From Acidobacteriota bacterium (GTDB lineage Bacteria; Acidobacteriota; Vicinamibacteria; Vicinamibacterales; CAVVIG01): DNA of 50,521 bases. The stretch is from contig QHWJ01000383.1 of assembly GCA_003222535.1 (NCBI GenBank), forward strand, positions 1 to 50,521. Direction: 5' to 3'. Shown here piece after piece: positions 1 through 50,521 of the stretch; within the stretch, counting starts at the first letter, position 1; each line of letters opens with the position of its first letter. The notes under the pieces were generated by a model, which ran no database searches, had not been told where the DNA came from, and saw only the letters and a list, made by a program, of their open reading frames with translations. The translations under genes and the position numbers were made by a program.

Positions 1-159
1 GCCATCGAGCCGGACAACGCCGATGCCCATACGAACCTCGGCGTGGTGTTCCTGACAGAAGGGGCTCGCGACCTGGCGGCGCGCGAGTTTCGGGCGGCAC
101 TGCAGCTGAGTCCCGATCACGCGCTCGCGCGTGAGGGGCTGCGGAAGGTCGAACGCTGA
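1..159 (+). CDS. TPR-repeat protein, C-terminal end (partial)
   Basis: The window opens inside a reading frame that runs to a TGA at 157-159. The visible 52 residues fit the helix-turn-helix rhythm of tetratricopeptide repeats: a segment reading DAHTNLGVVFLTEG, then AAREFRAALQLSPDHALARE. The alternation of small and aromatic residues and the LSPDHA turn are typical of TPR consensus positions. TPR proteins are scaffolds for protein contacts, and this family is often secreted or membrane attached in Acidobacteriota. The start and any other domains lie before the window, so the full function cannot be given. Confidence 0.7.
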   Translation, partial: AIEPDNADAHTNLGVVFLTEGARDLAAREFRAALQLSPDHALAREGLRKVER

Positions 160-238
160 GCGGCACGCGGATCATCGGATTGGAACCAATTTCTTGGACG
201 CGAGGCGAGGCCCACAGCGCACGCGGCACGTTGTAGCG

Positions 239-267
239 TTGACACTGCCTGAACCTGATGCTAGTGT
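239..267 (+). promoter_or_regulatory. Candidate sigma70-type promoter for the TonB receptor
   Basis: A perfect TTGACA lies at 239-244 and a weak -10, TAGTGT, at 262-267, with a 17-base spacer. It is upstream of the receptor gene that starts at 375. The -10 matches only the key T, A and final T positions, so the call is tentative. Confidence 0.35.
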
Positions 268-374
268 CCTGTCCCCTCGTATTTGTTGACAATGATCCGG
301 AGCGCGGCGCCCTGATGGCAAGGCGCGGAGCGAGCAGCCTGCACCCATCTTCGGTTCCGTCTGGAGAAGAGGTT

Positions 375-3300
375 ATGAGGATGCGACGGTCGTCGGGCAT
401 TGTGCTGCTGCCGGCATGGGTGATGCTCCTGCTCCTTCCCGCCACGAGCTCCGCGCAGACGGCCGAGATCGCGGGCGTGGTCCGCGACTCGAGCGGCGCC
501 GTGCTTCCCGGGGTCACGGTCGAGGCGTCCAGCCCTGCGCTCATCGAGCGCACACGCGTGGTCTACACCGACAGCCAGGGACAGTACCGCGTGATTGCGC
601 TCAGTCCCGGCGAATACAAGGTCACGTTCACGCTGCCGGGCTTCAACACGGCCGTCCGCGAGCGGATCGTCTTGAACGCCGCGTTCACGGCGACTGTTGA
701 CGGCTCGCTCTCGGTCGGATCGGTCGAAGAGACCGTCACCGTGTCGGGCCAAACGTCGCTCGTCGACATCCAGGCGACCACGCAGCGCCGCGCGCTCACC
801 AGCGAGATCCTCAACGAACTGCCTACGGGACGGTCGTTCCAGAATCTGGCGATCCTCGTGCCGGGCGTGCAGATGCCGCTCCTCTATCAGGATGTCGGTG
901 GCTCGGACGGCAACCGCTGGCAGACGCTGAAAGTGCACGGCAGCCGCGACGACCAGATGCCGCTCTTGTTGAACGGCATGCCGTTCAACAACATGAACAA
1001 CTCGGGCGGCGGCTACAACCACACGCTCGCCATCAACACCGGCACCGTCCAGGAAATGACCGTCATGACGAGCGGTTCGACGGCCGAGTCCCGCACGAGC
1101 GGCGTCGTGTCCAACACGGTGGCCAAGGACGGCGGCAACCGGTTCACGTACTACTTCTACGCCGATTTCACCAACAGCAGTCTGCAGAGCGACAACCTGT
1201 CGGACGAGCTCATCGCGCAGGGGCTCAACGCGGGCACGCGGGTCAAGCGCATTGCCGAAGTGAACCCGACGATGGGTGGCCCGATCCTCAAGGATCGGTT
1301 GTGGTTCTACGGCGGGTACCGCTACCTGACATCCCAGAAATACCTGGCCGGATCCTTTCTGAACAAGTTCCCGAACTCTCCCCAGTACTGCGCCCGAACC
1401 GCCGGCTGCACGTATCTCGGCGTGCTGGTGCCGGACTCGCGCGATCTGGCGCAGCAGGACTTCAGCGGCGACAGCTTCCACCATTCGTACACCACGAATC
1501 TGACGTGGCAGATTTCGCAGAAGAACAAGGTCAACCTGTTCTACCACCTGGGTGACCGGCATCTGGATGGCGACTCCAGCATCAACGCGTCGCCCGAGGC
1601 AGCCAACTTCCTCTTCTCGAAGCCGGACTACCTCACGCAGGCGCAGTGGACGAATCCACTCACCAGCCGGGTCCTGCTCGAAGGCGGCTTCACCTTCTTC
1701 AACGAGCTGTGGTGGCAGGGACAGCGCGATCGGCCCGCCGGGGTCGTGCTCGGTTATGGACCGGACAGCACGATCCCGAAGCTGGAACAGTCGATCCCGA
1801 TCGCGTATGGGGCGAATCTCACGAACATCCGGGCGTTCAACCACCAGTTCAACATGCGGCTTGCCGCCAACTACGTCACGGGCAGCCACGCCATCAAGGT
1901 CGGCATGCAGGACATGTGGGGCACGCGCAACTTCTCCTACGACACCAACCAGGCGCAGCGCTGGATCTTCTTGAACGGGTCGCCCGTCAGCATCACGCAG
2001 TACGCGCGACCGCTGATTGACCGCCAGAAGCTCAAGGCGGCGCTCGGTCTCTACGCGCAGGACAGATGGACGATTCGTAACGTGACGCTGAATCTCGGGC
2101 TGCGGTTCGACTATCACAACGCCTACGTGCCGGCCCAGGACATCGAAGCGATCCCGTTCGTCGGACCCAAGAGCTACGATGCGCTCACTGACTCACCCTC
2201 GTGGAAGGATCTTTCGCCGCGCCTCGGGGCGGCGTGGGATACACGGGGCAACGGCAGGACGGTCGCGCGGTTCAACTACGGGCACTACGTCGCCAGCGAG
2301 TCGGTCGCGACCGCGACGGCGAACAACCCGGTGAACACGCGCATCAACAACGCGAGCCGGCGGTGGACCGATACGAATGGCAACCTCCTCCCGGACTGCG
2401 ATCTCGGCAACTCGGCCTTGAACGGCGAGTGCGGCGCGCTCAGTGCGCCGCTCGGCCAGCTGAATATCGTGACCAGGTGGGACCCGGACGTCTTGAATGG
2501 ATGGAATGTTCGGCCGAACGACAACGAGTTCTTGCTGGGCCTTCAGCAGCAGGTGACGGAGCGTCTGACGCTGGATGCGCAGTGGACCTACCACCGGTTC
2601 GGGAACTTCTTCGCAACCCAGTACCGCGCGACGCCCCCCCAGGGATACGACAGCTACTGCGTCACGGCACCGACGGATGCGCGGCTGCCGAACGGCGGCG
2701 GCAACCAGCTCTGCGGGTTCGTCGACGTCAAGCCGACGTACTTTGGCCTCACTCCCGACAATTTCGTGACGTCGGCCAGCAAGTTCGGCGACGTGAAAGA
2801 TGTCTACTCGGGGATCGATCTGAGCGCGACGACGCGGTTCGCTCAGGGCGGCGTGGCGTCGGGCGGCATTAGTGCCGGCCGCGAGCGCACCGACTTCTGC
2901 GGCGTCATCGGCCAGGCGCAGATCGGGTCGAACACCGACACGACCGCTGGCAAGGTCTTCCTCGACAACGTCGTCGGAAACAACATCAACCTGACCGGAC
3001 CCACGGCCGCCGGGTACCCCAGCTCGTTGTATTGCAGCGTGACTCCGCCCTACCAGCCAGACTGGAAGGCGCTCGTCACCTATCCGCTGCCACTCGGGTT
3101 GAGCGTGAGTGCGACGTGGCAGAATCGCGCCGGCCCACAGAAGCTGGCGAGCTACGTCGTGTCCGGACCTCAGACAACGCTCGGCCGGGCATTGTCGCTG
3201 GGCACCGCCACGGCCCCCCTCATCGCGCCCGGTACGGAGTACGCGGATCGTATGAACCAGGTGGACGTTCGCATCGCGAAGTCGCTGAAATTCGCGACAA

Positions 3301-3452
3301 CGGGTCGAGTGCAGGCCACGATGAGCGTGTTCAACCTGTTCAACGCCAATTCCACCCTGGTGTGGAACACCACCTACGGGTCGAGCTGGCTGACACCCAG
3401 CCTCATCCTGCAGGGGCGACTCGTGAAGTTCGGCGCCCGGTTCGACTTCTGA
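375..3452 (+). CDS. TonB-dependent receptor with carboxypeptidase-regulatory-like domain
   Basis: Outer-membrane receptor of about 1025 residues. I place the start at ATG 375 because a purine-rich SD (GGAGAAGAGG, 363-372) precedes it and a clean signal peptide follows (hydrophobic core, cleavage near SSAQ); an upstream start at 258 would bury the signal. After the signal comes a carboxypeptidase-regulatory-like beta-sandwich (EIAGVVRDSSGAVLPGVTVE), then a plug region (about residues 125-260) and a long aromatic-rich beta-barrel ending in RLVKFGARFDF, a terminal aromatic pattern usual for barrels. Such receptors import oligosaccharides, peptides or metal chelates with energy from TonB-ExbBD. 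The substrate cannot be told from sequence. No SusD-like partner is adjacent. Confidence 0.9.
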   Translation: MRMRRSSGIVLLPAWVMLLLLPATSSAQTAEIAGVVRDSSGAVLPGVTVEASSPALIERTRVVYTDSQGQYRVIALSPGEYKVTFTLPGFNTAVRERIVLNAAFTATVDGSLSVGSVEETVTVSGQTSLVDIQATTQRRALTSEILNELPTGRSFQNLAILVPGVQMPLLYQDVGGSDGNRWQTLKVHGSRDDQMPLLLNGMPFNNMNNSGGGYNHTLAINTGTVQEMTVMTSGSTAESRTSGVVSNTVAKDGGNRFTYYFYADFTNSSLQSDNLSDELIAQGLNAGTRVKRIAEVNPTMGGPILKDRLWFYGGYRYLTSQKYLAGSFLNKFPNSPQYCARTAGCTYLGVLVPDSRDLAQQDFSGDSFHHSYTTNLTWQISQKNKVNLFYHLGDRHLDGDSSINASPEAANFLFSKPDYLTQAQWTNPLTSRVLLEGGFTFFNELWWQGQRDRPAGVVLGYGPDSTIPKLEQSIPIAYGANLTNIRAFNHQFNMRLAANYVTGSHAIKVGMQDMWGTRNFSYDTNQAQRWIFLNGSPVSITQYARPLIDRQKLKAALGLYAQDRWTIRNVTLNLGLRFDYHNAYVPAQDIEAIPFVGPKSYDALTDSPSWKDLSPRLGAAWDTRGNGRTVARFNYGHYVASESVATATANNPVNTRINNASRRWTDTNGNLLPDCDLGNSALNGECGALSAPLGQLNIVTRWDPDVLNGWNVRPNDNEFLLGLQQQVTERLTLDAQWTYHRFGNFFATQYRATPPQGYDSYCVTAPTDARLPNGGGNQLCGFVDVKPTYFGLTPDNFVTSASKFGDVKDVYSGIDLSATTRFAQGGVASGGISAGRERTDFCGVIGQAQIGSNTDTTAGKVFLDNVVGNNINLTGPTAAGYPSSLYCSVTPPYQPDWKALVTYPLPLGLSVSATWQNRAGPQKLASYVVSGPQTTLGRALSLGTATAPLIAPGTEYADRMNQVDVRIAKSLKFATTGRVQATMSVFNLFNANSTLVWNTTYGSSWLTPSLILQGRLVKFGARFDF

Positions 3453-3501
3453 TCGACGACCGACCACCGCGCGGCCGCTCGTGGCATGACAGGAGGCCCG
3501 C

Positions 3502-6500
3502 TCACTCTAGGAGCGTGTCCGAGAAATGTGAACACGCTCCTAGTAGGCCGGCTCCGCCGACGAAAAACGCCCGGAATTCGCAACTCGTTCCGCGCGAAGC
3601 GCGGCTACTAGGAGCCCGTGAGGCATTACTCAGACGGGCTCCTAGTGAACGGGCCTCTTCACTTTTCAGGCACGTCCGCCCAAGCCATTCCCAGAAATGC
3701 CGTTCGTCGTCTGCCTGCGGCTGCACCACAGGCGCCAGCTGTCTGGCGGCATCCACCTGACCGGCCAGGCAGAGCGCGTACACGCGAAGAGGCCGAATCG
3801 GCTCGCCCCGCAGGCCTCGATGCTCGGCATGCGCAAATGCCGATGCGGCTCCCAGGTAGTCGCGGGTGACGAGCGCCGTCAGGCCCCGCACAAAAAGGGG
3901 CGCGCCTGTGCCGTCGTCGCGGCCCGCCGCAATTCGCGCCTTGACGTCGTCGCTGCCCAGCATCCACAGCGGCAGCGTGCGCAGCGGCGTCTCGGTCAGC
4001 AGCCAGTGCAGGTCCTCGATTTGCCGCAGCGGCCGACCGCCCTCCCAGAAGACGCGGTTCAGCATGCGCTGGTGATCGAAGTACAGCAGCGTCGCATCAA
4101 TCACGCGTTCGGGCCAGAGGCGCCGAATAAAGGGCGAGGCCGCAAAGGCCTGACGCGCTCTGGCGGGATCGATGACTGCCTCATACATCTGGGTGACGGC
4201 AGGATCGACGCCGTATCGCGGATCGGACAGCGAAGGCCTGCCTGGAACAGGCCGCAGCCGCTGCGGGTGGTTGTCGACGAGCGGCGGCGCGTCTCCGGCC
4301 AGCTGGCGCAGGTACGCTGAATCCCCCAGAAACGTGGCTCCAATCTGCTGCGGCAACTCCAGACCGACTTCGGACAGGCGGGCGCGCAGGGCTGGCACTT
4401 GCCACGGCCTGACGAACTCGTCTTCGGACACCGGCCCGGCGGCGCGCCGGCTGCCGACCAGCATCAGATCGAACGGCGTGGCGTTCCATAGCGAGCAATC
4501 GCCGAAGGTGTCACAAAAGGCGCGAATGATCGTGCTCACGTCTGTCCCCGGATCGGGACGTCCGATCGGAAGCCAGTAAGTGGTGATGCCACCGTCCGCA
4601 AGCCGATCGTGAATGAGCTGAAAATACTCGCGCGTGTAGATGTTCACGGCGCCGGGCGTCCGCGGCGGCGGCGGCTCGCCCGTGATGAGGTCGAACCGCT
4701 CGGAGGTCCTGTGCAGAAACTGCCGCCCGTCCTCGATGTGAAGCCGAACGCGAGGATCACGGAGAGGGTGCTTCATCGGGTAGACGACATCGCTCATCCT
4801 GACGATGTCGCCTGAGATCTCGGCGATGTCGATCGACTCGACCGAGGGCAGATCGAGCGCGGCGCCGGCCGTTACGCCCACGCCGTAACAGACAACCAGC
4901 ACACGCTTGACCGGGCCCTGGTGCAGCATCATGGGCCAGTACACGAAGTACCGCATGTAGCGCAGCGCGGGCACCGCGGTTCCGGACATCGAGAAGCCGT
5001 TGGTCACCAGGCGACTGTAGACGGGCTCATCCATCCATTTCTGTTGCATCAGGATGATCGACTCGGATGGCCCCTCTCGGGTCGCGACGATTTCCGATCC
5101 GTCGGCAGCATAGGGTCGGGTGATCCGCGCGAAGTACACATCGCGCATCAGCCCGAAGGGAAACGACGCGAGCGCGACCGCGAGCGCGGCGCCGCTCACG
5201 ACGAAGGCCGGAGATCGCACATGCGCGCGCCACGACGAGAGGCCACCGAGCGCCAGGCCGCCAATCGCGACGTAGGCCGCCGCGAGCGCGAACGACGCGC
5301 GTTCCATACCGAGTGCCGGCAGCAGGACGAAGGCCGAGACGAGCGGACCGCACATGCCGCCGGCGGTGTTGGCCAGCGCCAGCCATCCTGCCGCCCTGGT
5401 CTCGACGATGACGGCCCGCTGGAGCGCGGCGCCGACGAGCGTGAACAGCACGCCGGAGAGCAGCGACGCCGGCAAGGTCAGGACGCTGGCCAGCCAGAGC
5501 GTCCGATGCCACGCCGCGATCTGCGTGCCCTCGGTGAGCGCCTGGAATCCTGCGTACGAGGCGGCCACCGCAACGCCGGCTGCAAAGGCGACCGCGGGCA
5601 CATGGAGCTCCGCCTGCGGATTCTTCGTCAGCCAGAACGAGGCCGACAGTCCGCCGAGCGCGATCGACGCGAGCACCACCGCCAGCATCAGGCTGGCGGC
5701 CAGTGTCGTCGACAGCACGAACATCGTCAGAAACCGGAACCAGACCACTTCGAGGGCCAGCAGCGTGGCGCCCGAGAGGAACGCGCTCGCGAGCAAGGGC
5801 CACGCGCGGACGTGCGAGAGCAATCCGTCGGACCGCGAGGCTGGCGCTGTCGCTGGCCACGCTGTCGCTGGCGCGGGCGACGACTGCGATTCGGCCAGGC
5901 GGGTTGGCCGCGCCAGCGCGATTGTGGCAGCAGCCACGCTGAGCAGCCCCGCGGCCCACGCGCTTCCCGCGATGCCGAATGCACCAATGAGCCAGACCTC
6001 GGCGCTGGCCACGCCCGCCACCGCTCCGAGCGTATTCCAACCGTAGGCGTGCCCGAGCGCGAACCCGAAACCGGCACGCGCTCGTGCGAGTGCAGCAACC
6101 AGCAGGGGCAGCGTTGCACCCATGGCCGTGGACGGCACGAGCAGAATGGAAAACGCCGTCACGAAACGGACCACGTTCGCCAGCCAGAGATCCGCGCCCG
6201 CCCGGCCGGTCAGCGTGACCACGGAGCGGGTCAGTCCAGGAAGCGCGTAAGTCAGGACGACGCCGGACACGGCGACGACGATTTCCGCTGCGGCATACGT
6301 GTCGAGGATCCGGCGGATGCGGTGGCCAATCTGCCCGACGATCGCGCTTCCAATCGAGAGGCCTCCCATGAAGCTGGAGAGCACGAGGCTGGTCGCCCAG
6401 ACGCTGCTGCCAAACACCAGAGCGCTCCGGTGAAACCAGACCATCTCGAACACCAGGCCCGCGGCGCCCGACACGAAGCACACGAGCGCCAGCCAGCGCG

Positions 6501-6558
6501 AATCGCGCGCCGCGCTCCGGTCGCCTGGCGCGACGACAGCCGCGCGAGCGCGGACCAC
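3502..6558 (-). CDS. Membrane-embedded spermidine-synthase-like protein
   Basis: About 1018 residues. The first ~470 are hydrophobic, with roughly a dozen membrane spans in two similar halves (GAAGLVFEMVWF near the N terminus, ALEVVWFRFLTMF in the second half). Next comes a Rossmann-type methyltransferase/spermidine-synthase fold: VKRVLVVCYGVGVTAGAAL (cofactor loop), VESIDIAEIS (acidic residue of strand 2) and HIEDGRQFLHRTSERFDLITGEPPPP. This matches fused MFS/spermidine synthase-like proteins common in soil bacteria, whose substrate is mostly unknown. The GTG start overlaps the stop of the upstream MBL-fold gene by one base (TAGTG), so translation is probably coupled. The last ~50 residues, after WLGRTCLKSEEA, are encoded by an inverted-repeat element (3507-3646) and are probably not native. 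Confidence 0.8.
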   Translation of the reverse strand: MVRARAAVVAPGDRSAARDSRWLALVCFVSGAAGLVFEMVWFHRSALVFGSSVWATSLVLSSFMGGLSIGSAIVGQIGHRIRRILDTYAAAEIVVAVSGVVLTYALPGLTRSVVTLTGRAGADLWLANVVRFVTAFSILLVPSTAMGATLPLLVAALARARAGFGFALGHAYGWNTLGAVAGVASAEVWLIGAFGIAGSAWAAGLLSVAAATIALARPTRLAESQSSPAPATAWPATAPASRSDGLLSHVRAWPLLASAFLSGATLLALEVVWFRFLTMFVLSTTLAASLMLAVVLASIALGGLSASFWLTKNPQAELHVPAVAFAAGVAVAASYAGFQALTEGTQIAAWHRTLWLASVLTLPASLLSGVLFTLVGAALQRAVIVETRAAGWLALANTAGGMCGPLVSAFVLLPALGMERASFALAAAYVAIGGLALGGLSSWRAHVRSPAFVVSGAALAVALASFPFGLMRDVYFARITRPYAADGSEIVATREGPSESIILMQQKWMDEPVYSRLVTNGFSMSGTAVPALRYMRYFVYWPMMLHQGPVKRVLVVCYGVGVTAGAALDLPSVESIDIAEISGDIVRMSDVVYPMKHPLRDPRVRLHIEDGRQFLHRTSERFDLITGEPPPPRTPGAVNIYTREYFQLIHDRLADGGITTYWLPIGRPDPGTDVSTIIRAFCDTFGDCSLWNATPFDLMLVGSRRAAGPVSEDEFVRPWQVPALRARLSEVGLELPQQIGATFLGDSAYLRQLAGDAPPLVDNHPQRLRPVPGRPSLSDPRYGVDPAVTQMYEAVIDPARARQAFAASPFIRRLWPERVIDATLLYFDHQRMLNRVFWEGGRPLRQIEDLHWLLTETPLRTLPLWMLGSDDVKARIAAGRDDGTGAPLFVRGLTALVTRDYLGAASAFAHAEHRGLRGEPIRPLRVYALCLAGQVDAARQLAPVVQPQADDERHFWEWLGRTCLKSEEARSLGARLSNASRAPSSRASRGTSCEFRAFFVGGAGLLGACSHFSDTLLE
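3507..3646. repeat. Two-hairpin inverted-repeat element (MITE/BIME-like)
   Basis: Two perfect inverted repeats bracket a 140-base segment: a 12-base arm at 3507-3518 pairs with 3532-3543 (CTAGGAGCGTGT / ACACGCTCCTAG, 13-base loop), and a 13-base arm at 3607-3619 pairs with 3634-3646 (14-base loop). The outer ends are themselves inverted (CTAGGAGC ... GCTCCTAG). A smaller palindrome, CCGCGCGAAGCGCGG, lies between. It forms the 3' end of the spermidine-synthase-like gene. The layout is like a miniature inverted-repeat element or a paired REP unit. Confidence 0.75.
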
Positions 6559-7487
6559 TATCTGCCCAGCTCGCGGTAGATTGCCCGCACGTTGGACGGC
6601 GCCTGCTGCATGTCGTAGCTCTTGTACCGCTCCGGAAGCTGGAGCGAGGTCGCGGCTTCATCGGCCGACTTGCCGGCCGCGATCGCCTGCCGGACCGCGG
6701 CGAGGAAGTCGCGGTTGAAGTCGGCGAACTCCTGCAGGTCGCTCCACCTCATCGTGCGTGGATTGGCAAAGATGGCGGAAGGGGAGCTCGGATTGGCCAT
6801 CGTGGCGGAGCTTTCATCGTGACCCGTGGTGATGCGGGTCACATTCTTGATCTCGGCCAGGGCTTTCGCGAGCGTCTCCGGAAACGCGACGCCGCTGCCG
6901 CCGCTGGCCGTGTCGATGACCGGCGCAGCCTTCGACGGAAAGAGATCCCCGAAGTGCGCCAGGCGCTTCTCCGGGAAGACGACGACCAGATCGCCGTCGG
7001 TATGCCCAGGTCCGAAGTAGTAGAGATCGATCCGGTCGGCTCCGCTCAGAAGCGACAGCTTGTCAGTGACCAGCCGGTTCGGAAGGAACTTCGCGTTGGC
7101 TCCGCGGAAGACGTCCATCTTCTCCATCCGCGCCTTCGCGTTCGCGTGCGCCACGATCTCGGTCGCGGTCGGGAACGCGATGTTCCCGGATACGTGGTCG
7201 ACATTGGCCTGCGTGTTGATGATTGTGGTGACCGGCCTGTCGGTCACCGCCCGGATCGCGTCGAGGATGGGCCTGTCCCAGCCGGGCGGTTTCGTGTCGA
7301 CGAGCAGCACGCCCTCGTCGCGCATCAGGGCCAGCGTGTTGCTGCCGCCCGTCAGCACGTACAAGATGTCTCTGACATCCAGCGTTTGAATGCGGACGAT
7401 CCGGTCGTCCCCTTTCTGCCCTTCGAGTACGGCGGCGATCGACGACAGGAGAGCGAGAAGTGCGGCCGCGCCGACAAACAGCTTCAC
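6558..7487 (-). CDS. Secreted MBL-fold hydrolase with degenerate metal motif
   Basis: About 309 residues with an N-terminal signal peptide (MKLFVGAAALLALLSSIAAVLEG). GTG start with an AGGAGG SD just upstream. The metallo-beta-lactamase fold is supported by ILYVLTGGSNTLALMRDEGVLLVDTK, GPGHTDGDLVVVFP (third-motif His), AHFGDLFP (bridging Asp) and a late TTGHDE. The usual HxHxDH signature is altered: the equivalent segment reads NTQANVDHVSGN, so the first His is Gln and the second is Asn, while the Asp and last His remain. The fold normally binds one or two zinc ions for hydrolysis; this protein may hold only one metal or be inactive. Second gene of a leftward operon: 15 bases after the beta-propeller gene and overlapping the next gene by one base. 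Confidence 0.8.
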   Translation of the reverse strand: MKLFVGAAALLALLSSIAAVLEGQKGDDRIVRIQTLDVRDILYVLTGGSNTLALMRDEGVLLVDTKPPGWDRPILDAIRAVTDRPVTTIINTQANVDHVSGNIAFPTATEIVAHANAKARMEKMDVFRGANAKFLPNRLVTDKLSLLSGADRIDLYYFGPGHTDGDLVVVFPEKRLAHFGDLFPSKAAPVIDTASGGSGVAFPETLAKALAEIKNVTRITTGHDESSATMANPSSPSAIFANPRTMRWSDLQEFADFNRDFLAAVRQAIAAGKSADEAATSLQLPERYKSYDMQQAPSNVRAIYRELGR

Positions 7488-7502
7488 AGGACCTCCTGCG
7501 TG

Positions 7503-8912
7503 TCAGCGACCATCCGCGGCGAGTGAGGCGCAGATGATCTCTTCGTCGTTCCGGGCGTAGATGTGCCGGTTGGCGTACGCGGGATACATCCAGTTCACGT
7601 TCACCAGCTCGCGACGGTTCTGTGGCGGCGAAGTCGGCTTGATGAGATGCGTGCGGCTGATTTCGTGGTAGCCGTCGGGGCTGGGTTTCACGATGATGAG
7701 ATCGCCGCGGTCGTTGTTGATGAACAGCCGATCGCCGTGGCGTACCATCACGCCGGACGCCCATCGTGCGCGTTCCTGGGTCACGGCCTGCGTCTCCCAG
7801 ACGCGCTCGCCGGTCTTCGCCTTGAGACAGCGGAACTGCCCGTAGCTGCAAATCCCGTAGATGTAGTCGCCGATGATGACCGGCGTCGTGATCACCGTGT
7901 GCAGCCCGTCGGTCTGAATCTCGCTGTCGCTCTTCCCTTTCCAGAGCACGGTGACTCCTGGTTTGCTGTCGTCGAGCGACAGCATCAACGGGCCGTCGTA
8001 AAACGTCGAGAAGAACAGCTGAGACCCGCTCTGCACTGGCAGCGCGACCGTCATCGACCCGCCGACTTTGTAGGGCTGCTGCCAGTACGCTTTGCCGGTC
8101 GCCGGATCAAGAGAGGCCACGGCGCCGGGATACCAGATGATCAGTTGCCGAGTGCCGCCGGCGGTGATGATGACCGGCTGTGCCACCCCGAGATCGGTAT
8201 CCGTGGCCAGCGCGCGCCAGATCTCCGCGCCGGTCATCTTGTCGAAGGCGACCACCTTGGCGTCGGGCCGGCCATCGACGAGGGCAATCAGGCGGTTGCC
8301 GTCGACGAGCGGCGCACTCGCGAATCCCCAGTCGAAGGCCCACTTCATGCGGTCGGCGCCGTAGTCTTTCACGTAGTCTTTCCGCCAGATCACCGCGCCC
8401 GTCTTGACGGCGAGGCAGAAGAGCTTCCCGTCGGCGCCGAGGACGTAGACGCGATCGCCATCGACCGTCGGGGTCGCCCGCGGCCCAGTCGGCCACGAGA
8501 TGCCGCGATAGTCGGCGGACCACTCCTGCGTCCACAGGACTTTGCCGGTCTTCTCGTCGAGCGCCAGCGCACGCTCGGTTCCGCGCGGCCGCTGGGTTTC
8601 GACCCAGTCCAGGACGAACACCCGGCCGTCGGCGACCGCCGGGCCTGTGTAGCCGGCCCGGATCGGCGTGCGCCACAGCACCTCGAGGCCGCCGGCTGGA
8701 AACGTGTCGAGAATGTCCGTTTCGTTCCACGTGTTCAGCCGGCCCTTGCCGCCGACCTCCGGCCAGTCTTCGACCCGGCCGGCCGTACGAGTCGCAGGCG
8801 CCTGGGCCGCTTGCGCAGTGATTCGTGTGACGGAGAAGATGCCCGCGCTGGTACCCAGCAGTCGTAGCAGGTCGCGCCGGGTCGGTCTCCCGAAGCGCTC
8901 GTGTTCGCTCAT
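7503..8912 (-). CDS. Tat-exported PQQ-like beta-propeller protein
   Basis: About 469 residues from the ATG at 8912. This start gives a twin-arginine signal (RPTRRDLLRLLGTSAG) followed by AQAAQAPA. The mature part is a repeated WD/PQQ-type propeller, with units such as VFVLDWVETQRPRGTERALALDEKTG, VYVLGADGKLFCLAVKTG and GAVASLDPATGKAYWQQ. These are the A-x-D-x-x-T-G-x-x-x-W blades of BamB and quinoprotein families. No methanol-dehydrogenase active-site signature is obvious, so it may be a binding or scaffold propeller rather than an oxidoreductase. It heads a leftward operon with the MBL-fold and spermidine-synthase-like genes. Confidence 0.75.
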   Translation of the reverse strand: MSEHERFGRPTRRDLLRLLGTSAGIFSVTRITAQAAQAPATRTAGRVEDWPEVGGKGRLNTWNETDILDTFPAGGLEVLWRTPIRAGYTGPAVADGRVFVLDWVETQRPRGTERALALDEKTGKVLWTQEWSADYRGISWPTGPRATPTVDGDRVYVLGADGKLFCLAVKTGAVIWRKDYVKDYGADRMKWAFDWGFASAPLVDGNRLIALVDGRPDAKVVAFDKMTGAEIWRALATDTDLGVAQPVIITAGGTRQLIIWYPGAVASLDPATGKAYWQQPYKVGGSMTVALPVQSGSQLFFSTFYDGPLMLSLDDSKPGVTVLWKGKSDSEIQTDGLHTVITTPVIIGDYIYGICSYGQFRCLKAKTGERVWETQAVTQERARWASGVMVRHGDRLFINNDRGDLIIVKPSPDGYHEISRTHLIKPTSPPQNRRELVNVNWMYPAYANRHIYARNDEEIICASLAADGR

Positions 8913-9024
8913 CGGCACCCAATTGATCGAGAAGCCTTCGAAGAGCGAGCAAGGTAGCACAGGGGTTGTGCCCCCGGCAATGCGATCATCGGACCGCTCT
9001 CTACTGGATCCTGCGCATCAGGTG

Positions 9025-10338
9025 TCAGGCCTCCCTCACGCCGGGATGCCGAACGAGAAAGTAGATCGCGACGAGAACGAGCAGCACGCCGTTGATCCCG
9101 ATGACCGTGGGCGCGCCGATGAGCGTCGCGAGGTAGCCGCTGACGAGGCTGCCGAGCGGCATGCCGCCGCGGAACGCCAGCATGTAGATGCTCATCACGC
9201 GCCCGCGCATCTCGTTCGGCGCGAGGAGCTGGATGAGCGACGTGACGGTCGAGAAGACGATCATCAGCGCCGCGCCGGTGAAGAACAGCAGGATGTCGCT
9301 CAGCCAGAGCATCCGCGACGCCGCGAATGCCAGGATGAGCATGCCGTACAGCGCCTGCACGACGAGCGCGGTCAGCCCCATCCGCTTGAACTTGCCGAGC
9401 CACGCGATGATCAGCGCGCCCACGATCGACCCGGCGCCCGAAAACGCCATCAGATGGCTGTACGTGCTGGCGCCCTCGTGAAACACCCGCTGCGCGAACA
9501 CCGGCAGGAACGTCAGCACCGCAAACCCGAGGAACGTCGTCGTCGCCGCGAGCACGATGAAGGCGACGAGGCTCGCGTGATGGCGCACGTAGGACAGGCC
9601 GATCTGCAGATCCTCACGCATGCCTTTGGAGGCCGCCGGCGGAATGTGCTTCACGTGCAGCATCATCAGCGTGTTGATCACGACGACGAACGACAGCGCG
9701 TTGAGCGCGAAGCACGCGTTCATCGCCTGCGGCTCGCTGTAGCCCCACTTCGCGAACACCACCAGCGTCGCGCCGAAGAGCAGCGGTCCGACCACCCGCG
9801 CGACGTTGAACTGGATCGAGTTGAGCGCGACGGCGTTGGGCAGATCTTTTTTGTCGACGAGCGACGGAATCAGCGACTGATACGCGGGGCCGCCGAACGC
9901 CTGCGCCACCCCCGTCGTGAACGACAGCAGCAGGATGTGCCAGATCTGCACCACCTGCAGATACATGAGCAGCGCCAGCGTGGCCGACGTCGCCATCTGC
10001 ACGTACTGCGACGCCATGAGCGTCCGCCGGCGATCGTGCCGATCGGCGAGCACGCCGCCGATGAGCGTGAAGAGGATGATCGGCAGCTGCTGCAGGAAGG
10101 CGTCGAGACCCAGGTAGAACGGCGACTTCGTCAGCGTGAGGACGAGCCAGTTCTGCGCGACGATCTGCATCCACGTGCCGATGCTCGAGGTGCAGGCGCC
10201 GAACCACTGCACGCGGAAGTCGCGGTACGTGAACGCCGCCAGCATGCGGCGCATCGCCCGCTCGCCTATGGAAGGCGTCGGTGTGATGGCGGCCTCAGCG
10301 GTGGTCGTGGCGGCTTGCGCCTGGATGGGTTCGGCCAA
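9025..10338 (-). CDS. MFS transporter, EntS-like
   Basis: Inner-membrane transporter of 437 residues with about twelve hydrophobic spans. The first half has GTWMQIVAQNWLVLTLTKSP and GGVLADRHDRRRTLMASQ (loop 2-3 signature G-x-x-x-D-R-x-x-R-R), then AFGGPAYQSLIPSLV and ALNSIQFNVARVVGPLLFG. These match the MFS_3/enterobactin-exporter-like group, usually proton-coupled drug or siderophore exporters. The start is TTG at 10338. A TAGACT box (10345-10350) sits six bases before it, so the transcript may be leaderless. The gene is divergent from imuA. Confidence 0.85.
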   Translation of the reverse strand: MAEPIQAQAATTTAEAAITPTPSIGERAMRRMLAAFTYRDFRVQWFGACTSSIGTWMQIVAQNWLVLTLTKSPFYLGLDAFLQQLPIILFTLIGGVLADRHDRRRTLMASQYVQMATSATLALLMYLQVVQIWHILLLSFTTGVAQAFGGPAYQSLIPSLVDKKDLPNAVALNSIQFNVARVVGPLLFGATLVVFAKWGYSEPQAMNACFALNALSFVVVINTLMMLHVKHIPPAASKGMREDLQIGLSYVRHHASLVAFIVLAATTTFLGFAVLTFLPVFAQRVFHEGASTYSHLMAFSGAGSIVGALIIAWLGKFKRMGLTALVVQALYGMLILAFAASRMLWLSDILLFFTGAALMIVFSTVTSLIQLLAPNEMRGRVMSIYMLAFRGGMPLGSLVSGYLATLIGAPTVIGINGVLLVLVAIYFLVRHPGVREA

Positions 10339-10344
10339 AGAGTC

Positions 10345-10350
10345 AGTCTA
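10345..10350 (-). promoter_or_regulatory. -10 box for leaderless MFS transcript
   Basis: On the minus strand TAGACT lies exactly six bases before the TTG start at 10338. This is the TANNNT-N6/7-start spacing of leaderless genes. Confidence 0.4.
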
Positions 10351-10406
10351 AACGGATGTAGGTCAGGGCTTTAGCCCTTCCGGGGCACTCGCGTATCTTA
10401 CAACAC

Positions 10407-10435
10407 TTGATCGGGTCCGGGGCCTGCCGTATACT
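10407..10435 (+). promoter_or_regulatory. Sigma70-type promoter of the mutasome operon
   Basis: TTGATC (10407-10412) and TATACT (10430-10435) are separated by 17 bases, giving a start point near 10442. It is the only good promoter seen before imuA and would serve imuA-imuB-dinB-dnaE2. Confidence 0.65.
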
Positions 10436-10441
10436 TCGTCA

Positions 10442-10463
10442 AAGGCGAACATAAGGCGAAAAT
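10442..10463 (+). promoter_or_regulatory. Candidate SOS operator, 11-base direct repeat
   Basis: Two 11-base copies lie head to tail: AAGGCGAACAT (10442-10452) and AAGGCGAAAAT (10453-10463), differing at one base. Read as half-sites this is GAAC-N7-GAAA, one base from GAAC-N7-GAAC, the complement of the direct-repeat LexA box GTTC-N7-GTTC known from Alphaproteobacteria. It sits right at the predicted transcription start, where a repressor would block. Whether the LexA of this lineage reads it is unknown. Confidence 0.45.
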
Positions 10464-10466
10464 ACG

Positions 10467-11225
10467 ATGGCTCTTGCACGCGCCGGCCTCGAATCGCTCC
10501 TTCGCGCCCGCCAGCTCGATCGCACGTTGACGACGGCGCTGCCCGAGATCGATCCACGGGATGAATCCGCCCTCGCGCCGTCCGGCATTACCGCCTTAGA
10601 CGCGCGGCTCGGCGGGGGGTTTCCCAGGGGGCAGTTGTCCGAGCTCGTCGGTTTGCGGTCGTCGGGGCGCACCAGCCTTCAGCTGCAGATGCTGGCCGCC
10701 GCCACCGCGCGAGGCGAGATCGCCGCCATTGTCGATGCGCTCGACATGCTCGACGTCGCGTCAGCGGCGTCCGCCGGCGTCGATCTCGAGCGGCTGCTGT
10801 GGATCCGCGGTCACGTCGTTTCGAATCCCGGGATGTGCCGGGATCTCAACCAGCGCGCGCTCGAGCAGGCGATTCGTGCGCTGACGCTCGTCCTCCAGGC
10901 CGGCAATTTCGGTCTCGTCGTCTTCGACGCCGCCGAGGCGCCGGCCGACGCGGTGCGCCGGCTGCCGTTCACGACGTGGCTGCGGCTGCAGCGCATCATC
11001 GAAGGCAGCCCGACGGCGTGCGTGCTCGTGGGCACCGAGCCGATGGCGAGGAGCTCGGCGGGGCTCACGCTGAAATTAGGAAGTGGAAACGTGGAATGTG
11101 GCGCTCGTTTTCAGGGCCGGTTGTTCGACGGCCTTGATGTGCAGGCGCGTGTGGTTCGAGCCCGTGCGCGTGAGAAAGAGGAGGCGACCGCGATATTCAG
11201 CACGGTCGCATCGGACTGTGCCTAG
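10467..11225 (+). CDS. imuA: ImuA, RecA-like mutasome protein
   Basis: RecA-fold protein of 252 residues. A Walker-A-like loop GLRSSGRTSLQL (about residues 62-73) follows GITALDARLGGGFPRGQLSEL, the usual ImuA opening. The loop has Arg in place of the catalytic Lys. Later segments (IAAIVDALDMLD; GNFGLVVFDAAEAPADAVRRLPFTTWLRLQRIIEGSPTACVLVGTEP) match the Walker-B and core strands. In known ImuA-ImuB-DnaE2 systems ImuA supports damage-induced mutagenesis with the other two proteins. ATG start at 10467. The gene heads the operon behind a good promoter and a candidate SOS operator. Its 3' end overlaps the likely imuB start by eight bases. Confidence 0.85.
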   Translation: MALARAGLESLLRARQLDRTLTTALPEIDPRDESALAPSGITALDARLGGGFPRGQLSELVGLRSSGRTSLQLQMLAAATARGEIAAIVDALDMLDVASAASAGVDLERLLWIRGHVVSNPGMCRDLNQRALEQAIRALTLVLQAGNFGLVVFDAAEAPADAVRRLPFTTWLRLQRIIEGSPTACVLVGTEPMARSSAGLTLKLGSGNVECGARFQGRLFDGLDVQARVVRARAREKEEATAIFSTVASDCA

Positions 11226-12987
11226 CCCCCGGCCCCCAGTCCCCAGCCCCCTGTACGCGTGCATCTATCGCCCCCCTGAGCCTGAATGTAGGGCGACCCT
11301 TTCAGGGTCGCCAAACCTTTCAGGGTCGCCGGGTGGCGAGTCTGAAAGGCTCGCCCTCCATGCGATCGCCCAGGAGTTCTCGCCGCGCTACGAACGGCAC
11401 CGCGACGATCTCGTGTCGATCGACGTCAGCGGGCTGGCGCGGCTGGTCGGTCCGGCGCGGGCCATCGGCGAGGAGCTCGGCCGCGAAGCGGCCGCGCGCG
11501 GCGTCCGCGCGCACGTCGCCGTTGCCGGCACGCGCATGGCGGCGCTCGTCCTCGCGCTCGCACGTCCGGGGCTGACCGTTATCCCGCGCGGTGAAGAGGC
11601 GGCAGCGCTCGCAATGATTCCCATCGGCATCCTCGAAAAAATCCACGATGACGATCGAGCGCGGAGCTCGCATCCTTCGACAGGCTCAGGACGAGCGCTC
11701 ATGGTGAGCGTGTCGAACCATGCGGTCTTTGCGTTCAAAAGGTGGGGACTGAAGACGCTGGGAGAACTGGCGGCACTGCCGGCTGCCGATCTCGTGTCGC
11801 GGCTCGGCCGGCCGGCGACGATGTGGCAGGCGATCGCGCGCGGCGAGGACATCCGGCCGCTCGTGCCGACGCTGGCCGAGGAACGCTTCGAGTCGTCGCT
11901 CGAGCTGGAGTGGCCGATCGAGGACCTCGAGCCGCTATCGTTCGTCCTCACGCGGCTGCTCGAGCCGCTGGCGACGCGCCTCGAGCGCCGCGATCGCGGC
12001 GCTGCGGTGCTGCACGTCCTGCTGGGCCTCGTGACACATCCTTCGACACGCTCAGGACGAGGTGAGGCCGTCGAACCACGCGAGACCTGCGTGCGGCGTC
12101 TGGAGCTGCCGTCGCCAGTGCGTGACGTGCGCACGCTGCGGACGCTCGCGCTCCTCGACCTGGAGTCGCATCCGCCGGCCGCCGCCGTCGAGTGCGTCAC
12201 CATCGTCATCGATCCGACGCCGGGCCGGGTGCTGCAGCACCGGCTGTTCACGCGCGCGCACCCGACACCGGAACAGCTCTCGACGCTCGTCGCGCGGCTC
12301 GGCGCGCTGATGGGGTCCGATCGCTTCGGCGCGCCGGCGACGGTCGATTCGTTTCGGCCCGGCGCGTTCGCGATGACGCCATTTGCCACCGACCACGACA
12401 AGACGGGTGAACGCAAAGCGTGTGAGCTCATGGTTCGACAAGCTCACCATGAGCGACGGGGTCAGCAAGCTCACCACGAGCGACCGCTCATCCTGAGCCT
12501 GTCGAAGGATGAGCCTTTTGCGGTTAAACGTGGTGAGCCCCCAGTCCCCAGTCCCCAGCCCCGTCTTGTGTCTGCCCTGCGCCGCTGCCGCCAGCCCGTC
12601 CCCGCGCGCGTGGCGGTCGCCGATGGCCGCCCGGTGCGCGTCACCACCGATCGTCGCGGCTTCACCGGCGGAACAGTCGTGCGGTCCGCGGGGCCGTGGC
12701 GCACCTCCGGGAACTGGTGGTCGGGTGGGTCGGATAGGTCAAGTGGGTCGGGCAGGTTGGGTGAGTCGGGTGGGTCGGGAGAGTCGGGCAGGAGGTCGGG
12801 TAGTACAGGTGAGTCAGGTGGGGAAAGCTCGGTGTCCTCAACCCACCAGGCCCACCTGACCCACGCGACCCACCTGACCTCGTGGGACCGCGACGAGTGG
12901 GACGTGGCGCTCGGCGACGGCGCGGTCTATCGGATTTTTTACGAACGCGATACCGATCGCTGGTTCATCGATGCCATCGTGGATTGA
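11218..12987 (+). CDS. imuB: ImuB, Y-family polymerase-like mutasome adaptor
   Basis: The Y-family core is clear: LYACIYRP at the N terminus, LVSIDVSGLARLVGPARAIGEEL (palm), FKRWGLKTLGELAALPAADLVSRLG (helix-hairpin-helix) and the little-finger-like SLELEWPIEDLEPLSFVLTRLLEP. The C-terminal part ends in WDVALGDGAVYRIFYERD. ImuB links ImuA, DnaE2 and the beta clamp and is usually catalytically inactive. I place the start at GTG 11218, overlapping imuA; the native ATG before YACIY appears replaced by CTG next to a C-rich repeat. The gene is interrupted, always in frame, by at least seven repeat insertions: 11226-11252, 11286-11360, 11671-11722, 12037-12082, 12429-12512, 12538-12563 and 12716-12879. 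Confidence 0.85.
   Translation: MPSPRPPVPSPLYACIYRPPEPECRATLSGSPNLSGSPGGESERLALHAIAQEFSPRYERHRDDLVSIDVSGLARLVGPARAIGEELGREAAARGVRAHVAVAGTRMAALVLALARPGLTVIPRGEEAAALAMIPIGILEKIHDDDRARSSHPSTGSGRALMVSVSNHAVFAFKRWGLKTLGELAALPAADLVSRLGRPATMWQAIARGEDIRPLVPTLAEERFESSLELEWPIEDLEPLSFVLTRLLEPLATRLERRDRGAAVLHVLLGLVTHPSTRSGRGEAVEPRETCVRRLELPSPVRDVRTLRTLALLDLESHPPAAAVECVTIVIDPTPGRVLQHRLFTRAHPTPEQLSTLVARLGALMGSDRFGAPATVDSFRPGAFAMTPFATDHDKTGERKACELMVRQAHHERRGQQAHHERPLILSLSKDEPFAVKRGEPPVPSPQPRLVSALRRCRQPVPARVAVADGRPVRVTTDRRGFTGGTVVRSAGPWRTSGNWWSGGSDRSSGSGRLGESGGSGESGRRSGSTGESGGESSVSSTHQAHLTHATHLTSWDRDEWDVALGDGAVYRIFYERDTDRWFIDAIVD
11226..11252. repeat. CCCCAGT-type heptamer run at the imuB start
   Basis: C-rich run containing CCCCAGT and CCCCAGC units. 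It spans the imuA-imuB junction and encodes the odd PSPRPPVPSP start of ImuB. Similar runs occur at 12538-12563 and 16711-16728. Confidence 0.65.
11286..11360. repeat. Palindromic repeat inserted in imuB
   Basis: Contains a perfect hairpin, arms 11292-11300 (GGCGACCCT) and 11304-11312 (AGGGTCGCC), loop TTC, followed by a partial copy and a GAGTCTGAAAGGCTCGCCCT end. The same hairpin recurs at 16204-16224 in dnaE2 and 18604-18624 between genes. Confidence 0.8.
11671..11722. repeat. CATCCTTCGACA-type dispersed repeat in imuB, copy 1
   Basis: Begins CATCCTTCGACAGGCTCAGG and ends near TGTCGAACCATG. Translated in frame as HPSTGSGRALMVSVSNH. The same family occurs at 12037-12082, 12429-12512 and 34066-34117. 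Confidence 0.75.
12037..12082. repeat. CATCCTTCGACA-type dispersed repeat in imuB, copy 2
   Basis: Starts CATCCTTCGACACGCTCAGG and ends with GTCGAACCACG. Read in frame as HPSTRSGRGEAVEPRE inside the ImuB little-finger region. Confidence 0.75.
12429..12512. repeat. CATCCTTCGACA-type dispersed repeat in imuB, copy 3 (inverted)
   Basis: Reverse-oriented longer copy: TGGTTCGACAAGCTCACC at one end, TGAGCCTGTCGAAGGATG at the other. It encodes MVRQAHHERRGQQAHHERP and LILSLSKDEP, a peptide type I associate with this dispersed repeat. Confidence 0.75.
12538..12563. repeat. CCCCAGT heptamer run in imuB
   Basis: Tandem CCCCAGT units read as EPPVPSPQP. Same word as at 11226-11252. Confidence 0.65.
12716..12879. 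repeat. Nine-base tandem-word hairpin inside imuB
   Basis: The left arm is a run of 9-base words of the type GTGGGTCGG (12719 to about 12821). After a short turn the right arm carries complementary words such as CCCACCTGA (12841-12878). Because 9 is a multiple of 3 it stays in frame and encodes a Gly/Ser-rich stretch (SGGSDRSSGSGRLGESGGSG) then HQAHLTHATHLT. Confidence 0.8.
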
Positions 12988-13005
12988 CCAACCATCGTGG
13001 ATTGA
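12974..13005 (+). repeat. 18-base-period duplication over the imuB stop codon
   Basis: CCATCGTGGATTGA occurs at 12974-12987, where it holds the imuB stop, and again at 12992-13005. It looks like a recent tandem duplication and leaves the dinB-like SD (AAGGAGG) intact. Confidence 0.7.
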
Positions 13006-13021
13006 AGAAGGAGGGGACGAG

Positions 13022-13522
13022 ATGACGATCGCCGATCTGTTGCTGCCCGAAGTCGATCAGGAAATGGCCATCACCCGTCGCGTGCTGGAGCGTGTGCCGG
13101 ACGACAGGCTGGGATGGAAGCCGCACGACCGATCGTGGTCGATGGGCGATCTCGCGAGCCACATCGTCAACATGATCAAGTGGACCGATGTGACGATGAA
13201 CCAGACGGAATTCGACATGGCGACCGTGTCGCCCGAGCAGATGAACCAGGCGGCGACCTCACGCGCGCAGCTGCTGGAATGGTTCGACGCGAACGCCGCC
13301 GCGGCGCGTCAGGCGCTCGCCAAAAACGACGCCGACTACTTCGTGCCGTGGACGCTGAAGCAGGGCGACAAGGTGTACTTCACGATGCCCCGCTACACGT
13401 GCGTGCGCAGCTTTTGTGTGAACCACATCGTGCATCACCGCGCGCAGTTGACCGTCTACCTGCGCCTCAACAACATCCCCGTGCCCTCCATCTATGGTCC
13501 GTCGGCGGACGAAGGCATGTAG
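13022..13522 (+). CDS. DinB-family (YfiT/DinB four-helix) protein in the mutasome operon
   Basis: About 166 residues. I choose the ATG at 13022 because a strong SD (AAGGAGGGGA) precedes it, over an upstream in-frame ATG at 12971 inside imuB. The DinB-like four-helix bundle is supported by the metal-ligand His pattern: WSMGDLASHIVNMIKW (first His) and VNHIVHHRAQLTVYLRLNNIPVPSIYG (His pair before the C-terminal helix). Members often use thiol cofactors such as bacillithiol or mycothiol, or have unknown roles; Bacillus dinB is damage-inducible, which fits a place between imuB and dnaE2. It is unrelated to DNA polymerase IV, which is also called DinB. Confidence 0.8.
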   Translation: MTIADLLLPEVDQEMAITRRVLERVPDDRLGWKPHDRSWSMGDLASHIVNMIKWTDVTMNQTEFDMATVSPEQMNQAATSRAQLLEWFDANAAAARQALAKNDADYFVPWTLKQGDKVYFTMPRYTCVRSFCVNHIVHHRAQLTVYLRLNNIPVPSIYGPSADEGM

Positions 13523-13657
13523 CAACTGCCAACTCTCAACGCTCAACTCTCAATTCTGACGTCTCGACACTGAACGCTGAGACGTGAGCGTTGAGACGTG
13601 AGCGTTGAGACGTGAGCGTTGAGACGCTGAGCATTGAGCGTTGAAAGTTGAGCGTTG
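13523..13657. repeat. Seven-base tandem-word hairpin upstream of dnaE2
   Basis: Left arm of heptamers CAACTCT, CAACGCT, CAACTCT, CAATTCT; right arm alternating GAGACGT and GAGCGTT, then GAAAGTT and GAGCGTT. The arms are reverse complements in outline (CAACGCT versus AGCGTTG). The element fills the whole dinB-dnaE2 gap and runs into the dnaE2 start codon, leaving no room for a normal SD. Confidence 0.85.
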
Positions 13658-16600
13658 ATGTACGTCGAATTGCACGCAGCGTCAGCGTTCAGCTTTCTGC
13701 AGGGGGCGTCGCTCCCCGAAGCGCTCGTCGAACGGGCGGCCGAGCTCCGCTACTCCGCCGTCGCGCTCCTCGATCGCGACGGTGTCTACGGCGCGCCGCG
13801 ATTTCACAAGGCGGCGCTCCACGCCGGGCTTCGTCCGATCGTCGGCGCGGAGCTGACCGTCGCGAATTCAGAATTCGGAATTCAGAATTCAGAATTCGTC
13901 CTCCCTGTCCTCTGCGAAAGCGCGGACGGGTACCGGAATCTCTGCCGGCTGATCACGCGCATGAAAATGCGCGCGCCGAAAGGCGAAGGTGCGCTGACGC
14001 TGGAGGAGCTCGAGGGCGCCACCGCCGGGCTCGTGGCGCTGGCCGGGCGCGCGGCGCTCGATGGCCGGCGGCACGGCGTCGGCGGCCTGCTCGATCGCCT
14101 CGTGGGCGTGTTCGGCCGCGCCCGCGTGTACGTCGAGCTGCAGCGTCATTTCCGCCGCGACGAAGAGCGCGACAACGAAGCGCTCGTCAGCCTGGCGGCG
14201 TCATTCCGTGTGCCGACGATCGCGACCAACGGCGTCCGGTTCGCGACGCCGGCCGGGCGGCCGCTCTTCGATGTCCTCACCTGCATCCACCGTCACACCG
14301 ATCTGGTCGCCGGGGGCCGGCGGCTCGCCCCGAACGCCGAGCGGTATCTCAAGCCGCCCGCCGAGATGGCGGCGCTGTTCCGCGATCGCCTCGACGCGGT
14401 CGCGCGCACGCGCGAGCTCGCCGATCGCCTGCAGTACACGATGGCCGATCTCGGCTACCGCTTTCCGGACTATCCGGTGCCGCCCGGCGACACGCAGATC
14501 TCGTTCCTGCGCGGCATCACCGATGTCGGCGCGCGCGAGCGGTACCGGCCGTACCACGACCGCGCCCGTGCGCAGATCGCGCGCGAGCTGGATCTCATCG
14601 AGAAGTTGCAGCTCGCCGGCTACTTCCTCATCGTCTGGGACATCGTCAATTTCTGCCGGCAGCACGACATCCTCGTGCAGGGACGCGGGTCGGCCGCCAA
14701 CAGCGCCGTCTGCTACAGCCTCGGCATCACGGCCGTCGATCCGGTCGGGATGGATCTGCTGTTCGAGCGGTTTCTGTCGGAGGAGCGCGGCGAGTGGCCC
14801 GACATCGATCTCGATCTGCCGAGCGGCGACCGGCGCGAGCGGGTCATCCAGCATGTCTACGAAAAATACGGGCGCCTCGGCGCGGCGATGACGGCCAACG
14901 TCATCACGTATCGCGGGCGCAGCGCGGCGCGCGAGGTGGGGAAGGTGCTCGGCTTCGATCCGGTGCAGGTCGATCGGCTGGCCAGGGTGATGAACAACTT
15001 CGAGTTCGTCGATCCGGGCGATTCGCTGCCGCGCCAGATGTCGGCGGTCGGCCTCGATCCGCAGTCGGATCGCGTCCGCCTGTTCGCGCGCCTCTGGGGC
15101 GAGATGCAGGACCTGCCGCGGCATCTGGGGCAGCATTCGGGCGGGATGGTGATCTGTCAGGGGCAGCTCGACGCCGTGGTGCCGCTCGAAAACGCCAGCA
15201 TGCCGGGCCGCGTCGTCGTCCAGTGGGACAAGGACGACTGCGCCGACATGGGGATTGTGAAAGTCGATCTGCTCGGGCTGGGCATGATGGCGGTTCTGCA
15301 GGATGCCATTGCACTCGTGAATGGTGACGCCGCAAGTCTCAAGTCTGAAGTGGGAACTCTGGCACGCTCAGACTTCAACCTTCAGACTTCAGACTTGTCC
15401 CGACGTCCCGTCCTCGATCTCGCCCATCTGCCGCAGGACGATCCGGCCGTCTACAAGATGCTCTGCGACGCCGACACGATCGGTGTCTTCCAGGTGGAGT
15501 CGCGCGCGCAGATGGCGACGCTGCCGCGCCTCAAGCCGAAGGCGTTCTACGACATCGTCGTGCAGGTGGCAATCATCCGGCCCGGACCGATCGTGGGGCA
15601 GATGGTCCATCCCTATTTGAATCGCCGGGCCGGGCGCGAAGAGGTCCGCTACGCGCATCCGTCGCTCGAGCCGATTCTCGCGCGGACGCTCGGCGTCCCG
15701 CTGTTCCAGGAGCAACTCCTGCGGATCGCGATGGTCGCCGCCGGCTTCACCGGCGGGCAGGCGGAAGACCTGCGCCGCGCGATGGGCTTCAAGCGATCCG
15801 AGAAGCGGATGAAGCAGATCGAGGTGGCTCTGCGCGAGGGGATGGCTCGCAACGGCATCACCGGCGACGCGGCGCAGCAGATCATCACATCGATCGCGTC
15901 GTTCGCGCTGTACGGCTTCCCCGAGTCGCACGCGGCGAGCTTCGCGCTGCTCGCCTACGCGAGCGCGTACCTCAAGGCGCATTTCCCGGCGGCGTTCTAC
16001 ACGGCGCTGCTGAACAACCAGCCGATGGGGTTCTATCACCCGTCGACGCTCGTGAAGGACGCGCAGCGCCGCGGCGTGCGCTTTCATCCGATCGACGTCC
16101 AGATCTCGGACTGGAACTGCACCGTCGAAGCCGACGGCGCGATCCGCCTCGGCCTGCGCTACGTGCACGGACTGCGCGAGCAGGCCGGCCGCGCGATCTG
16201 TAGGGCGACCCTTTCAGGGTTGCCGGGTAGCGCGAAGGCTTCAGCCGGGCGCCATGTAGGGCACCGCTTTAGCGGTGCCGATCACGGTACTGACGCGGAC
16301 CGCTGCCCGAAATGCGGGTGTGATGACGCGTCGATGCTCGAGCGCGTGGACGACCGGCGCTGGTTCTGCAACAACTGCTCGCACGACTGGAGCCGCTCGC
16401 CTCAAAGGCTCGCGCTCCAGCAGCAGCGCGAAGGCGAACGATTCAAGTCGCTCGACGATCTCGTCGCCCGCGCGGGCCTGCGGCGCGACGAGGTGGTCAC
16501 GCTCGCCGACGTCGGCGCGCTCAACGCGTTCGGCTACGATCGCCGCTCCGCATTGTGGCAGGCCGAGCGCGCGATTCGCCCGTCAGGCGAGCTGTTTGAA

Positions 16601-17158
16601 AAAGCAGCCGCAGAGGACGCAGGGCTCGCAGAGATCTTTTATGAAAACGAATCCTCCGCGCTCTCAGCGGACTCCGCGGTTGAACGTGACACGCAGGGAA
16701 AGGCAGGAGGGGCGGTCCCCAGTCCCTGTCCATTGAAACCAATGACCGAGGCCGAACGCCTGGTCGCCGACTATGCGGGCATGGGTCTGACCGCCGGCCG
16801 CCACCCCATGGCGCTGCGGCGTGACGAACTGGCCATGCGCGGCATCCTGCGGGCGAGCGACCTCCACAGCGCGCGGCAGGGACGGCGCGTTCGAGTGGCC
16901 GGCATGGTCATCACGCGCCAGCGCCCCGGTACCGCCAAAGGCTTCGTGTTCCTCACGCTCGAGGACGAAACCGGGATCGCGAACATCATCGTGCGGCCGG
17001 ATCTTTTCGCGCGGGATCGTCTCATCATCGTCGGGGAGCCGTTTCTGATCGTGGATGGCGTGCTGCAGAACCAGGACGGCGTCACGTCGGTGCGCGCCGA
17101 GCAGGTCCACGGCATGCGCGGCGTCGATGTCGACTTCGACGCCCACGATTTCTATTAG
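13658..17158 (+). CDS. dnaE2: Error-prone DNA polymerase III alpha subunit DnaE2
   Basis: C-family polymerase of about 1166 residues; family members are usually nearer 1030-1090. ATG at 13658 begins MYVELHAASAFSFLQGAS, the PHP-domain opening. The palm acidic motif EWPDIDLDLPSG is near residue 380, with LVQGRGSAANSAVCYSLGI and LGQHSGGMVICQG before and after. A fingers-domain segment is RRAMGFKRSEKRMKQIEVAL. The C-terminal OB fold (VRVAGMVITRQRPGTAKGFVFLTLEDETG) is complete. It is the polymerase of the ImuA-ImuB-DnaE2 mutasome, doing error-prone lesion bypass. The extra length is in-frame repeats at 13864-13898, 15333-15396, 16198-16425 (with a zinc ribbon), 16607-16681 and 16711-16728. Confidence 0.92.
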   Translation: MYVELHAASAFSFLQGASLPEALVERAAELRYSAVALLDRDGVYGAPRFHKAALHAGLRPIVGAELTVANSEFGIQNSEFVLPVLCESADGYRNLCRLITRMKMRAPKGEGALTLEELEGATAGLVALAGRAALDGRRHGVGGLLDRLVGVFGRARVYVELQRHFRRDEERDNEALVSLAASFRVPTIATNGVRFATPAGRPLFDVLTCIHRHTDLVAGGRRLAPNAERYLKPPAEMAALFRDRLDAVARTRELADRLQYTMADLGYRFPDYPVPPGDTQISFLRGITDVGARERYRPYHDRARAQIARELDLIEKLQLAGYFLIVWDIVNFCRQHDILVQGRGSAANSAVCYSLGITAVDPVGMDLLFERFLSEERGEWPDIDLDLPSGDRRERVIQHVYEKYGRLGAAMTANVITYRGRSAAREVGKVLGFDPVQVDRLARVMNNFEFVDPGDSLPRQMSAVGLDPQSDRVRLFARLWGEMQDLPRHLGQHSGGMVICQGQLDAVVPLENASMPGRVVVQWDKDDCADMGIVKVDLLGLGMMAVLQDAIALVNGDAASLKSEVGTLARSDFNLQTSDLSRRPVLDLAHLPQDDPAVYKMLCDADTIGVFQVESRAQMATLPRLKPKAFYDIVVQVAIIRPGPIVGQMVHPYLNRRAGREEVRYAHPSLEPILARTLGVPLFQEQLLRIAMVAAGFTGGQAEDLRRAMGFKRSEKRMKQIEVALREGMARNGITGDAAQQIITSIASFALYGFPESHAASFALLAYASAYLKAHFPAAFYTALLNNQPMGFYHPSTLVKDAQRRGVRFHPIDVQISDWNCTVEADGAIRLGLRYVHGLREQAGRAICRATLSGLPGSAKASAGRHVGHRFSGADHGTDADRCPKCGCDDASMLERVDDRRWFCNNCSHDWSRSPQRLALQQQREGERFKSLDDLVARAGLRRDEVVTLADVGALNAFGYDRRSALWQAERAIRPSGELFEKAAAEDAGLAEIFYENESSALSADSAVERDTQGKAGGAVPSPCPLKPMTEAERLVADYAGMGLTAGRHPMALRRDELAMRGILRASDLHSARQGRRVRVAGMVITRQRPGTAKGFVFLTLEDETGIANIIVRPDLFARDRLIIVGEPFLIVDGVLQNQDGVTSVRAEQVHGMRGVDVDFDAHDFY
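13864..13898. repeat. Five tandem GAATTC[A/G] heptamers in dnaE2
   Basis: Five exact consecutive heptamers GAATTCA/GAATTCG. The word contains the self-complementary GAATTC, so it is its own inverted arm. It encodes NSEFGIQNSEF inside the PHP domain. Confidence 0.9.
15333..15396. repeat. Seven-base tandem-word hairpin in dnaE2
   Basis: CAAGTCT, CAAGTCT, GAAGTGG, GAACTCT, spacer, then CAGACTT, CAACCTT, CAGACTT, CAGACTT. The right-arm words are the complement of AAGTCTG. Translated in frame as SLKSEVGTLARSDFNLQTSD. The same word family makes the intergenic element at 26351-26424. Confidence 0.9.
16198..16425. repeat. Composite palindrome insertion carrying a zinc-ribbon segment in dnaE2
   Basis: Left part: a degenerate copy of the 9-base-arm hairpin (16204-16224), an AGCGCGAAGGCTTCAGCC unit (16229-16251) and a perfect hairpin with arms 16260-16268 and 16271-16279. 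The middle encodes RCPKCGCDDASM and WFCNNCSHDW, a CxxC...CxxC zinc-ribbon pattern. The right part, CTCGCCTCAAAGGCTCGCGC, resembles the end of the 11286-11360 element. The block separates GLREQAGRAI from FKSLDDLVARAGL, which are close together in ordinary DnaE2. Confidence 0.7.
16607..16681. repeat. Nine-base tandem-word hairpin in dnaE2
   Basis: Left arm GCCGCAGAG, GACGCAGGG, CTCGCAGAG (16607-16633); right arm TCCGCGCTC, TCAGCGGAC, TCCGCGGTT (16655-16681). In frame it reads AAAEDAGLAEIFYENESSALS, inserted after the segment SGELFEKA. Confidence 0.8.
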
Positions 17159-17160
17159 CA

Positions 17161-17390
17161 TGATTGACCCCGACGCGTAGGACGCCCTGCCGCCGGCCGC
17201 GCTGGCCGCCATCTACCGGCGGATGTGGCAGATCCCCTCCGGCGAGGATACGAGCCCACGTACAGGCGGCGTCCGACCGCGAGGCGATTGCTGAGATCCT
17301 GCGCGAAACGAAGCGCAGCCTGCCAGGTTGCTTCCGGCCGACATCGCACCGGCTCCGTAGGGGTCTCGTCGATTTGAGGAACGCAAGGCG
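17161..17390 (+). pseudogene. Unidentified gene relic after dnaE2
   Basis: Frame from ATG 17161 reads MIDPDA, a TAG stop, then DALPPAALAAIYRRMWQI, with further stops. A second frame continues as SDREAIAEILRETKRSLPG. Both pieces have natural-looking composition, so a gene broken by a stop and a frameshift is likely. I do not recognise the family. Confidence 0.35.
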
Positions 17391-18044
17391 TCAGGATGCC
17401 CGGCGGCGCGCGTCACCACGTCGCGGTTCCTGCCGGCGGCCGGCGCGGCGCTCTTTCTGAAGCCGCCTGCCACCCGTGTACACCGTGGCCGTCCACGCTC
17501 CCGGCGGGACGCCGGTGAAGGTGAAGGTGCCGTCGTTCTCCGCGAGGGCGGTGAACGGCGTCGACGCCGAGAAGATTGACGCCGCCATCGCCGGATGGAT
17601 GTCGCAGCCGACGCGATAGAAGCCGTCGCGCTCGAACGTATGGTTGTAGGAGCCGCCGGTCGGGATCGCGACGTTGAACGCGGCCTCGCGCGTCTCTTCG
17701 TGGGTCACGTGGACGTTGTGCAGCGTGTCGTCGTTGTTGCGGAACTCCACCGTCTGGTTCGTTCGCACGAGCAGCAGCTCGGGACCGAACGTCAGCCCCA
17801 CCTGATCCATCACCGGCTTTTCGTCCTGCGGCGGAAACGTCCGTGCGCTTTTCGGCACGAGGGCGACGACGGCCGTCGCGCCGCCCGCTCCCTTCACGGT
17901 GCCGACGACGCGGCCGCCCTGTGCTCCTGTCGCGGCCACGCTGACCGGCGGCGCACCCGGCGCGCCCGCCGGTGGTGGCGGCGAATCGGATCGCGAGCAG
18001 GCAAATATCGCCACCAGCCATCCGATCAGCGCCAGCCGTTTCAC
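17391..18044 (-). CDS. Cupredoxin-like lipoprotein with regulatory-like C-terminal domain
   Basis: About 217 residues. The GTG start at 18044 overlaps the stop of the DinB-family gene in a GTGA junction, so translation is likely coupled. The N terminus, VKRLALIGWLVAIFACSRSD, looks like a lipoprotein signal with Cys 16 as the anchor. The core has a plastocyanin-like ligand set: LHNVHVTHEE (first His) and FYRVGCDIHPAM (Cys, His, Met), as in type I copper proteins. After it comes TFTFTGVPPGAWTATVYTGGRR, the end of a carboxypeptidase-regulatory-like domain. The tail RLQKERRAGRRQEPRRGDARRRAS looks out of frame: another frame gives PAAGRNRDVVTR, the kind of ending expected, so a frameshift near 17450 is possible. 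Confidence 0.7.
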   Translation of the reverse strand: MKRLALIGWLVAIFACSRSDSPPPPAGAPGAPPVSVAATGAQGGRVVGTVKGAGGATAVVALVPKSARTFPPQDEKPVMDQVGLTFGPELLLVRTNQTVEFRNNDDTLHNVHVTHEETREAAFNVAIPTGGSYNHTFERDGFYRVGCDIHPAMAASIFSASTPFTALAENDGTFTFTGVPPGAWTATVYTGGRRLQKERRAGRRQEPRRGDARRRAS

Positions 18045-18565
18045 ACGCGGTCCTTCTTCGCCTGCGCGCTGTCGTAGCTCTCGCCGTAGATGGCGGGCAC
18101 CTTTGCGCCCATCGGACGCAGATACATCGAGAGCTGGCCCCGGTGATGGATGGAATGCATCTGCGCGGTCTGCAGATAGGCCACCGCCGGCAGTTGAAAG
18201 ATGCCGCGGAAGTCGACCACCTTCATCAGCGCCTCCACCGGCATCGCGCCGATCCGCTCCGCGTCGCGCGGGAACGTGTCGGCGTACCACCGCGCGACGT
18301 CGGCCGACGTCTGGAGCTCCGGAGGCCGGCCGCTGTTGGTGAAGTCGAACACGCCGTTCGCCACTGCCTCCATGAAGCGGTGCTCGGCGCCGACGATGTG
18401 CCACGCGAGATCGATGGCGCTCTTGCCGACGGCGTCCGGCCGATGGTCGCCCTTGTCGCGCGGGACGGCCTCGATGACTGTGCGCGTGATCGGATGCTCG
18501 CGCGTGAGCGCGCCGAGCATCCACTGGCGGAGGAACAACGCCTGGTCCGGTTGAAGAGTAGCCAT
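18041..18565 (-). CDS. DinB-family protein
   Basis: 174 residues. DinB-like four-helix bundle with His ligands in IDLAWHIVGAEHRF and QMHSIHHRGQLSMYLRPMGAKVPAIYG, the last segment being typical of the family C terminus. Proteins of this fold are often metal-dependent and may bind thiol cofactors. It is followed without a gap by the cupredoxin-like lipoprotein gene. A TACAAT box (18572-18577) sits six bases before the ATG, so the transcript is probably leaderless. It is distant in sequence from the DinB gene in the mutasome operon but shares the PxIYG ending. Confidence 0.8.
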   Translation of the reverse strand: MATLQPDQALFLRQWMLGALTREHPITRTVIEAVPRDKGDHRPDAVGKSAIDLAWHIVGAEHRFMEAVANGVFDFTNSGRPPELQTSADVARWYADTFPRDAERIGAMPVEALMKVVDFRGIFQLPAVAYLQTAQMHSIHHRGQLSMYLRPMGAKVPAIYGESYDSAQAKKDRV

Positions 18566-18571
18566 GACCAG

Positions 18572-18577
18572 ATTGTA
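18572..18577 (-). promoter_or_regulatory. -10 box for leaderless DinB transcript
   Basis: TACAAT on the minus strand, six bases (CTGGTC) before ATG 18565. Confidence 0.5.
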
Positions 18578-18603
18578 CTCGCGACATACAACGACTCACG
18601 TTG

Positions 18604-18659
18604 GGCGACCCTTTAAGGGTCGCCGTTCAGCGAGGCTGAAAGCCTCGCCCTCCGCGCGG
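18604..18659. repeat. Intergenic copy of the GGCGACCCT hairpin element
   Basis: Perfect arms at 18604-18612 and 18616-18624 (loop TTA), then a second small palindrome ending in AAAGCCTCGCCCTCC, the same right end as the 11286-11360 copy in imuB. It lies upstream of the leftward DinB gene. From 18660 to 18859 I see no gene. Confidence 0.8.
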
Positions 18660-18859
18660 TGTACAGATATTCTTCGACTGTGGTGAGCTCTCCGCGGACG
18701 CCTGAGGGTCCTTCGCTCTTCCGGCAGCCCTGTTTTCGGCCGTCTGGCTCTGCGACCTGCCGGGAAACATGGGATTCATCACGGTGATCGCCTGGCTCGA
18801 AGGGCGCGCGGCTGGCGACGGCTCGCGATCGCAGTCTTGGTCGGCGTGACAACGCTCAC

Positions 18860-19804
18860 ATGCCGCAGTGGACGCTGACTCTCGAAGACGCCGGCATCAG
18901 GCTCGACAAGTATCTGGCCGCCCCGGATCGGGCCGGATCGCGCGCGCGCGCGGCCGATGCACTCGAACGCGGCAAGGTGTTCGTCAACGATCGGGAGGCA
19001 TCGCTCGGCGAGGCCGCCACGCGGCTCACCGTTGGCGACATCGTCCGCCTGTGGGTGGACCGTCCGGGCAGCGCGAAGCGCCGCACGACGCTCGGTGACG
19101 ATCGCGATCTGCCGATCGTCTACGAGGACGATGTGCTCATCGTCCTGAACAAGCCTGCCGGACTGCTCGCCGTACCGCTGCCCCCGGAGCGGCGCCATGA
19201 CGCGCCGTCGCTCTTCGAGGATCTCAAGTCCTACCTCCGCGGGCGCGGCCGGCGCCGGCCGTTCGTCGTCCACAGGATCGATCGCGACACGTCTGGTCTC
19301 GTCCTGTTCGCGAAAACCGCCGCGGCGCAAGCGACGCTGAAGGCGCAGTTCAAACGGCATCAGCCGGAGCGCGTCTACCAGGCCGTCGTGTACGGTCACC
19401 CGTCGCCGCTGGCGGGCACGTGGCGCGATCATCTGGTCTGGGATCCAAGATCGTTGATTCAGAAGGAGACGCACCCGCGCGATGCTCGCGGCAAGGAAGC
19501 CATCTGTCATTACCGCGTGATCGAGAAGCTGGCGGGTGCGGCCGTGATCGAAGTGAAGCTCGTGACGGGGAAACGGAATCAGATCCGCATCCAGGCGCGC
19601 CTGCGCGGCCACACCCTGGTCGGCGAGCAACGCTACGTCTACGGGCCGGAGGAGCTCCGCTCGATCACGTTTCCGCGACAGGCGCTGCACGCGCTCCGGC
19701 TGGCGTTCCGTCATCCGGTCGACGAACGCGACATGCGCTTCGAGGCGCCGCTGCCGGACGATCTCCTGGCGCTGATTGCCCGCCTGCGCCGCCGACCACC
19801 GTGA
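18860..19804 (+). CDS. RluA-family RNA pseudouridine synthase
   Basis: 314 residues. An N-terminal S4 RNA-binding domain (GIRLDKYLAAPDRAGSRARAADALERGKVFVND) is followed by the catalytic domain with VVHRIDRDTSGLVLFAKT; the Asp of HRIDRDTSG (near residue 141) is the conserved nucleophile. IRLVTGKRNQIR-like segments (VKLVTGKRNQIRIQARLRGHTLVGEQRY) complete the fold. It converts uridine to pseudouridine in rRNA or tRNA; which site cannot be told. ATG start at 18860 without a strong SD. Confidence 0.9.
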   Translation: MPQWTLTLEDAGIRLDKYLAAPDRAGSRARAADALERGKVFVNDREASLGEAATRLTVGDIVRLWVDRPGSAKRRTTLGDDRDLPIVYEDDVLIVLNKPAGLLAVPLPPERRHDAPSLFEDLKSYLRGRGRRRPFVVHRIDRDTSGLVLFAKTAAAQATLKAQFKRHQPERVYQAVVYGHPSPLAGTWRDHLVWDPRSLIQKETHPRDARGKEAICHYRVIEKLAGAAVIEVKLVTGKRNQIRIQARLRGHTLVGEQRYVYGPEELRSITFPRQALHALRLAFRHPVDERDMRFEAPLPDDLLALIARLRRRPP

Positions 19805-19899
19805 TTGCGGATTGCGGATTGCGGATTGCGGAACGGGGACTGGATTGCGGATTCAGCAATCGGAAAATCCAATCCGCAGTCCGCAATCCGCAATACGAG
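19803..19899. repeat. Seven-base tandem-word hairpin downstream of the RluA gene
   Basis: Left arm of GATTGCG heptamers (four in a row from 19803, one more later), then right-arm words CAATCCG, CAGTCCG, CAATCCG, CAATACG. It begins immediately after the RluA-family stop codon and could form a long imperfect stem. Confidence 0.9.
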
Positions 19900-20015
19900 G
19901 GGTCTAGCGTTAGGAACGCGACATCACCCCTGATGGGACACCACCTCGCCCCGAGCTGAGCCGAGACCGCGACACGAGCTTCAGAAGTAGAATCAAAAGT
20001 CAGCAGGAGGCTCAC

Positions 20016-20516
20016 ATGCGAGTGTTGGCGGCTTTGTGCGTGTTCGCGCTTCTTTCCCCTTCCGCCTCGGCACAGCAGCCGGCGGCCCGGAACCCACCGC
20101 CAGACCTGACCAGGGCGGCCTACGTCTCCGCCGCCGATCTCGCGGCCATGGTTGCCAGACAACCCGCCGATCGCAACGGCACCCTCAACCGTCTGCTCCA
20201 GTTTCCGCCGTACGCCGTCAACATCGAGCATCGGGTGCCCGTGGCGCAGAGCGCATCGGTGCACGAAACAGAGGCTGAACTGTTCTACATCATCGACGGC
20301 GCGGCCACGATCGTCACGGGCGGAAAGCTCATCGAGCCGACACGCAACGGCGCGAATCTGAGCAGCACGAAAGGCGTTGAAGGCGGCGTCGCGCAGAAAC
20401 TGAGCAAGGGGGATTTCGTGATGGTCCCCGCCGGTGTGCCGCATTGGTTCACGGACATTCAGGGGTCGATCACGCAGATGGCGCTGCATCTGCCGATGAT
20501 TCCTCCAGCGAAGTAG
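20016..20516 (+). CDS. Secreted cupin-domain protein
   Basis: 166 residues with a signal peptide (MRVLAALCVFALLSPSASAQ). A perfect AGGAGG SD precedes ATG 20016. The cupin barrel shows VNIEHRVPVAQSASVHETEAELFYIIDGAATIVTGGKLIEP (motif 1; His and Glu ligands) and LSKGDFVMVPAGVPHWFTDIQGSI (motif 2; G-D-x-x-x-x-P-x-x-x-x-H). It probably binds a metal in the periplasm; the substrate is unknown. Confidence 0.8.
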   Translation: MRVLAALCVFALLSPSASAQQPAARNPPPDLTRAAYVSAADLAAMVARQPADRNGTLNRLLQFPPYAVNIEHRVPVAQSASVHETEAELFYIIDGAATIVTGGKLIEPTRNGANLSSTKGVEGGVAQKLSKGDFVMVPAGVPHWFTDIQGSITQMALHLPMIPPAK

Positions 20517-20640
20517 GTTTGGCAGGGCGAGCGCGAAGACGTCGCGGCGGGTCGCGCCGAGCGCCATGCGCGCTCCGATCTGCTGCCGTCGCTGCGCAAC
20601 GGAGTACGACAGCACGCTGTAGATGCTGCTGGCGGCGGCC
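20517..20640 (-). pseudogene. Relic of an ABC transporter permease (MacB/ADOP type)
   Basis: On the minus strand the segment reads AAASSIYSVLSYSVAQRRQQIGARMALGATRRDVF. This closely resembles the FtsX-domain loop of MacB-like permeases. It covers only about 40 codons and then runs out of frame into the cupin gene, so it is a fragment left by deletion. Confidence 0.65.
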
Positions 20641-20652
20641 AGTTGTCTAGCT

Positions 20653-21858
20653 CTAGCGCTTGAACACTTTCCCGCCCTTCATGACGAACGCGACCCGCGT
20701 GACCGCCGCAATGTCGGTCGTCGGATCGCCGTCGACCGCGATGAGATCGGCTTCATATCCCGGGGCGAGCGTGCCGATCGTCTTGTCCAGGTTCAGCGAC
20801 TTCGCCGACATCGACGTGGCCGACACGATGGCATCCATCGGCTTCTGGTTGCCCTGGCGCACGCGTTCGACGATTTCATCCGCGTTGTGGCCGTGGGCGC
20901 CCGCCACCGCGTCGGTTCCGAGCACCAGCTTCAGGTTCGGCGTGGCGACGGCCTTCTTGATCATGGCGGCGTTGATCGACAGCCCCTTTTCCATGTAAGC
21001 GAAGCCTTCCTCCGTGTAATTCTGGATGCCGAGGTACTTCGTCTTGTTGCGGAGGTAGTTCTGCAGGACGACGCCGACGTTCGGATCGAAGTAGACGCCC
21101 TTGTCGGCCATCAGCTTCAGTACCTCGTCGGTCGCGAACACCCCATGCTCGATCTGGTGGCAGCCGGCGTTCACCGACGCTTTGATCGACTCCGGACTGT
21201 GCGCGTGGACCATCGTGCGCAGCCCTCGCTCACGAGCCTCGCCGCACGCCGCGCGCAATTGATCGTCGGTCATTGTCTGCTTGCCGCCGTCGCGGATGCT
21301 GGCGGACGCGAAAATCTTCAGGACGTCGGCGCCGTCGGTCTTGAGCTGCCGGACCTTCTGGCGAATCTCGTCGGGCGTGCCGCTGCGTTCGTTGAGCGAC
21401 GTGATCGAGGTCAGAATCCGCGGCCCCGGGAACACGCCTCGCGCGATGGCGGCGCGCAGCTCGACGTCGTTCGCCTGGCCCGGGCTCTGGATCGTAGTGA
21501 AGCCGGCGAGCAGCGTCACGTACGCGTTCTCGGCGGCATAAAGAATCTCCTGTGCCGGCGTGCCGGGTCGCGCCGCGTAGCGCCCGTCCTTGTCGAAGTG
21601 CCAGCCGACATGCGCGTGGACGTCGATCAGGCCGGGCATGATCGTCCGCGCCCCAAGGTCGTACGTGGCGTCCGGCGCGTTTCCGGTTTCAATCGACGTG
21701 ATTCTGGATCCCTGCACGACGACCGTCGCGTTGCGCAGCGTCTTGCCGGCGCCGTCGAGCACGGCCGCCGCGTGAATCCGGATGGTCGTGTTCTGCGCGG
21801 CCAGCGGCGCAAAGCACAGCGATACCGCTGCAGCAAACAAAGCAGCCTTCAATTTCAT
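20653..21858 (-). CDS. Secreted amidohydrolase
   Basis: About 401 residues. I favour the ATG at 21858 (MKLKAALFAAAVSLCFAPLAAQ, a good signal peptide) over the ATG at 21867, because a TATAAT box ends seven bases before it. Amidohydrolase-superfamily metal site: MPGLIDVHAHVG (HxH), GADVLKIFASAS (Lys position), TMVHAHSPESI, HQIEHGVFA and LVLGTDAVAG (Asp). It closes with APGYEADLIAVDGDP. The pattern matches imidazolonepropionase/prolidase-like secreted amidohydrolases that act on cyclic amides or dipeptides. It is divergent from the PQQ dehydrogenase at 21885. Confidence 0.85.
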   Translation of the reverse strand: MKLKAALFAAAVSLCFAPLAAQNTTIRIHAAAVLDGAGKTLRNATVVVQGSRITSIETGNAPDATYDLGARTIMPGLIDVHAHVGWHFDKDGRYAARPGTPAQEILYAAENAYVTLLAGFTTIQSPGQANDVELRAAIARGVFPGPRILTSITSLNERSGTPDEIRQKVRQLKTDGADVLKIFASASIRDGGKQTMTDDQLRAACGEARERGLRTMVHAHSPESIKASVNAGCHQIEHGVFATDEVLKLMADKGVYFDPNVGVVLQNYLRNKTKYLGIQNYTEEGFAYMEKGLSINAAMIKKAVATPNLKLVLGTDAVAGAHGHNADEIVERVRQGNQKPMDAIVSATSMSAKSLNLDKTIGTLAPGYEADLIAVDGDPTTDIAAVTRVAFVMKGGKVFKR

Positions 21859-21865
21859 GCGGCGC

Positions 21866-21873
21866 ATTATAAT
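21866..21873. promoter_or_regulatory. Symmetric -10 (ATTATAAT) shared by divergent genes
   Basis: ATTATAAT is its own reverse complement, so a TATAAT reads out in both directions. Leftward it ends seven bases before ATG 21858; rightward it ends eleven bases before ATG 21885. The two start codons are only 26 bases apart. No good -35 is visible on either side. Confidence 0.5.
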
Positions 21874-21884
21874 CCTCGCACCCG

Positions 21885-23867
21885 ATGCTGAAACTCATGC
21901 TCGCCGCCCTGCTCGCGGCAGGCATTTTTTCCGAAAGTGGTGTCCGGCGTCCACCTTCGCGTGAAGCTCCGGCGGACCGCCGAAGCCTTGGCGCAGGCGG
22001 TCAGCCGGACCGTACGCCGAAGGAACAGGACTGGCCGTTCTACGGCGGCGATCCGGGCGGCATGAAGTACTCCCCGCTCACCGATGTCAGCACGTCGAAT
22101 GTCACGCGGCTCGGCGTCGCGTGGGAATGGTCGCCTCGCGAGAAGGCGCTCGACAAATTCGGGACGCGCCCCGGCAACTTCCAGGTGACGCCGCTGATGA
22201 TCGGCAACGTGCTGTATCTGAGCACGCCGTACAACCGCGTGGTGGCGCTGAACGCCGACACGGGCCGCGAAATCTGGTCCTTCGATCCGAAGGCCTACGA
22301 GGACGGCCAGCCGCCGAACGGCAGCGGTTTCGTTCACCGCGGTGTCGCCGCGTGGCGGGACAGCGCCGCGGGCAACAAGCTTCGCATCTTCATGAACAGC
22401 CGGTATCGCCTGATCTGTCTCGATGCCGCCACGGGCCGCCCTCTCGAGAGTTTCGGGACGCGCGGCATCGTCGACTTGAGCCGCGGCCTCGTGTGGGAAA
22501 TCAACAAGACGCACTACACCAACACCTCGCCGCCTGTCGTCTACAAGGACCTGATCATTCTCGGCAACGGCGTCGGCGATCGGCTCGTGTACCGAAACGA
22601 TCCGCCGGGCGACGTTCGCGCGTTCGATGCGCGCACAGGCAGGCAGGTCTGGTCGTTCCGCCCGATCCCGCAGCCGGGCGAATTCGGCAACGACACCTGG
22701 GGCAACGACTCGTGGAGCTACACCGGACATACGAACGTCTGGCCGCCGATCACGCTCGACGCCGGGCGCGGGCTCGTCTATCTGCCGTTCGGCACGCCGA
22801 GCAACGACTTCTTCGGCGGCCGCCGTCCCGGCGCGAACGTGTTCGCGGAGTCGCTCGTGTGCCTCGATGCCGCGACCGGCGTCCGCAAGTGGCACTATCA
22901 GATCGTGCATCACGGCCTATGGGACTACGACAACCCGTCGCCCCCGAATCTCGTCACCATCCGCGTGGAGGGTCAAGCGATCGACGCCGTCGTGCAGCTG
23001 ACCAAGCAGGGGTTTGCCTTCGTATTCGATCGCGTCACGGGCACGCCGGTCTGGCCGATCGAGGAACGTCCCGTCCCGCCAAGCGACATCGACGGCGAGC
23101 ACGCCTGGCCCACGCAGCCGTTCCCGACCAGGCCGCCGGCCATCTCCGAACAGGGCGTCACGCTGCACGATGCGTTCGATCTGACGCCGGAGCTGAAGGC
23201 CGCGGCCGAGCAGGAGCTCGCGAAATACCGCATCGGCCCGCTGTTCACCCCGCCGGCGCTGCGCGGGACGGTTCAACGTCCCGGTCTCATCGGCGGCGCC
23301 AATTGGGGCGGCGGCGCGTTCGATCCGGGAAGCGCGCTGCTGTTCGTCAAGACCACGAATCAGGCGAACATCGCGCGCGTGGGCAAGCCCGATCGATCCA
23401 GCGCGAACCCGCGCGCGTCTGAAGTCGACGCCGAGTACACGCGCGTCGGCGACACGAACGCGGAGCTCAAGAATGGCATTCCATTGCTCAAGCCGCCGTA
23501 CGGCCATCTCGTCGCGATCGACCTGAATCGCGGCGCGATCAAGTGGCGCGTCCCCTTCGGCGATACGCCATCGCTGCGCAGCAATCCGGCGCTCACGGGC
23601 GTGGCGCTGCCGCCGGCGCTCGGTGTGGCTGGCGCTCCCGGCGTGCTCGCGACTGCGGGCGGGCTCGTGTTCGGCGGGGGCGGGGATCTCGCGCTGCACG
23701 CGATCGACTCGGCTACGGGGGCCGAGCTGTGGCGCGCACCGCTGCCGCGCCCGGCGACCGGCACGCCGATGACCTATCGCTCGAACGGCGGACGTCAGTT
23801 CATCGTGATCGCCACCGGCGGGGGCGAGGATGCGTCTCTCGTCGCGTTCGCGATTCCTAATCCGTAG
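21885..23867 (+). CDS. PQQ-dependent dehydrogenase (quinoprotein)
   Basis: 660 residues, exported (MLKLMLAALLAAGIF...). Eight-bladed propeller typical of membrane-free glucose or alcohol quinoproteins: DWPFYGGDPGGMKYSPL at the start, RVVALNADTGREIWSFDP, GDVRAFDARTGRQVWSF, WHYQIVHHGLWDYD, AVVQLTKQGFAFVFDRVTG and PVWPIEERPVP. It should oxidise sugars or alcohols in the periplasm and pass electrons to quinone or cytochrome. Between the signal and the first blade the residues SGVRRPPSREAPADRRSLGA are encoded by a dispersed palindromic repeat (about 21942-22010), inserted in frame. It precedes a TonB receptor in the same direction. Confidence 0.88.
   Translation: MLKLMLAALLAAGIFSESGVRRPPSREAPADRRSLGAGGQPDRTPKEQDWPFYGGDPGGMKYSPLTDVSTSNVTRLGVAWEWSPREKALDKFGTRPGNFQVTPLMIGNVLYLSTPYNRVVALNADTGREIWSFDPKAYEDGQPPNGSGFVHRGVAAWRDSAAGNKLRIFMNSRYRLICLDAATGRPLESFGTRGIVDLSRGLVWEINKTHYTNTSPPVVYKDLIILGNGVGDRLVYRNDPPGDVRAFDARTGRQVWSFRPIPQPGEFGNDTWGNDSWSYTGHTNVWPPITLDAGRGLVYLPFGTPSNDFFGGRRPGANVFAESLVCLDAATGVRKWHYQIVHHGLWDYDNPSPPNLVTIRVEGQAIDAVVQLTKQGFAFVFDRVTGTPVWPIEERPVPPSDIDGEHAWPTQPFPTRPPAISEQGVTLHDAFDLTPELKAAAEQELAKYRIGPLFTPPALRGTVQRPGLIGGANWGGGAFDPGSALLFVKTTNQANIARVGKPDRSSANPRASEVDAEYTRVGDTNAELKNGIPLLKPPYGHLVAIDLNRGAIKWRVPFGDTPSLRSNPALTGVALPPALGVAGAPGVLATAGGLVFGGGGDLALHAIDSATGAELWRAPLPRPATGTPMTYRSNGGRQFIVIATGGGEDASLVAFAIPNP
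21942..22010. repeat. Dispersed palindromic repeat inside the PQQ dehydrogenase 5' end
   Basis: GTGTCCGGCGTCCACCTTCG, then TCCGGCGGACCGCCGAAGCC, ending GGTCAGCCGGACC. The ends are partly complementary (TCCGGC versus GCCGGA). It codes for a basic, Arg/Pro-rich linker unlike the rest of the protein. Confidence 0.55.
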
Positions 23868-23952
23868 AGAGACCCATCGAAGATTCGCTCCGCGACGGAG
23901 CGTCAGTCGGCGGTTCAAGGCGAAGCTTCGTTACCCTTACCGGAGGACAACA

Positions 23953-26337
23953 GTGATTGCGGCATTCCTACTGGCACTAGCGGCATCTTCAGTCTCCGGC
24001 GTCGTACACGATTCGACCGGCGGCGTGGTGTCCGGCGCAGCCGTCATCGTGCGCCTCGGGTCGGGCCCCGAGCAGCGGGTGACGACGGGACCAGACGGGC
24101 GTTTCGCGGTGGAGGCGCCCGGTTCCGGCGACGCGACGGTGGTGGTGCGGGCGGGCGGTTTTGCCGAGAAGACCGAGCGCGTCACCGACGCCTCTCGCGC
24201 CCTGGACATCGTGCTGTCTCCGGCCGGGCTGCTCGAGACCGTCACGGTGACGCCCGCCCGCAGCGAACAGCGGCTTGGCGACATCCCGGCAAGCGTGAGC
24301 GTCATGCGCAGCGAAGAAATCAGGCAATCGCCGGCCGTTGTGGCCGACGACGTCCTGCGCCAGATCCCCACGTTCAGCCTGTTCCGGCGCACCAGCAGCC
24401 TCTCTTCGCACCCGACGGCGCAGGGGGTGTCGCTTCGAGGGATCGGGCCGAGCGGCGTGAGCCGCACGCTGGTGCTCGTCGACGGCACGCCGTTCAACGA
24501 TCCGTTCGGCGGGTGGGTGTACTGGACCCGCGTGCCGCTCGAGAGCGTCGATCGCATCGAGGTGGTCGACGGGTCGAGCTCCAGCCTGTATGGCAATTAC
24601 GCCATGGGCGGCGTCATCAACATCGTCAGCAACCGCGCGGCACGGCGGACGTTGGAGCTCAAGCCGCAGTACGGCAGCCACAACAGCCCGAAGCTGGACT
24701 ACACGGCCAGCGATGTCTGGGGCAAGCTGGGCGTCACGGTCGACGGCAGCTTCTTCGACACCGACGGCTTTCCCATCGTCGTGCCGAGCGAAAAGGGGCT
24801 CATCGACATCAACGCGACGGTGAAGTTCCACAATTTCAACGGCAAGGTCGACTTCAGCCCGACCGAGCGCGTGAACATGTTCGCTCGTGCCGGCTACTTC
24901 AGCGAGGATCGCGTCAACGGCAAGATCGGCGAGGTCAACGACACGCGGTGGAAGTCGGCGAGCGGCGGCGTGCGGGTCCGGCTGCCGGATGAAAGCGACC
25001 TGCAGGCGAGCCTGTATACCGACTTCGAGAATTTCCACAGCACGTTCCTGGCGGTCACGGCGCCGTCCGCCACCGTCGCCTCGCGCAGCATCGTCCGTCT
25101 GACGGTCAATCAGCATGTGCCGACGACAGGCGCCGGCGGCATGGTGCAGTGGGCCAGGGCGCTCGGCAGCAGGAGCTACTTCAGTGCCGGCACCGACTGG
25201 CACTATGTGGACGGCGACAGCCAGGAGGATTCATACAACGCGGCGCCCGGTGCCGTCGTGCCCCCGACCCAGAACGCGATCCTCGCGCTCCAGCGCGTGT
25301 CCGGCGGAACGCAAAAGAGCATGGGGGCGTTCGTGCAGGACATTCTGACGCCGCTGCCGAAGCTGACGATGACGCTCAGCGCACGCGTCGATCACTGGCG
25401 GAATTACGACGCCCACAACCTCGAGACGGCGGTGATCGCGGGGACGGCGATCAACAACAAGCCGTCCTGCGACACGTCCGCCGGAACGCCCCCGTCGTGC
25501 CTCGTCGACAGAGCCGACAACGTCGTCAGCCCGCGCGCCGCGGCGCGGTACCAGATCACCGGCAGGATCAGCGTGTGGGGCGACGTCGGCGCGGGTTTCC
25601 GCGCGCCGACGCTCAACGAGCTGTACCGCCAGTTTCGCGTCGGCACCGTGCTCACGCTGGCCAATGAGAATCTCGGACCCGAGCGACTCGTCGGCGGGGA
25701 AGCCGGCATCAGCCTCGCGCCGGCGCGCGACCTGACGATCCGTACAACCTGGTTCGACAACCGCGTGACCAACCCGGTGTCCAACGTCACCCTCACGACG
25801 GTGGGCGCGAACGTCACGCAGCAGCGTCAGAATCTCGGCGAGACGCGCATCCGCGGCGTGCAGAGCGACGTGGAATATCGAGCGGGGTCGTTCATGCGGT
25901 TCTCCGCCGGTTATCTCTTCAACAACGCGAAGGTGACCGACGGCGGCTCGACCAACGCGTCGCTCGTGGACAAGTTCCTGCCGCAGGTGCCCAGGCACCG
26001 CGGATCCGTGCGCGCGGCGTACTTCAATCCGAAGTACGCCATCGTCGCGTTCTCGGTCCAGTTCCTCGGGACGCAGTTCGACGACGATCAGAACGCGCGC
26101 ATCGTGCCGGCGACGGCGCTTTCCGATGCCGGGTACGCGGTGTCAACCGCGCCGGGGCTGCCGGCATATACCGTCGCCGATCTATCCGTGTCGCGGGCAA
26201 TCGGGCGGAATGTCGAGGCGTTCGTGGGCGTGCAGAACCTGTTCGACCAGACGTACTTCGTCGGCACGCTGCCGACGACGATCGGATCGCCGCGCCTCGT
26301 CAATGGAGGCGTCAGGGTTCGCTTCTCCGCGCGCTGA
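23953..26337 (+). CDS. TonB-dependent receptor, BtuB-like with regulatory-like domain
   Basis: About 794 residues from the GTG at 23953, chosen because GGAGGA lies just before it and the product then starts with a signal peptide (VIAAFLLALAASSVSG). An N-terminal carboxypeptidase-regulatory-like domain (GVVHDSTGGVVSGAAVIVRL) is followed by the plug: VTPARSEQRLGDIPASVSVM, VSLRGIGPSGVSRTLVLVDG and GSSSSLYGNYAMGGVINIVS. The barrel ends in RLVNGGVRVRFSAR. The plug resembles cobalamin and siderophore receptors. It follows the PQQ dehydrogenase by 85 bases and may share its transcript. Confidence 0.9.
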   Translation: MIAAFLLALAASSVSGVVHDSTGGVVSGAAVIVRLGSGPEQRVTTGPDGRFAVEAPGSGDATVVVRAGGFAEKTERVTDASRALDIVLSPAGLLETVTVTPARSEQRLGDIPASVSVMRSEEIRQSPAVVADDVLRQIPTFSLFRRTSSLSSHPTAQGVSLRGIGPSGVSRTLVLVDGTPFNDPFGGWVYWTRVPLESVDRIEVVDGSSSSLYGNYAMGGVINIVSNRAARRTLELKPQYGSHNSPKLDYTASDVWGKLGVTVDGSFFDTDGFPIVVPSEKGLIDINATVKFHNFNGKVDFSPTERVNMFARAGYFSEDRVNGKIGEVNDTRWKSASGGVRVRLPDESDLQASLYTDFENFHSTFLAVTAPSATVASRSIVRLTVNQHVPTTGAGGMVQWARALGSRSYFSAGTDWHYVDGDSQEDSYNAAPGAVVPPTQNAILALQRVSGGTQKSMGAFVQDILTPLPKLTMTLSARVDHWRNYDAHNLETAVIAGTAINNKPSCDTSAGTPPSCLVDRADNVVSPRAAARYQITGRISVWGDVGAGFRAPTLNELYRQFRVGTVLTLANENLGPERLVGGEAGISLAPARDLTIRTTWFDNRVTNPVSNVTLTTVGANVTQQRQNLGETRIRGVQSDVEYRAGSFMRFSAGYLFNNAKVTDGGSTNASLVDKFLPQVPRHRGSVRAAYFNPKYAIVAFSVQFLGTQFDDDQNARIVPATALSDAGYAVSTAPGLPAYTVADLSVSRAIGRNVEAFVGVQNLFDQTYFVGTLPTTIGSPRLVNGGVRVRFSAR

Positions 26338-26350
26338 GACACGGGGAAAA

Positions 26351-26424
26351 TCTGAAGTCTGAAGTTTGAAGTCTGAAGTCTGGACGTCGCCCGCTTCAAA
26401 CTTCAAACTTCAGACTTCAGATTT
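26351..26424. repeat. Seven-base tandem-word hairpin after the TonB receptor
   Basis: TCTGAAG, TCTGAAG, TTTGAAG, TCTGAAG on the left; CTTCAAA, CTTCAAA, CTTCAGA, CTTCAGA on the right. Arms are nearly perfect complements. The same word is found inside dnaE2 at 15333-15396. The rest of the gap to 26582 shows nothing else. Confidence 0.9.
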
Positions 26425-26582
26425 CGTGCCTCTTCGGCCAGCTGATCTGGCGGACGCTGCTAAAGTAAAGATCAAGTGGGTTGGGGCCGAGACGGCCAGT
26501 AACTCGCTGCACTGCCGTCGCGTCATGACCGGTGCAGGCTCGCGTCCTGCGCCTGTTAACGGCTGAGCTGCGGATCGCATCC

Positions 26583-27488
26583 ATGGAACTCATTGTTCAA
26601 CCCGACTCCGGAATCGCCCCCATCGTGACCGCCATCAAGCAGGCGAAGAAGAGCATCGACATTGTGATTTTCCGGCTCGATCGGTCCGAGATCACGCAAG
26701 CCCTCGAGGCGGCGGTGACTCGCGGCGTCCGGGTGCGCGCGCTGACAGCGCACACCAACCGCGGCGGGACCCGGAGCCTTCGCAGGCTCGAGGTGCGCCT
26801 CGTCGAGGCGGGCGTCACCGTCTCGCGGACCGCCGACGATCTCGTGCGGTACCACGGGAAGATGATGATCGTCGACGGCCGGTTCCTTCACGTCTACGGC
26901 TTCAATCTCACCGGCCTCGACATCGCGACGAGCCGCAGCTTCGGCGTCATCAGCAGGAACGAGAAGCTCGTGAACGAAGCCTCCAAGCTGTTCATGGCCG
27001 ACTTCGACCGCCGGCCGTATGTCCCGGGTGACGCGCGTCTCGTGGTCAGCCCCGAGAACGCGCGCGAGCGTCTCGGGCGGTTCATCCGCGGCGCGCGCAA
27101 ACAGCTCCTGATTTACGACCCGCGGGTGAGCGACGACGCGATGCTGCGGCTGATTGCGGAGCGCATCAAGGCCGGCGTCGACGTCCGGATCATGGGCCAG
27201 GTCGAGGGGGAATGGAACGTGAAGAGCGAAAGGCACCCGGGAAAGCGGCTGCACATCCGCGCAATCATCCGCGACGGCAAGCGGGCGTTTCTCGGCAGCC
27301 AGAGCCTGCGGCGGCTCGAGCTGGACAAGCGGCGCGAGATCGGCGTCATCATCACCGACGAAATCGTGGTCCGGGAAATGCTGGACGTCTTCGAAAAAGA
27401 CTGGGCGAAGACCGATTCCGGGAAGAAGCGGGCCAAGAAGGCGGCGAAGGCGGAAAGGAAAGAGGAGAAGCTCGCGGCGGCGTCCTAG
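26583..27488 (+). CDS. Phospholipase-D-like protein
   Basis: About 301 residues from ATG 26583. Two PLD-type half-domains are visible. The first has IDIVIFRLDRSEITQALEAAVTRGVRVRAL and YHGKMMIVDGRFLHVYGFNLTG with a full H-x-K motif (His near residue 91). The second reads LHIRAIIRDGKRAFLGSQSL, where the Lys of HxK is Arg. The family acts on phosphodiester bonds in lipids or nucleic acids; which one here is unknown. The C terminus is a Lys-rich tail (KKRAKKAAKAERKEEKL). No signal peptide is seen. Its stop overlaps the end of the convergent radical SAM gene. Confidence 0.8.
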   Translation: MELIVQPDSGIAPIVTAIKQAKKSIDIVIFRLDRSEITQALEAAVTRGVRVRALTAHTNRGGTRSLRRLEVRLVEAGVTVSRTADDLVRYHGKMMIVDGRFLHVYGFNLTGLDIATSRSFGVISRNEKLVNEASKLFMADFDRRPYVPGDARLVVSPENARERLGRFIRGARKQLLIYDPRVSDDAMLRLIAERIKAGVDVRIMGQVEGEWNVKSERHPGKRLHIRAIIRDGKRAFLGSQSLRRLELDKRREIGVIITDEIVVREMLDVFEKDWAKTDSGKKRAKKAAKAERKEEKLAAAS

Positions 27489-28531
27489 TCGTTCGTGGTT
27501 CGTCGATAGTCGTCCGTCGTCAGTCGTGCGTATGACCGACGACCGACGACTTCGGCGACGACCTCTTCCTGCGGCGACCTCCAGAAATCCATCGTCGACA
27601 CCCGGTGGACGCAGCCGACCGTGCAGTACGGCGCGCACGGCTTCGGTGTCGAGAACTCGCGCCGGATGTCGTCGGTCGTATACGAGTCGAGCGGCACACC
27701 CGGATAACCGCGCTGCTGCGAGCAGTAATGGACCAGGCCGTCCTCGCAGATGTAGAGGTAGCGGCCGCCGGCGCGGCACCGCCAGTCGTTCGGTTTCCCG
27801 TCCACCAGGTTGTCCTGGAAGCTGCTGATTCCCGAGTAGAGATTCTTGAAGACCTGCCACGGCCCGCTGATCGCGGCCGACACGGCGTCGTACACCTGAC
27901 GCTCCGCCGGACCGAGCGGCTTGAGCCGGCCTGAGCCGTCGTGGATGATCCCGATGGAGGTCGAGAACCCGAGCTCGCGCGCGCGATTGTTGATCGTCCG
28001 CGCGTCTTCGGGGTTCTTGATGCCGCCGCCGAGCACCGAATTGATGTTGACGTCGAACCCTGCGTGCTCCTTCAGATGCTGCAGCTTCTTGTCCAGCAGC
28101 CGGAGGCTCTTCTTCGACACGTCGTCGGGCTCGATGTTGTCGATGCTGATCTGCAGGAAATCGAGACCGGCCGCGTTCAGCTCCTTGATGCGCTTCGGGA
28201 CGAGGAAGTAGCCGTTCGTGATGAGGCCGGCCATCATCCCGCGCCTGCGGATGTGCCGGATGAGCGCGTCGAGCTCGGGATGGAGCATCGGCTCGCCGCC
28301 GCTGAAGGCGACCACCGACGTGCCGAGCGCCGCGAGCTTGTCGATGCGGCTTTCCATCAACGCGGCCGGCACGGGCGGCGACACCTTGTCGTACTCGTTG
28401 CAGTAGCCGCAGTCGATGTTGCAGCGGCGGATCGGGATGATCTGCACGAGGAGCGGGTGGGCGGTGTGGACCAGCCCGCGCGCGAACTCCCGCAAGGAGC
28501 GCGCTTGACGGCTGACCGTGCTGAAGGTCAA
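27485..28531 (-). CDS. Radical SAM protein with SPASM-like tail
   Basis: About 348 residues. The radical SAM cluster motif CNIDCGYC (Cys 37, 41, 44) is followed by VVAFSGGEPMLHPELDALIRHI (GGEP strand) and LDFLQISIDNIEPDDV. C-terminal Cys residues (WRCRAGGRYLYICEDGLVHYC, CAPYCTVGCVH) suggest an auxiliary Fe-S site. It is probably the second gene of a two-gene operon with the other radical SAM gene, 17 bases downstream of that gene's stop. The start is TTG 28531, with TATAAT eight bases before it. The last residues (VVGRRSYARLTTDDYRRTTND) are encoded by a heptamer element and are likely not native. Confidence 0.8.
   Translation of the reverse strand: MTFSTVSRQARSLREFARGLVHTAHPLLVQIIPIRRCNIDCGYCNEYDKVSPPVPAALMESRIDKLAALGTSVVAFSGGEPMLHPELDALIRHIRRRGMMAGLITNGYFLVPKRIKELNAAGLDFLQISIDNIEPDDVSKKSLRLLDKKLQHLKEHAGFDVNINSVLGGGIKNPEDARTINNRARELGFSTSIGIIHDGSGRLKPLGPAERQVYDAVSAAISGPWQVFKNLYSGISSFQDNLVDGKPNDWRCRAGGRYLYICEDGLVHYCSQQRGYPGVPLDSYTTDDIRREFSTPKPCAPYCTVGCVHRVSTMDFWRSPQEEVVAEVVGRRSYARLTTDDYRRTTND
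27488..27552. repeat. Seven-base tandem-word element at the 3' end of the radical SAM gene
   Basis: GTCGTTC, GTGGTTC, GTCGATA, GTCGTCC, GTCGTCA, GTCGTGC, then complementary CGACGAC words. It lies between two convergent genes and is read through as the radical SAM C terminus. Confidence 0.75.
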
Positions 28532-28539
28532 GGCGCGGA

Positions 28540-28545
28540 ATTATA
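28540..28545 (-). promoter_or_regulatory. -10 box before the second radical SAM gene
   Basis: TATAAT on the minus strand, eight bases before TTG 28531, lying between the two radical SAM genes. Confidence 0.4.
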
Positions 28546-28548
28546 GCA

Positions 28549-29529
28549 TCAGGCCGGAGCCGGCTCTGGACGCATCCGCCGCAGGCGATCGCCCACCTTC
28601 ATCGACCCGGTGAAGATCGAGCCGACCGGAATGATGCCGAATATCTGATGGCGCGCGACGGCCGTGAACGCCGCCGACGCGAGACAGCCGCAGTTCTCGC
28701 AGTCCGGCGCGCCGCCGAACTGACACGGGGTGATCTTCGTCGTCAAATCGGCTGAGATCGTCGTGGTCGTGCGCGCGAAGACGCATTCGTCCGGCGACCG
28801 CGGCGGCTCGGCGTAGGCCTCGATGGCGCCTTGCGGCACCGTCAGCTTCGGATAGCGCAGCCGGAGGGCGAGCAGGTCCGCGATGACGCGCTCGCGATCG
28901 ATCGGCTTGAGGCGTTCGGCGGAGACTTCGCCGAGCTGCGGCGTGTAGAGACTGAACCAGATCTTGTCGATCTCGCCTCGCGCCGACCAGAACCTGAGGA
29001 ACTCCTCGATGTAACCGGGACGGTTCACCTGCTGCCGCGTGACGGTGCAGTGCACGGTAAGCGAATGCCCCGCGATGTGCCTGAGGACACGATCGTAGGT
29101 GGCCGGCGTCCGGCGCGCGTCGTGCTCGGGCTGCAGGCCGTCGATCGAGACGACGATCGAGAGGCGCGGGATGCCGCGCCACTCTCCGGGAATCTCGCGC
29201 ACGGCGCTCGTGACGAGCTGCACGTGAATGCGGCGGGCCGCCAGAAGCGGCAGAATCGTATTCAGCTCGCGATAGCGCACGAGCGGCTCGCCGCCGACGA
29301 TCGAGACGTGGAGCGGCCGATGACGATCGACGAGCGCCATGACGCCGTCGACGAGCGCCTGCCCTTTGAAATCGCGGACTTCCCGGAGCGTGAGATCGCC
29401 GCCGAGGTGATCGTCGCCGTAGGCATAGCAACCGGGGCAGCGCAAAGGGCACTCACGGGTGATTTCGATCGACAGAAGCGGGCTGTATCCCGTGAGGATG
29501 CGGCCCCATGCGGAGAAAATACCTTGCAT
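28549..29529 (-). CDS. Radical SAM protein
   Basis: About 326 residues from the ATG at 29529, which is preceded by GGGCGG; an upstream ATG at 29568 would lengthen it by 13 residues. Cluster motif CPLRCPGC (Cys 27, 31, 34 from 29529), then LHVSIVGGEPLVRYRELNTIL and LSIVVSIDGLQPEHDARR. C-terminal Cys residues (CVFARTTT, ITPCQFGGAPDCENCGC) may bind a second cluster. The overall layout resembles the peptide- or lipid-modifying radical SAM group. No substrate peptide gene is evident beside it. It is divergent from the broken dehydrogenase subunit gene. Confidence 0.8.
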   Translation of the reverse strand: MQGIFSAWGRILTGYSPLLSIEITRECPLRCPGCYAYGDDHLGGDLTLREVRDFKGQALVDGVMALVDRHRPLHVSIVGGEPLVRYRELNTILPLLAARRIHVQLVTSAVREIPGEWRGIPRLSIVVSIDGLQPEHDARRTPATYDRVLRHIAGHSLTVHCTVTRQQVNRPGYIEEFLRFWSARGEIDKIWFSLYTPQLGEVSAERLKPIDRERVIADLLALRLRYPKLTVPQGAIEAYAEPPRSPDECVFARTTTTISADLTTKITPCQFGGAPDCENCGCLASAAFTAVARHQIFGIIPVGSIFTGSMKVGDRLRRMRPEPAPA

Positions 29530-29594
29530 GTTCCGCCCACTATAGCAGCCTCTGCTAAGATTCCGCATCCGGCGGCTCGCCGGTGGAGGCTCGT

Positions 29595-30164
29595 ATGAAA
29601 CGACGCACGCTGCTTCAGTGGCTGGCCGCGATTCCGGCGATCCTTCCGTTCCAGCCCCTCCGTGTGTTCGCGCAGCCGCGCGATCTGACCCCGGACGCCG
29701 TGGCGATGCTGCGTGACATCGCGCCGACCGTGCTGCCGGCGTCGCTCGGCGCGGTGCGCATCGGCGCGACCGTCGAGAGGTTCATCGCCTGGACGCGCGG
29801 GTATCGTGAGGGCGTCGCGCTCAATCACGGGTACGGCCATCCGCGACTGCAGCGCTCGGGTGCGTCGCCGGTGGCGGGCTACGTGGCGCAGCTCGCGGCG
29901 CTCGACCGCTAGGCGCGCGCCCGAGGTGAACGCTGGCCGGCGCTGGATCTCGAGACGCGCCGATCGCTGCTCGATGCCGCGCTCGCGAAGGCCGGCGTGC
30001 GAACGCTGCCGCCGCGGCCGGTCGGACAACATGTAGTGGCCGATCTGATGGCGTTCTACTTCAGGAGCAGCGAGGCGAACGACGACTGCTACCGCGCGAT
30101 GATCAACCGGGAAGTCTGCCGGCCGATCGCAATCACGACGAGGCGCCCGCAGCCGATCGCCTGA
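29595..30164 (+). pseudogene. Gluconate 2-dehydrogenase subunit 3-like gene with in-frame amber stop
   Basis: Starts MKRRTLLQWLAAIPAILPFQPLRVFAQPRD, a twin-arginine-type signal (KRRTLL), with a GGAGG SD. The frame continues DLTPDAVAMLRDIAPTVLP and then meets TAG at 29910-29912 after LAALDR. Beyond that codon the same frame stays open for another 83 codons (WPALDLETRRSLLDAALAKAG, ... ADLMAFYFRSSEANDDCY) to a TGA at 30162-30164. Subunit 3 of gluconate-type dehydrogenases typically pairs with the flavoprotein encoded next. One nonsense change, for example CAG to TAG, explains it. A sequencing error cannot be excluded. Confidence 0.75.
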
Positions 30165-30166
30165 GG

Positions 30167-30189
30167 AGCGCGAAGGCTTCAGCCGAGCG
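30167..30189. repeat. AGCGCGAAGGCTTCAGCC dispersed repeat
   Basis: A 23-base unit identical to that at 38935-38957 and, with one change, to 16229-16251 in dnaE2. It includes the palindrome GAAGGCTTC. Here it fills the gap before the GMC gene. Confidence 0.8.
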
Positions 30190-30199
30190 TTGGACAATC

Positions 30200-31783
30200 A
30201 TGACCGTTCACGAAACCGACATCTGCATCATCGGCGGCGGCATCACCTCCGCGATGCTGGCACAGAAGCTCTCCGAGCTTCGTCCGGGCCTGCGCATCGT
30301 CGTCGTCGAAGCGGGCCGCTCGATCTTCGACGTGCAGAATCGCGGCCGCTACCGCGAGCGCGCGATGGAGTACGGCGAACACCCGTGGCCGGAGGACTAC
30401 ATCGAGGATCAGAAGGCCGACGGGATCATCTCGATGACCATGGCGGTGGGCGGACTGGCGCTGCACTGGGGTGGCGCCTGCAACCGGTTCTCGCAGGAAG
30501 ATCTCCGGTTGAAGTCGATGTACGGGCTCGCCGCGGACTGGCCGCTCGATTGGCGGGAGCTCGAGCGGTACTATTGTGAGGCGGAGCGGCGCTTGAACGT
30601 GAGCGGCGAGCCGAGCCCGCATCCCGAGGATCGCCGCTCCGAGCCGTACCCCCAGGGCCCGATTCCGCTCTCGTACAACCTGCAGACCCTGAAAGCCTGG
30701 GCAGAGCAGAGCGGGCTGAAGTTCTCGCCTCTGCCGATGGCCCGCAACCTGACGCCGTTCGGCGGACGCGGCGGTTGCTGCGTGTACGACACGTGCGGGG
30801 AGGTCTGTCCGTCGGGGGCGCGATATTCGCCGGACTTCACCTTCCGCCAGTTGATGGAGCCGGGCAAGATCGTCCTGCACGACCGGACCCTGGTCCGCCG
30901 GCTGATCCTGGACGACCGGCGGCCAATCGTCGTGGCCGCCCGGGCGTTTCATCAGGATCGGCCGGACGATCCGATCGAGTACCGGGCGAGGTCGTTTGCC
31001 GTCGCATCGGGCTACTGCTGGAGCTCGCATCTGCTCCTGCTCTCGGCGAGCTCGAGGTTCCCGAATGGGTTGGCGAACAGCTCCGGGCTCGTCGGACGCT
31101 ATATGAACGGACACAAGTTCATTCAGGCGACGGCGAACATCGACGACCAGACGTTCCCCGGCCAGAACATGACGCACAGCCTGATCTCGCGTGAGTATTT
31201 CCGCTGCCCGACCGACAAGCCCTTCGTCCGCCACGATACGCGCGTGTGGGAGAGCTCGGCGGGCCGCGATCCGCGGCTGCGCGCGCCGGACGGCAGGCTG
31301 CTGCTCGGCGACGAGCTCATGACCGACTGGCGATCGCGCACGAAGGGCAGCTCGGTTCGGCTGCGCGCGTACGTGGACGTGCACCCGTCCGCCGACAGTC
31401 GCTTGACGCTCGACCCGTCGAACAGGAACCGGTACGGCGATCCGATGCCGAAGATTGCGCATCACGTAGACGAGGCGACGGTCGCGCGCGAGGCGGCGAC
31501 GAAGGCGCACGTGCTCGGCGTGTTCAGCACGCTGGCGAAGGCGGGCAATGGCCGGATCGTGAACACGAGCGAAGGCGACTATCTGGATCACCCCGGCGGT
31601 GGATGCCGGATGGGAAGTGATCCGGCCACCAGCGTGTGCGACAGCCACGGCCGCACTCACGACCACGAGAACCTGTTCGTCGTCGGTGCGCCGACGACTC
31701 CGACCGGCGGCTGCACGAACGGCACGTTGACATTCGTCGCGCTGACGCTGCGCTCGGCCGAACAAATCGCTCGGACTTCGTAG
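30200..31783 (+). CDS. GMC-family oxidoreductase (gluconate-dehydrogenase-type flavoprotein)
   Basis: 527 residues. An N-terminal FAD-binding loop, ICIIGGGITSAMLAQKL, is followed by IVVVEAGRSIF and VGGLALHWGGACNRFS. C-terminal GMC signature: LDHPGGGCRMGSDP and NLFVVGAPTTPTGGCTNGTLTFVALTL. It has no signal peptide of its own, which fits co-export with a Tat-signal partner such as the broken gene just upstream. Substrates of this group are sugar acids or other alcohols oxidised in the periplasm. ATG at 30200 with no clear SD; a dispersed repeat lies directly upstream. Confidence 0.85.
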   Translation: MTVHETDICIIGGGITSAMLAQKLSELRPGLRIVVVEAGRSIFDVQNRGRYRERAMEYGEHPWPEDYIEDQKADGIISMTMAVGGLALHWGGACNRFSQEDLRLKSMYGLAADWPLDWRELERYYCEAERRLNVSGEPSPHPEDRRSEPYPQGPIPLSYNLQTLKAWAEQSGLKFSPLPMARNLTPFGGRGGCCVYDTCGEVCPSGARYSPDFTFRQLMEPGKIVLHDRTLVRRLILDDRRPIVVAARAFHQDRPDDPIEYRARSFAVASGYCWSSHLLLLSASSRFPNGLANSSGLVGRYMNGHKFIQATANIDDQTFPGQNMTHSLISREYFRCPTDKPFVRHDTRVWESSAGRDPRLRAPDGRLLLGDELMTDWRSRTKGSSVRLRAYVDVHPSADSRLTLDPSNRNRYGDPMPKIAHHVDEATVAREAATKAHVLGVFSTLAKAGNGRIVNTSEGDYLDHPGGGCRMGSDPATSVCDSHGRTHDHENLFVVGAPTTPTGGCTNGTLTFVALTLRSAEQIARTS

Positions 31784-31881
31784 AAGCGCGAAGGCTCCGG
31801 ATTCTCGTCGCGCTCTGAAGCCTTCGCGCGACGCGCTTACAGGACACGAAGCCCGCTCGGCTGAAGGCTTCGCGCCACGAG
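31784..31881. repeat. Intergenic cluster of GCGCGAAGGCTTC-type repeats
   Basis: Between convergent genes. Holds two units in opposite orientation: GAAGCGCGAAGGCTCC at the start and CGCTCGGCTGAAGGCTTCGC near the end (31854-31876), with GAAGCCTTCGCGCGACG between. Together they can form a long stem. Confidence 0.7.
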
Positions 31882-33087
31882 TTATTTCACCGCCGTGAAC
31901 ATGATCTCGACGGCGGCGTCGGCGCCCATCAGGCCCGTGCCGACGGTCGCGCGCGCGGGGAAATCCTTCGTGAAGACCTCGCGATACGCGGCGTTCATGT
32001 CCTGGAACCTGCTCATGTCGGTCAGGTAGACGACTCCGTCCACGACGTTCGACCACTCGAAACCAGCGGCTTTGAGCGTCCGTCCCGCGCGCGCGAGCAC
32101 TTCCGCGGTCTGCGCCTTCACGTCGCCCTTGTTGCTCGCCGTGTTGCCCGTCAGTCCGGCGATGTACAGCCGGTTACCGACCTGGATCGCCGCGCTCAGG
32201 TTCGGGTTCGCGTTGCCGGGGCTTCCGTCGGCGTTCGGCGTCGTGATCGCCTTGCGGCCCGCATCCTTGACGGCGACCATCGTGATCTCGACGAGATAGT
32301 CGGCGCCCGCCAGCCCCGCCTTCACCGTGGCGCGCGCCGGCGGACTGGAGGGAAAGTACGTGCGGTACGCCGTGTTCATCGCCTGGAACGCCGTATCGTC
32401 GGTGAGGTAGACCCGTGCCGCGACCACGTCGGCGAAGCTCATGCCCGCCTGCTTGAGTATCGCGGCGCCATTGTCGAGGACGGTCCTGGTCTGCACCGTG
32501 ACGTCGCCCTTGACATTCGAATTGTCCTTACCATTGCGGCTGACGAGGCCGGCAAGGAACAGGGTGTTTCCGGTCTTGATCCCGTAGCTGTACGGGCTCG
32601 GCGACTTGATCCAATCGCTCGGATGCACGACCACGCGCTCCCCGCCGTTGGGGACGGCGACCATCGCGATCTCGATCAGGCCGTCCGCGTTCGCAAGCGG
32701 CTGTGGCACGACGACCGTCGTCCGCGCCGGCGGATCCTTCGTCCAGTACGTGGAGTACACCTCGTTCATGGCGGCGAAATCACCGGCGTTGCGCAGGTAG
32801 ACCAGGACGCTCGTCGCGTTCGCGACACTCGATCCGGCGGCTTTGAGCGTCGCGGCGATGTTATCGAGGGTCTGTTTCGTTTGCGCCTTGACGTCCCCCT
32901 TCGCGATGGCTCCCGAGGCGTTGGTGCCGAGCGTCCCCGCGACATAAATCAGCCCGCCTGCTTTGACGGCGGGGCTGAACGGCAGGCTGGGATTGCCGCC
33001 GGTTGTGACGATCTGCTTGGACGAGGATTGGGCCAATGTCATGGAGACGGCCGTGATGGCGAGCGCGAGCGTAATCAACAGGCGCAT
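31882..33087 (-). CDS. Secreted protein with three tandem RidA domains
   Basis: 401 residues: a signal peptide (MRLLITLALAITAVSMTLAQ) then three complete RidA/YjgF units. Each has the strand GGLIYVAGTLG, GNTLFLAGLVS or GNRLYIAGLTG; a K-G-D-V-x-x-Q-T helix; and the paired catalytic positions PPARTTVVV/IEIAMVAV, PPARATVKAGL/VEITMVAV and FPARATVGTGL/VEIMFTAV. The Arg and Glu of RidA are kept in all three. RidA proteins hydrolyse reactive enamine/imine intermediates and work as trimers; a single chain with three copies could fold as a covalent trimer. It is unusual that the protein is exported. An AAGGAG SD precedes ATG 33087. Confidence 0.85.
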   Translation of the reverse strand: MRLLITLALAITAVSMTLAQSSSKQIVTTGGNPSLPFSPAVKAGGLIYVAGTLGTNASGAIAKGDVKAQTKQTLDNIAATLKAAGSSVANATSVLVYLRNAGDFAAMNEVYSTYWTKDPPARTTVVVPQPLANADGLIEIAMVAVPNGGERVVVHPSDWIKSPSPYSYGIKTGNTLFLAGLVSRNGKDNSNVKGDVTVQTRTVLDNGAAILKQAGMSFADVVAARVYLTDDTAFQAMNTAYRTYFPSSPPARATVKAGLAGADYLVEITMVAVKDAGRKAITTPNADGSPGNANPNLSAAIQVGNRLYIAGLTGNTASNKGDVKAQTAEVLARAGRTLKAAGFEWSNVVDGVVYLTDMSRFQDMNAAYREVFTKDFPARATVGTGLMGADAAVEIMFTAVK

Positions 33088-33116
33088 GAGTGACTCCTTG
33101 AGAGAGCGTCATTCTA

Positions 33117-33209
33117 TCGGGTAATCGGGTAATCGAGTAATCGGGTAATTGCATTGCTCGATTGCCCAATCCAATTGCCCAATCCAATTACCCGATTACC
33201 CGATTACCA
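33117..33209. repeat. Eight-base tandem-word hairpin upstream of the RidA gene
   Basis: TCGGGTAA, TCGGGTAA, TCGAGTAA, TCGGGTAA on the left; ATTACCCG, ATTACCCG, ATTACCAG on the right, with AATCCAATTGCCC words in the middle. Here the unit is eight bases, and the arms are complementary. Confidence 0.85.
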
Positions 33210-33222
33210 GATGCAGGAATCC

Positions 33223-33609
33223 CTAGCCGGCCCCTACCAGTCGCACCCGTGGCGCGAGCCGCCAGTCGAATTCCGCGAGGCGCGCCGGGCCCAGACGCTC
33301 GACTTCCTGGAGCGCCGCGGCGGCGTCGCCGAGCAGCGCCGCCACGTCCACGCGCTGGCACCGCGGGGCGAAGGGCGCCAGATACCGCGGCCCGCGCGTG
33401 AGCATGTAGACCGTGCCGTGATGGTTCAGGCGGCGCAGATGATGAAAGGCCACTCCGATCTGGAGGATGCCCTGGTACAGGTAACGGATCTCGCGCCGCT
33501 CCGCGCGCCACAACAGCTCCAGCGTCTCGTGCTGCTCGAAAAACTCGCCGCGATTGAACTGGGCGATGCCCTCGAGCAGCTGTTGCGGCGGAGGCTCCTC
33601 ACACGACAT
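33223..33609 (-). CDS. DUF309 family protein
   Basis: 128 residues. Matches the DUF309 signature: IAQFNRGEFFEQHETLELLWRAE, with conserved Phe-Asn-x-Gly and His-Glu, then YLYQGILQIGVAFHHLRRLN. An all-helical small protein of unknown function. It starts at ATG 33609; TAAGAT lies six bases before it, so it is probably leaderless. It is divergent from the SET-domain gene, with only 17 bases between start codons. Confidence 0.85.
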   Translation of the reverse strand: MSCEEPPPQQLLEGIAQFNRGEFFEQHETLELLWRAERREIRYLYQGILQIGVAFHHLRRLNHHGTVYMLTRGPRYLAPFAPRCQRVDVAALLGDAAAALQEVERLGPARLAEFDWRLAPRVRLVGAG

Positions 33610-33613
33610 GGGG

Positions 33614-33621
33614 TAATCTTA
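33614..33621. promoter_or_regulatory. Overlapping divergent -10 boxes for DUF309 and SET genes
   Basis: Rightward TAATCT (33614-33619) ends seven bases before GTG 33627; leftward TAAGAT (complement of 33616-33621) ends six bases before ATG 33609. The two boxes overlap by four bases, so the genes probably compete for polymerase and both mRNAs start at the initiation codon. Confidence 0.5.
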
Positions 33622-33626
33622 ATGAC

Positions 33627-34019
33627 GTGATCGAAAAGCGGCGATCGAAGATTCAGGGATGGGGCGTCTACGCGACGCAGACGATTTCGAAGAACACGCG
33701 CATCATCGACTACTCCGGCGAGAAGATCTCGAACCAGGTGAGCCTGAAGCGCGAATCGCGCTACATCAAACAGGGTCACATCTGGTGCTTCAAGCTGACG
33801 AACCGCACCGTGATCGATGCCGGCGTCGGCGGCAACGACGCCCGCTTCATCAACCACTCCTGCCGCCCCAACTGCTACGTCCACATCGTCGATGGCACGA
33901 TCTGGATTCGCGCGGCTCGGAAGATTCGCAAGGGCGAAGAGCTCACTTATCACTACAACACCGACGGCCAAGGTCTGATCAAGTGCCGGTGCCGCCCCGG
34001 ATGCCAGCACCTGCTGTGA
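33627..34019 (+). CDS. SET-domain protein-lysine methyltransferase
   Basis: 130 residues, essentially only a SET domain plus post-SET. Motifs: KIQGWGVYATQTISKNTRIIDYSGE (N-terminal part), NDARFINHSCRPNCYV (NHSCxPN, cofactor binding), KGEELTYHYNTD (GEELTYDY with His for Asp) and the post-SET Cys cluster CRCRPGC. Such proteins transfer methyl groups to lysines using S-adenosylmethionine; bacterial substrates are mostly unknown. The GTG start at 33627 has no SD but a TAATCT seven bases upstream. Its only close partner is the DUF309 gene. Confidence 0.9.
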   Translation: MIEKRRSKIQGWGVYATQTISKNTRIIDYSGEKISNQVSLKRESRYIKQGHIWCFKLTNRTVIDAGVGGNDARFINHSCRPNCYVHIVDGTIWIRAARKIRKGEELTYHYNTDGQGLIKCRCRPGCQHLL

Positions 34020-34065
34020 TCGACCATCAGCAGATCGCCAGCGTCCCGCGCACCTGGGACGACGT

Positions 34066-34117
34066 GTTCGACAAGCTCACCATGAGCGGCCGCTCATCCT
34101 GAGCCTGTCGAAGGATG
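34066..34117. repeat. CATCCTTCGACA-type dispersed repeat, intergenic copy
   Basis: Same family as the three copies in imuB, in inverted orientation: GTTCGACAAGCTCACCATGA then TGAGCCTGTCGAAGGATG. Lies between the convergent SET and M20 genes. Confidence 0.75.
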
Positions 34118-34142
34118 CGCGCTTTGCGTTCCAATCGTCGTT

Positions 34143-35573
34143 CTACTTCGGGTCCGGGACGCTCGGTACTGTGTAGACTTTCTTCAGCGCCGTCTGATAC
34201 TCGCCGAATAGCGCTTTAATCCCGTCGAACTCCTTCTTCACCGCGGCGCGATAGTCGGCGCGCGTGGCGAAGTCGAACAGCACCGCCGCCATCGCCTGCG
34301 CATCGACCGTGAACCCCTTGTGGCCGATCTCCTTGAGGTTGTCCGCGTCCATCTCATAGGTGTGGTTCGAGAACGTCGAGGACTGCGCGCTCAGGCCGAT
34401 GCCGGGGATGTCCCGCGAGACGCTGCCGGTCTCCTCGTAGCCCTGCGGCTTCGCGGGCTCGGGGCTCACCCCGGTCGCGCCGAAGCCCTTCATGTACGCG
34501 AAGCCCACCTCCGCGAGCGTGGCGAGGCCGATGCCGTCCAGATCCTTGCCGTAGTGATCGATCTTCACCTTCGTGCCCGTGGCCAGCGCCGCCGCAGTCG
34601 CCGCGTTGTCCACGAACTCCACGACCTGCTGCAGGTAGACCTCGTCCGGATACCGGATGTAGAAGTCGGCGACGGTGCGATCGGGCACGACGTTCGGCGC
34701 CGCGCCGCCCTCGAGGATGACGCCTTGAATCCGCGCCTCCGGCCGGATGCTCGCCCGGACGGAGTTGATATTCTCGAACAGCTTGATCACCGCTTCGAGC
34801 GCATTGCGGCCGTTCCACGGCGTCATCTGATGCGTGGGCGCGCCGCTGAACGTGTACTTGGCGCCGACGATGTTGAGGCAGCACGATCCGAAGCCGTGCG
34901 CCGGGCGCGAGGTCGTGCTCGACGAGTGGCTGCGCACGATCACGTCCGCGGCATCGAACACGTGCGCATCGTGCATCACGGTCTTCGCGTTGGGCGGCAT
35001 CATCTCTTCGCCGGGCGCGCCGTAGACGATGACGCTGCCTGGCGCCTTCGTGCGGGCGAGGTACTCCGACATCGCGACCGCGGCCGCGAGGCCCACCGGC
35101 CCCTGTGCGCTGTGCTGGTCGCCGTGGAACGGCCCTTTCGTGCCGCGCAGCGCGTCGTATTCGACGATCACGCCGAGCGTGGGGCCGCCGTTGTTGCGGC
35201 GGTACTTCGCGATGAACGCGGTCGTCAGACCGGCGCTGCCGGTCTCGACGCTGAACTCGTGCCGCTGCAGGTAGTCGATCAGCTTGCCGACCGACCGCTT
35301 TTCCTCGAATCCGATTTCAGGATGCGTTGCGATGTCGTCTGCGAGCGAGAGGAGCTCTTTGTCCATGAGCTCTCTGGCACGGGCGACCACCTGGTCGCGC
35401 TCCGCGTTCGGCCCGGTCAGCCGCGTGACGAGCCCCGGCACGTCGAGCGACTGCTCGAGCGCGGACATTTTCCTGAGCACATCGCGGGCGGCGTCGCGTT
35501 CGGTCGGCGTGTCCTGCGCGTGTGTGGTGGCGGTGAAAGTGAGAAGAAGAGCTGCGGCCAGGCGGTGAACCAT
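34143..35573 (-). CDS. Secreted M20 metallopeptidase/amidohydrolase
   Basis: About 476 residues from ATG 35573 (signal MVHRLAAALLLTFTATTHAQ). M20D/AbgB-like: ATHPEIGFEEKRSVGKLIDYLQ, VIVEYDALRGTKGPFHGDQHSAQGPVGLAAAVAMSEYL, VIVYGAPGEEMMPPNAKTVM (Glu-Glu) and SGAPTHQMTPWNGRNALEAVIKL in the dimerisation domain. The family removes acyl groups from amino acids or cleaves p-aminobenzoyl-glutamate. TATAAT ends six bases before the ATG, so the mRNA is probably leaderless. A longer reading from 35690 would pass through a heptamer repeat and is rejected. Confidence 0.85.
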   Translation of the reverse strand: MVHRLAAALLLTFTATTHAQDTPTERDAARDVLRKMSALEQSLDVPGLVTRLTGPNAERDQVVARARELMDKELLSLADDIATHPEIGFEEKRSVGKLIDYLQRHEFSVETGSAGLTTAFIAKYRRNNGGPTLGVIVEYDALRGTKGPFHGDQHSAQGPVGLAAAVAMSEYLARTKAPGSVIVYGAPGEEMMPPNAKTVMHDAHVFDAADVIVRSHSSSTTSRPAHGFGSCCLNIVGAKYTFSGAPTHQMTPWNGRNALEAVIKLFENINSVRASIRPEARIQGVILEGGAAPNVVPDRTVADFYIRYPDEVYLQQVVEFVDNAATAAALATGTKVKIDHYGKDLDGIGLATLAEVGFAYMKGFGATGVSPEPAKPQGYEETGSVSRDIPGIGLSAQSSTFSNHTYEMDADNLKEIGHKGFTVDAQAMAAVLFDFATRADYRAAVKKEFDGIKALFGEYQTALKKVYTVPSVPDPK

Positions 35574-35579
35574 GCGGGC

Positions 35580-35585
35580 ATTATA
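35580..35585 (-). promoter_or_regulatory. -10 box for leaderless M20 transcript
   Basis: TATAAT on the minus strand, exactly six bases (GCCCGC) before ATG 35573. It abuts the heptamer element at 35586-35625. Confidence 0.6.
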
Positions 35586-36246
35586 CGTGCGAGGTGCGAG
35601 GTGTGAGGTGCGACGTGCGAGGTGCACAGCGACCGCCATGCCGCTCGATGATCCGTCGCGCAAGCGGCAGCGCCAGGCCCATGCCCCCACGCTCTTCGTC
35701 GAACGGCGCCGGCTCGCGGTCGTATGCCGCCTGCACGCTCGAATCCTCGGCGACGACGAGAATGGCGGAGGTGCGGCCGGCGCGCGTCTCGACGCGGCGT
35801 TCGGCGACTACCGTGCAGGGACCGGCCCTTTCCCGCAAGATCGCCCTGAGAATCGCGCCGAATGCGGTCCGGAGCCGCGGTGCGTCGCCCGACATGTGCG
35901 CCCCGTCCTGCTGGCCGCGAACCTCCAGCCGTACGTCGCGATCGCGAGCCTCGCTCACCTGCTCGGCCACTTCAGCGATGAGCGCAAAGGCGTCGAGGGG
36001 CTGGCGGTCCAGCGTGACGAGGCCGGCGTCGAGCTTCGAGACGTCGCTGAGCTCGGCGATCAGAGCGACCAGCCGTGCGCACGATTTCTCGGCCTCTTCG
36101 ACCATCTTGCGATGACGCTCGCTCAGCGGGGAATCGCCGTCGCGCTGGAGCATACGGAGATACCCGCCAACGACGCTGACGGGGGCCCGGAACTCGTGCA
36201 CGGCAAGCGACAGGAGTCGGGGGTCGCTCTTCTTCGGGGTTTCCAC
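35581..36246 (-). CDS. Small histidine kinase, C terminus truncated by a repeat
   Basis: 221 residues, GTG start. HisKA-like H-box LSLAVHEFRAPVSVVGGYLRML with the phospho-acceptor His, followed by the dimer helix KSCARLVALIAELSDVSKLDAGL. The ATPase part is weak: where the N-box should carry Asn residues it reads RLRTAFGAILRAILRE, and the G-box is GGMGLALPLARRIIERHGG. No sensor or membrane domain precedes the H-box. After HGG the usual last strand is missing; instead CAPRTSHLTPRTSHV is encoded by the heptamer element. It may be a dead or partner-dependent kinase. No response regulator is adjacent. Confidence 0.7.
   Translation of the reverse strand: METPKKSDPRLLSLAVHEFRAPVSVVGGYLRMLQRDGDSPLSERHRKMVEEAEKSCARLVALIAELSDVSKLDAGLVTLDRQPLDAFALIAEVAEQVSEARDRDVRLEVRGQQDGAHMSGDAPRLRTAFGAILRAILRERAGPCTVVAERRVETRAGRTSAILVVAEDSSVQAAYDREPAPFDEERGGMGLALPLARRIIERHGGRCAPRTSHLTPRTSHV
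35586..35625. repeat. Heptamer run of the GAGGTGC type (single arm)
   Basis: GTGCGAG, GTGCGAG, GTGTGAG, GTGCGAC, GTGCGAG in tandem, on the kinase 3' end. Unlike most elements of this class no complementary arm is seen. Confidence 0.8.
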
Positions 36247-36391
36247 GCCTCAGGTCACCATCTGCTCGCGGCATCCGTGATGGTCTGCTCGATGCGCGCG
36301 CTCATTGATCGGATCGAGTGAGCGTAACACACACTCGCGGAACCTCAGTCGGACCCGATGTCCAAAGATCTCATATCCTTGATGAGGTCTC

Positions 36392-37081
36392 ATGGTTCTG
36401 GTCACCATCGTCATTCCGGTTTACCGCGACAGCGAGGCGCTCGCTCGCACGCTGAGCCTGCTCGACGGTGGCGGCGCCGAACTGATCGTCGTGTCGACGG
36501 GCGAGGACGCCGGGTCGCTGGCGCCGCTTCGCCTCACCCGCTCTGACATCGTCTGGATCCAGGCGCCGCGGGGACGAGCCCGGCAGATGAATGCCGGCGC
36601 GGCGATCGCGCGCGGGCGCTGGCTCCTGTTTCTCCACGCGGACACGCGATTGTCGCCGGGCTGGCGGAGTGCGATTGTCGCCGCTGATCGCGATCCACAC
36701 GTGAGCGCCGGCTGCTTTCGTTTCGCGCTCGATTCGCGATCGCCGTTCGCGCGCCTCCTCGAGCTCGGCGTGCGCCTGCGTGTTCGGCTGTTCGCGCTCC
36801 CGTACGGCGATCAGGCGCTGTTCGTGAAGCGCGAGGTATTCGAGGCGCTGCGCGGCTACTCGGATCTTCCCATCATGGAGGACGTCGATCTCGTCCGCCG
36901 CCTGCGCGCGCGGCCTTCCGCCGGCCCGCTGTTCCGGGCGTCGTATCCGGCGATCACGTCGGCCCGGCGGTGGGAACGCGACGGTTGGGTCGGCCGGACC
37001 GCCAGGCATCTCGCGCTGATCGTCCTGTATTTCTGCGGTGTGGCGCCGGAGCGGCTGATTCGCCTCGACCGGGCGCGTTAA
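36392..37081 (+). CDS. TIGR04283-type glycosyltransferase
   Basis: 229 residues. GT2 fold: VTIVIPVYRDSEALARTLSLL, IQAPRGRARQMNAGAAIARGRWLLFLHADTRL (the R-A-R-Q-M-N-x-G-A and L-H-A-D-T signature of this family), YGDQALFVKREVFEALRGYSDLPIMEDVDLVRRL. This group has been linked to arsenosugar biosynthesis, but no arsenic gene is beside it, so the sugar and acceptor are unknown. A TATCCT box (36374-36379) lies twelve bases before the ATG and GAGG just before it. Confidence 0.85.
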   Translation: MVLVTIVIPVYRDSEALARTLSLLDGGGAELIVVSTGEDAGSLAPLRLTRSDIVWIQAPRGRARQMNAGAAIARGRWLLFLHADTRLSPGWRSAIVAADRDPHVSAGCFRFALDSRSPFARLLELGVRLRVRLFALPYGDQALFVKREVFEALRGYSDLPIMEDVDLVRRLRARPSAGPLFRASYPAITSARRWERDGWVGRTARHLALIVLYFCGVAPERLIRLDRAR

Positions 37082-37093
37082 AATCGCATCCGG

Positions 37094-37142
37094 GCTCGCG
37101 GGAGCGGCGTATGTACTTATAATGATTCCGACTCCCGCGAGC
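37094..37142. promoter_or_regulatory. 11-base inverted repeat flanking the msrP -10 box
   Basis: GCTCGCGGGAG (37094-37104) is perfectly complementary to CTCCCGCGAGC (37132-37142). A TATAAT (37118-37123) sits in the 27-base space between. It could be an operator that hides the promoter, or a DNA/RNA stem. Confidence 0.55.
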
Positions 37143-37186
37143 GATGTAACCGGCGCCGGCGCTCCGGCGTCAAAAGGCAAGGTCTT

Positions 37187-38152
37187 ATGCTGATTAAACC
37201 CCCGGCGGACATTCGAAGCTCGGAGATCACGGACAAAAAGCTGTATCTCAATCGCCGCGAGTTCATCCGGGCGACGACGGGCACGGCAGCCGCTGTCGCC
37301 ACCGGAGTGATTGGCGCCGGGGCGTTCCTGCGGGCCGCGACACCGGCGCCGCACGGACGCAGGCTTGAGAACGTCGGGAAGAGCGCCTTCAGTGCCGACG
37401 AGAAGGTGAACAAGTGGGAAGAGATCACGACCTACAACAACTACTACGAGTTCGGCACCGACAAGGACTCGCCGTCGATGCTCGCGCGCAACTTCAAGAC
37501 CGAGCCGTGGACGGTGACCGTCGACGGCGAATGCAACAAGAAGGCGGCCTGGCATCTCGAGGACGTCCTGAAAGGGCAGGCCCTCGAAGAACGGATCTAC
37601 CGCCATCGCTGCGTGGAAGCGTGGTCGATGATCATTCCGTGGGTGGGGTTCCCGCTCTCCGACTTCATCAAGAAGTGCGAGCCGACCCCGAAAGCGAAGT
37701 TCATCGAGTTCACCACGCTCTACGATCCGAAGCAGATGCCGGGCGTGCGTTCGCCCGTGCTGCGCTGGCCGTATGTCGAAGGGCTGCGGCTGGACGAGGC
37801 GATGCACCCGCTCACGATCCTCGCCGTCGGCCTGTACGGCGAAGTGATCCCCAATCAGGACGGCGCGCCGCTCCGGCTCGTCGTGCCCTGGAAGTACGGG
37901 TTCAAGCACATCAAGTCGATTGTCAAGATCAAGTTCGTCGAGAAGCAGCCGCTCAATACGTGGCAGGAATCGGCGCCGCAGGAGTACGGCTTCTACTCGA
38001 ACGTGAACCCGACCGTCGACCATCCGCGCTGGACGCAGGCGAGCGAACGCCGCATCGGCGAGTTCCTGCGGCGCAAGACGCTGATGTTCAACGGCTACGG
38101 CGATCAGGTGGCCGGCATGTACAGCGGGATGGATCTGAAGAGAAACTACTAG
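37187..38152 (+). CDS. msrP: Protein-methionine-sulfoxide reductase catalytic subunit MsrP
   Basis: 321 residues. Tat signal [20 protein letters not shown] near residue 20. Molybdopterin domain with the ligand Cys 142 in [24 protein letters not shown], followed by [38 protein letters not shown], typical of the family. It repairs oxidised methionine in periplasmic proteins with electrons from MsrQ. ATG preceded by AAGGCAAGG. It is followed 33 bases later by msrQ. Upstream lies a TATAAT inside a perfect inverted repeat. Confidence 0.93.
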
Positions 38153-38180
38153 GGCATAGGGCGCAGGGCTCTTAGGGCAA
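38153..38180. repeat. AGGGC heptamer-like run between msrP and msrQ
   Basis: TAGGGCA-type words (AGGGCAT, AGGGCGC, AGGGCTC, AGGGCAA) with near seven-base spacing, one arm only. Confidence 0.5.
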
Positions 38181-38185
38181 AAGGC

Positions 38186-38905
38186 TTGAGACTCTCGGAC
38201 CGTGCCGTTCGGTGGGTGCTCAAGCCATTGGTTTTCATCGCGAGCCTTGGCCCGTTTGCGTGGCTGATCTGGGCGGGACTCACGGGAAACCTCAGCGCGA
38301 ATCCGCTCAGCGACGTCACCAACGAAACCGGCGTCTGGACGCTGCGCTTCCTCTGCATCACCCTCGCGATCACGCCGCTGCGCAAGCTCACCGGCTGGAA
38401 CGCCGCCATCCGCTTCCGGCGCGTGGCCGGTCTGTTCGCGTTCTTCTACGGAACGCTTCACTTTCTCACGTATGTCATTGCCGACCGATTTGCGGCACTC
38501 GACTTCCCGGACGGTATGGTCGCATGGACGACCGTCCGCAATCTGGCGAAGTCGGTGGGCGAAGACGTCTACAAGCGGCCGTTCATCACCGTGGGGTTCA
38601 CCACGTGGACGTCGATGGTGCCGCTTGCGCTGACGTCGACCTCCGGGATGATCCGGCGTCTCGGCGGCCGGCGATGGAATCTGCTGCACCGGCTGGTGTA
38701 TCTCACGGCGTCGCTCGGCGTTGTCCATTACTGGTGGCTGGTGAAGGCCGACGTCAGCCGTCCGATTGCCTACGGCATCGTCGTCGGCAGTCTGCTCGCG
38801 TTCCGAATCTGGCTGGCGCGCGCCCGCGCCGCGGTCGCCCCCACGCGGCGTCTGCACACTGACGGTTCGTCGCCGAAGCGCGAGGCCGTCGGCCGAGCGA
38901 AATGA
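38186..38905 (+). CDS. msrQ: Heme-binding membrane subunit MsrQ
   Basis: 239 residues, about six membrane spans. FRRVAGLFAFFYGTLHFLTYV and NLLHRLVYLTASLGVVHYWWLVKADV carry the His residues that hold the hemes; FLCITLAITPLRKLTGW is another typical piece. It passes electrons from the quinone pool or a flavin to MsrP. The start is TTG 38186. The gap to msrP holds a short run of AGGGC words. The C-terminal residues (SSPKREAVGRAK) are encoded by a dispersed repeat that continues downstream. Confidence 0.88.
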   Translation: MRLSDRAVRWVLKPLVFIASLGPFAWLIWAGLTGNLSANPLSDVTNETGVWTLRFLCITLAITPLRKLTGWNAAIRFRRVAGLFAFFYGTLHFLTYVIADRFAALDFPDGMVAWTTVRNLAKSVGEDVYKRPFITVGFTTWTSMVPLALTSTSGMIRRLGGRRWNLLHRLVYLTASLGVVHYWWLVKADVSRPIAYGIVVGSLLAFRIWLARARAAVAPTRRLHTDGSSPKREAVGRAK

Positions 38906-38999
38906 AGCGCGAGCCTTTCAGCCGAGCGAAATGGAGCGCGAAGGCTTCAGCCGAGCGAACAGCCAGGGTGCTCAGCTGTTCGTAGACGCGAAGGCTTCA
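38870..38999. repeat. Cluster of GAAGCGCGAAGGCTTCAGCC repeats after msrQ
   Basis: At least three degenerate copies in tandem, including one (38935-38957) identical to 30167-30189. The first copy forms the end of MsrQ. Confidence 0.8.
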
Positions 39000-39023
39000 T
39001 AGCGACGATGAGCGACGCGCTCT

Positions 39024-40004
39024 TTAGCGGAAGGCGAGCCATTCCGACACCTGTAAGAGATCCACGTTGCCGCCGCTGAGGACGACACCGACGCGTGCGC
39101 CGCGAATCGGCGTCGTGCCTGCCAGCGCCGCGGCGGCGCCCAGCGCGCCGGTCGGTTCGACCACCAGCTTCAGCCGCTCCCACAGGTAGAACATCGTCCG
39201 CAGCAGCGTGGGGTCGTCAACCGTGGCCATGTCGCTGACGTACTGCAGCACGAGCGGGAAGGTGAGCGAGCCGAGCGACGGCGTGCGCGCGCCGTCTGCG
39301 ACCGTCTTCGGGTTCTGCACGGTGTGCAGCTGCTTCGTCCGAAACGATCGCGTCGCGTCGTCTGCGGCCGCCGGCTCGACGCCGATCACCTTGCAGCCGG
39401 GCGCCATGGCCTGCGCGGCGATTGCCGAGCCCGAGAGCAGGCCGCCGCCACCGCACGGCACGAACAGAAAGTCGATCGCGCCGACCTCTTCGATCAGTTC
39501 GCGGGCGGCCGTTCCCTGGCCGGCGATGATCTGCGGGTGATCGTAGGGCGGGATGAGTGTCAGCCCGCGCTCCTCGGCCAGACGCGCGCCGATGGCCTCG
39601 CGGACTTCGCGGTCGCGGTCGTAGAGGACGATCTCGCCGCCGTACCCTTCCGTCGCGATCTGCTTCACGGCCGGTGCGTCCGATGGCATGACGACGACGC
39701 GCGGGACGCCGAGGATCTGCCCGGCGAGCGCGATGGCCTGCGCGTGATTGCCGGACGAGAACGTGACGACACCGCGACGGCGCTCATCGGCCGTGAGGCG
39801 TGAGAGGGCGTTGTAGGCGCCGCGGAACTTGAACGCGCCGGCCCGCTGCAGGTTCTCACACTTGAAAAACACGTCGGCGCCCGTGCGTGTGTTGACACTG
39901 CGGGAGGCCGCCACGGGCGTGCGGTGCGCGACGCCGGCAATCTGCCGCGCCGCGCTCTCGACATCGGAAAAGGTCGGCAGCGTGACGCTCGTGGGCGTTG
40001 TCAT
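39024..40004 (-). CDS. Threonine/serine dehydratase, PLP-dependent
   Basis: 326 residues. Fold-type II PLP enzyme: Schiff-base Lys 59 in NLQRAGAFKFRGAYNAL, phosphate and substrate loop VVTFSSGNHAQAIALAG, and the Gly-rich cofactor loop FLFVPCGGGGLLSGSAIAA. It ends in VGVVLSGGNVDLLQVSEWLAF. It lacks the C-terminal ACT-type regulatory domain of biosynthetic threonine deaminase, so it is nearer to catabolic threonine dehydratase or serine racemase. ATG at 40004; no strong SD or -10 seen. Confidence 0.88.
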   Translation of the reverse strand: MTTPTSVTLPTFSDVESAARQIAGVAHRTPVAASRSVNTRTGADVFFKCENLQRAGAFKFRGAYNALSRLTADERRRGVVTFSSGNHAQAIALAGQILGVPRVVVMPSDAPAVKQIATEGYGGEIVLYDRDREVREAIGARLAEERGLTLIPPYDHPQIIAGQGTAARELIEEVGAIDFLFVPCGGGGLLSGSAIAAQAMAPGCKVIGVEPAAADDATRSFRTKQLHTVQNPKTVADGARTPSLGSLTFPLVLQYVSDMATVDDPTLLRTMFYLWERLKLVVEPTGALGAAAALAGTTPIRGARVGVVLSGGNVDLLQVSEWLAFR

Positions 40005-40196
40005 CGTGCCGTGCCATCTCGCAGGGATGGGCGTTGTCGGTGAGCTTCAGCGTGCGGGGAAAAACGCCCAGCTTCAGCCCGCTTGATCGGATCGGCCGTG
40101 CGCACGATCGGTGGTTGGCGGAGGAGTCCGGCCGTCGCGGGCGCAGAGGCGATGATGCCAGGAGCAATCGGGTGCCGCAACACGCGGACGGGCTCC
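40005..40196. other. Intergenic space before the tRNA gene
   Basis: I see no gene here. It contains short palindromic pieces such as CCGTGCGCACGATCGG near 40096 but no clear element. Confidence 0.4.
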
Positions 40197-40226
40197 TTGT
40201 TGGGAGATGAACAGCTATGGTAACAT
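40197..40226 (+). promoter_or_regulatory. Candidate promoter of the initiator tRNA
   Basis: TTGTTG (40197-40202) and TAACAT (40221-40226) with an 18-base spacer place a start about 12 bases before the tRNA. Confidence 0.4.
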
Positions 40227-40244
40227 CGCGATTCCTCAGCGTGA

Positions 40245-40318
<74 letters not shown>

Positions 40319-40338
40319 CAGTGTGCGGCCGGCCCGTT

Positions 40339-40368
40339 TTGCTCTGGCCAACGGAGCCGCGCTATCCT
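40339..40368 (+). promoter_or_regulatory. Candidate promoter of the toxin-antitoxin pair
   Basis: TTGCTC (40339-40344) and TATCCT (40363-40368) with an 18-base spacer, 20 bases before the antitoxin start. Confidence 0.4.
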
Positions 40369-40388
40369 GATGTTCAGAGGCTCGCCCA

Positions 40389-40640
40389 ATGCCCACGATA
40401 ACGTTCGATCTCCCGGACGGCGCACTCTCGGCGCTGCGCTTGTCGCCGACGGAGTTCGTGAAGGAGATGCGGGTTGCGGCAGCTCTGCTCTGGTACTCGC
40501 AGGGAGAGCTCTCGCAATCGAAAGCTGCGGAGGTCGCCGGCACAAGTCGCGCGGAATTCATTGACGAGCTCGCACATCGGCGCATCCCCGTCGTGCAGGT
40601 GACGGCCGAGGAACTGCAGGACGAGATCCATCGTGAGTGA
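40389..40640 (+). CDS. UPF0175-family antitoxin
   Basis: 83 residues. ITFDLPDGALSALRLSPTEFVKEMRVAAALLWYSQGELSQSKAAEVAGTSRAEFIDELAHRRIP matches UPF0175: an N-terminal strand followed by a helix-turn-helix-like segment (KAAEVAGTSRAEFIDEL). In such pairs the small DNA-binding partner is the antitoxin. It overlaps the downstream DUF3368 gene by eight bases. ATG at 40389. Confidence 0.85.
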   Translation: MPTITFDLPDGALSALRLSPTEFVKEMRVAAALLWYSQGELSQSKAAEVAGTSRAEFIDELAHRRIPVVQVTAEELQDEIHRE

Positions 40641-41043
40641 GGCGTGGGTCGTCAACGCCTCACCGCTCATTCTGTTCTCTCGTATCGCCCGCCTCGACTT
40701 GATCGAGCGCCTCGCTCCCGCAATCCTGATCCCGAACGCTGTCATCGAGGAGGTTCGCGCCGGGCAACAGAAAGATCCAACGGCTACAGCCGCCCTCGCA
40801 TGGGCCGCGAAGTACCACGTCGCGGACGTCGCGGTCATCACCAGCATCGAGCACTGGGATCTCGGGTCGGGCGAGTCTCAGGTCATCGCACATTGCATCG
40901 GCGGTTCGAGATGGGCGGTGCTCGATGATCGCGCCGCCCGTCGCTGCGCCGCCGCTCACAACGTGCCGGTGATCGGTACGCTTGGAATCGTCCTGCGCTC
41001 GAAGCAGAAACGGCTGATCGAGAGCGCCCGCCGCGCGCTCTGA
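40633..41043 (+). CDS. DUF3368 PIN-like toxin
   Basis: 136 residues, GTG start overlapping the antitoxin gene. PIN-like fold: WVVNASPLILFSRIARLDLIERL (first acidic position replaced by Asn-Ala-Ser, as is common in DUF3368), IPNAVIEEVRAG (Glu), DLGSGESQVIAHC (Glu) and AVLDDRAARRCA (Asp-Asp). It ends VPVIGTLGIVLRSKQKRLIESA. Known partner type for UPF0175; predicted to be a ribonuclease toxin. The pair sits 70 bases after a tRNA gene, a usual landing site of mobile DNA. Confidence 0.85.
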   Translation: MSEAWVVNASPLILFSRIARLDLIERLAPAILIPNAVIEEVRAGQQKDPTATAALAWAAKYHVADVAVITSIEHWDLGSGESQVIAHCIGGSRWAVLDDRAARRCAAAHNVPVIGTLGIVLRSKQKRLIESARRAL

Positions 41044-41337
41044 GCTCATTGCCGAAGCATCCAGTGACCGGCAAACACGCGGCGGTCGCGATCCTGTTCA
41101 GCGAACCCACCAGAATCCGCGACGGACTGGAGATGAAACCGCTATGGTTAGAGGTCAAGGGATATTCGTTCCTGGAGACATTCACGACGAACGAGGGAAT
41201 CTTCTACGGGGAGAAGCTTCCTGATCTTGCCTTTGTGCAGCTCGCGGTTCGCGATGTTCCAGCGCTGACCTTCTGCGCTGAGCCAAACGCCATCTGAATC
41301 GGCATCGACGTGGCCTACGCGGGTTTTCCCTTCGGGT

Positions 41338-41610
41338 CTGATGGTCTCGTGCTTCGCATCGACGATCAACCACCGATGGTCGTCCAGGCCACGCCATTCT
41401 TGCGGCACGGTGTCGTCAGCAGCCACAGTAGCCAGGGCCAGACCGCGATCGCGTGTTGATGTATGTCGAAACCGAATGTGCAAGCGAGAAACTCGTCAAT
41501 CAACGGCTGGCGTACGTGGCGGTATCCCGCGGGCAGTACGACGCACGGATCTACACGGACGACAGGGTCAAGCTCCCGCGTGTGCTCGATCGTGATGGAT
41601 CGCACCCATC
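41338..41610 (+). pseudogene. MobF-type relaxase/helicase relic, frameshifted
   Basis: The frame with LRIDDQPPMVV reaches SHSSQGQT (41421-41444), the helicase motif of TraI/TrwC-type relaxases, then stops. The next frame carries RVLMYVETECASEKLVNQ and RLAYVAVSRGQYDARIYTDD, the expected following sequence. Deleting one base at about 41445-41447 (GCGGAT to GCGAT) explains the break. No relaxase N-terminal domain is in the window. Confidence 0.75.
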
Positions 41611-42270
41611 GGCACTCGACTTGACACCGCCTGCGCGCCGTGCGTTGGATCGACTCTTATCGCCGGCCATCCTGCGCACGCCCGGGGCTTCCTGTAAATC
41701 CGGCACAGCCCTGGCGCTTCCTTGCAAATATGGCCCACCTTCAGGCTGCTCGCGCGACAGTCGTGCGCGCGTACGGCCACGGCAGTTGCACGCACCTCGG
41801 CGCGGTGGGAGCGGGCATTCAGGCCGAAAACTGGCCCGAGAAACGACGATCGAGTCGGCCCAGCTGTGCACCAAGCGTGATACGAATCCGATTTCCTTCG
41901 TGCGCTCGGTGACCAGGAAGGCAAGCAAGCCGTACAGCCGCACGGACGCGAGGAGCAGGCCCTGAGCGCGAAGCCGCTCGAGACGAGCGCGTTGAGCCGC
42001 TCGCGCGGGAGGCTTTCTGCCAGCGCGCTCTCGAACGTTCGGATCCTGAACGCATCAGCTTAGGCTCTCGTTCTGAGATGGGGAACCCCCTCGCCTTCCA
42101 GGCGACGCCTGCAGGAGGCCCGAAGGGCCGGTGTTTTCCCCGGTTCTTCATGCTCGCGCCGCGTAAGTCGGCTTCAGCCGACGCGGCGCATGGAAGCCCT
42201 CCGCCTTCAGGGGAGGGTGCTCACATCCACCAACAATCCGCGCAGTGACAGATCGGCGGCTCCGCGGTGT

Positions 42271-42276
42271 TATACA
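42271..42276 (+). promoter_or_regulatory. Possible -10 box for leaderless sigma-factor transcript
   Basis: TATACA six bases before GTG 42283. The last base is not T, so this is a weaker case than the others. Confidence 0.3.
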
Positions 42277-42282
42277 GCCAGC

Positions 42283-42759
42283 GTGAAGGAGCTGGATATT
42301 GAAGACGCCAGCCGCCGGTACGGACCGATGGTGCTCCGACGCTGTCGACAGCTTCTGCGCGATGAGAATGAAGCGCTCGACGCGTGTCAGGACGTATTCC
42401 TTCGCGTTCTCGAACGACGCGAACGGCTCGACGCGCGATATCCGTCGAGTCTCTTGTACCGGATTGCCACAAACGTGTGCCTGAACCGGATTCGCGATCG
42501 CGCACGGCGTTCCATGGCCGGTGAAGAACGCCTGCACGCCATTGCGTGCGCCGAATCGCCAGGCGGTCACAGCGACGCGCGTATGCTGCTCGACTGGGTG
42601 TTCAATCGCCATCCGCATTCGAGCCGCACGATTGCGGTGCTGCACTACATCGATGGGTTGACGCTGGAGCAGGTCGCGGCTGAGACAGGAATGTCGATAT
42701 CGGGCGTGCGCCAGCGCCTCCGCAAACTCCGCGAGACGCTGAGGGAGATCCAGCTATGA
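42283..42759 (+). CDS. ECF-like RNA polymerase sigma factor
   Basis: 158 residues from GTG 42283. Region 2: RYGPMVLRRCRQLLRDENEALDACQDVFLRVLERRERL and SSLLYRIATNVCLNRIRD. Region 4: RTIAVLHYIDGLTLEQVAAETGMSISGVRQRLRKLRETL, a clear helix-turn-helix. No region 3, so it is group IV (ECF) size. Its stop overlaps the next gene's start in ATGA, showing an operon. It probably activates its own operon, including the caspase-like gene. Confidence 0.88.
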   Translation: MKELDIEDASRRYGPMVLRRCRQLLRDENEALDACQDVFLRVLERRERLDARYPSSLLYRIATNVCLNRIRDRARRSMAGEERLHAIACAESPGGHSDARMLLDWVFNRHPHSSRTIAVLHYIDGLTLEQVAAETGMSISGVRQRLRKLRETLREIQL

Positions 42760-43574
42760 CTGAATTGGACCCGCCGATCCCCGACATCATCCTGGAGCGG
42801 TATCGGTTGAACGAACTGCCGGCCAGCGATGCCGCTCGTGTCGTGGACCGGCTCCGACGTGACGCCGACCTGCGGGCGCGACTCGAAATGCTGGAACAAT
42901 CGGACGAGGACATTCGGCGAGCCCACCTGCTCGATGATCTCGCTCGTGCCGTCCACAGCCGGGCGGCAGCCGCCTCGGCGGGCTCAGCACGGGCGACGAA
43001 GCCGTCGATTGCGTACTGGCTGGCGCCTGCAGCGGTTGTCGTCGGACTGATGCTCCTCATCGCCGTTGTTCCGCGGCGCGCAGGCCCTGGCAACGGCACG
43101 CGAACAACCGCCGGCGTGACACGCGATTCCGGCGATCGCATCAAGGGATTGGGCCCGGCACTGACGTTGTATCGCCGAACGGCCGACGGTGGCGAGACGC
43201 TTGCGGATGGCGCGATCGCGCGGCCCGGCGATGTCGTTCGCGTGGGCTACCGCGCCGCCGGCAAACCGTACGGGGTCATCCTGTCGATCGACGGGCGTGG
43301 CGGCGTGACGGTCCACCTGCCGGCGCGTGGCGATGGTGCAGTCCCGCTGAAAGCCGATTCCACTGTGCTGCTGGATACCGCGTACGAGCTGGACGATGCG
43401 CCACGATGGGAGCGGTTTTACTTCATCACGGGCGATACCGTTTTCGCGGTGCCGCCGATCGTCGAGGCGGCGCGTGCCGTCGCAGCGTCGACGTCGGCGA
43501 CACCGCCGCCACTGGTGCTGCCAAGTGGCCTGCACCAAGCGACCTTTTCGCTCCAGAAAGAGGCCAGGCCATGA
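42756..43574 (+). CDS. Membrane anti-sigma-like protein with DUF4384-like domain
   Basis: 272 residues. Residues 1-80 are charged and helical (IPDIILERYRLNELPASDAARVVDRLRRD), the size of an anti-sigma domain but without the HxxxCxxC zinc motif. One membrane span follows (IAYWLAPAAVVVGLMLLIAVV, about 84-106). The outer part (GDVVRVGYRAAGKPYGVILSIDGRGGVTVHLP) resembles the DUF4384 strand pattern, a domain often found with caspase-like proteases. The ATG overlaps the sigma-factor stop and its own stop overlaps the caspase start (ATGA at both), so the three are made together. Confidence 0.7.
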   Translation: MTELDPPIPDIILERYRLNELPASDAARVVDRLRRDADLRARLEMLEQSDEDIRRAHLLDDLARAVHSRAAAASAGSARATKPSIAYWLAPAAVVVGLMLLIAVVPRRAGPGNGTRTTAGVTRDSGDRIKGLGPALTLYRRTADGGETLADGAIARPGDVVRVGYRAAGKPYGVILSIDGRGGVTVHLPARGDGAVPLKADSTVLLDTAYELDDAPRWERFYFITGDTVFAVPPIVEAARAVAASTSATPPPLVLPSGLHQATFSLQKEARP

Positions 43575-45259
43575 CACGCACCGTATCCGCGTCCGTTCTG
43601 TCGTCGGTCCTCGCGCTCGCGCCGGCCCCCGGCTGGTGCGCCGCGTCGCTCGAGCGCTACACGCTCGTGATCGGCGCGAATTCAGGAGGGGCGAACCGTC
43701 CCCAGCTGCTGTATGCGGTATCCGACGCGGAGCGTTTCGCGCGCGTGATGATCGAGCTCGGCGGTGTCGCGCCTCCGAACGAGATCGTGCTCAAGCAGCC
43801 GAAGCTGCATGATCTGATCGTCGCTCTGGATACGCTCACAAGACGCGTGGCCGACGCGCGCAAGCGCACGCCCCCCGTTGGTCGCACCGAAGTCATCCTT
43901 TACTACTCGGGACATGCCGACGAGCAGGGGCTGTTGCTGGGCGACGATCGCTACTCCTATCGCACGCTGCGCGATCGGCTCGATCAGATCCCGGCCGACG
44001 TGCGCATCGCGGTGCTCGATGCCTGCTCGTCTGGCGCGTTCACGCGCGTCAAGGGCGGCCGCGCGCGGCCGCCGTTCATGATCGACGAGGCGGCCGACAT
44101 GCGGGGCCACGCGTTCCTCACCTCGAGCGCGGAAACCGAAGCGGCGCAGGAATCCGATCGCATCCGGGCATCGTACTTCACGCACTACCTGATCTCCGGG
44201 TTCCGTGGTGCTGCGGATGTGTCCGGTGACGGCAAGGTGACGCTCAACGAAGCCTATCAGTTCGCGTTCAACGAGACGCTCGGCCGGACCGTCGACACGA
44301 AGGGCGGCGCGCAGCATCCGTCTTACGACATCAGCCTGTCAGGCACCGGCGACGTCGTCATGACCGATGTCCGTCAGACGACGGCGACGCTGGTGCTCGG
44401 AGAGGATCTCGAGGGGCGCTTTTTCGTACGGACCGCGTCACAGGAACTCGTGGTCGAGCTCTACAAGCCGCGCGGCCGCCTGGTGGAGCTAGCCGTCGAA
44501 CCCGGTACCTATGAGGTGCGTGTAGAACGTGAGAAAGGGTCGGTCACGGCGCGAGCGGAGGTCGTCGATGGGGCACGGGTTGCGATCGACCCGCGGCAGT
44601 TTGGTCCCGTCGCGATGGAGCCCACGCGGCGCCGCGGCGACTCGACACGTTACGCCATTACTGGACGCAATCGGATCGAGATGCGCCTCGGTTCATGGCG
44701 CGTTCATGGACCGCCTGTTCCCGTTCACGCCGTAACATCGCCTGGCGCCACCGTGTTCTTCGGCGAGATCGTTGACGTGCAGGGCGATAGCGCGGCGTCG
44801 GCGTTTGGAGGGTTCGCGTACACGCGATTCGTGCGCGAGAACCTGGCGGCGACTGTCGCCGTGGATGGAGTCGGCGTGTCGAGCGACGCGTCGGCCAGCG
44901 GGAAAACACTTTGGACTGGTACGGCAGCTGCGCTTGCGATTCCCGTAGGCATTCGATGGAACCCGCTTCGCGGCGATCACACGACGCAGGCGTTCAAGCC
45001 GTTTGTGGCCGCGGCGATTGGGCCCGTCGCACGGTTGGCGAATCGCAGTGTCGTGCTCGGGCGCGCGGTGTCAGCGGAGTCGACTGCCCGCACGAGAGTC
45101 GGCGGTCAGCTGGGCGGCGGCATCGACGTGTTCGCCGGCAGATCCTTCTCGCTCGGGACGAGCGTCACTTACAACGTGATGAGCAATTTCCCGGAGCGGG
45201 ACGGTGTGTGGAGAAACTTCAACGGCGTGCAGGGGTTCAAGCGGTTCGCGCCAGACTGA
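43571..45259 (+). CDS. Secreted caspase-family protease with C-terminal barrel-like domain
   Basis: 562 residues from ATG 43571. A signal peptide ends near GWCA. Peptidase C14-like domain (about 28-260): YTLVIGANSGG, catalytic His 115 in VILYYSGHADEQG, catalytic Cys 152 in IAVLDACSSGAF, then GHAFLTSSAETEAAQESD and YFTHYLISGFRGAADVSGDGKVTLNEAY, all standard for bacterial caspase homologues. Residues about 280-390 look like a small beta domain (LVELAVEPGTYEVRVEREKG). The last ~170 residues (AFGGFAYTRFVRENLAATVAV ... FSLGTSVTYNVMSNF) alternate like an outer-membrane barrel. So the protease probably acts outside the cytoplasm, anchored at the outer membrane. Confidence 0.85.
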   Translation: MTRTVSASVLSSVLALAPAPGWCAASLERYTLVIGANSGGANRPQLLYAVSDAERFARVMIELGGVAPPNEIVLKQPKLHDLIVALDTLTRRVADARKRTPPVGRTEVILYYSGHADEQGLLLGDDRYSYRTLRDRLDQIPADVRIAVLDACSSGAFTRVKGGRARPPFMIDEAADMRGHAFLTSSAETEAAQESDRIRASYFTHYLISGFRGAADVSGDGKVTLNEAYQFAFNETLGRTVDTKGGAQHPSYDISLSGTGDVVMTDVRQTTATLVLGEDLEGRFFVRTASQELVVELYKPRGRLVELAVEPGTYEVRVEREKGSVTARAEVVDGARVAIDPRQFGPVAMEPTRRRGDSTRYAITGRNRIEMRLGSWRVHGPPVPVHAVTSPGATVFFGEIVDVQGDSAASAFGGFAYTRFVRENLAATVAVDGVGVSSDASASGKTLWTGTAAALAIPVGIRWNPLRGDHTTQAFKPFVAAAIGPVARLANRSVVLGRAVSAESTARTRVGGQLGGGIDVFAGRSFSLGTSVTYNVMSNFPERDGVWRNFNGVQGFKRFAPD

Positions 45260-45315
45260 AGCGATCATCGCTACTTCGATTGGACGCGACCGCGGATGGC
45301 AATGAGAGATGTCTG

Positions 45316-46650
45316 ATGAAAAAGCATCTTGCGACCGTTCTTCTCGTCGCGAGCGCCGCCACTTGTTTGGCCTGTGGCAGCACGACAACGTCGCCCTCCG
45401 CCATATCAACTGCGTCGGGAGAGGCGACGATTGGCTTCAGCGGCCTCACCGAAGATGGGGTATCCGTAACCACTTACAGTGAGTCTGGCTTCACGATGTC
45501 CATGTCAGGCGAGTGGAGGGTTCGGACGGATTATGGCCATCCGGCTCCGTTCGTTCAGTTTTGGGCCGAAAGCGGCGGAAGTACGGAGACTGGCGAGGTT
45601 CAGCTCGGGGCTGCCGGGTCCGTCTTTTACTTCAAGTCCGTTGACCTGTACTCGAGCATCACGCCGATCCCATACGCGATCAGTGGGATGAAAAACTCGC
45701 GTACGGTCTTCACCGTGACCGGCACTGTTCCGAACACGTTTGGAAATTTCAGAACGGTGGTGAATCCACACGCCGCCGAGCCGATCGATACCCTTTCGAT
45801 CACGCTGACGAACGCCGTCCCGGCGGGCTGCCGAAATCTAGTGGGGCTCGCTTGCCGAAACCCTATGGGACCCGATTCGATCGTGCTGACATCAATGCCA
45901 TCGACGCCGACCGGGCCGACAACGTTCTCACTGAGCGGTCAAATCACCGACAGCGCAACCGACGCAGGAATATCCGACGCCGCGGTGTTGATCCGCGACG
46001 GTCCAAACGGGGGCAGGGTTACGAGGACGGACGCTTCGGGAAACTACAGCCTCGCCGACTTGCTGCAATCCGGGTTCACCGTCACCGCGTCCGCCCAAGA
46101 CTATGAGTCGCAATCAAAGGGCGTCACGCTCACGTCCAACCAAACGCTGTCGTTCCAACTGACACGGACACAACCGCCGACGCCGACGCCTCCCGGCGCG
46201 ACCGTCATCGGCTTCAACGGCCTCGCCGTGAACGACGCGACGGTTACCACTTATTCAGAGTCCGGCTTTACCGTTTCGACGGCATCTGGCGCATGGGTCG
46301 CCAGCACAACCGGCGGACATCCGGCTCCATTCATTCGATTCTTTGCCGAGCCGGCGACCACGGTCACCGGGGAAATTCGGGTCGCAGCTGACGGATCGCC
46401 GTTCAGGTTCGCATCGATCGACCTGTACGCGAGCACCACGCCAATCCCATACACAATCAAAGGCTTCCGGAACTCGAGCACCGTTTTCACTGTCACCGAT
46501 ACGGTCCCGAACACATTTGGAAGCTTCAGGACGGTCGCGAATTCACGCAGCACAAGCCTCATCGACACGCTTTCCATCGTGCTCACCAACGCAGCTTCTC
46601 CAAGCGTCGGGAATCCGATGGGACTGGACACCATCGTTCTGGTTCGATGA
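45316..46650 (+). CDS. Lipoprotein with duplicated domain around a regulatory-like domain
   Basis: 444 residues from ATG 45316. Lipoprotein signal MKKHLATVLLVASAATCLACGS. Two homologous halves: ATIGFSGLTEDGVSVTTYSE ... TPIPYAISGMKNSRTVFTVT and TVIGFNGLAVNDATVTTYSE ... TPIPYTIKGFRNSSTVFTVT, each ending in a PNTFGNFRTV/PNTFGSFRTV plus DTLSI segment. Between them sits a carboxypeptidase-regulatory-like domain (FSLSGQITDSATDAGISDAAVLIRDG). Each half looks like a beta-sandwich of the kind that binds ligands at the cell surface. 56 bases after the caspase gene, likely in the same operon. Role unknown. Confidence 0.75.
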   Translation: MKKHLATVLLVASAATCLACGSTTTSPSAISTASGEATIGFSGLTEDGVSVTTYSESGFTMSMSGEWRVRTDYGHPAPFVQFWAESGGSTETGEVQLGAAGSVFYFKSVDLYSSITPIPYAISGMKNSRTVFTVTGTVPNTFGNFRTVVNPHAAEPIDTLSITLTNAVPAGCRNLVGLACRNPMGPDSIVLTSMPSTPTGPTTFSLSGQITDSATDAGISDAAVLIRDGPNGGRVTRTDASGNYSLADLLQSGFTVTASAQDYESQSKGVTLTSNQTLSFQLTRTQPPTPTPPGATVIGFNGLAVNDATVTTYSESGFTVSTASGAWVASTTGGHPAPFIRFFAEPATTVTGEIRVAADGSPFRFASIDLYASTTPIPYTIKGFRNSSTVFTVTDTVPNTFGSFRTVANSRSTSLIDTLSIVLTNAASPSVGNPMGLDTIVLVR

Positions 46651-46891
46651 CTCGAGTTGGGCGAGAACACATCTAAGTAGTCAAAGGTGATAGAGGCACG
46701 ACGTGCGCCAAAGCGCACGTGCAAATGACGGCCCGCGCGGTGGCCGTCGACCATAAAGCGGGCGCTACACCGATCCGGCGAGGCCCGCGGAAATCGCCGC
46801 CACACTCGCCTCGATCGTTGGCGTCACGTTACCCGTCGCCCGACGGCCAGGTCCGCAAGAGTGTACCCAGATAGGTCGGAAAGGATTCCCG
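46651..46891. other. Intergenic region with a perfect hairpin
   Basis: ACGTGCGC (46701-46708) and GCGCACGT (46713-46720) form a perfect stem with loop CAAA, 50 bases after the lipoprotein stop. It could end transcription, although no T-run follows. No gene is seen here. Confidence 0.5.
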
Positions 46892-47118
46892 ATGCGTGTC
46901 CAGTGGTGGTTCGCGCGCGCGGCGCGCATCTCGATTGCCGCGGCTCTCGTGCTCGCGTCAGGCCCTATCGCGGCAGCACAATCTTCTCGCGATCGGGTGG
47001 CGATCGCGCCTTCATCGCTCCTACAAAGGCGTCCGCGTGTTCGGGGCGGATGTCGCGCGTCAGCTGCAGGGTGGCGTGCTCCTTTGGCGCAACTGGCTAT
47101 TTACTTCACTCAAGTGAC
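46892..47118 (+). pseudogene. Relic of an M4-type metalloprotease precursor
   Basis: The ATG at 46892 opens a good signal peptide (MRVQWWFARAARISIAAALVLASGPIAAAQ). A shift of frame later gives LHRSYKGVRVFGADVARQLQGG (about 47010-47075), which matches the FTP pro-domain of thermolysin-like proteases (x-Y-x-G-V-x-V-F-G-x-D). The frame then ends; no catalytic HExxH is present. A broken and truncated gene. Confidence 0.55.
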
Positions 47119-47386
47119 CCAGATTGTTCGCGCGGTGGGCGCGCTCGCGAACGTCACGGCGGCGCGCCCGATTGCAGGACAGAGCACCTGCCGCGAGCGC
47201 TCGCAACGAGAGCGGCCGCGGCCGCTCGACCACCCATCGACGCCCTCGTGTTCGCCAGTGTTTCCGCCAAAGTGACGCGGGTACCCTATCGTCAGCGGAA
47301 TCTGGAATCAATGACTGATCGGCCTCACCCGTAGCAGTTCTTTCACGTGTGCACCGTGGCGGGAATCGGCCTTCCGGCGACGACGC
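47119..47386. other. Intergenic space
   Basis: No gene or repeat that I can support. Confidence 0.5.
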
Positions 47387-47414
47387 TTGACTGAGAATGG
47401 GGGCCTGCGATAAT
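47387..47414 (+). promoter_or_regulatory. Promoter of the second PQQ dehydrogenase
   Basis: TTGACT (47387-47392) and GATAAT (47409-47414) with a 16-base spacer; each box differs from consensus at one base. Confidence 0.55.
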
Positions 47415-47470
47415 CGCTGGCGATTGGCGGCACTTCAAGGTGAGATGTCGTGTCGGCATGGGAGTTTTCG

Positions 47471-49462
47471 ATGACGACTGTCCGACGGATGCTGGTCGGC
47501 GTTGGAATCGTCCTGGCCACGGGCTTCGCGGCTGCTCAACAGGGAGCCCGCGGCGGGGAATGGGCTCGCTACGGCGCCGATTCCGGAACCACCAAGTACG
47601 CGCCCCTCGATCAAATCAACCGCGACAACGTGTCGCGGTTGCGCATCGCGTGGTGGCGGCCCGCGGTCGACCCGAGCATCAGCTCCAGAGCTCCTGACTT
47701 CGGCTATTCCGGCAACTATCGGGCGACGCCGTTGATGATTGGCGGCGTTTTGTACAGTCCGAACGGTGTCGGGCTGGTCGAGGCATTCCATCCGGGAACC
47801 GGCAAGACGATCTGGGTCCAGGAGCCGTTTCCAGGTGAACCGAACGGGGGGCTTCGCGGCAACAGCGCGCGTGGCGTCGCTTACTGGGCGGGCGCCAGCA
47901 ACAACGACCAGCGCCTCTTCGTGATCCGCGGCGAGTACCTCATCGCTCTGGATCCGCGTACCGGCAAGCCGCTGTCGTCGTTCGGCGAGAATGGCCGGGT
48001 CAATCTGCGCCCGGGCCTCGGACCTCGCGCCACGCTCTATGCGTGGACCGGCGCTCCGCAGGTCTGTCGCGACGTCGTCATCGTGGGCGTCGGGATCGGC
48101 GGGTCGATGTCCGATCGGCCGACGCGCAAGGAGGCGCCGCCGGGAGTCGTCCAGGCCTTCGACGTTCGTTCCGGCAAGCCCCGATGGACGTTCAATCCGA
48201 TCCCCCAGCCGGGAGAAGTCGGCAGCGAGACATGGGAGAAGGACTCGTGGTCGTACAGCGGTGAAGCCAACCTGTGGTCGCTGATCAGCGCCGACGAGGA
48301 GCAGGGGCTCGCGTATCTACCGCTGACGGCGCCGACCAACGACATGTACGGCGGGCACCGGCTGGGTGACAACGTGTTTGCCAACACGCTCGTGTGCGTG
48401 AGGTGCCTGACGGGCGCGCGTGTGTGGCACTATCAAATCGTCCATCACGATCTCTGGGACTACGACCTGCCCGCGGCTCCGATGCTCGTCGACATCACCG
48501 TCGACGGGAAACCGATCAAAGCCGTGGTGCAGCTGACGAAGCAGGCGTTCGCATTCGTGTTCGACCGCCTGACGGGACGGCCGCTGTGGCCGATCGAAGA
48601 AAGGCCCGTCCCTGCTTCGGATACTCCAGGGGAACGGACGGCGCGCACGCAGCCGTTCCCGACCAAACCGCCGCCCTTCGATCGGCAGGGCGTCTCGATC
48701 GACGATCTGATCGATTTCACGCCCGAGCTGCGCGCCGAAGCCATTGCGCTGACCAGGCACTATCGAATCGGTCCGGTGTTCACGCCGCCCACAGTGCGAG
48801 GCGAGGGTCCGGATGGGATCCGCGGGACGATCCAGCTGCCGGGTTCCGTTGGCGGAGCGGACTGGCAGAGCGGGGCATTCGATCCGGAAACAGGAATCCT
48901 GTACGTCCAATCGATCACCGGGCCGTTCACCGCCGACATCGTCAAAGGCGATCCGAAGACGTCGAATCTGAATTACGTGTCCGGTGCGCGCGCCTGGACG
49001 CCCGGTCCTCAGGGGCTGCCGCTGCTGAAGCCGCCGTACGGCCGGCTCACGGCCATCGATCTGAACAAAGGGGAGCAGGTCTGGATGACGGCGAACGGGG
49101 ACGGCCCGCGCGATCATCCGCTGCTCAAGCCGCTGAATCTTCCGCCCCTCGGCAATCCGGGGCGCAGTTCTCCGCTCGTGACGAAGACGTTGGTCTTTCT
49201 CGGAGAGGGCGACCCTGTTATGTCGGCGGTCGGATCGCGGCTCAGGCCGGAGATGCCGGCTTCTCTTGCGCCCGGCGCCGGCGGCAAGAAGTTTCGAGCG
49301 TTCAACAAGGCGACTGGCGCCATTCTGTGGGAAACGGAGCTCCCCGCCGGCGTGACTGGCGCGCCGATGACCTACATGTTCGAGGGCAAGCAGTACCTGG
49401 TGATCGCAACCGGAAGCCGTGAGCCTCAAAGCGCCGGATTCGTCGCGCTCGCGCTTCCCTGA
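47471..49462 (+). CDS. PQQ-dependent dehydrogenase (quinoprotein), second copy
   Basis: About 663 residues from ATG 47471 (signal MTTVRRMLVGVGIVLATGFAAAQ); a GTG at 47450 is possible but gives a poorer signal. Same architecture as the copy at 21885: EWARYGADSGTTKYAPLDQINRDNVSRLRIAW, YLIALDPRTGKPL, GVVQAFDVRSGKPRWTF, WHYQIVHHDLWDYDLPAAP, AVVQLTKQAFAFVFDRLTG and PLWPIEERPVPASD. Predicted to oxidise sugars or alcohols in the periplasm. The two copies are clearly homologous but not recent duplicates. This one has its own promoter at 47387. Confidence 0.88.
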   Translation: MTTVRRMLVGVGIVLATGFAAAQQGARGGEWARYGADSGTTKYAPLDQINRDNVSRLRIAWWRPAVDPSISSRAPDFGYSGNYRATPLMIGGVLYSPNGVGLVEAFHPGTGKTIWVQEPFPGEPNGGLRGNSARGVAYWAGASNNDQRLFVIRGEYLIALDPRTGKPLSSFGENGRVNLRPGLGPRATLYAWTGAPQVCRDVVIVGVGIGGSMSDRPTRKEAPPGVVQAFDVRSGKPRWTFNPIPQPGEVGSETWEKDSWSYSGEANLWSLISADEEQGLAYLPLTAPTNDMYGGHRLGDNVFANTLVCVRCLTGARVWHYQIVHHDLWDYDLPAAPMLVDITVDGKPIKAVVQLTKQAFAFVFDRLTGRPLWPIEERPVPASDTPGERTARTQPFPTKPPPFDRQGVSIDDLIDFTPELRAEAIALTRHYRIGPVFTPPTVRGEGPDGIRGTIQLPGSVGGADWQSGAFDPETGILYVQSITGPFTADIVKGDPKTSNLNYVSGARAWTPGPQGLPLLKPPYGRLTAIDLNKGEQVWMTANGDGPRDHPLLKPLNLPPLGNPGRSSPLVTKTLVFLGEGDPVMSAVGSRLRPEMPASLAPGAGGKKFRAFNKATGAILWETELPAGVTGAPMTYMFEGKQYLVIATGSREPQSAGFVALALP

Positions 49463-49800
49463 CGCCGGCGTTGTTCGACGGAACGGAGGCGTTCGCCCCG
49501 GACGCCTCCACATCGCGCTGGCCGCCGTCCGCACGCACGGCGGGGGGCGTCGAAGCGTCCGACGCGCTGGGCCACCACGCTTCCGCTCGGTCGGCCCGGG
49601 GTCTACGCTGAAGGCGGCCGGTGCGCCCGAAGGAACGAACGTATCTGGCGCACCGCCAGCGGAATCCGCTCCTTGGGCTCCTTCCACGGGAACATGCACA
49701 CTTCGGCCTTCGGTGCGAGCATCGCCGTCTCCATGGCAACGGCGTACGGATGCGCGGGGATGTCATCCGGCTGGATAAGTACGGGAGTACACCTGTCGTT
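49463..49800. other. Intergenic region with a stem-loop
   Basis: GGAGGCGT (49485-49492) and ACGCCTCC (49502-49509) form a perfect stem 22 bases after the dehydrogenase stop, a possible terminator without a T-run. Nothing else is recognised. Confidence 0.4.
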
Positions 49801-50283
49801 TTAGGGGCAGGCCGTGCTCCACTCGCGGCAGTCCTTGGGTTCCGTTCCTTTGATCTCCACGAAGATCGACCGCCCCGGGTTATTCGGATCGGTCATCACT
49901 TCCGCATGCGGACCGAGTCCCGCTTTCGTATAGGTGATGCCATTGGGCCTCTTGTTATAAATGCTCTGCGTGAGCGAACTCCCGCCGCCTTTCGAGCCGT
50001 CCGGGTTCAGAACTCCGATGCCGCCGCCGGCCTCGATCCCGAAATTGAGGATGTCCCGGATGTGCTTGTGCATGAACGCGTCCTTCGGTCGACCGACCTG
50101 TTCCCAGACAACCACGTGCGCGTTCTCGAACAGCAATGTCGCTCCTTCTCGTGGAAACTGCGGCGGCCACTTCTTCGACGCTGCTCTATCGGCTTGTGCC
50201 ACCGCCATGGCTGCCACGCCAACCACGATCGCCAGAGCGCAAATACCCAGAACACCAGCACGACGACGATTGAAACATTTCAC
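49801..50283 (-). CDS. Secreted cupin-like protein
   Basis: 160 residues with a signal peptide (GVLGICALAIVVGVAAMAVAQA). The GTG start has GGAGG six bases upstream. FENAHVVVWEQVGRPKDAFMHKHIRDILNFGIEAGG resembles cupin motif 1 with an H-x-H pair (MHKHIRD); the later strands are less clear. Possibly metal binding. Function unknown. Confidence 0.6.
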   Translation of the reverse strand: MKCFNRRRAGVLGICALAIVVGVAAMAVAQADRAASKKWPPQFPREGATLLFENAHVVVWEQVGRPKDAFMHKHIRDILNFGIEAGGGIGVLNPDGSKGGGSSLTQSIYNKRPNGITYTKAGLGPHAEVMTDPNNPGRSIFVEIKGTEPKDCREWSTACP

Positions 50284-50372
50284 GAGGCACCTCCAGAAGT
50301 GGATTCGAGCTTGCCTTCACGATTCGCTGAGCCGATGTCTGAACTGTTGTCCTCCTCCTCCTCCCACGCTTT

Positions 50373-50521
50373 TCACTCCTTCAGGCCCGCCAGAATCTTC
50401 GCGTACAACTTGTCGTAGATCGCGAGCCCCTGTGGATCCGGCGTTTCTTTGATCCCGCCAATGGTCATGGGCGCGGCGCTCGCGTCGCTGAACGCTGGCC
50501 AGCGCGGCAGGCCCTTGCCGT
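50373..50521 (-). CDS. Carboxylesterase-like protein, C-terminal end (partial)
   Basis: The gene enters from the right edge and ends at a TGA at 50373-50375. The visible residues GKGLPRWPAFSDASAAPMTI and GGIKETPDPQGLAIYDKLYA resemble the C terminus of type-B carboxylesterases, where G-x-P-x-W-P-x-Y/F precedes a M-x-I/L segment. Catalytic residues lie outside the window. Confidence 0.55.
   Translation of the reverse strand, partial: GKGLPRWPAFSDASAAPMTIGGIKETPDPQGLAIYDKLYAKILAGLKE

Follow-up and report, generated by a model that had tools for sequence, protein, structure and literature searches.

The window, a 50,521-nucleotide stretch of draft genome from a soil bacterium of the Acidobacteriota, carries genes of the ImuA-ImuB-DnaE2 type mutasome, and two of them, imuB and dnaE2, are interrupted by short DNA repeats. 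The original prediction left two answers to the question that this raises: either the two proteins tolerate linkers unusually well, or mutasome activity and repeat gain are linked. Here, we examined the blocks, their distribution in the genome and their fate in relatives.

In-frame repeat blocks in imuB and dnaE2

The locus resembles known mutasomes in gene order and protein families. DnaE2 scored above the curated cut-off of the model NF004225 (Table 1), which identifies it as a DnaE2-type error-prone polymerase; it carries the domains PF07733, PF17657 and PF02811, and its Foldseek matches were Pol III alpha structures. In the window ImuB, profile search gave only weak IMS and IMS_C matches below the cut-off, IMS_C being above it in the orthologue L162, and Foldseek against the PDB returned Y-family folds with E down to 1.8e-14, yet with TM-scores of about 0.2-0.4. 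The imuA-imuB-dnaE2 gene order fits ImuB as the Y-family homologue of the mutasome. Unlike the known mutasome, the locus has a DinB-superfamily gene between imuB and dnaE2, an extra zinc-ribbon-like segment in DnaE2, and repeat-derived loops that lengthen the proteins.

The open reading frames of imuB (11083-12987) and dnaE2 (13655-17158) contain no stops, in agreement with the predicted dozen or so insertions without stop or frameshift. The conserved N-terminus of ImuB begins at a CTG at position 11251, and no ATG, GTG or TTG lies between the imuA stop and this point. We found seven in-frame blocks in imuB, one of which is the upstream junction array, and three clear and two weak in-frame blocks in dnaE2; the predicted seven and five are thus reached when the junction array and the weak blocks are counted, and not otherwise. 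The predicted minimum of four families was too low, as the blocks belong to at least six, two palindromic (REP-like) and four made of short-unit arrays. When only k-mers supported outside the window were used, four blocks in imuB and three in dnaE2 were kept, blocks 12037-12061, 12724-12880 and 13864-13897 fell below the threshold, and neither imuA nor the DinB-superfamily gene contained any block. The k-mer repeat mask did not flag DnaE2 site IV.

We then compared the blocks with structure models. The DnaE2 segments with pLDDT under 50 in the AlphaFold model were mostly sites II, III and IV, and the two largest such segments of ImuB overlap repeat blocks (Table 1), indicating that most blocks lie in low-confidence loops.

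Table 1. Genes, repeat blocks and insertion sites of the mutasome locus (window coordinates)
Feature	Position	Strand	Evidence or remark
imuA-type RecA-like gene	10467..11225	+	PF00154 E 2e-14; NCBIfam ImuA NF033429 below cut-off, E 1.9e-13
CCCCAGT heptad array, imuA/imuB junction, possibly untranslated	11224..11251	+	CCCCAGTCCCCAG matches genome-wide
imuB (Y-family-like mutasome protein), core broken up by repeat blocks	11251..12987	+	orthologue alignment
GTAG-tagged REP-B repeats, two units and a variant, translated ATLSGSPNLSGSPGGE	11287..11357	+	supported outside window
REP-A pair, translated HPSTGSGR...MVSVSNHAV	11657..11727	+	supported outside window
Lone REP-A unit, translated HPSTRSGR	12037..12061	+	family D18, 96% to reference copy
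REP-A triple, translated MVRQAHHE / QQAHHE / LSLSKDE	12424..12514	+	supported outside window; overlaps ImuB model residues 404-437, pLDDT under 50
CCCCAGT heptad array, translated PPVPSPQP	12539..12562	+	supported outside window
Array of 9-nt units (GGTGGGTCG-like), inverted second arm from about 12839	12724..12880	+	ImuB model residues 492-542, pLDDT under 50
DinB-superfamily (four-helix) gene	12971..13522	+	PF05163 E 1.1e-13
Intergenic heptad hairpin, immediately 5' of dnaE2	13523..13654		elements I4, I5, D12
dnaE2, error-prone C-family polymerase	13655..17158	+	NF004225 1224.9 bits, cut-off 939
DnaE2 site I (PHP domain): GAATTCA heptad array, translated NSEFGIQNSEF	13864..13897	+	clear; residues 71-80, mean pLDDT 67
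DnaE2 site II: AAGTCTG heptad hairpin	15333..15402	+	clear; residues 560-583, pLDDT under 50
Three consecutive GTAG-tagged hairpins, first half of DnaE2 site III (16200-16224, 16227-16251, 16256-16279)	16199..16279	+	clear; residues 855-879, pLDDT under 50
Zinc-ribbon-like CPKCG...CNNCSHDW segment within site III	16304..16390	+	clade feature rather than a repeat
Short REP remnant, second half of DnaE2 site III	16404..16418	+	weak; residues 917-926, pLDDT under 50
DnaE2 site IV: partial CCCCAGT and degenerate repeat-like sequence	about 16617..16735	+	weak; residues 987-1020, pLDDT under 50

The repeat families recur across the genome

Five repeat units were counted over the whole genome as exact matches against a reversed control, with overlaps within arrays possible, and all of them recur. 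The REP-A core GAGCYTGTCGAA gave 219 matches (16 in the control), CGACCCTTTCAGGG 59 (0), GCGAAGGCTTCAGCCG 108 (0) and the CCCCAGT array CCCCAGTCCCCAG 120 (1), while TTCAGACTTCAGACTT gave 194 matches with an uninformative control, since this pattern is its own reverse. AATTCAG arrays occurred three times in a 1.10-Mb sample of the genome.

One of the two palindromic families of the blocks carries a GTAG tag. In the sample, GTAG lay within 6 nt upstream of seven of the nine REP-B copies, which places REP-B in the GTAG REP superfamily; REP-C had the tag in 4 of 15 copies, with mostly GGAG-like ends in the rest. None of the 12 sampled copies of CATCCTTCGACAGGCTC showed the tag, and REP-A was therefore kept out of this superfamily. 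GTAG REPs are associated with a tyrosine transposase, RAYT, whose gene they flank. A single Y1_Tnp match (G000:C216:39994-40323) is a candidate RAYT only, Y1_Tnp being broader than RAYT and also taking in IS200-type enzymes.

The sample further contained 115 arrays of period 7, 40 of period 8 and 45 of period 14. The TRF-masked rate was about 14 times higher in noncoding than in coding DNA, so that the heptad arrays, tandem and mostly noncoding, are of the STRR type. They are like the heptameric repeats described from Nostoc and Xanthomonas as under-represented in coding regions (Rehm et al. 2015, PMC4692102; cf. cyanobacterial STRR) in their 7-nt units and mainly noncoding location, and CCCCAGT read on the other strand fits GGGGA(C/T)T in a heading of that article. 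Unlike the repeats as described there, those found here comprise many units (94 different ones among the 200 arrays), and some form inverted pairs or lie within genes. Within called genes, the family cores (17 copies) occurred in many combinations of orientation and phase, showing that they are read in mixed frames.

imuB and dnaE2 rank at or near the top of the sampled genes in repeat load

To rank genes, we used the 1.10-Mb sample, which consists of 81 pieces, represents about 14% of the genome and yielded 807 crude gene calls, and a mask that filters repeat k-mers by Markov expectation. A looser first mask had been dropped, having counted GC-rich, codon-driven words as repeats; it too placed imuB first, with dnaE2 one of three genes with seven blocks. 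Among the 807 called genes, imuB ranked first and dnaE2 joint second in repeat blocks, while 702 had none, and repeats covered 6.6% of noncoding but 0.42% of coding bases. The imuB count was six and excludes block 11287-11357, because the gene call begins at 11413. In the relatives G014 and G007, dnaE2 ranked first of 301 and first of 277 called genes, with partly different repeats; these two are not blind replicates, having been picked after the DnaE2 alignments were seen. The imuB region of G007 contained five blocks and is absent from the ranking, the gene finder having missed imuB. These results bear out the prediction that the load falls on the error-prone polymerase genes, and they contradict the possibility that insertions are equally frequent in most genes.

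Other genes with at least two blocks were scanned for protein families, covering all 20 of the window genome, 8 of the 10 found in G014 and 2 of the 3 found in G007. Those of the window genome included sulfatase-TPR proteins, Mfd and a UvrA, and one sulfatase-TPR protein, not a repair protein, had four blocks, a load equal to that of dnaE2. Mfd and UvrA among the 20 genes, and RecJ and an SMC/RecN-type protein among the eight, are given as counts with no claim of enrichment. UvrA, taken as a further control, gave frame lengths and split matches; many of the splits fell at query residues of about 170-320, pointing to a variable region in this protein as well.

Insertion sites are shared among relatives, and their content differs

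We collected 80 loci, 60 of which entered alignment A1 and 45 alignment A2, and masked repeats within each locus at k=14; a mask at k=12 was discarded as too noisy (0.379 at window sites against 0.375 in the core). DnaE2 has four fixed insertion sites across Vicinamibacterales-type relatives, filled differently in each lineage. In 61 sequences their lengths ranged over 0-67 (I), 0-58 (II), 0-105 (III) and 0-96 (IV) residues, and zero length was found at sites I, II and IV in one, two and two of the first 38 rows. In rows 1-35, repeats covered 15-23% of the sites as against 2.7% of the core. The site rate exceeded the core rate in 27 of these 35 rows; in seven of the others the sites were below the core, and one row had no repeats at all. 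Among 26 more distant rows, the sites were above the core in only nine.

The same insertion site held unrelated sequences in different relatives. Relatives did not conserve the inserted residues as ordinary domain sequence, an outcome that the original prediction had named as refuting. Turnover was visible even in the close pair L170/L174 (core dS 0.056), where two of the four DnaE2 sites were rewritten: site I, and site III in its first part.

The density of repeats was then compared within 47 of the 80 loci (L153-L198 and L201), three of which, having no other called genes, were dropped before loci were counted. In 41 of the 44 remaining loci, imuB and dnaE2 together were denser in repeats than the rest of the called genes there; the density was 7.5% in imuB, 5.3% in dnaE2, 2.8% in other genes and 7.4% in noncoding DNA. 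The correlation between repeat content of the flanks and total insert length was weak and not significant (rho 0.26, P 0.12, 37 loci).

The cores are conserved, and DnaE1 is largely spared

The replicative polymerase DnaE1 served as a matched control. Mean core identity over 17 genomes was alike in the two proteins (75.9% for DnaE1 and 77.7% for DnaE2), whereas repeats covered 1.1% of DnaE1 and 4.8% of DnaE2 (20 loci each). The DnaE2 core is thus as conserved as that of DnaE1, and DnaE1 is largely spared repeats. The dN/dS ratio was 0.14-0.20 for the DnaE2 core (three pairs) and about 0.26 for the ImuB core (two pairs); both cores are under purifying selection. Because the DnaE2 core is not relaxed, tolerance must be local. 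Taken together, the low-confidence loops, the mixed frames and the purifying selection on the cores favour tolerance of linkers over the other alternative originally offered.

Origin of the insertions

We consider it probable that repeats of the genome insert at many places and, in coding DNA, are retained in frame only where proteins that are functional but dispensable have permissive loops. The genome is rich in short palindromic and heptad-type repeats that, judging from their copy number, spread and turn over, landing within genes as well as in intergenic DNA, and selection would purge nearly all coding insertions. Tolerated positions would be disordered surface loops and domain linkers that accept arbitrary in-frame peptide, in proteins that are conserved yet dispensable most of the time. 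The mutasome is used only under DNA damage, and such dispensability would account for the contrast with DnaE1. ImuB (about six) and DnaE2 (four) would offer an unusual number of tolerant positions, where insertion would be close to neutral, so that the sites may fill, empty and refill with the repeats of each lineage. Neutral tolerance by itself leaves unexplained the recurrence of DNA repair genes among the loaded genes, as well as the statement of Di Nocera et al. 2013 (PMC3733652) that in some cases no genes other than these carry REP tags.

Repeat gain might instead be tied to the DNA-damage state through SOS single-strand or template-switch events, imuB, dnaE2 and other repair genes, transcribed or used during SOS, being struck most, or variable linkers might be selected to tune the mutation rate; we regard this as rather unlikely. 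The further repair genes among the loaded ones and a similar mutator suggestion in Di Nocera et al. 2013 (PMC3733652) speak for it, and inverted heptad arrays would suit template-switch products. However, the sulfatase-TPR protein is as loaded as dnaE2, and the window imuA and DinB-like gene are free of blocks. A search for a common damage box in front of imuA gave weak dyads, the best in 8 of 43 regions against a shuffled maximum of 5. That mutasome activity and repeat gain are causally linked is so far unsupported; sulfatase-TPR proteins, Mfd and a UvrA carry several blocks as well. It is likewise unlikely that the mutasome generates variation in itself, with repeat arrays growing and changing through template switches in error-prone synthesis and imuB and dnaE2 hit most because they are in use at that time; if true, polymerase linkers would change fast in each lineage and may alter the mutation rate or spectrum.

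It appears quite unlikely that the inserts themselves are functional, as translation-tuning RNA hairpins or binding peptides: palindromes and inverted arms are common among them, and DnaE2 sites I, II and IV are rarely of zero length, but reading frames are mixed within the family cores and one site holds unrelated sequences in different relatives. A regional hot spot of insertion at the imu locus, to which the intergenic repeats flanking the genes (13523-13654) might point, is very unlikely and largely refuted, as the other genes of the same loci have about half the density or less and the insertions fall at the same few places across lineages. Decay into pseudogenes that gather junk would suit the weak family scores of ImuB and the lack of an ordinary imuB start codon after the imuA stop; it is highly improbable given the open frames, the dN/dS values well below 1, and a DnaE2 that matches the error-prone polymerase model and is as conserved as DnaE1. 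An assembly or binning artefact is hardly credible, even for a window from a 450-contig draft, as the frame is preserved throughout, variable inserts stand at the same sites in alignment with 20 relatives, and in two genomes of one contig each, G029 and G041, the DnaE2 frames measured from stop to stop reach 1240 and 1415 aa with no stops within the matches.

Relation to known repeats and significance

The comparison with Rickettsia palindromic elements (RPE) made in the original prediction is apt as a way of working: in both cases palindromic DNA lies in frame in functional, conserved protein genes with the frame kept. Unlike RPE, described as about 150 bp (PMC10969869), the blocks here are of about 15-160 nt, of several kinds and in mixed frames. 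Nor is it a new idea to connect the mutasome with repeats. Di Nocera et al. 2013 (PMC3733652) described intragenic GTAG/CGTC REPs, in frame and many of them in replication and repair genes, named DnaE2 among the tagged genes and speculated on mutator effects; as described there, insertion sites differ, except for one recB pair, and the word imuB is absent from the main text. The blocks studied here are likewise short in-frame palindromes inside genes including DnaE2, with REP-B GTAG-tagged. Unlike the REPs of that description, those found here belong to several families side by side, heptad arrays and an untagged palindrome among them; they also affect ImuB, and their sites are common to relatives of one order. 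Three things appear to go beyond the 2013 account: the repeats in ImuB, the turnover at shared sites and the ranking of genes within the genome; its remark on REPs favouring repair genes becomes a measured pattern with DnaE1 as matched control.

Overall, the repeats look mobile, and the same few floppy loops of ImuB and DnaE2 receive them repeatedly, in frame and far above most genes. Automatic annotation of ImuB and DnaE2 takes in repeat-derived peptide, which calls for caution, and the lineages provide a natural set of insertion-tolerant DnaE2 and ImuB sites with which the importance of mutasome linkers could be examined.

The mutasome locus

The draft genome comprises 8.06 Mb on 450 contigs, and the window is its contig 139. 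The imuA-type gene, imuB, DinB-superfamily gene and dnaE2 found there are all co-directional. DnaE2 scored 1224.9 bits against the NCBIfam error-prone DNA polymerase model, above the cut-off of 939, and its predicted model (mean pLDDT 83, pTM 0.81) matched Pol III alpha structures. ImuB scored weakly with Y-family profiles, and its predicted model matched Y-family polymerases with significant E-values and low TM-scores. Between the imuA stop and the conserved ImuB N-terminus, ATG, GTG and TTG are absent; imuB could start at the CTG of position 11251 or at an in-frame codon within imuA. The closest DnaE2 relatives come mostly from metagenome-assembled Acidobacteriota records, several labelled Vicinamibacterales or Luteitalea. 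Three loci titled Bifidobacterium breve or Acidimicrobiia (L159, L160 and L176) encode DnaE2 66-74% identical to that of the window in the best segment, and by this identity their organism names look wrong.

Repeat families in imuB and dnaE2

The first reading of the sequence noted repeats inserted in frame, and every repeat block within imuB and dnaE2 indeed keeps the frame. Several kinds of repeat contribute (Table). Five repeat cores gave 219, 59, 108, 120 and 194 exact genome-wide matches, and their reversed controls gave, in the same order, 16, 0, 0, 1 and an uninformative result; these counts show that the five are real repeat families. In 1.10 Mb of sampled genome we found 200 heptad-type arrays (period 7, 8 or 14) with 94 different units. 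Twenty formed inverted pairs at most 200 nt apart, and the 5′ arm was G-richer in 19 of them; the same polarity across different units suggests that these arrays form in a common manner.

Table. Variable sites, repeats and low-confidence regions of the imuB-dnaE2 locus, with examples of heptad-type arrays in the window (nucleotide positions are those of the window and residues those of its proteins; site lengths are ranges over 61 sequences)
Feature	Position	Description
DnaE2 site I	residues ~74-81	0-67 residues
DnaE2 site II	residues ~561-585	0-58 residues
DnaE2 site III	residues ~851-923	0-105 residues
DnaE2 site IV	residues ~989-1020	0-96 residues
Zinc-ribbon-like segment	16304-16390	CPKCG...CNNCSHDW; within site III, repeats on both sides
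imuA/imuB junction	11223-11251	filled by CCCCAGT array
REP-A		palindrome, core GAGCYTGTCGAA; in imuB/dnaE2
REP-B, REP-C		GTAG-tagged hairpins; in imuB/dnaE2
Third GTAG-tagged hairpin	16256-16279	in imuB/dnaE2
Heptad arrays		CCCCAGT, GAATTCA, AAGTCTG units; in imuB/dnaE2
9-nt array		carries inverted arm; in imuB/dnaE2
Heptad-type arrays, examples	13523-13654, 26348-26424, 33116-33212
DnaE2 pLDDT <50	residues 450-452, 560-583, 645-649, 855-879, 917-926, 983-985, 987-1020
ImuB pLDDT <50	residues 327-335, 382-387, 404-437, 492-542

Insertion sites vary between lineages

Across 61 DnaE2 sequences, four sites showed strong variation (Table). Insert content varied between lineages in the alignments, and the inserted residues were not conserved among relatives, so the reading of them as insertions rather than ordinary domain sequence stood. 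In alignment rows 1-35, repeats covered 15-23% of the four sites versus 2.7% of the core; site exceeded core in 27 of the 35 rows, versus 9 of the remaining 26. In the distant rows (L202 onward, titled other Acidobacteriota and Verrucomicrobia), sites I-III held 0-1 residue, with the single exception of 23 residues at site I of L223; site III had zero length in these rows. The zinc-ribbon-like segment in site III recurred among the rows shown for closer relatives. Site IV was frequently occupied in the distant rows, and its repeats in several Verrucomicrobia indicate that its filling is not limited to one phylum. ImuB likewise had variable sites. Median non-core residues were 27.5 in the replicative polymerase DnaE1 (20 loci; few internal insertions) versus 70 in DnaE2 and 97 in ImuB, and repeat cover in comparable context was 1.1% in DnaE1 versus 4.8% in DnaE2.

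In the sole close pair (L170 and L174, core dS 0.056), the two share, with at most slight differences, site II, the zinc-ribbon part of site III and site IV; they differ entirely at site I and over the first part of site III. The heptad hairpin layout at site I is common to both, with a unit that changed jointly in the two arms, which would fit mutual correction of the arms or replacement of the array; a single pair allows no rate to be derived.

Repeat load is concentrated on the mutasome genes

We sampled 1,101,389 bases of the window's genome (81 pieces; 807 genes from a simple codon-usage caller). Under a strict mask, repeats covered 6.6% of noncoding versus 0.42% of coding bases, and 702 of the 807 genes had no block. 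The proposed concentration on the mutasome was borne out: imuB ranked first with six blocks, a count short by one because its gene call begins at 11413, and dnaE2 was joint second with four, tied with a sulfatase-TPR gene. Both ranks held after blocks closer than 45 nt to a gene end were excluded. Sulfatase-TPR proteins (L138:16304-18565 and L121:7635-9677; four and three blocks) were among the most loaded. A negative binomial fit to the remaining genes gave P 4e-5 for imuB and 0.013 for dnaE2. In one relative genome (G014; 400 kb, 301 genes), dnaE2 ranked first (8 blocks, P 2e-4), with 3 blocks in imuB (P 0.012) and 2 in imuA (P 0.02); in another (G007; 385 kb, 277 genes), dnaE2 again ranked first (3 blocks, P 0.023). 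These P values are descriptive, since the window was chosen for its repeats and both relatives were picked after the DnaE2 alignments had been seen.

Within loci, 47 of the 80 named loci were compared, three of which were dropped for having no other called genes; in 41 of the 44 left, imuB plus dnaE2 had a larger repeat-covered fraction than the remaining genes of their locus. Pooled cover was 5.3% in dnaE2, 7.5% in imuB, 2.8% in other genes and 7.4% in noncoding DNA.

The proteins remain intact around the repeats

Mean core identity to 17 relatives was 77.7% for DnaE2 and 75.9% for DnaE1, and 63.5% for ImuB (15 of those 17). Core dN/dS was 0.14-0.20 in three DnaE2 pairs and about 0.26 in two ImuB pairs. 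In the DnaE2 model, 93 of the 104 residues with pLDDT below 50 lie inside or within 3 residues of sites II-IV, and residues 71-80 at site I average 67. The two longest such ImuB regions (404-437 and 492-542) overlap repeat blocks; the other three blocks overlap ten-residue stretches of mean pLDDT 62-75, plus better-ordered residues. In the predicted models the blocks are thus mostly housed in loops.

Origin of the pattern

The simplest account is that repeats form a genome-wide pool, that purifying selection removes almost every coding insertion, and that in-frame repeats persist in disordered loops that accept any peptide, in proteins that are seldom needed; neutrality and dispensability we infer. 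The 17 repeat-core copies in called genes occur in many orientation and phase combinations, and such mixed reading frames argue against a selected peptide. Alternatively, and less probably, repeat gain may be tied to mutasome activity. Other repair genes are among those with at least two blocks, as raw counts: Mfd and UvrA in the window's genome (all 20 others scanned), and RecJ and an SMC/RecN-type protein in G014 (8 scanned of 10), with none among the 2 scanned of 3 in G007. A regional hot spot of repeat insertion at the imu locus is disfavoured, as neighbouring genes are cleaner.

Heptad repeats have been described in Nostoc and Xanthomonas (PMC4692102), and Rickettsia palindromic elements are the classic case of in-frame insertion (PMC10969869). 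Such inserts are unmentioned in excerpts of reviews on DnaE and Y-family proteins (PMC3919608, PMC6511836), and the listings of a literature search, mostly outside subscription journals, gave no further report of DnaE2/ImuB repeats in Acidobacteria or of intragenic REPs. Di Nocera et al. 2013 (PMC3733652) described REPs within genes, many of them for replication and repair, naming DnaE2, and proposed loop tolerance as well as mutator effects; the main text lacks the word imuB and gives a shared insertion site in a recB pair only. In view of this prior work, the present case extends a known phenomenon as a strong variant found across the order; it is not a new kind.
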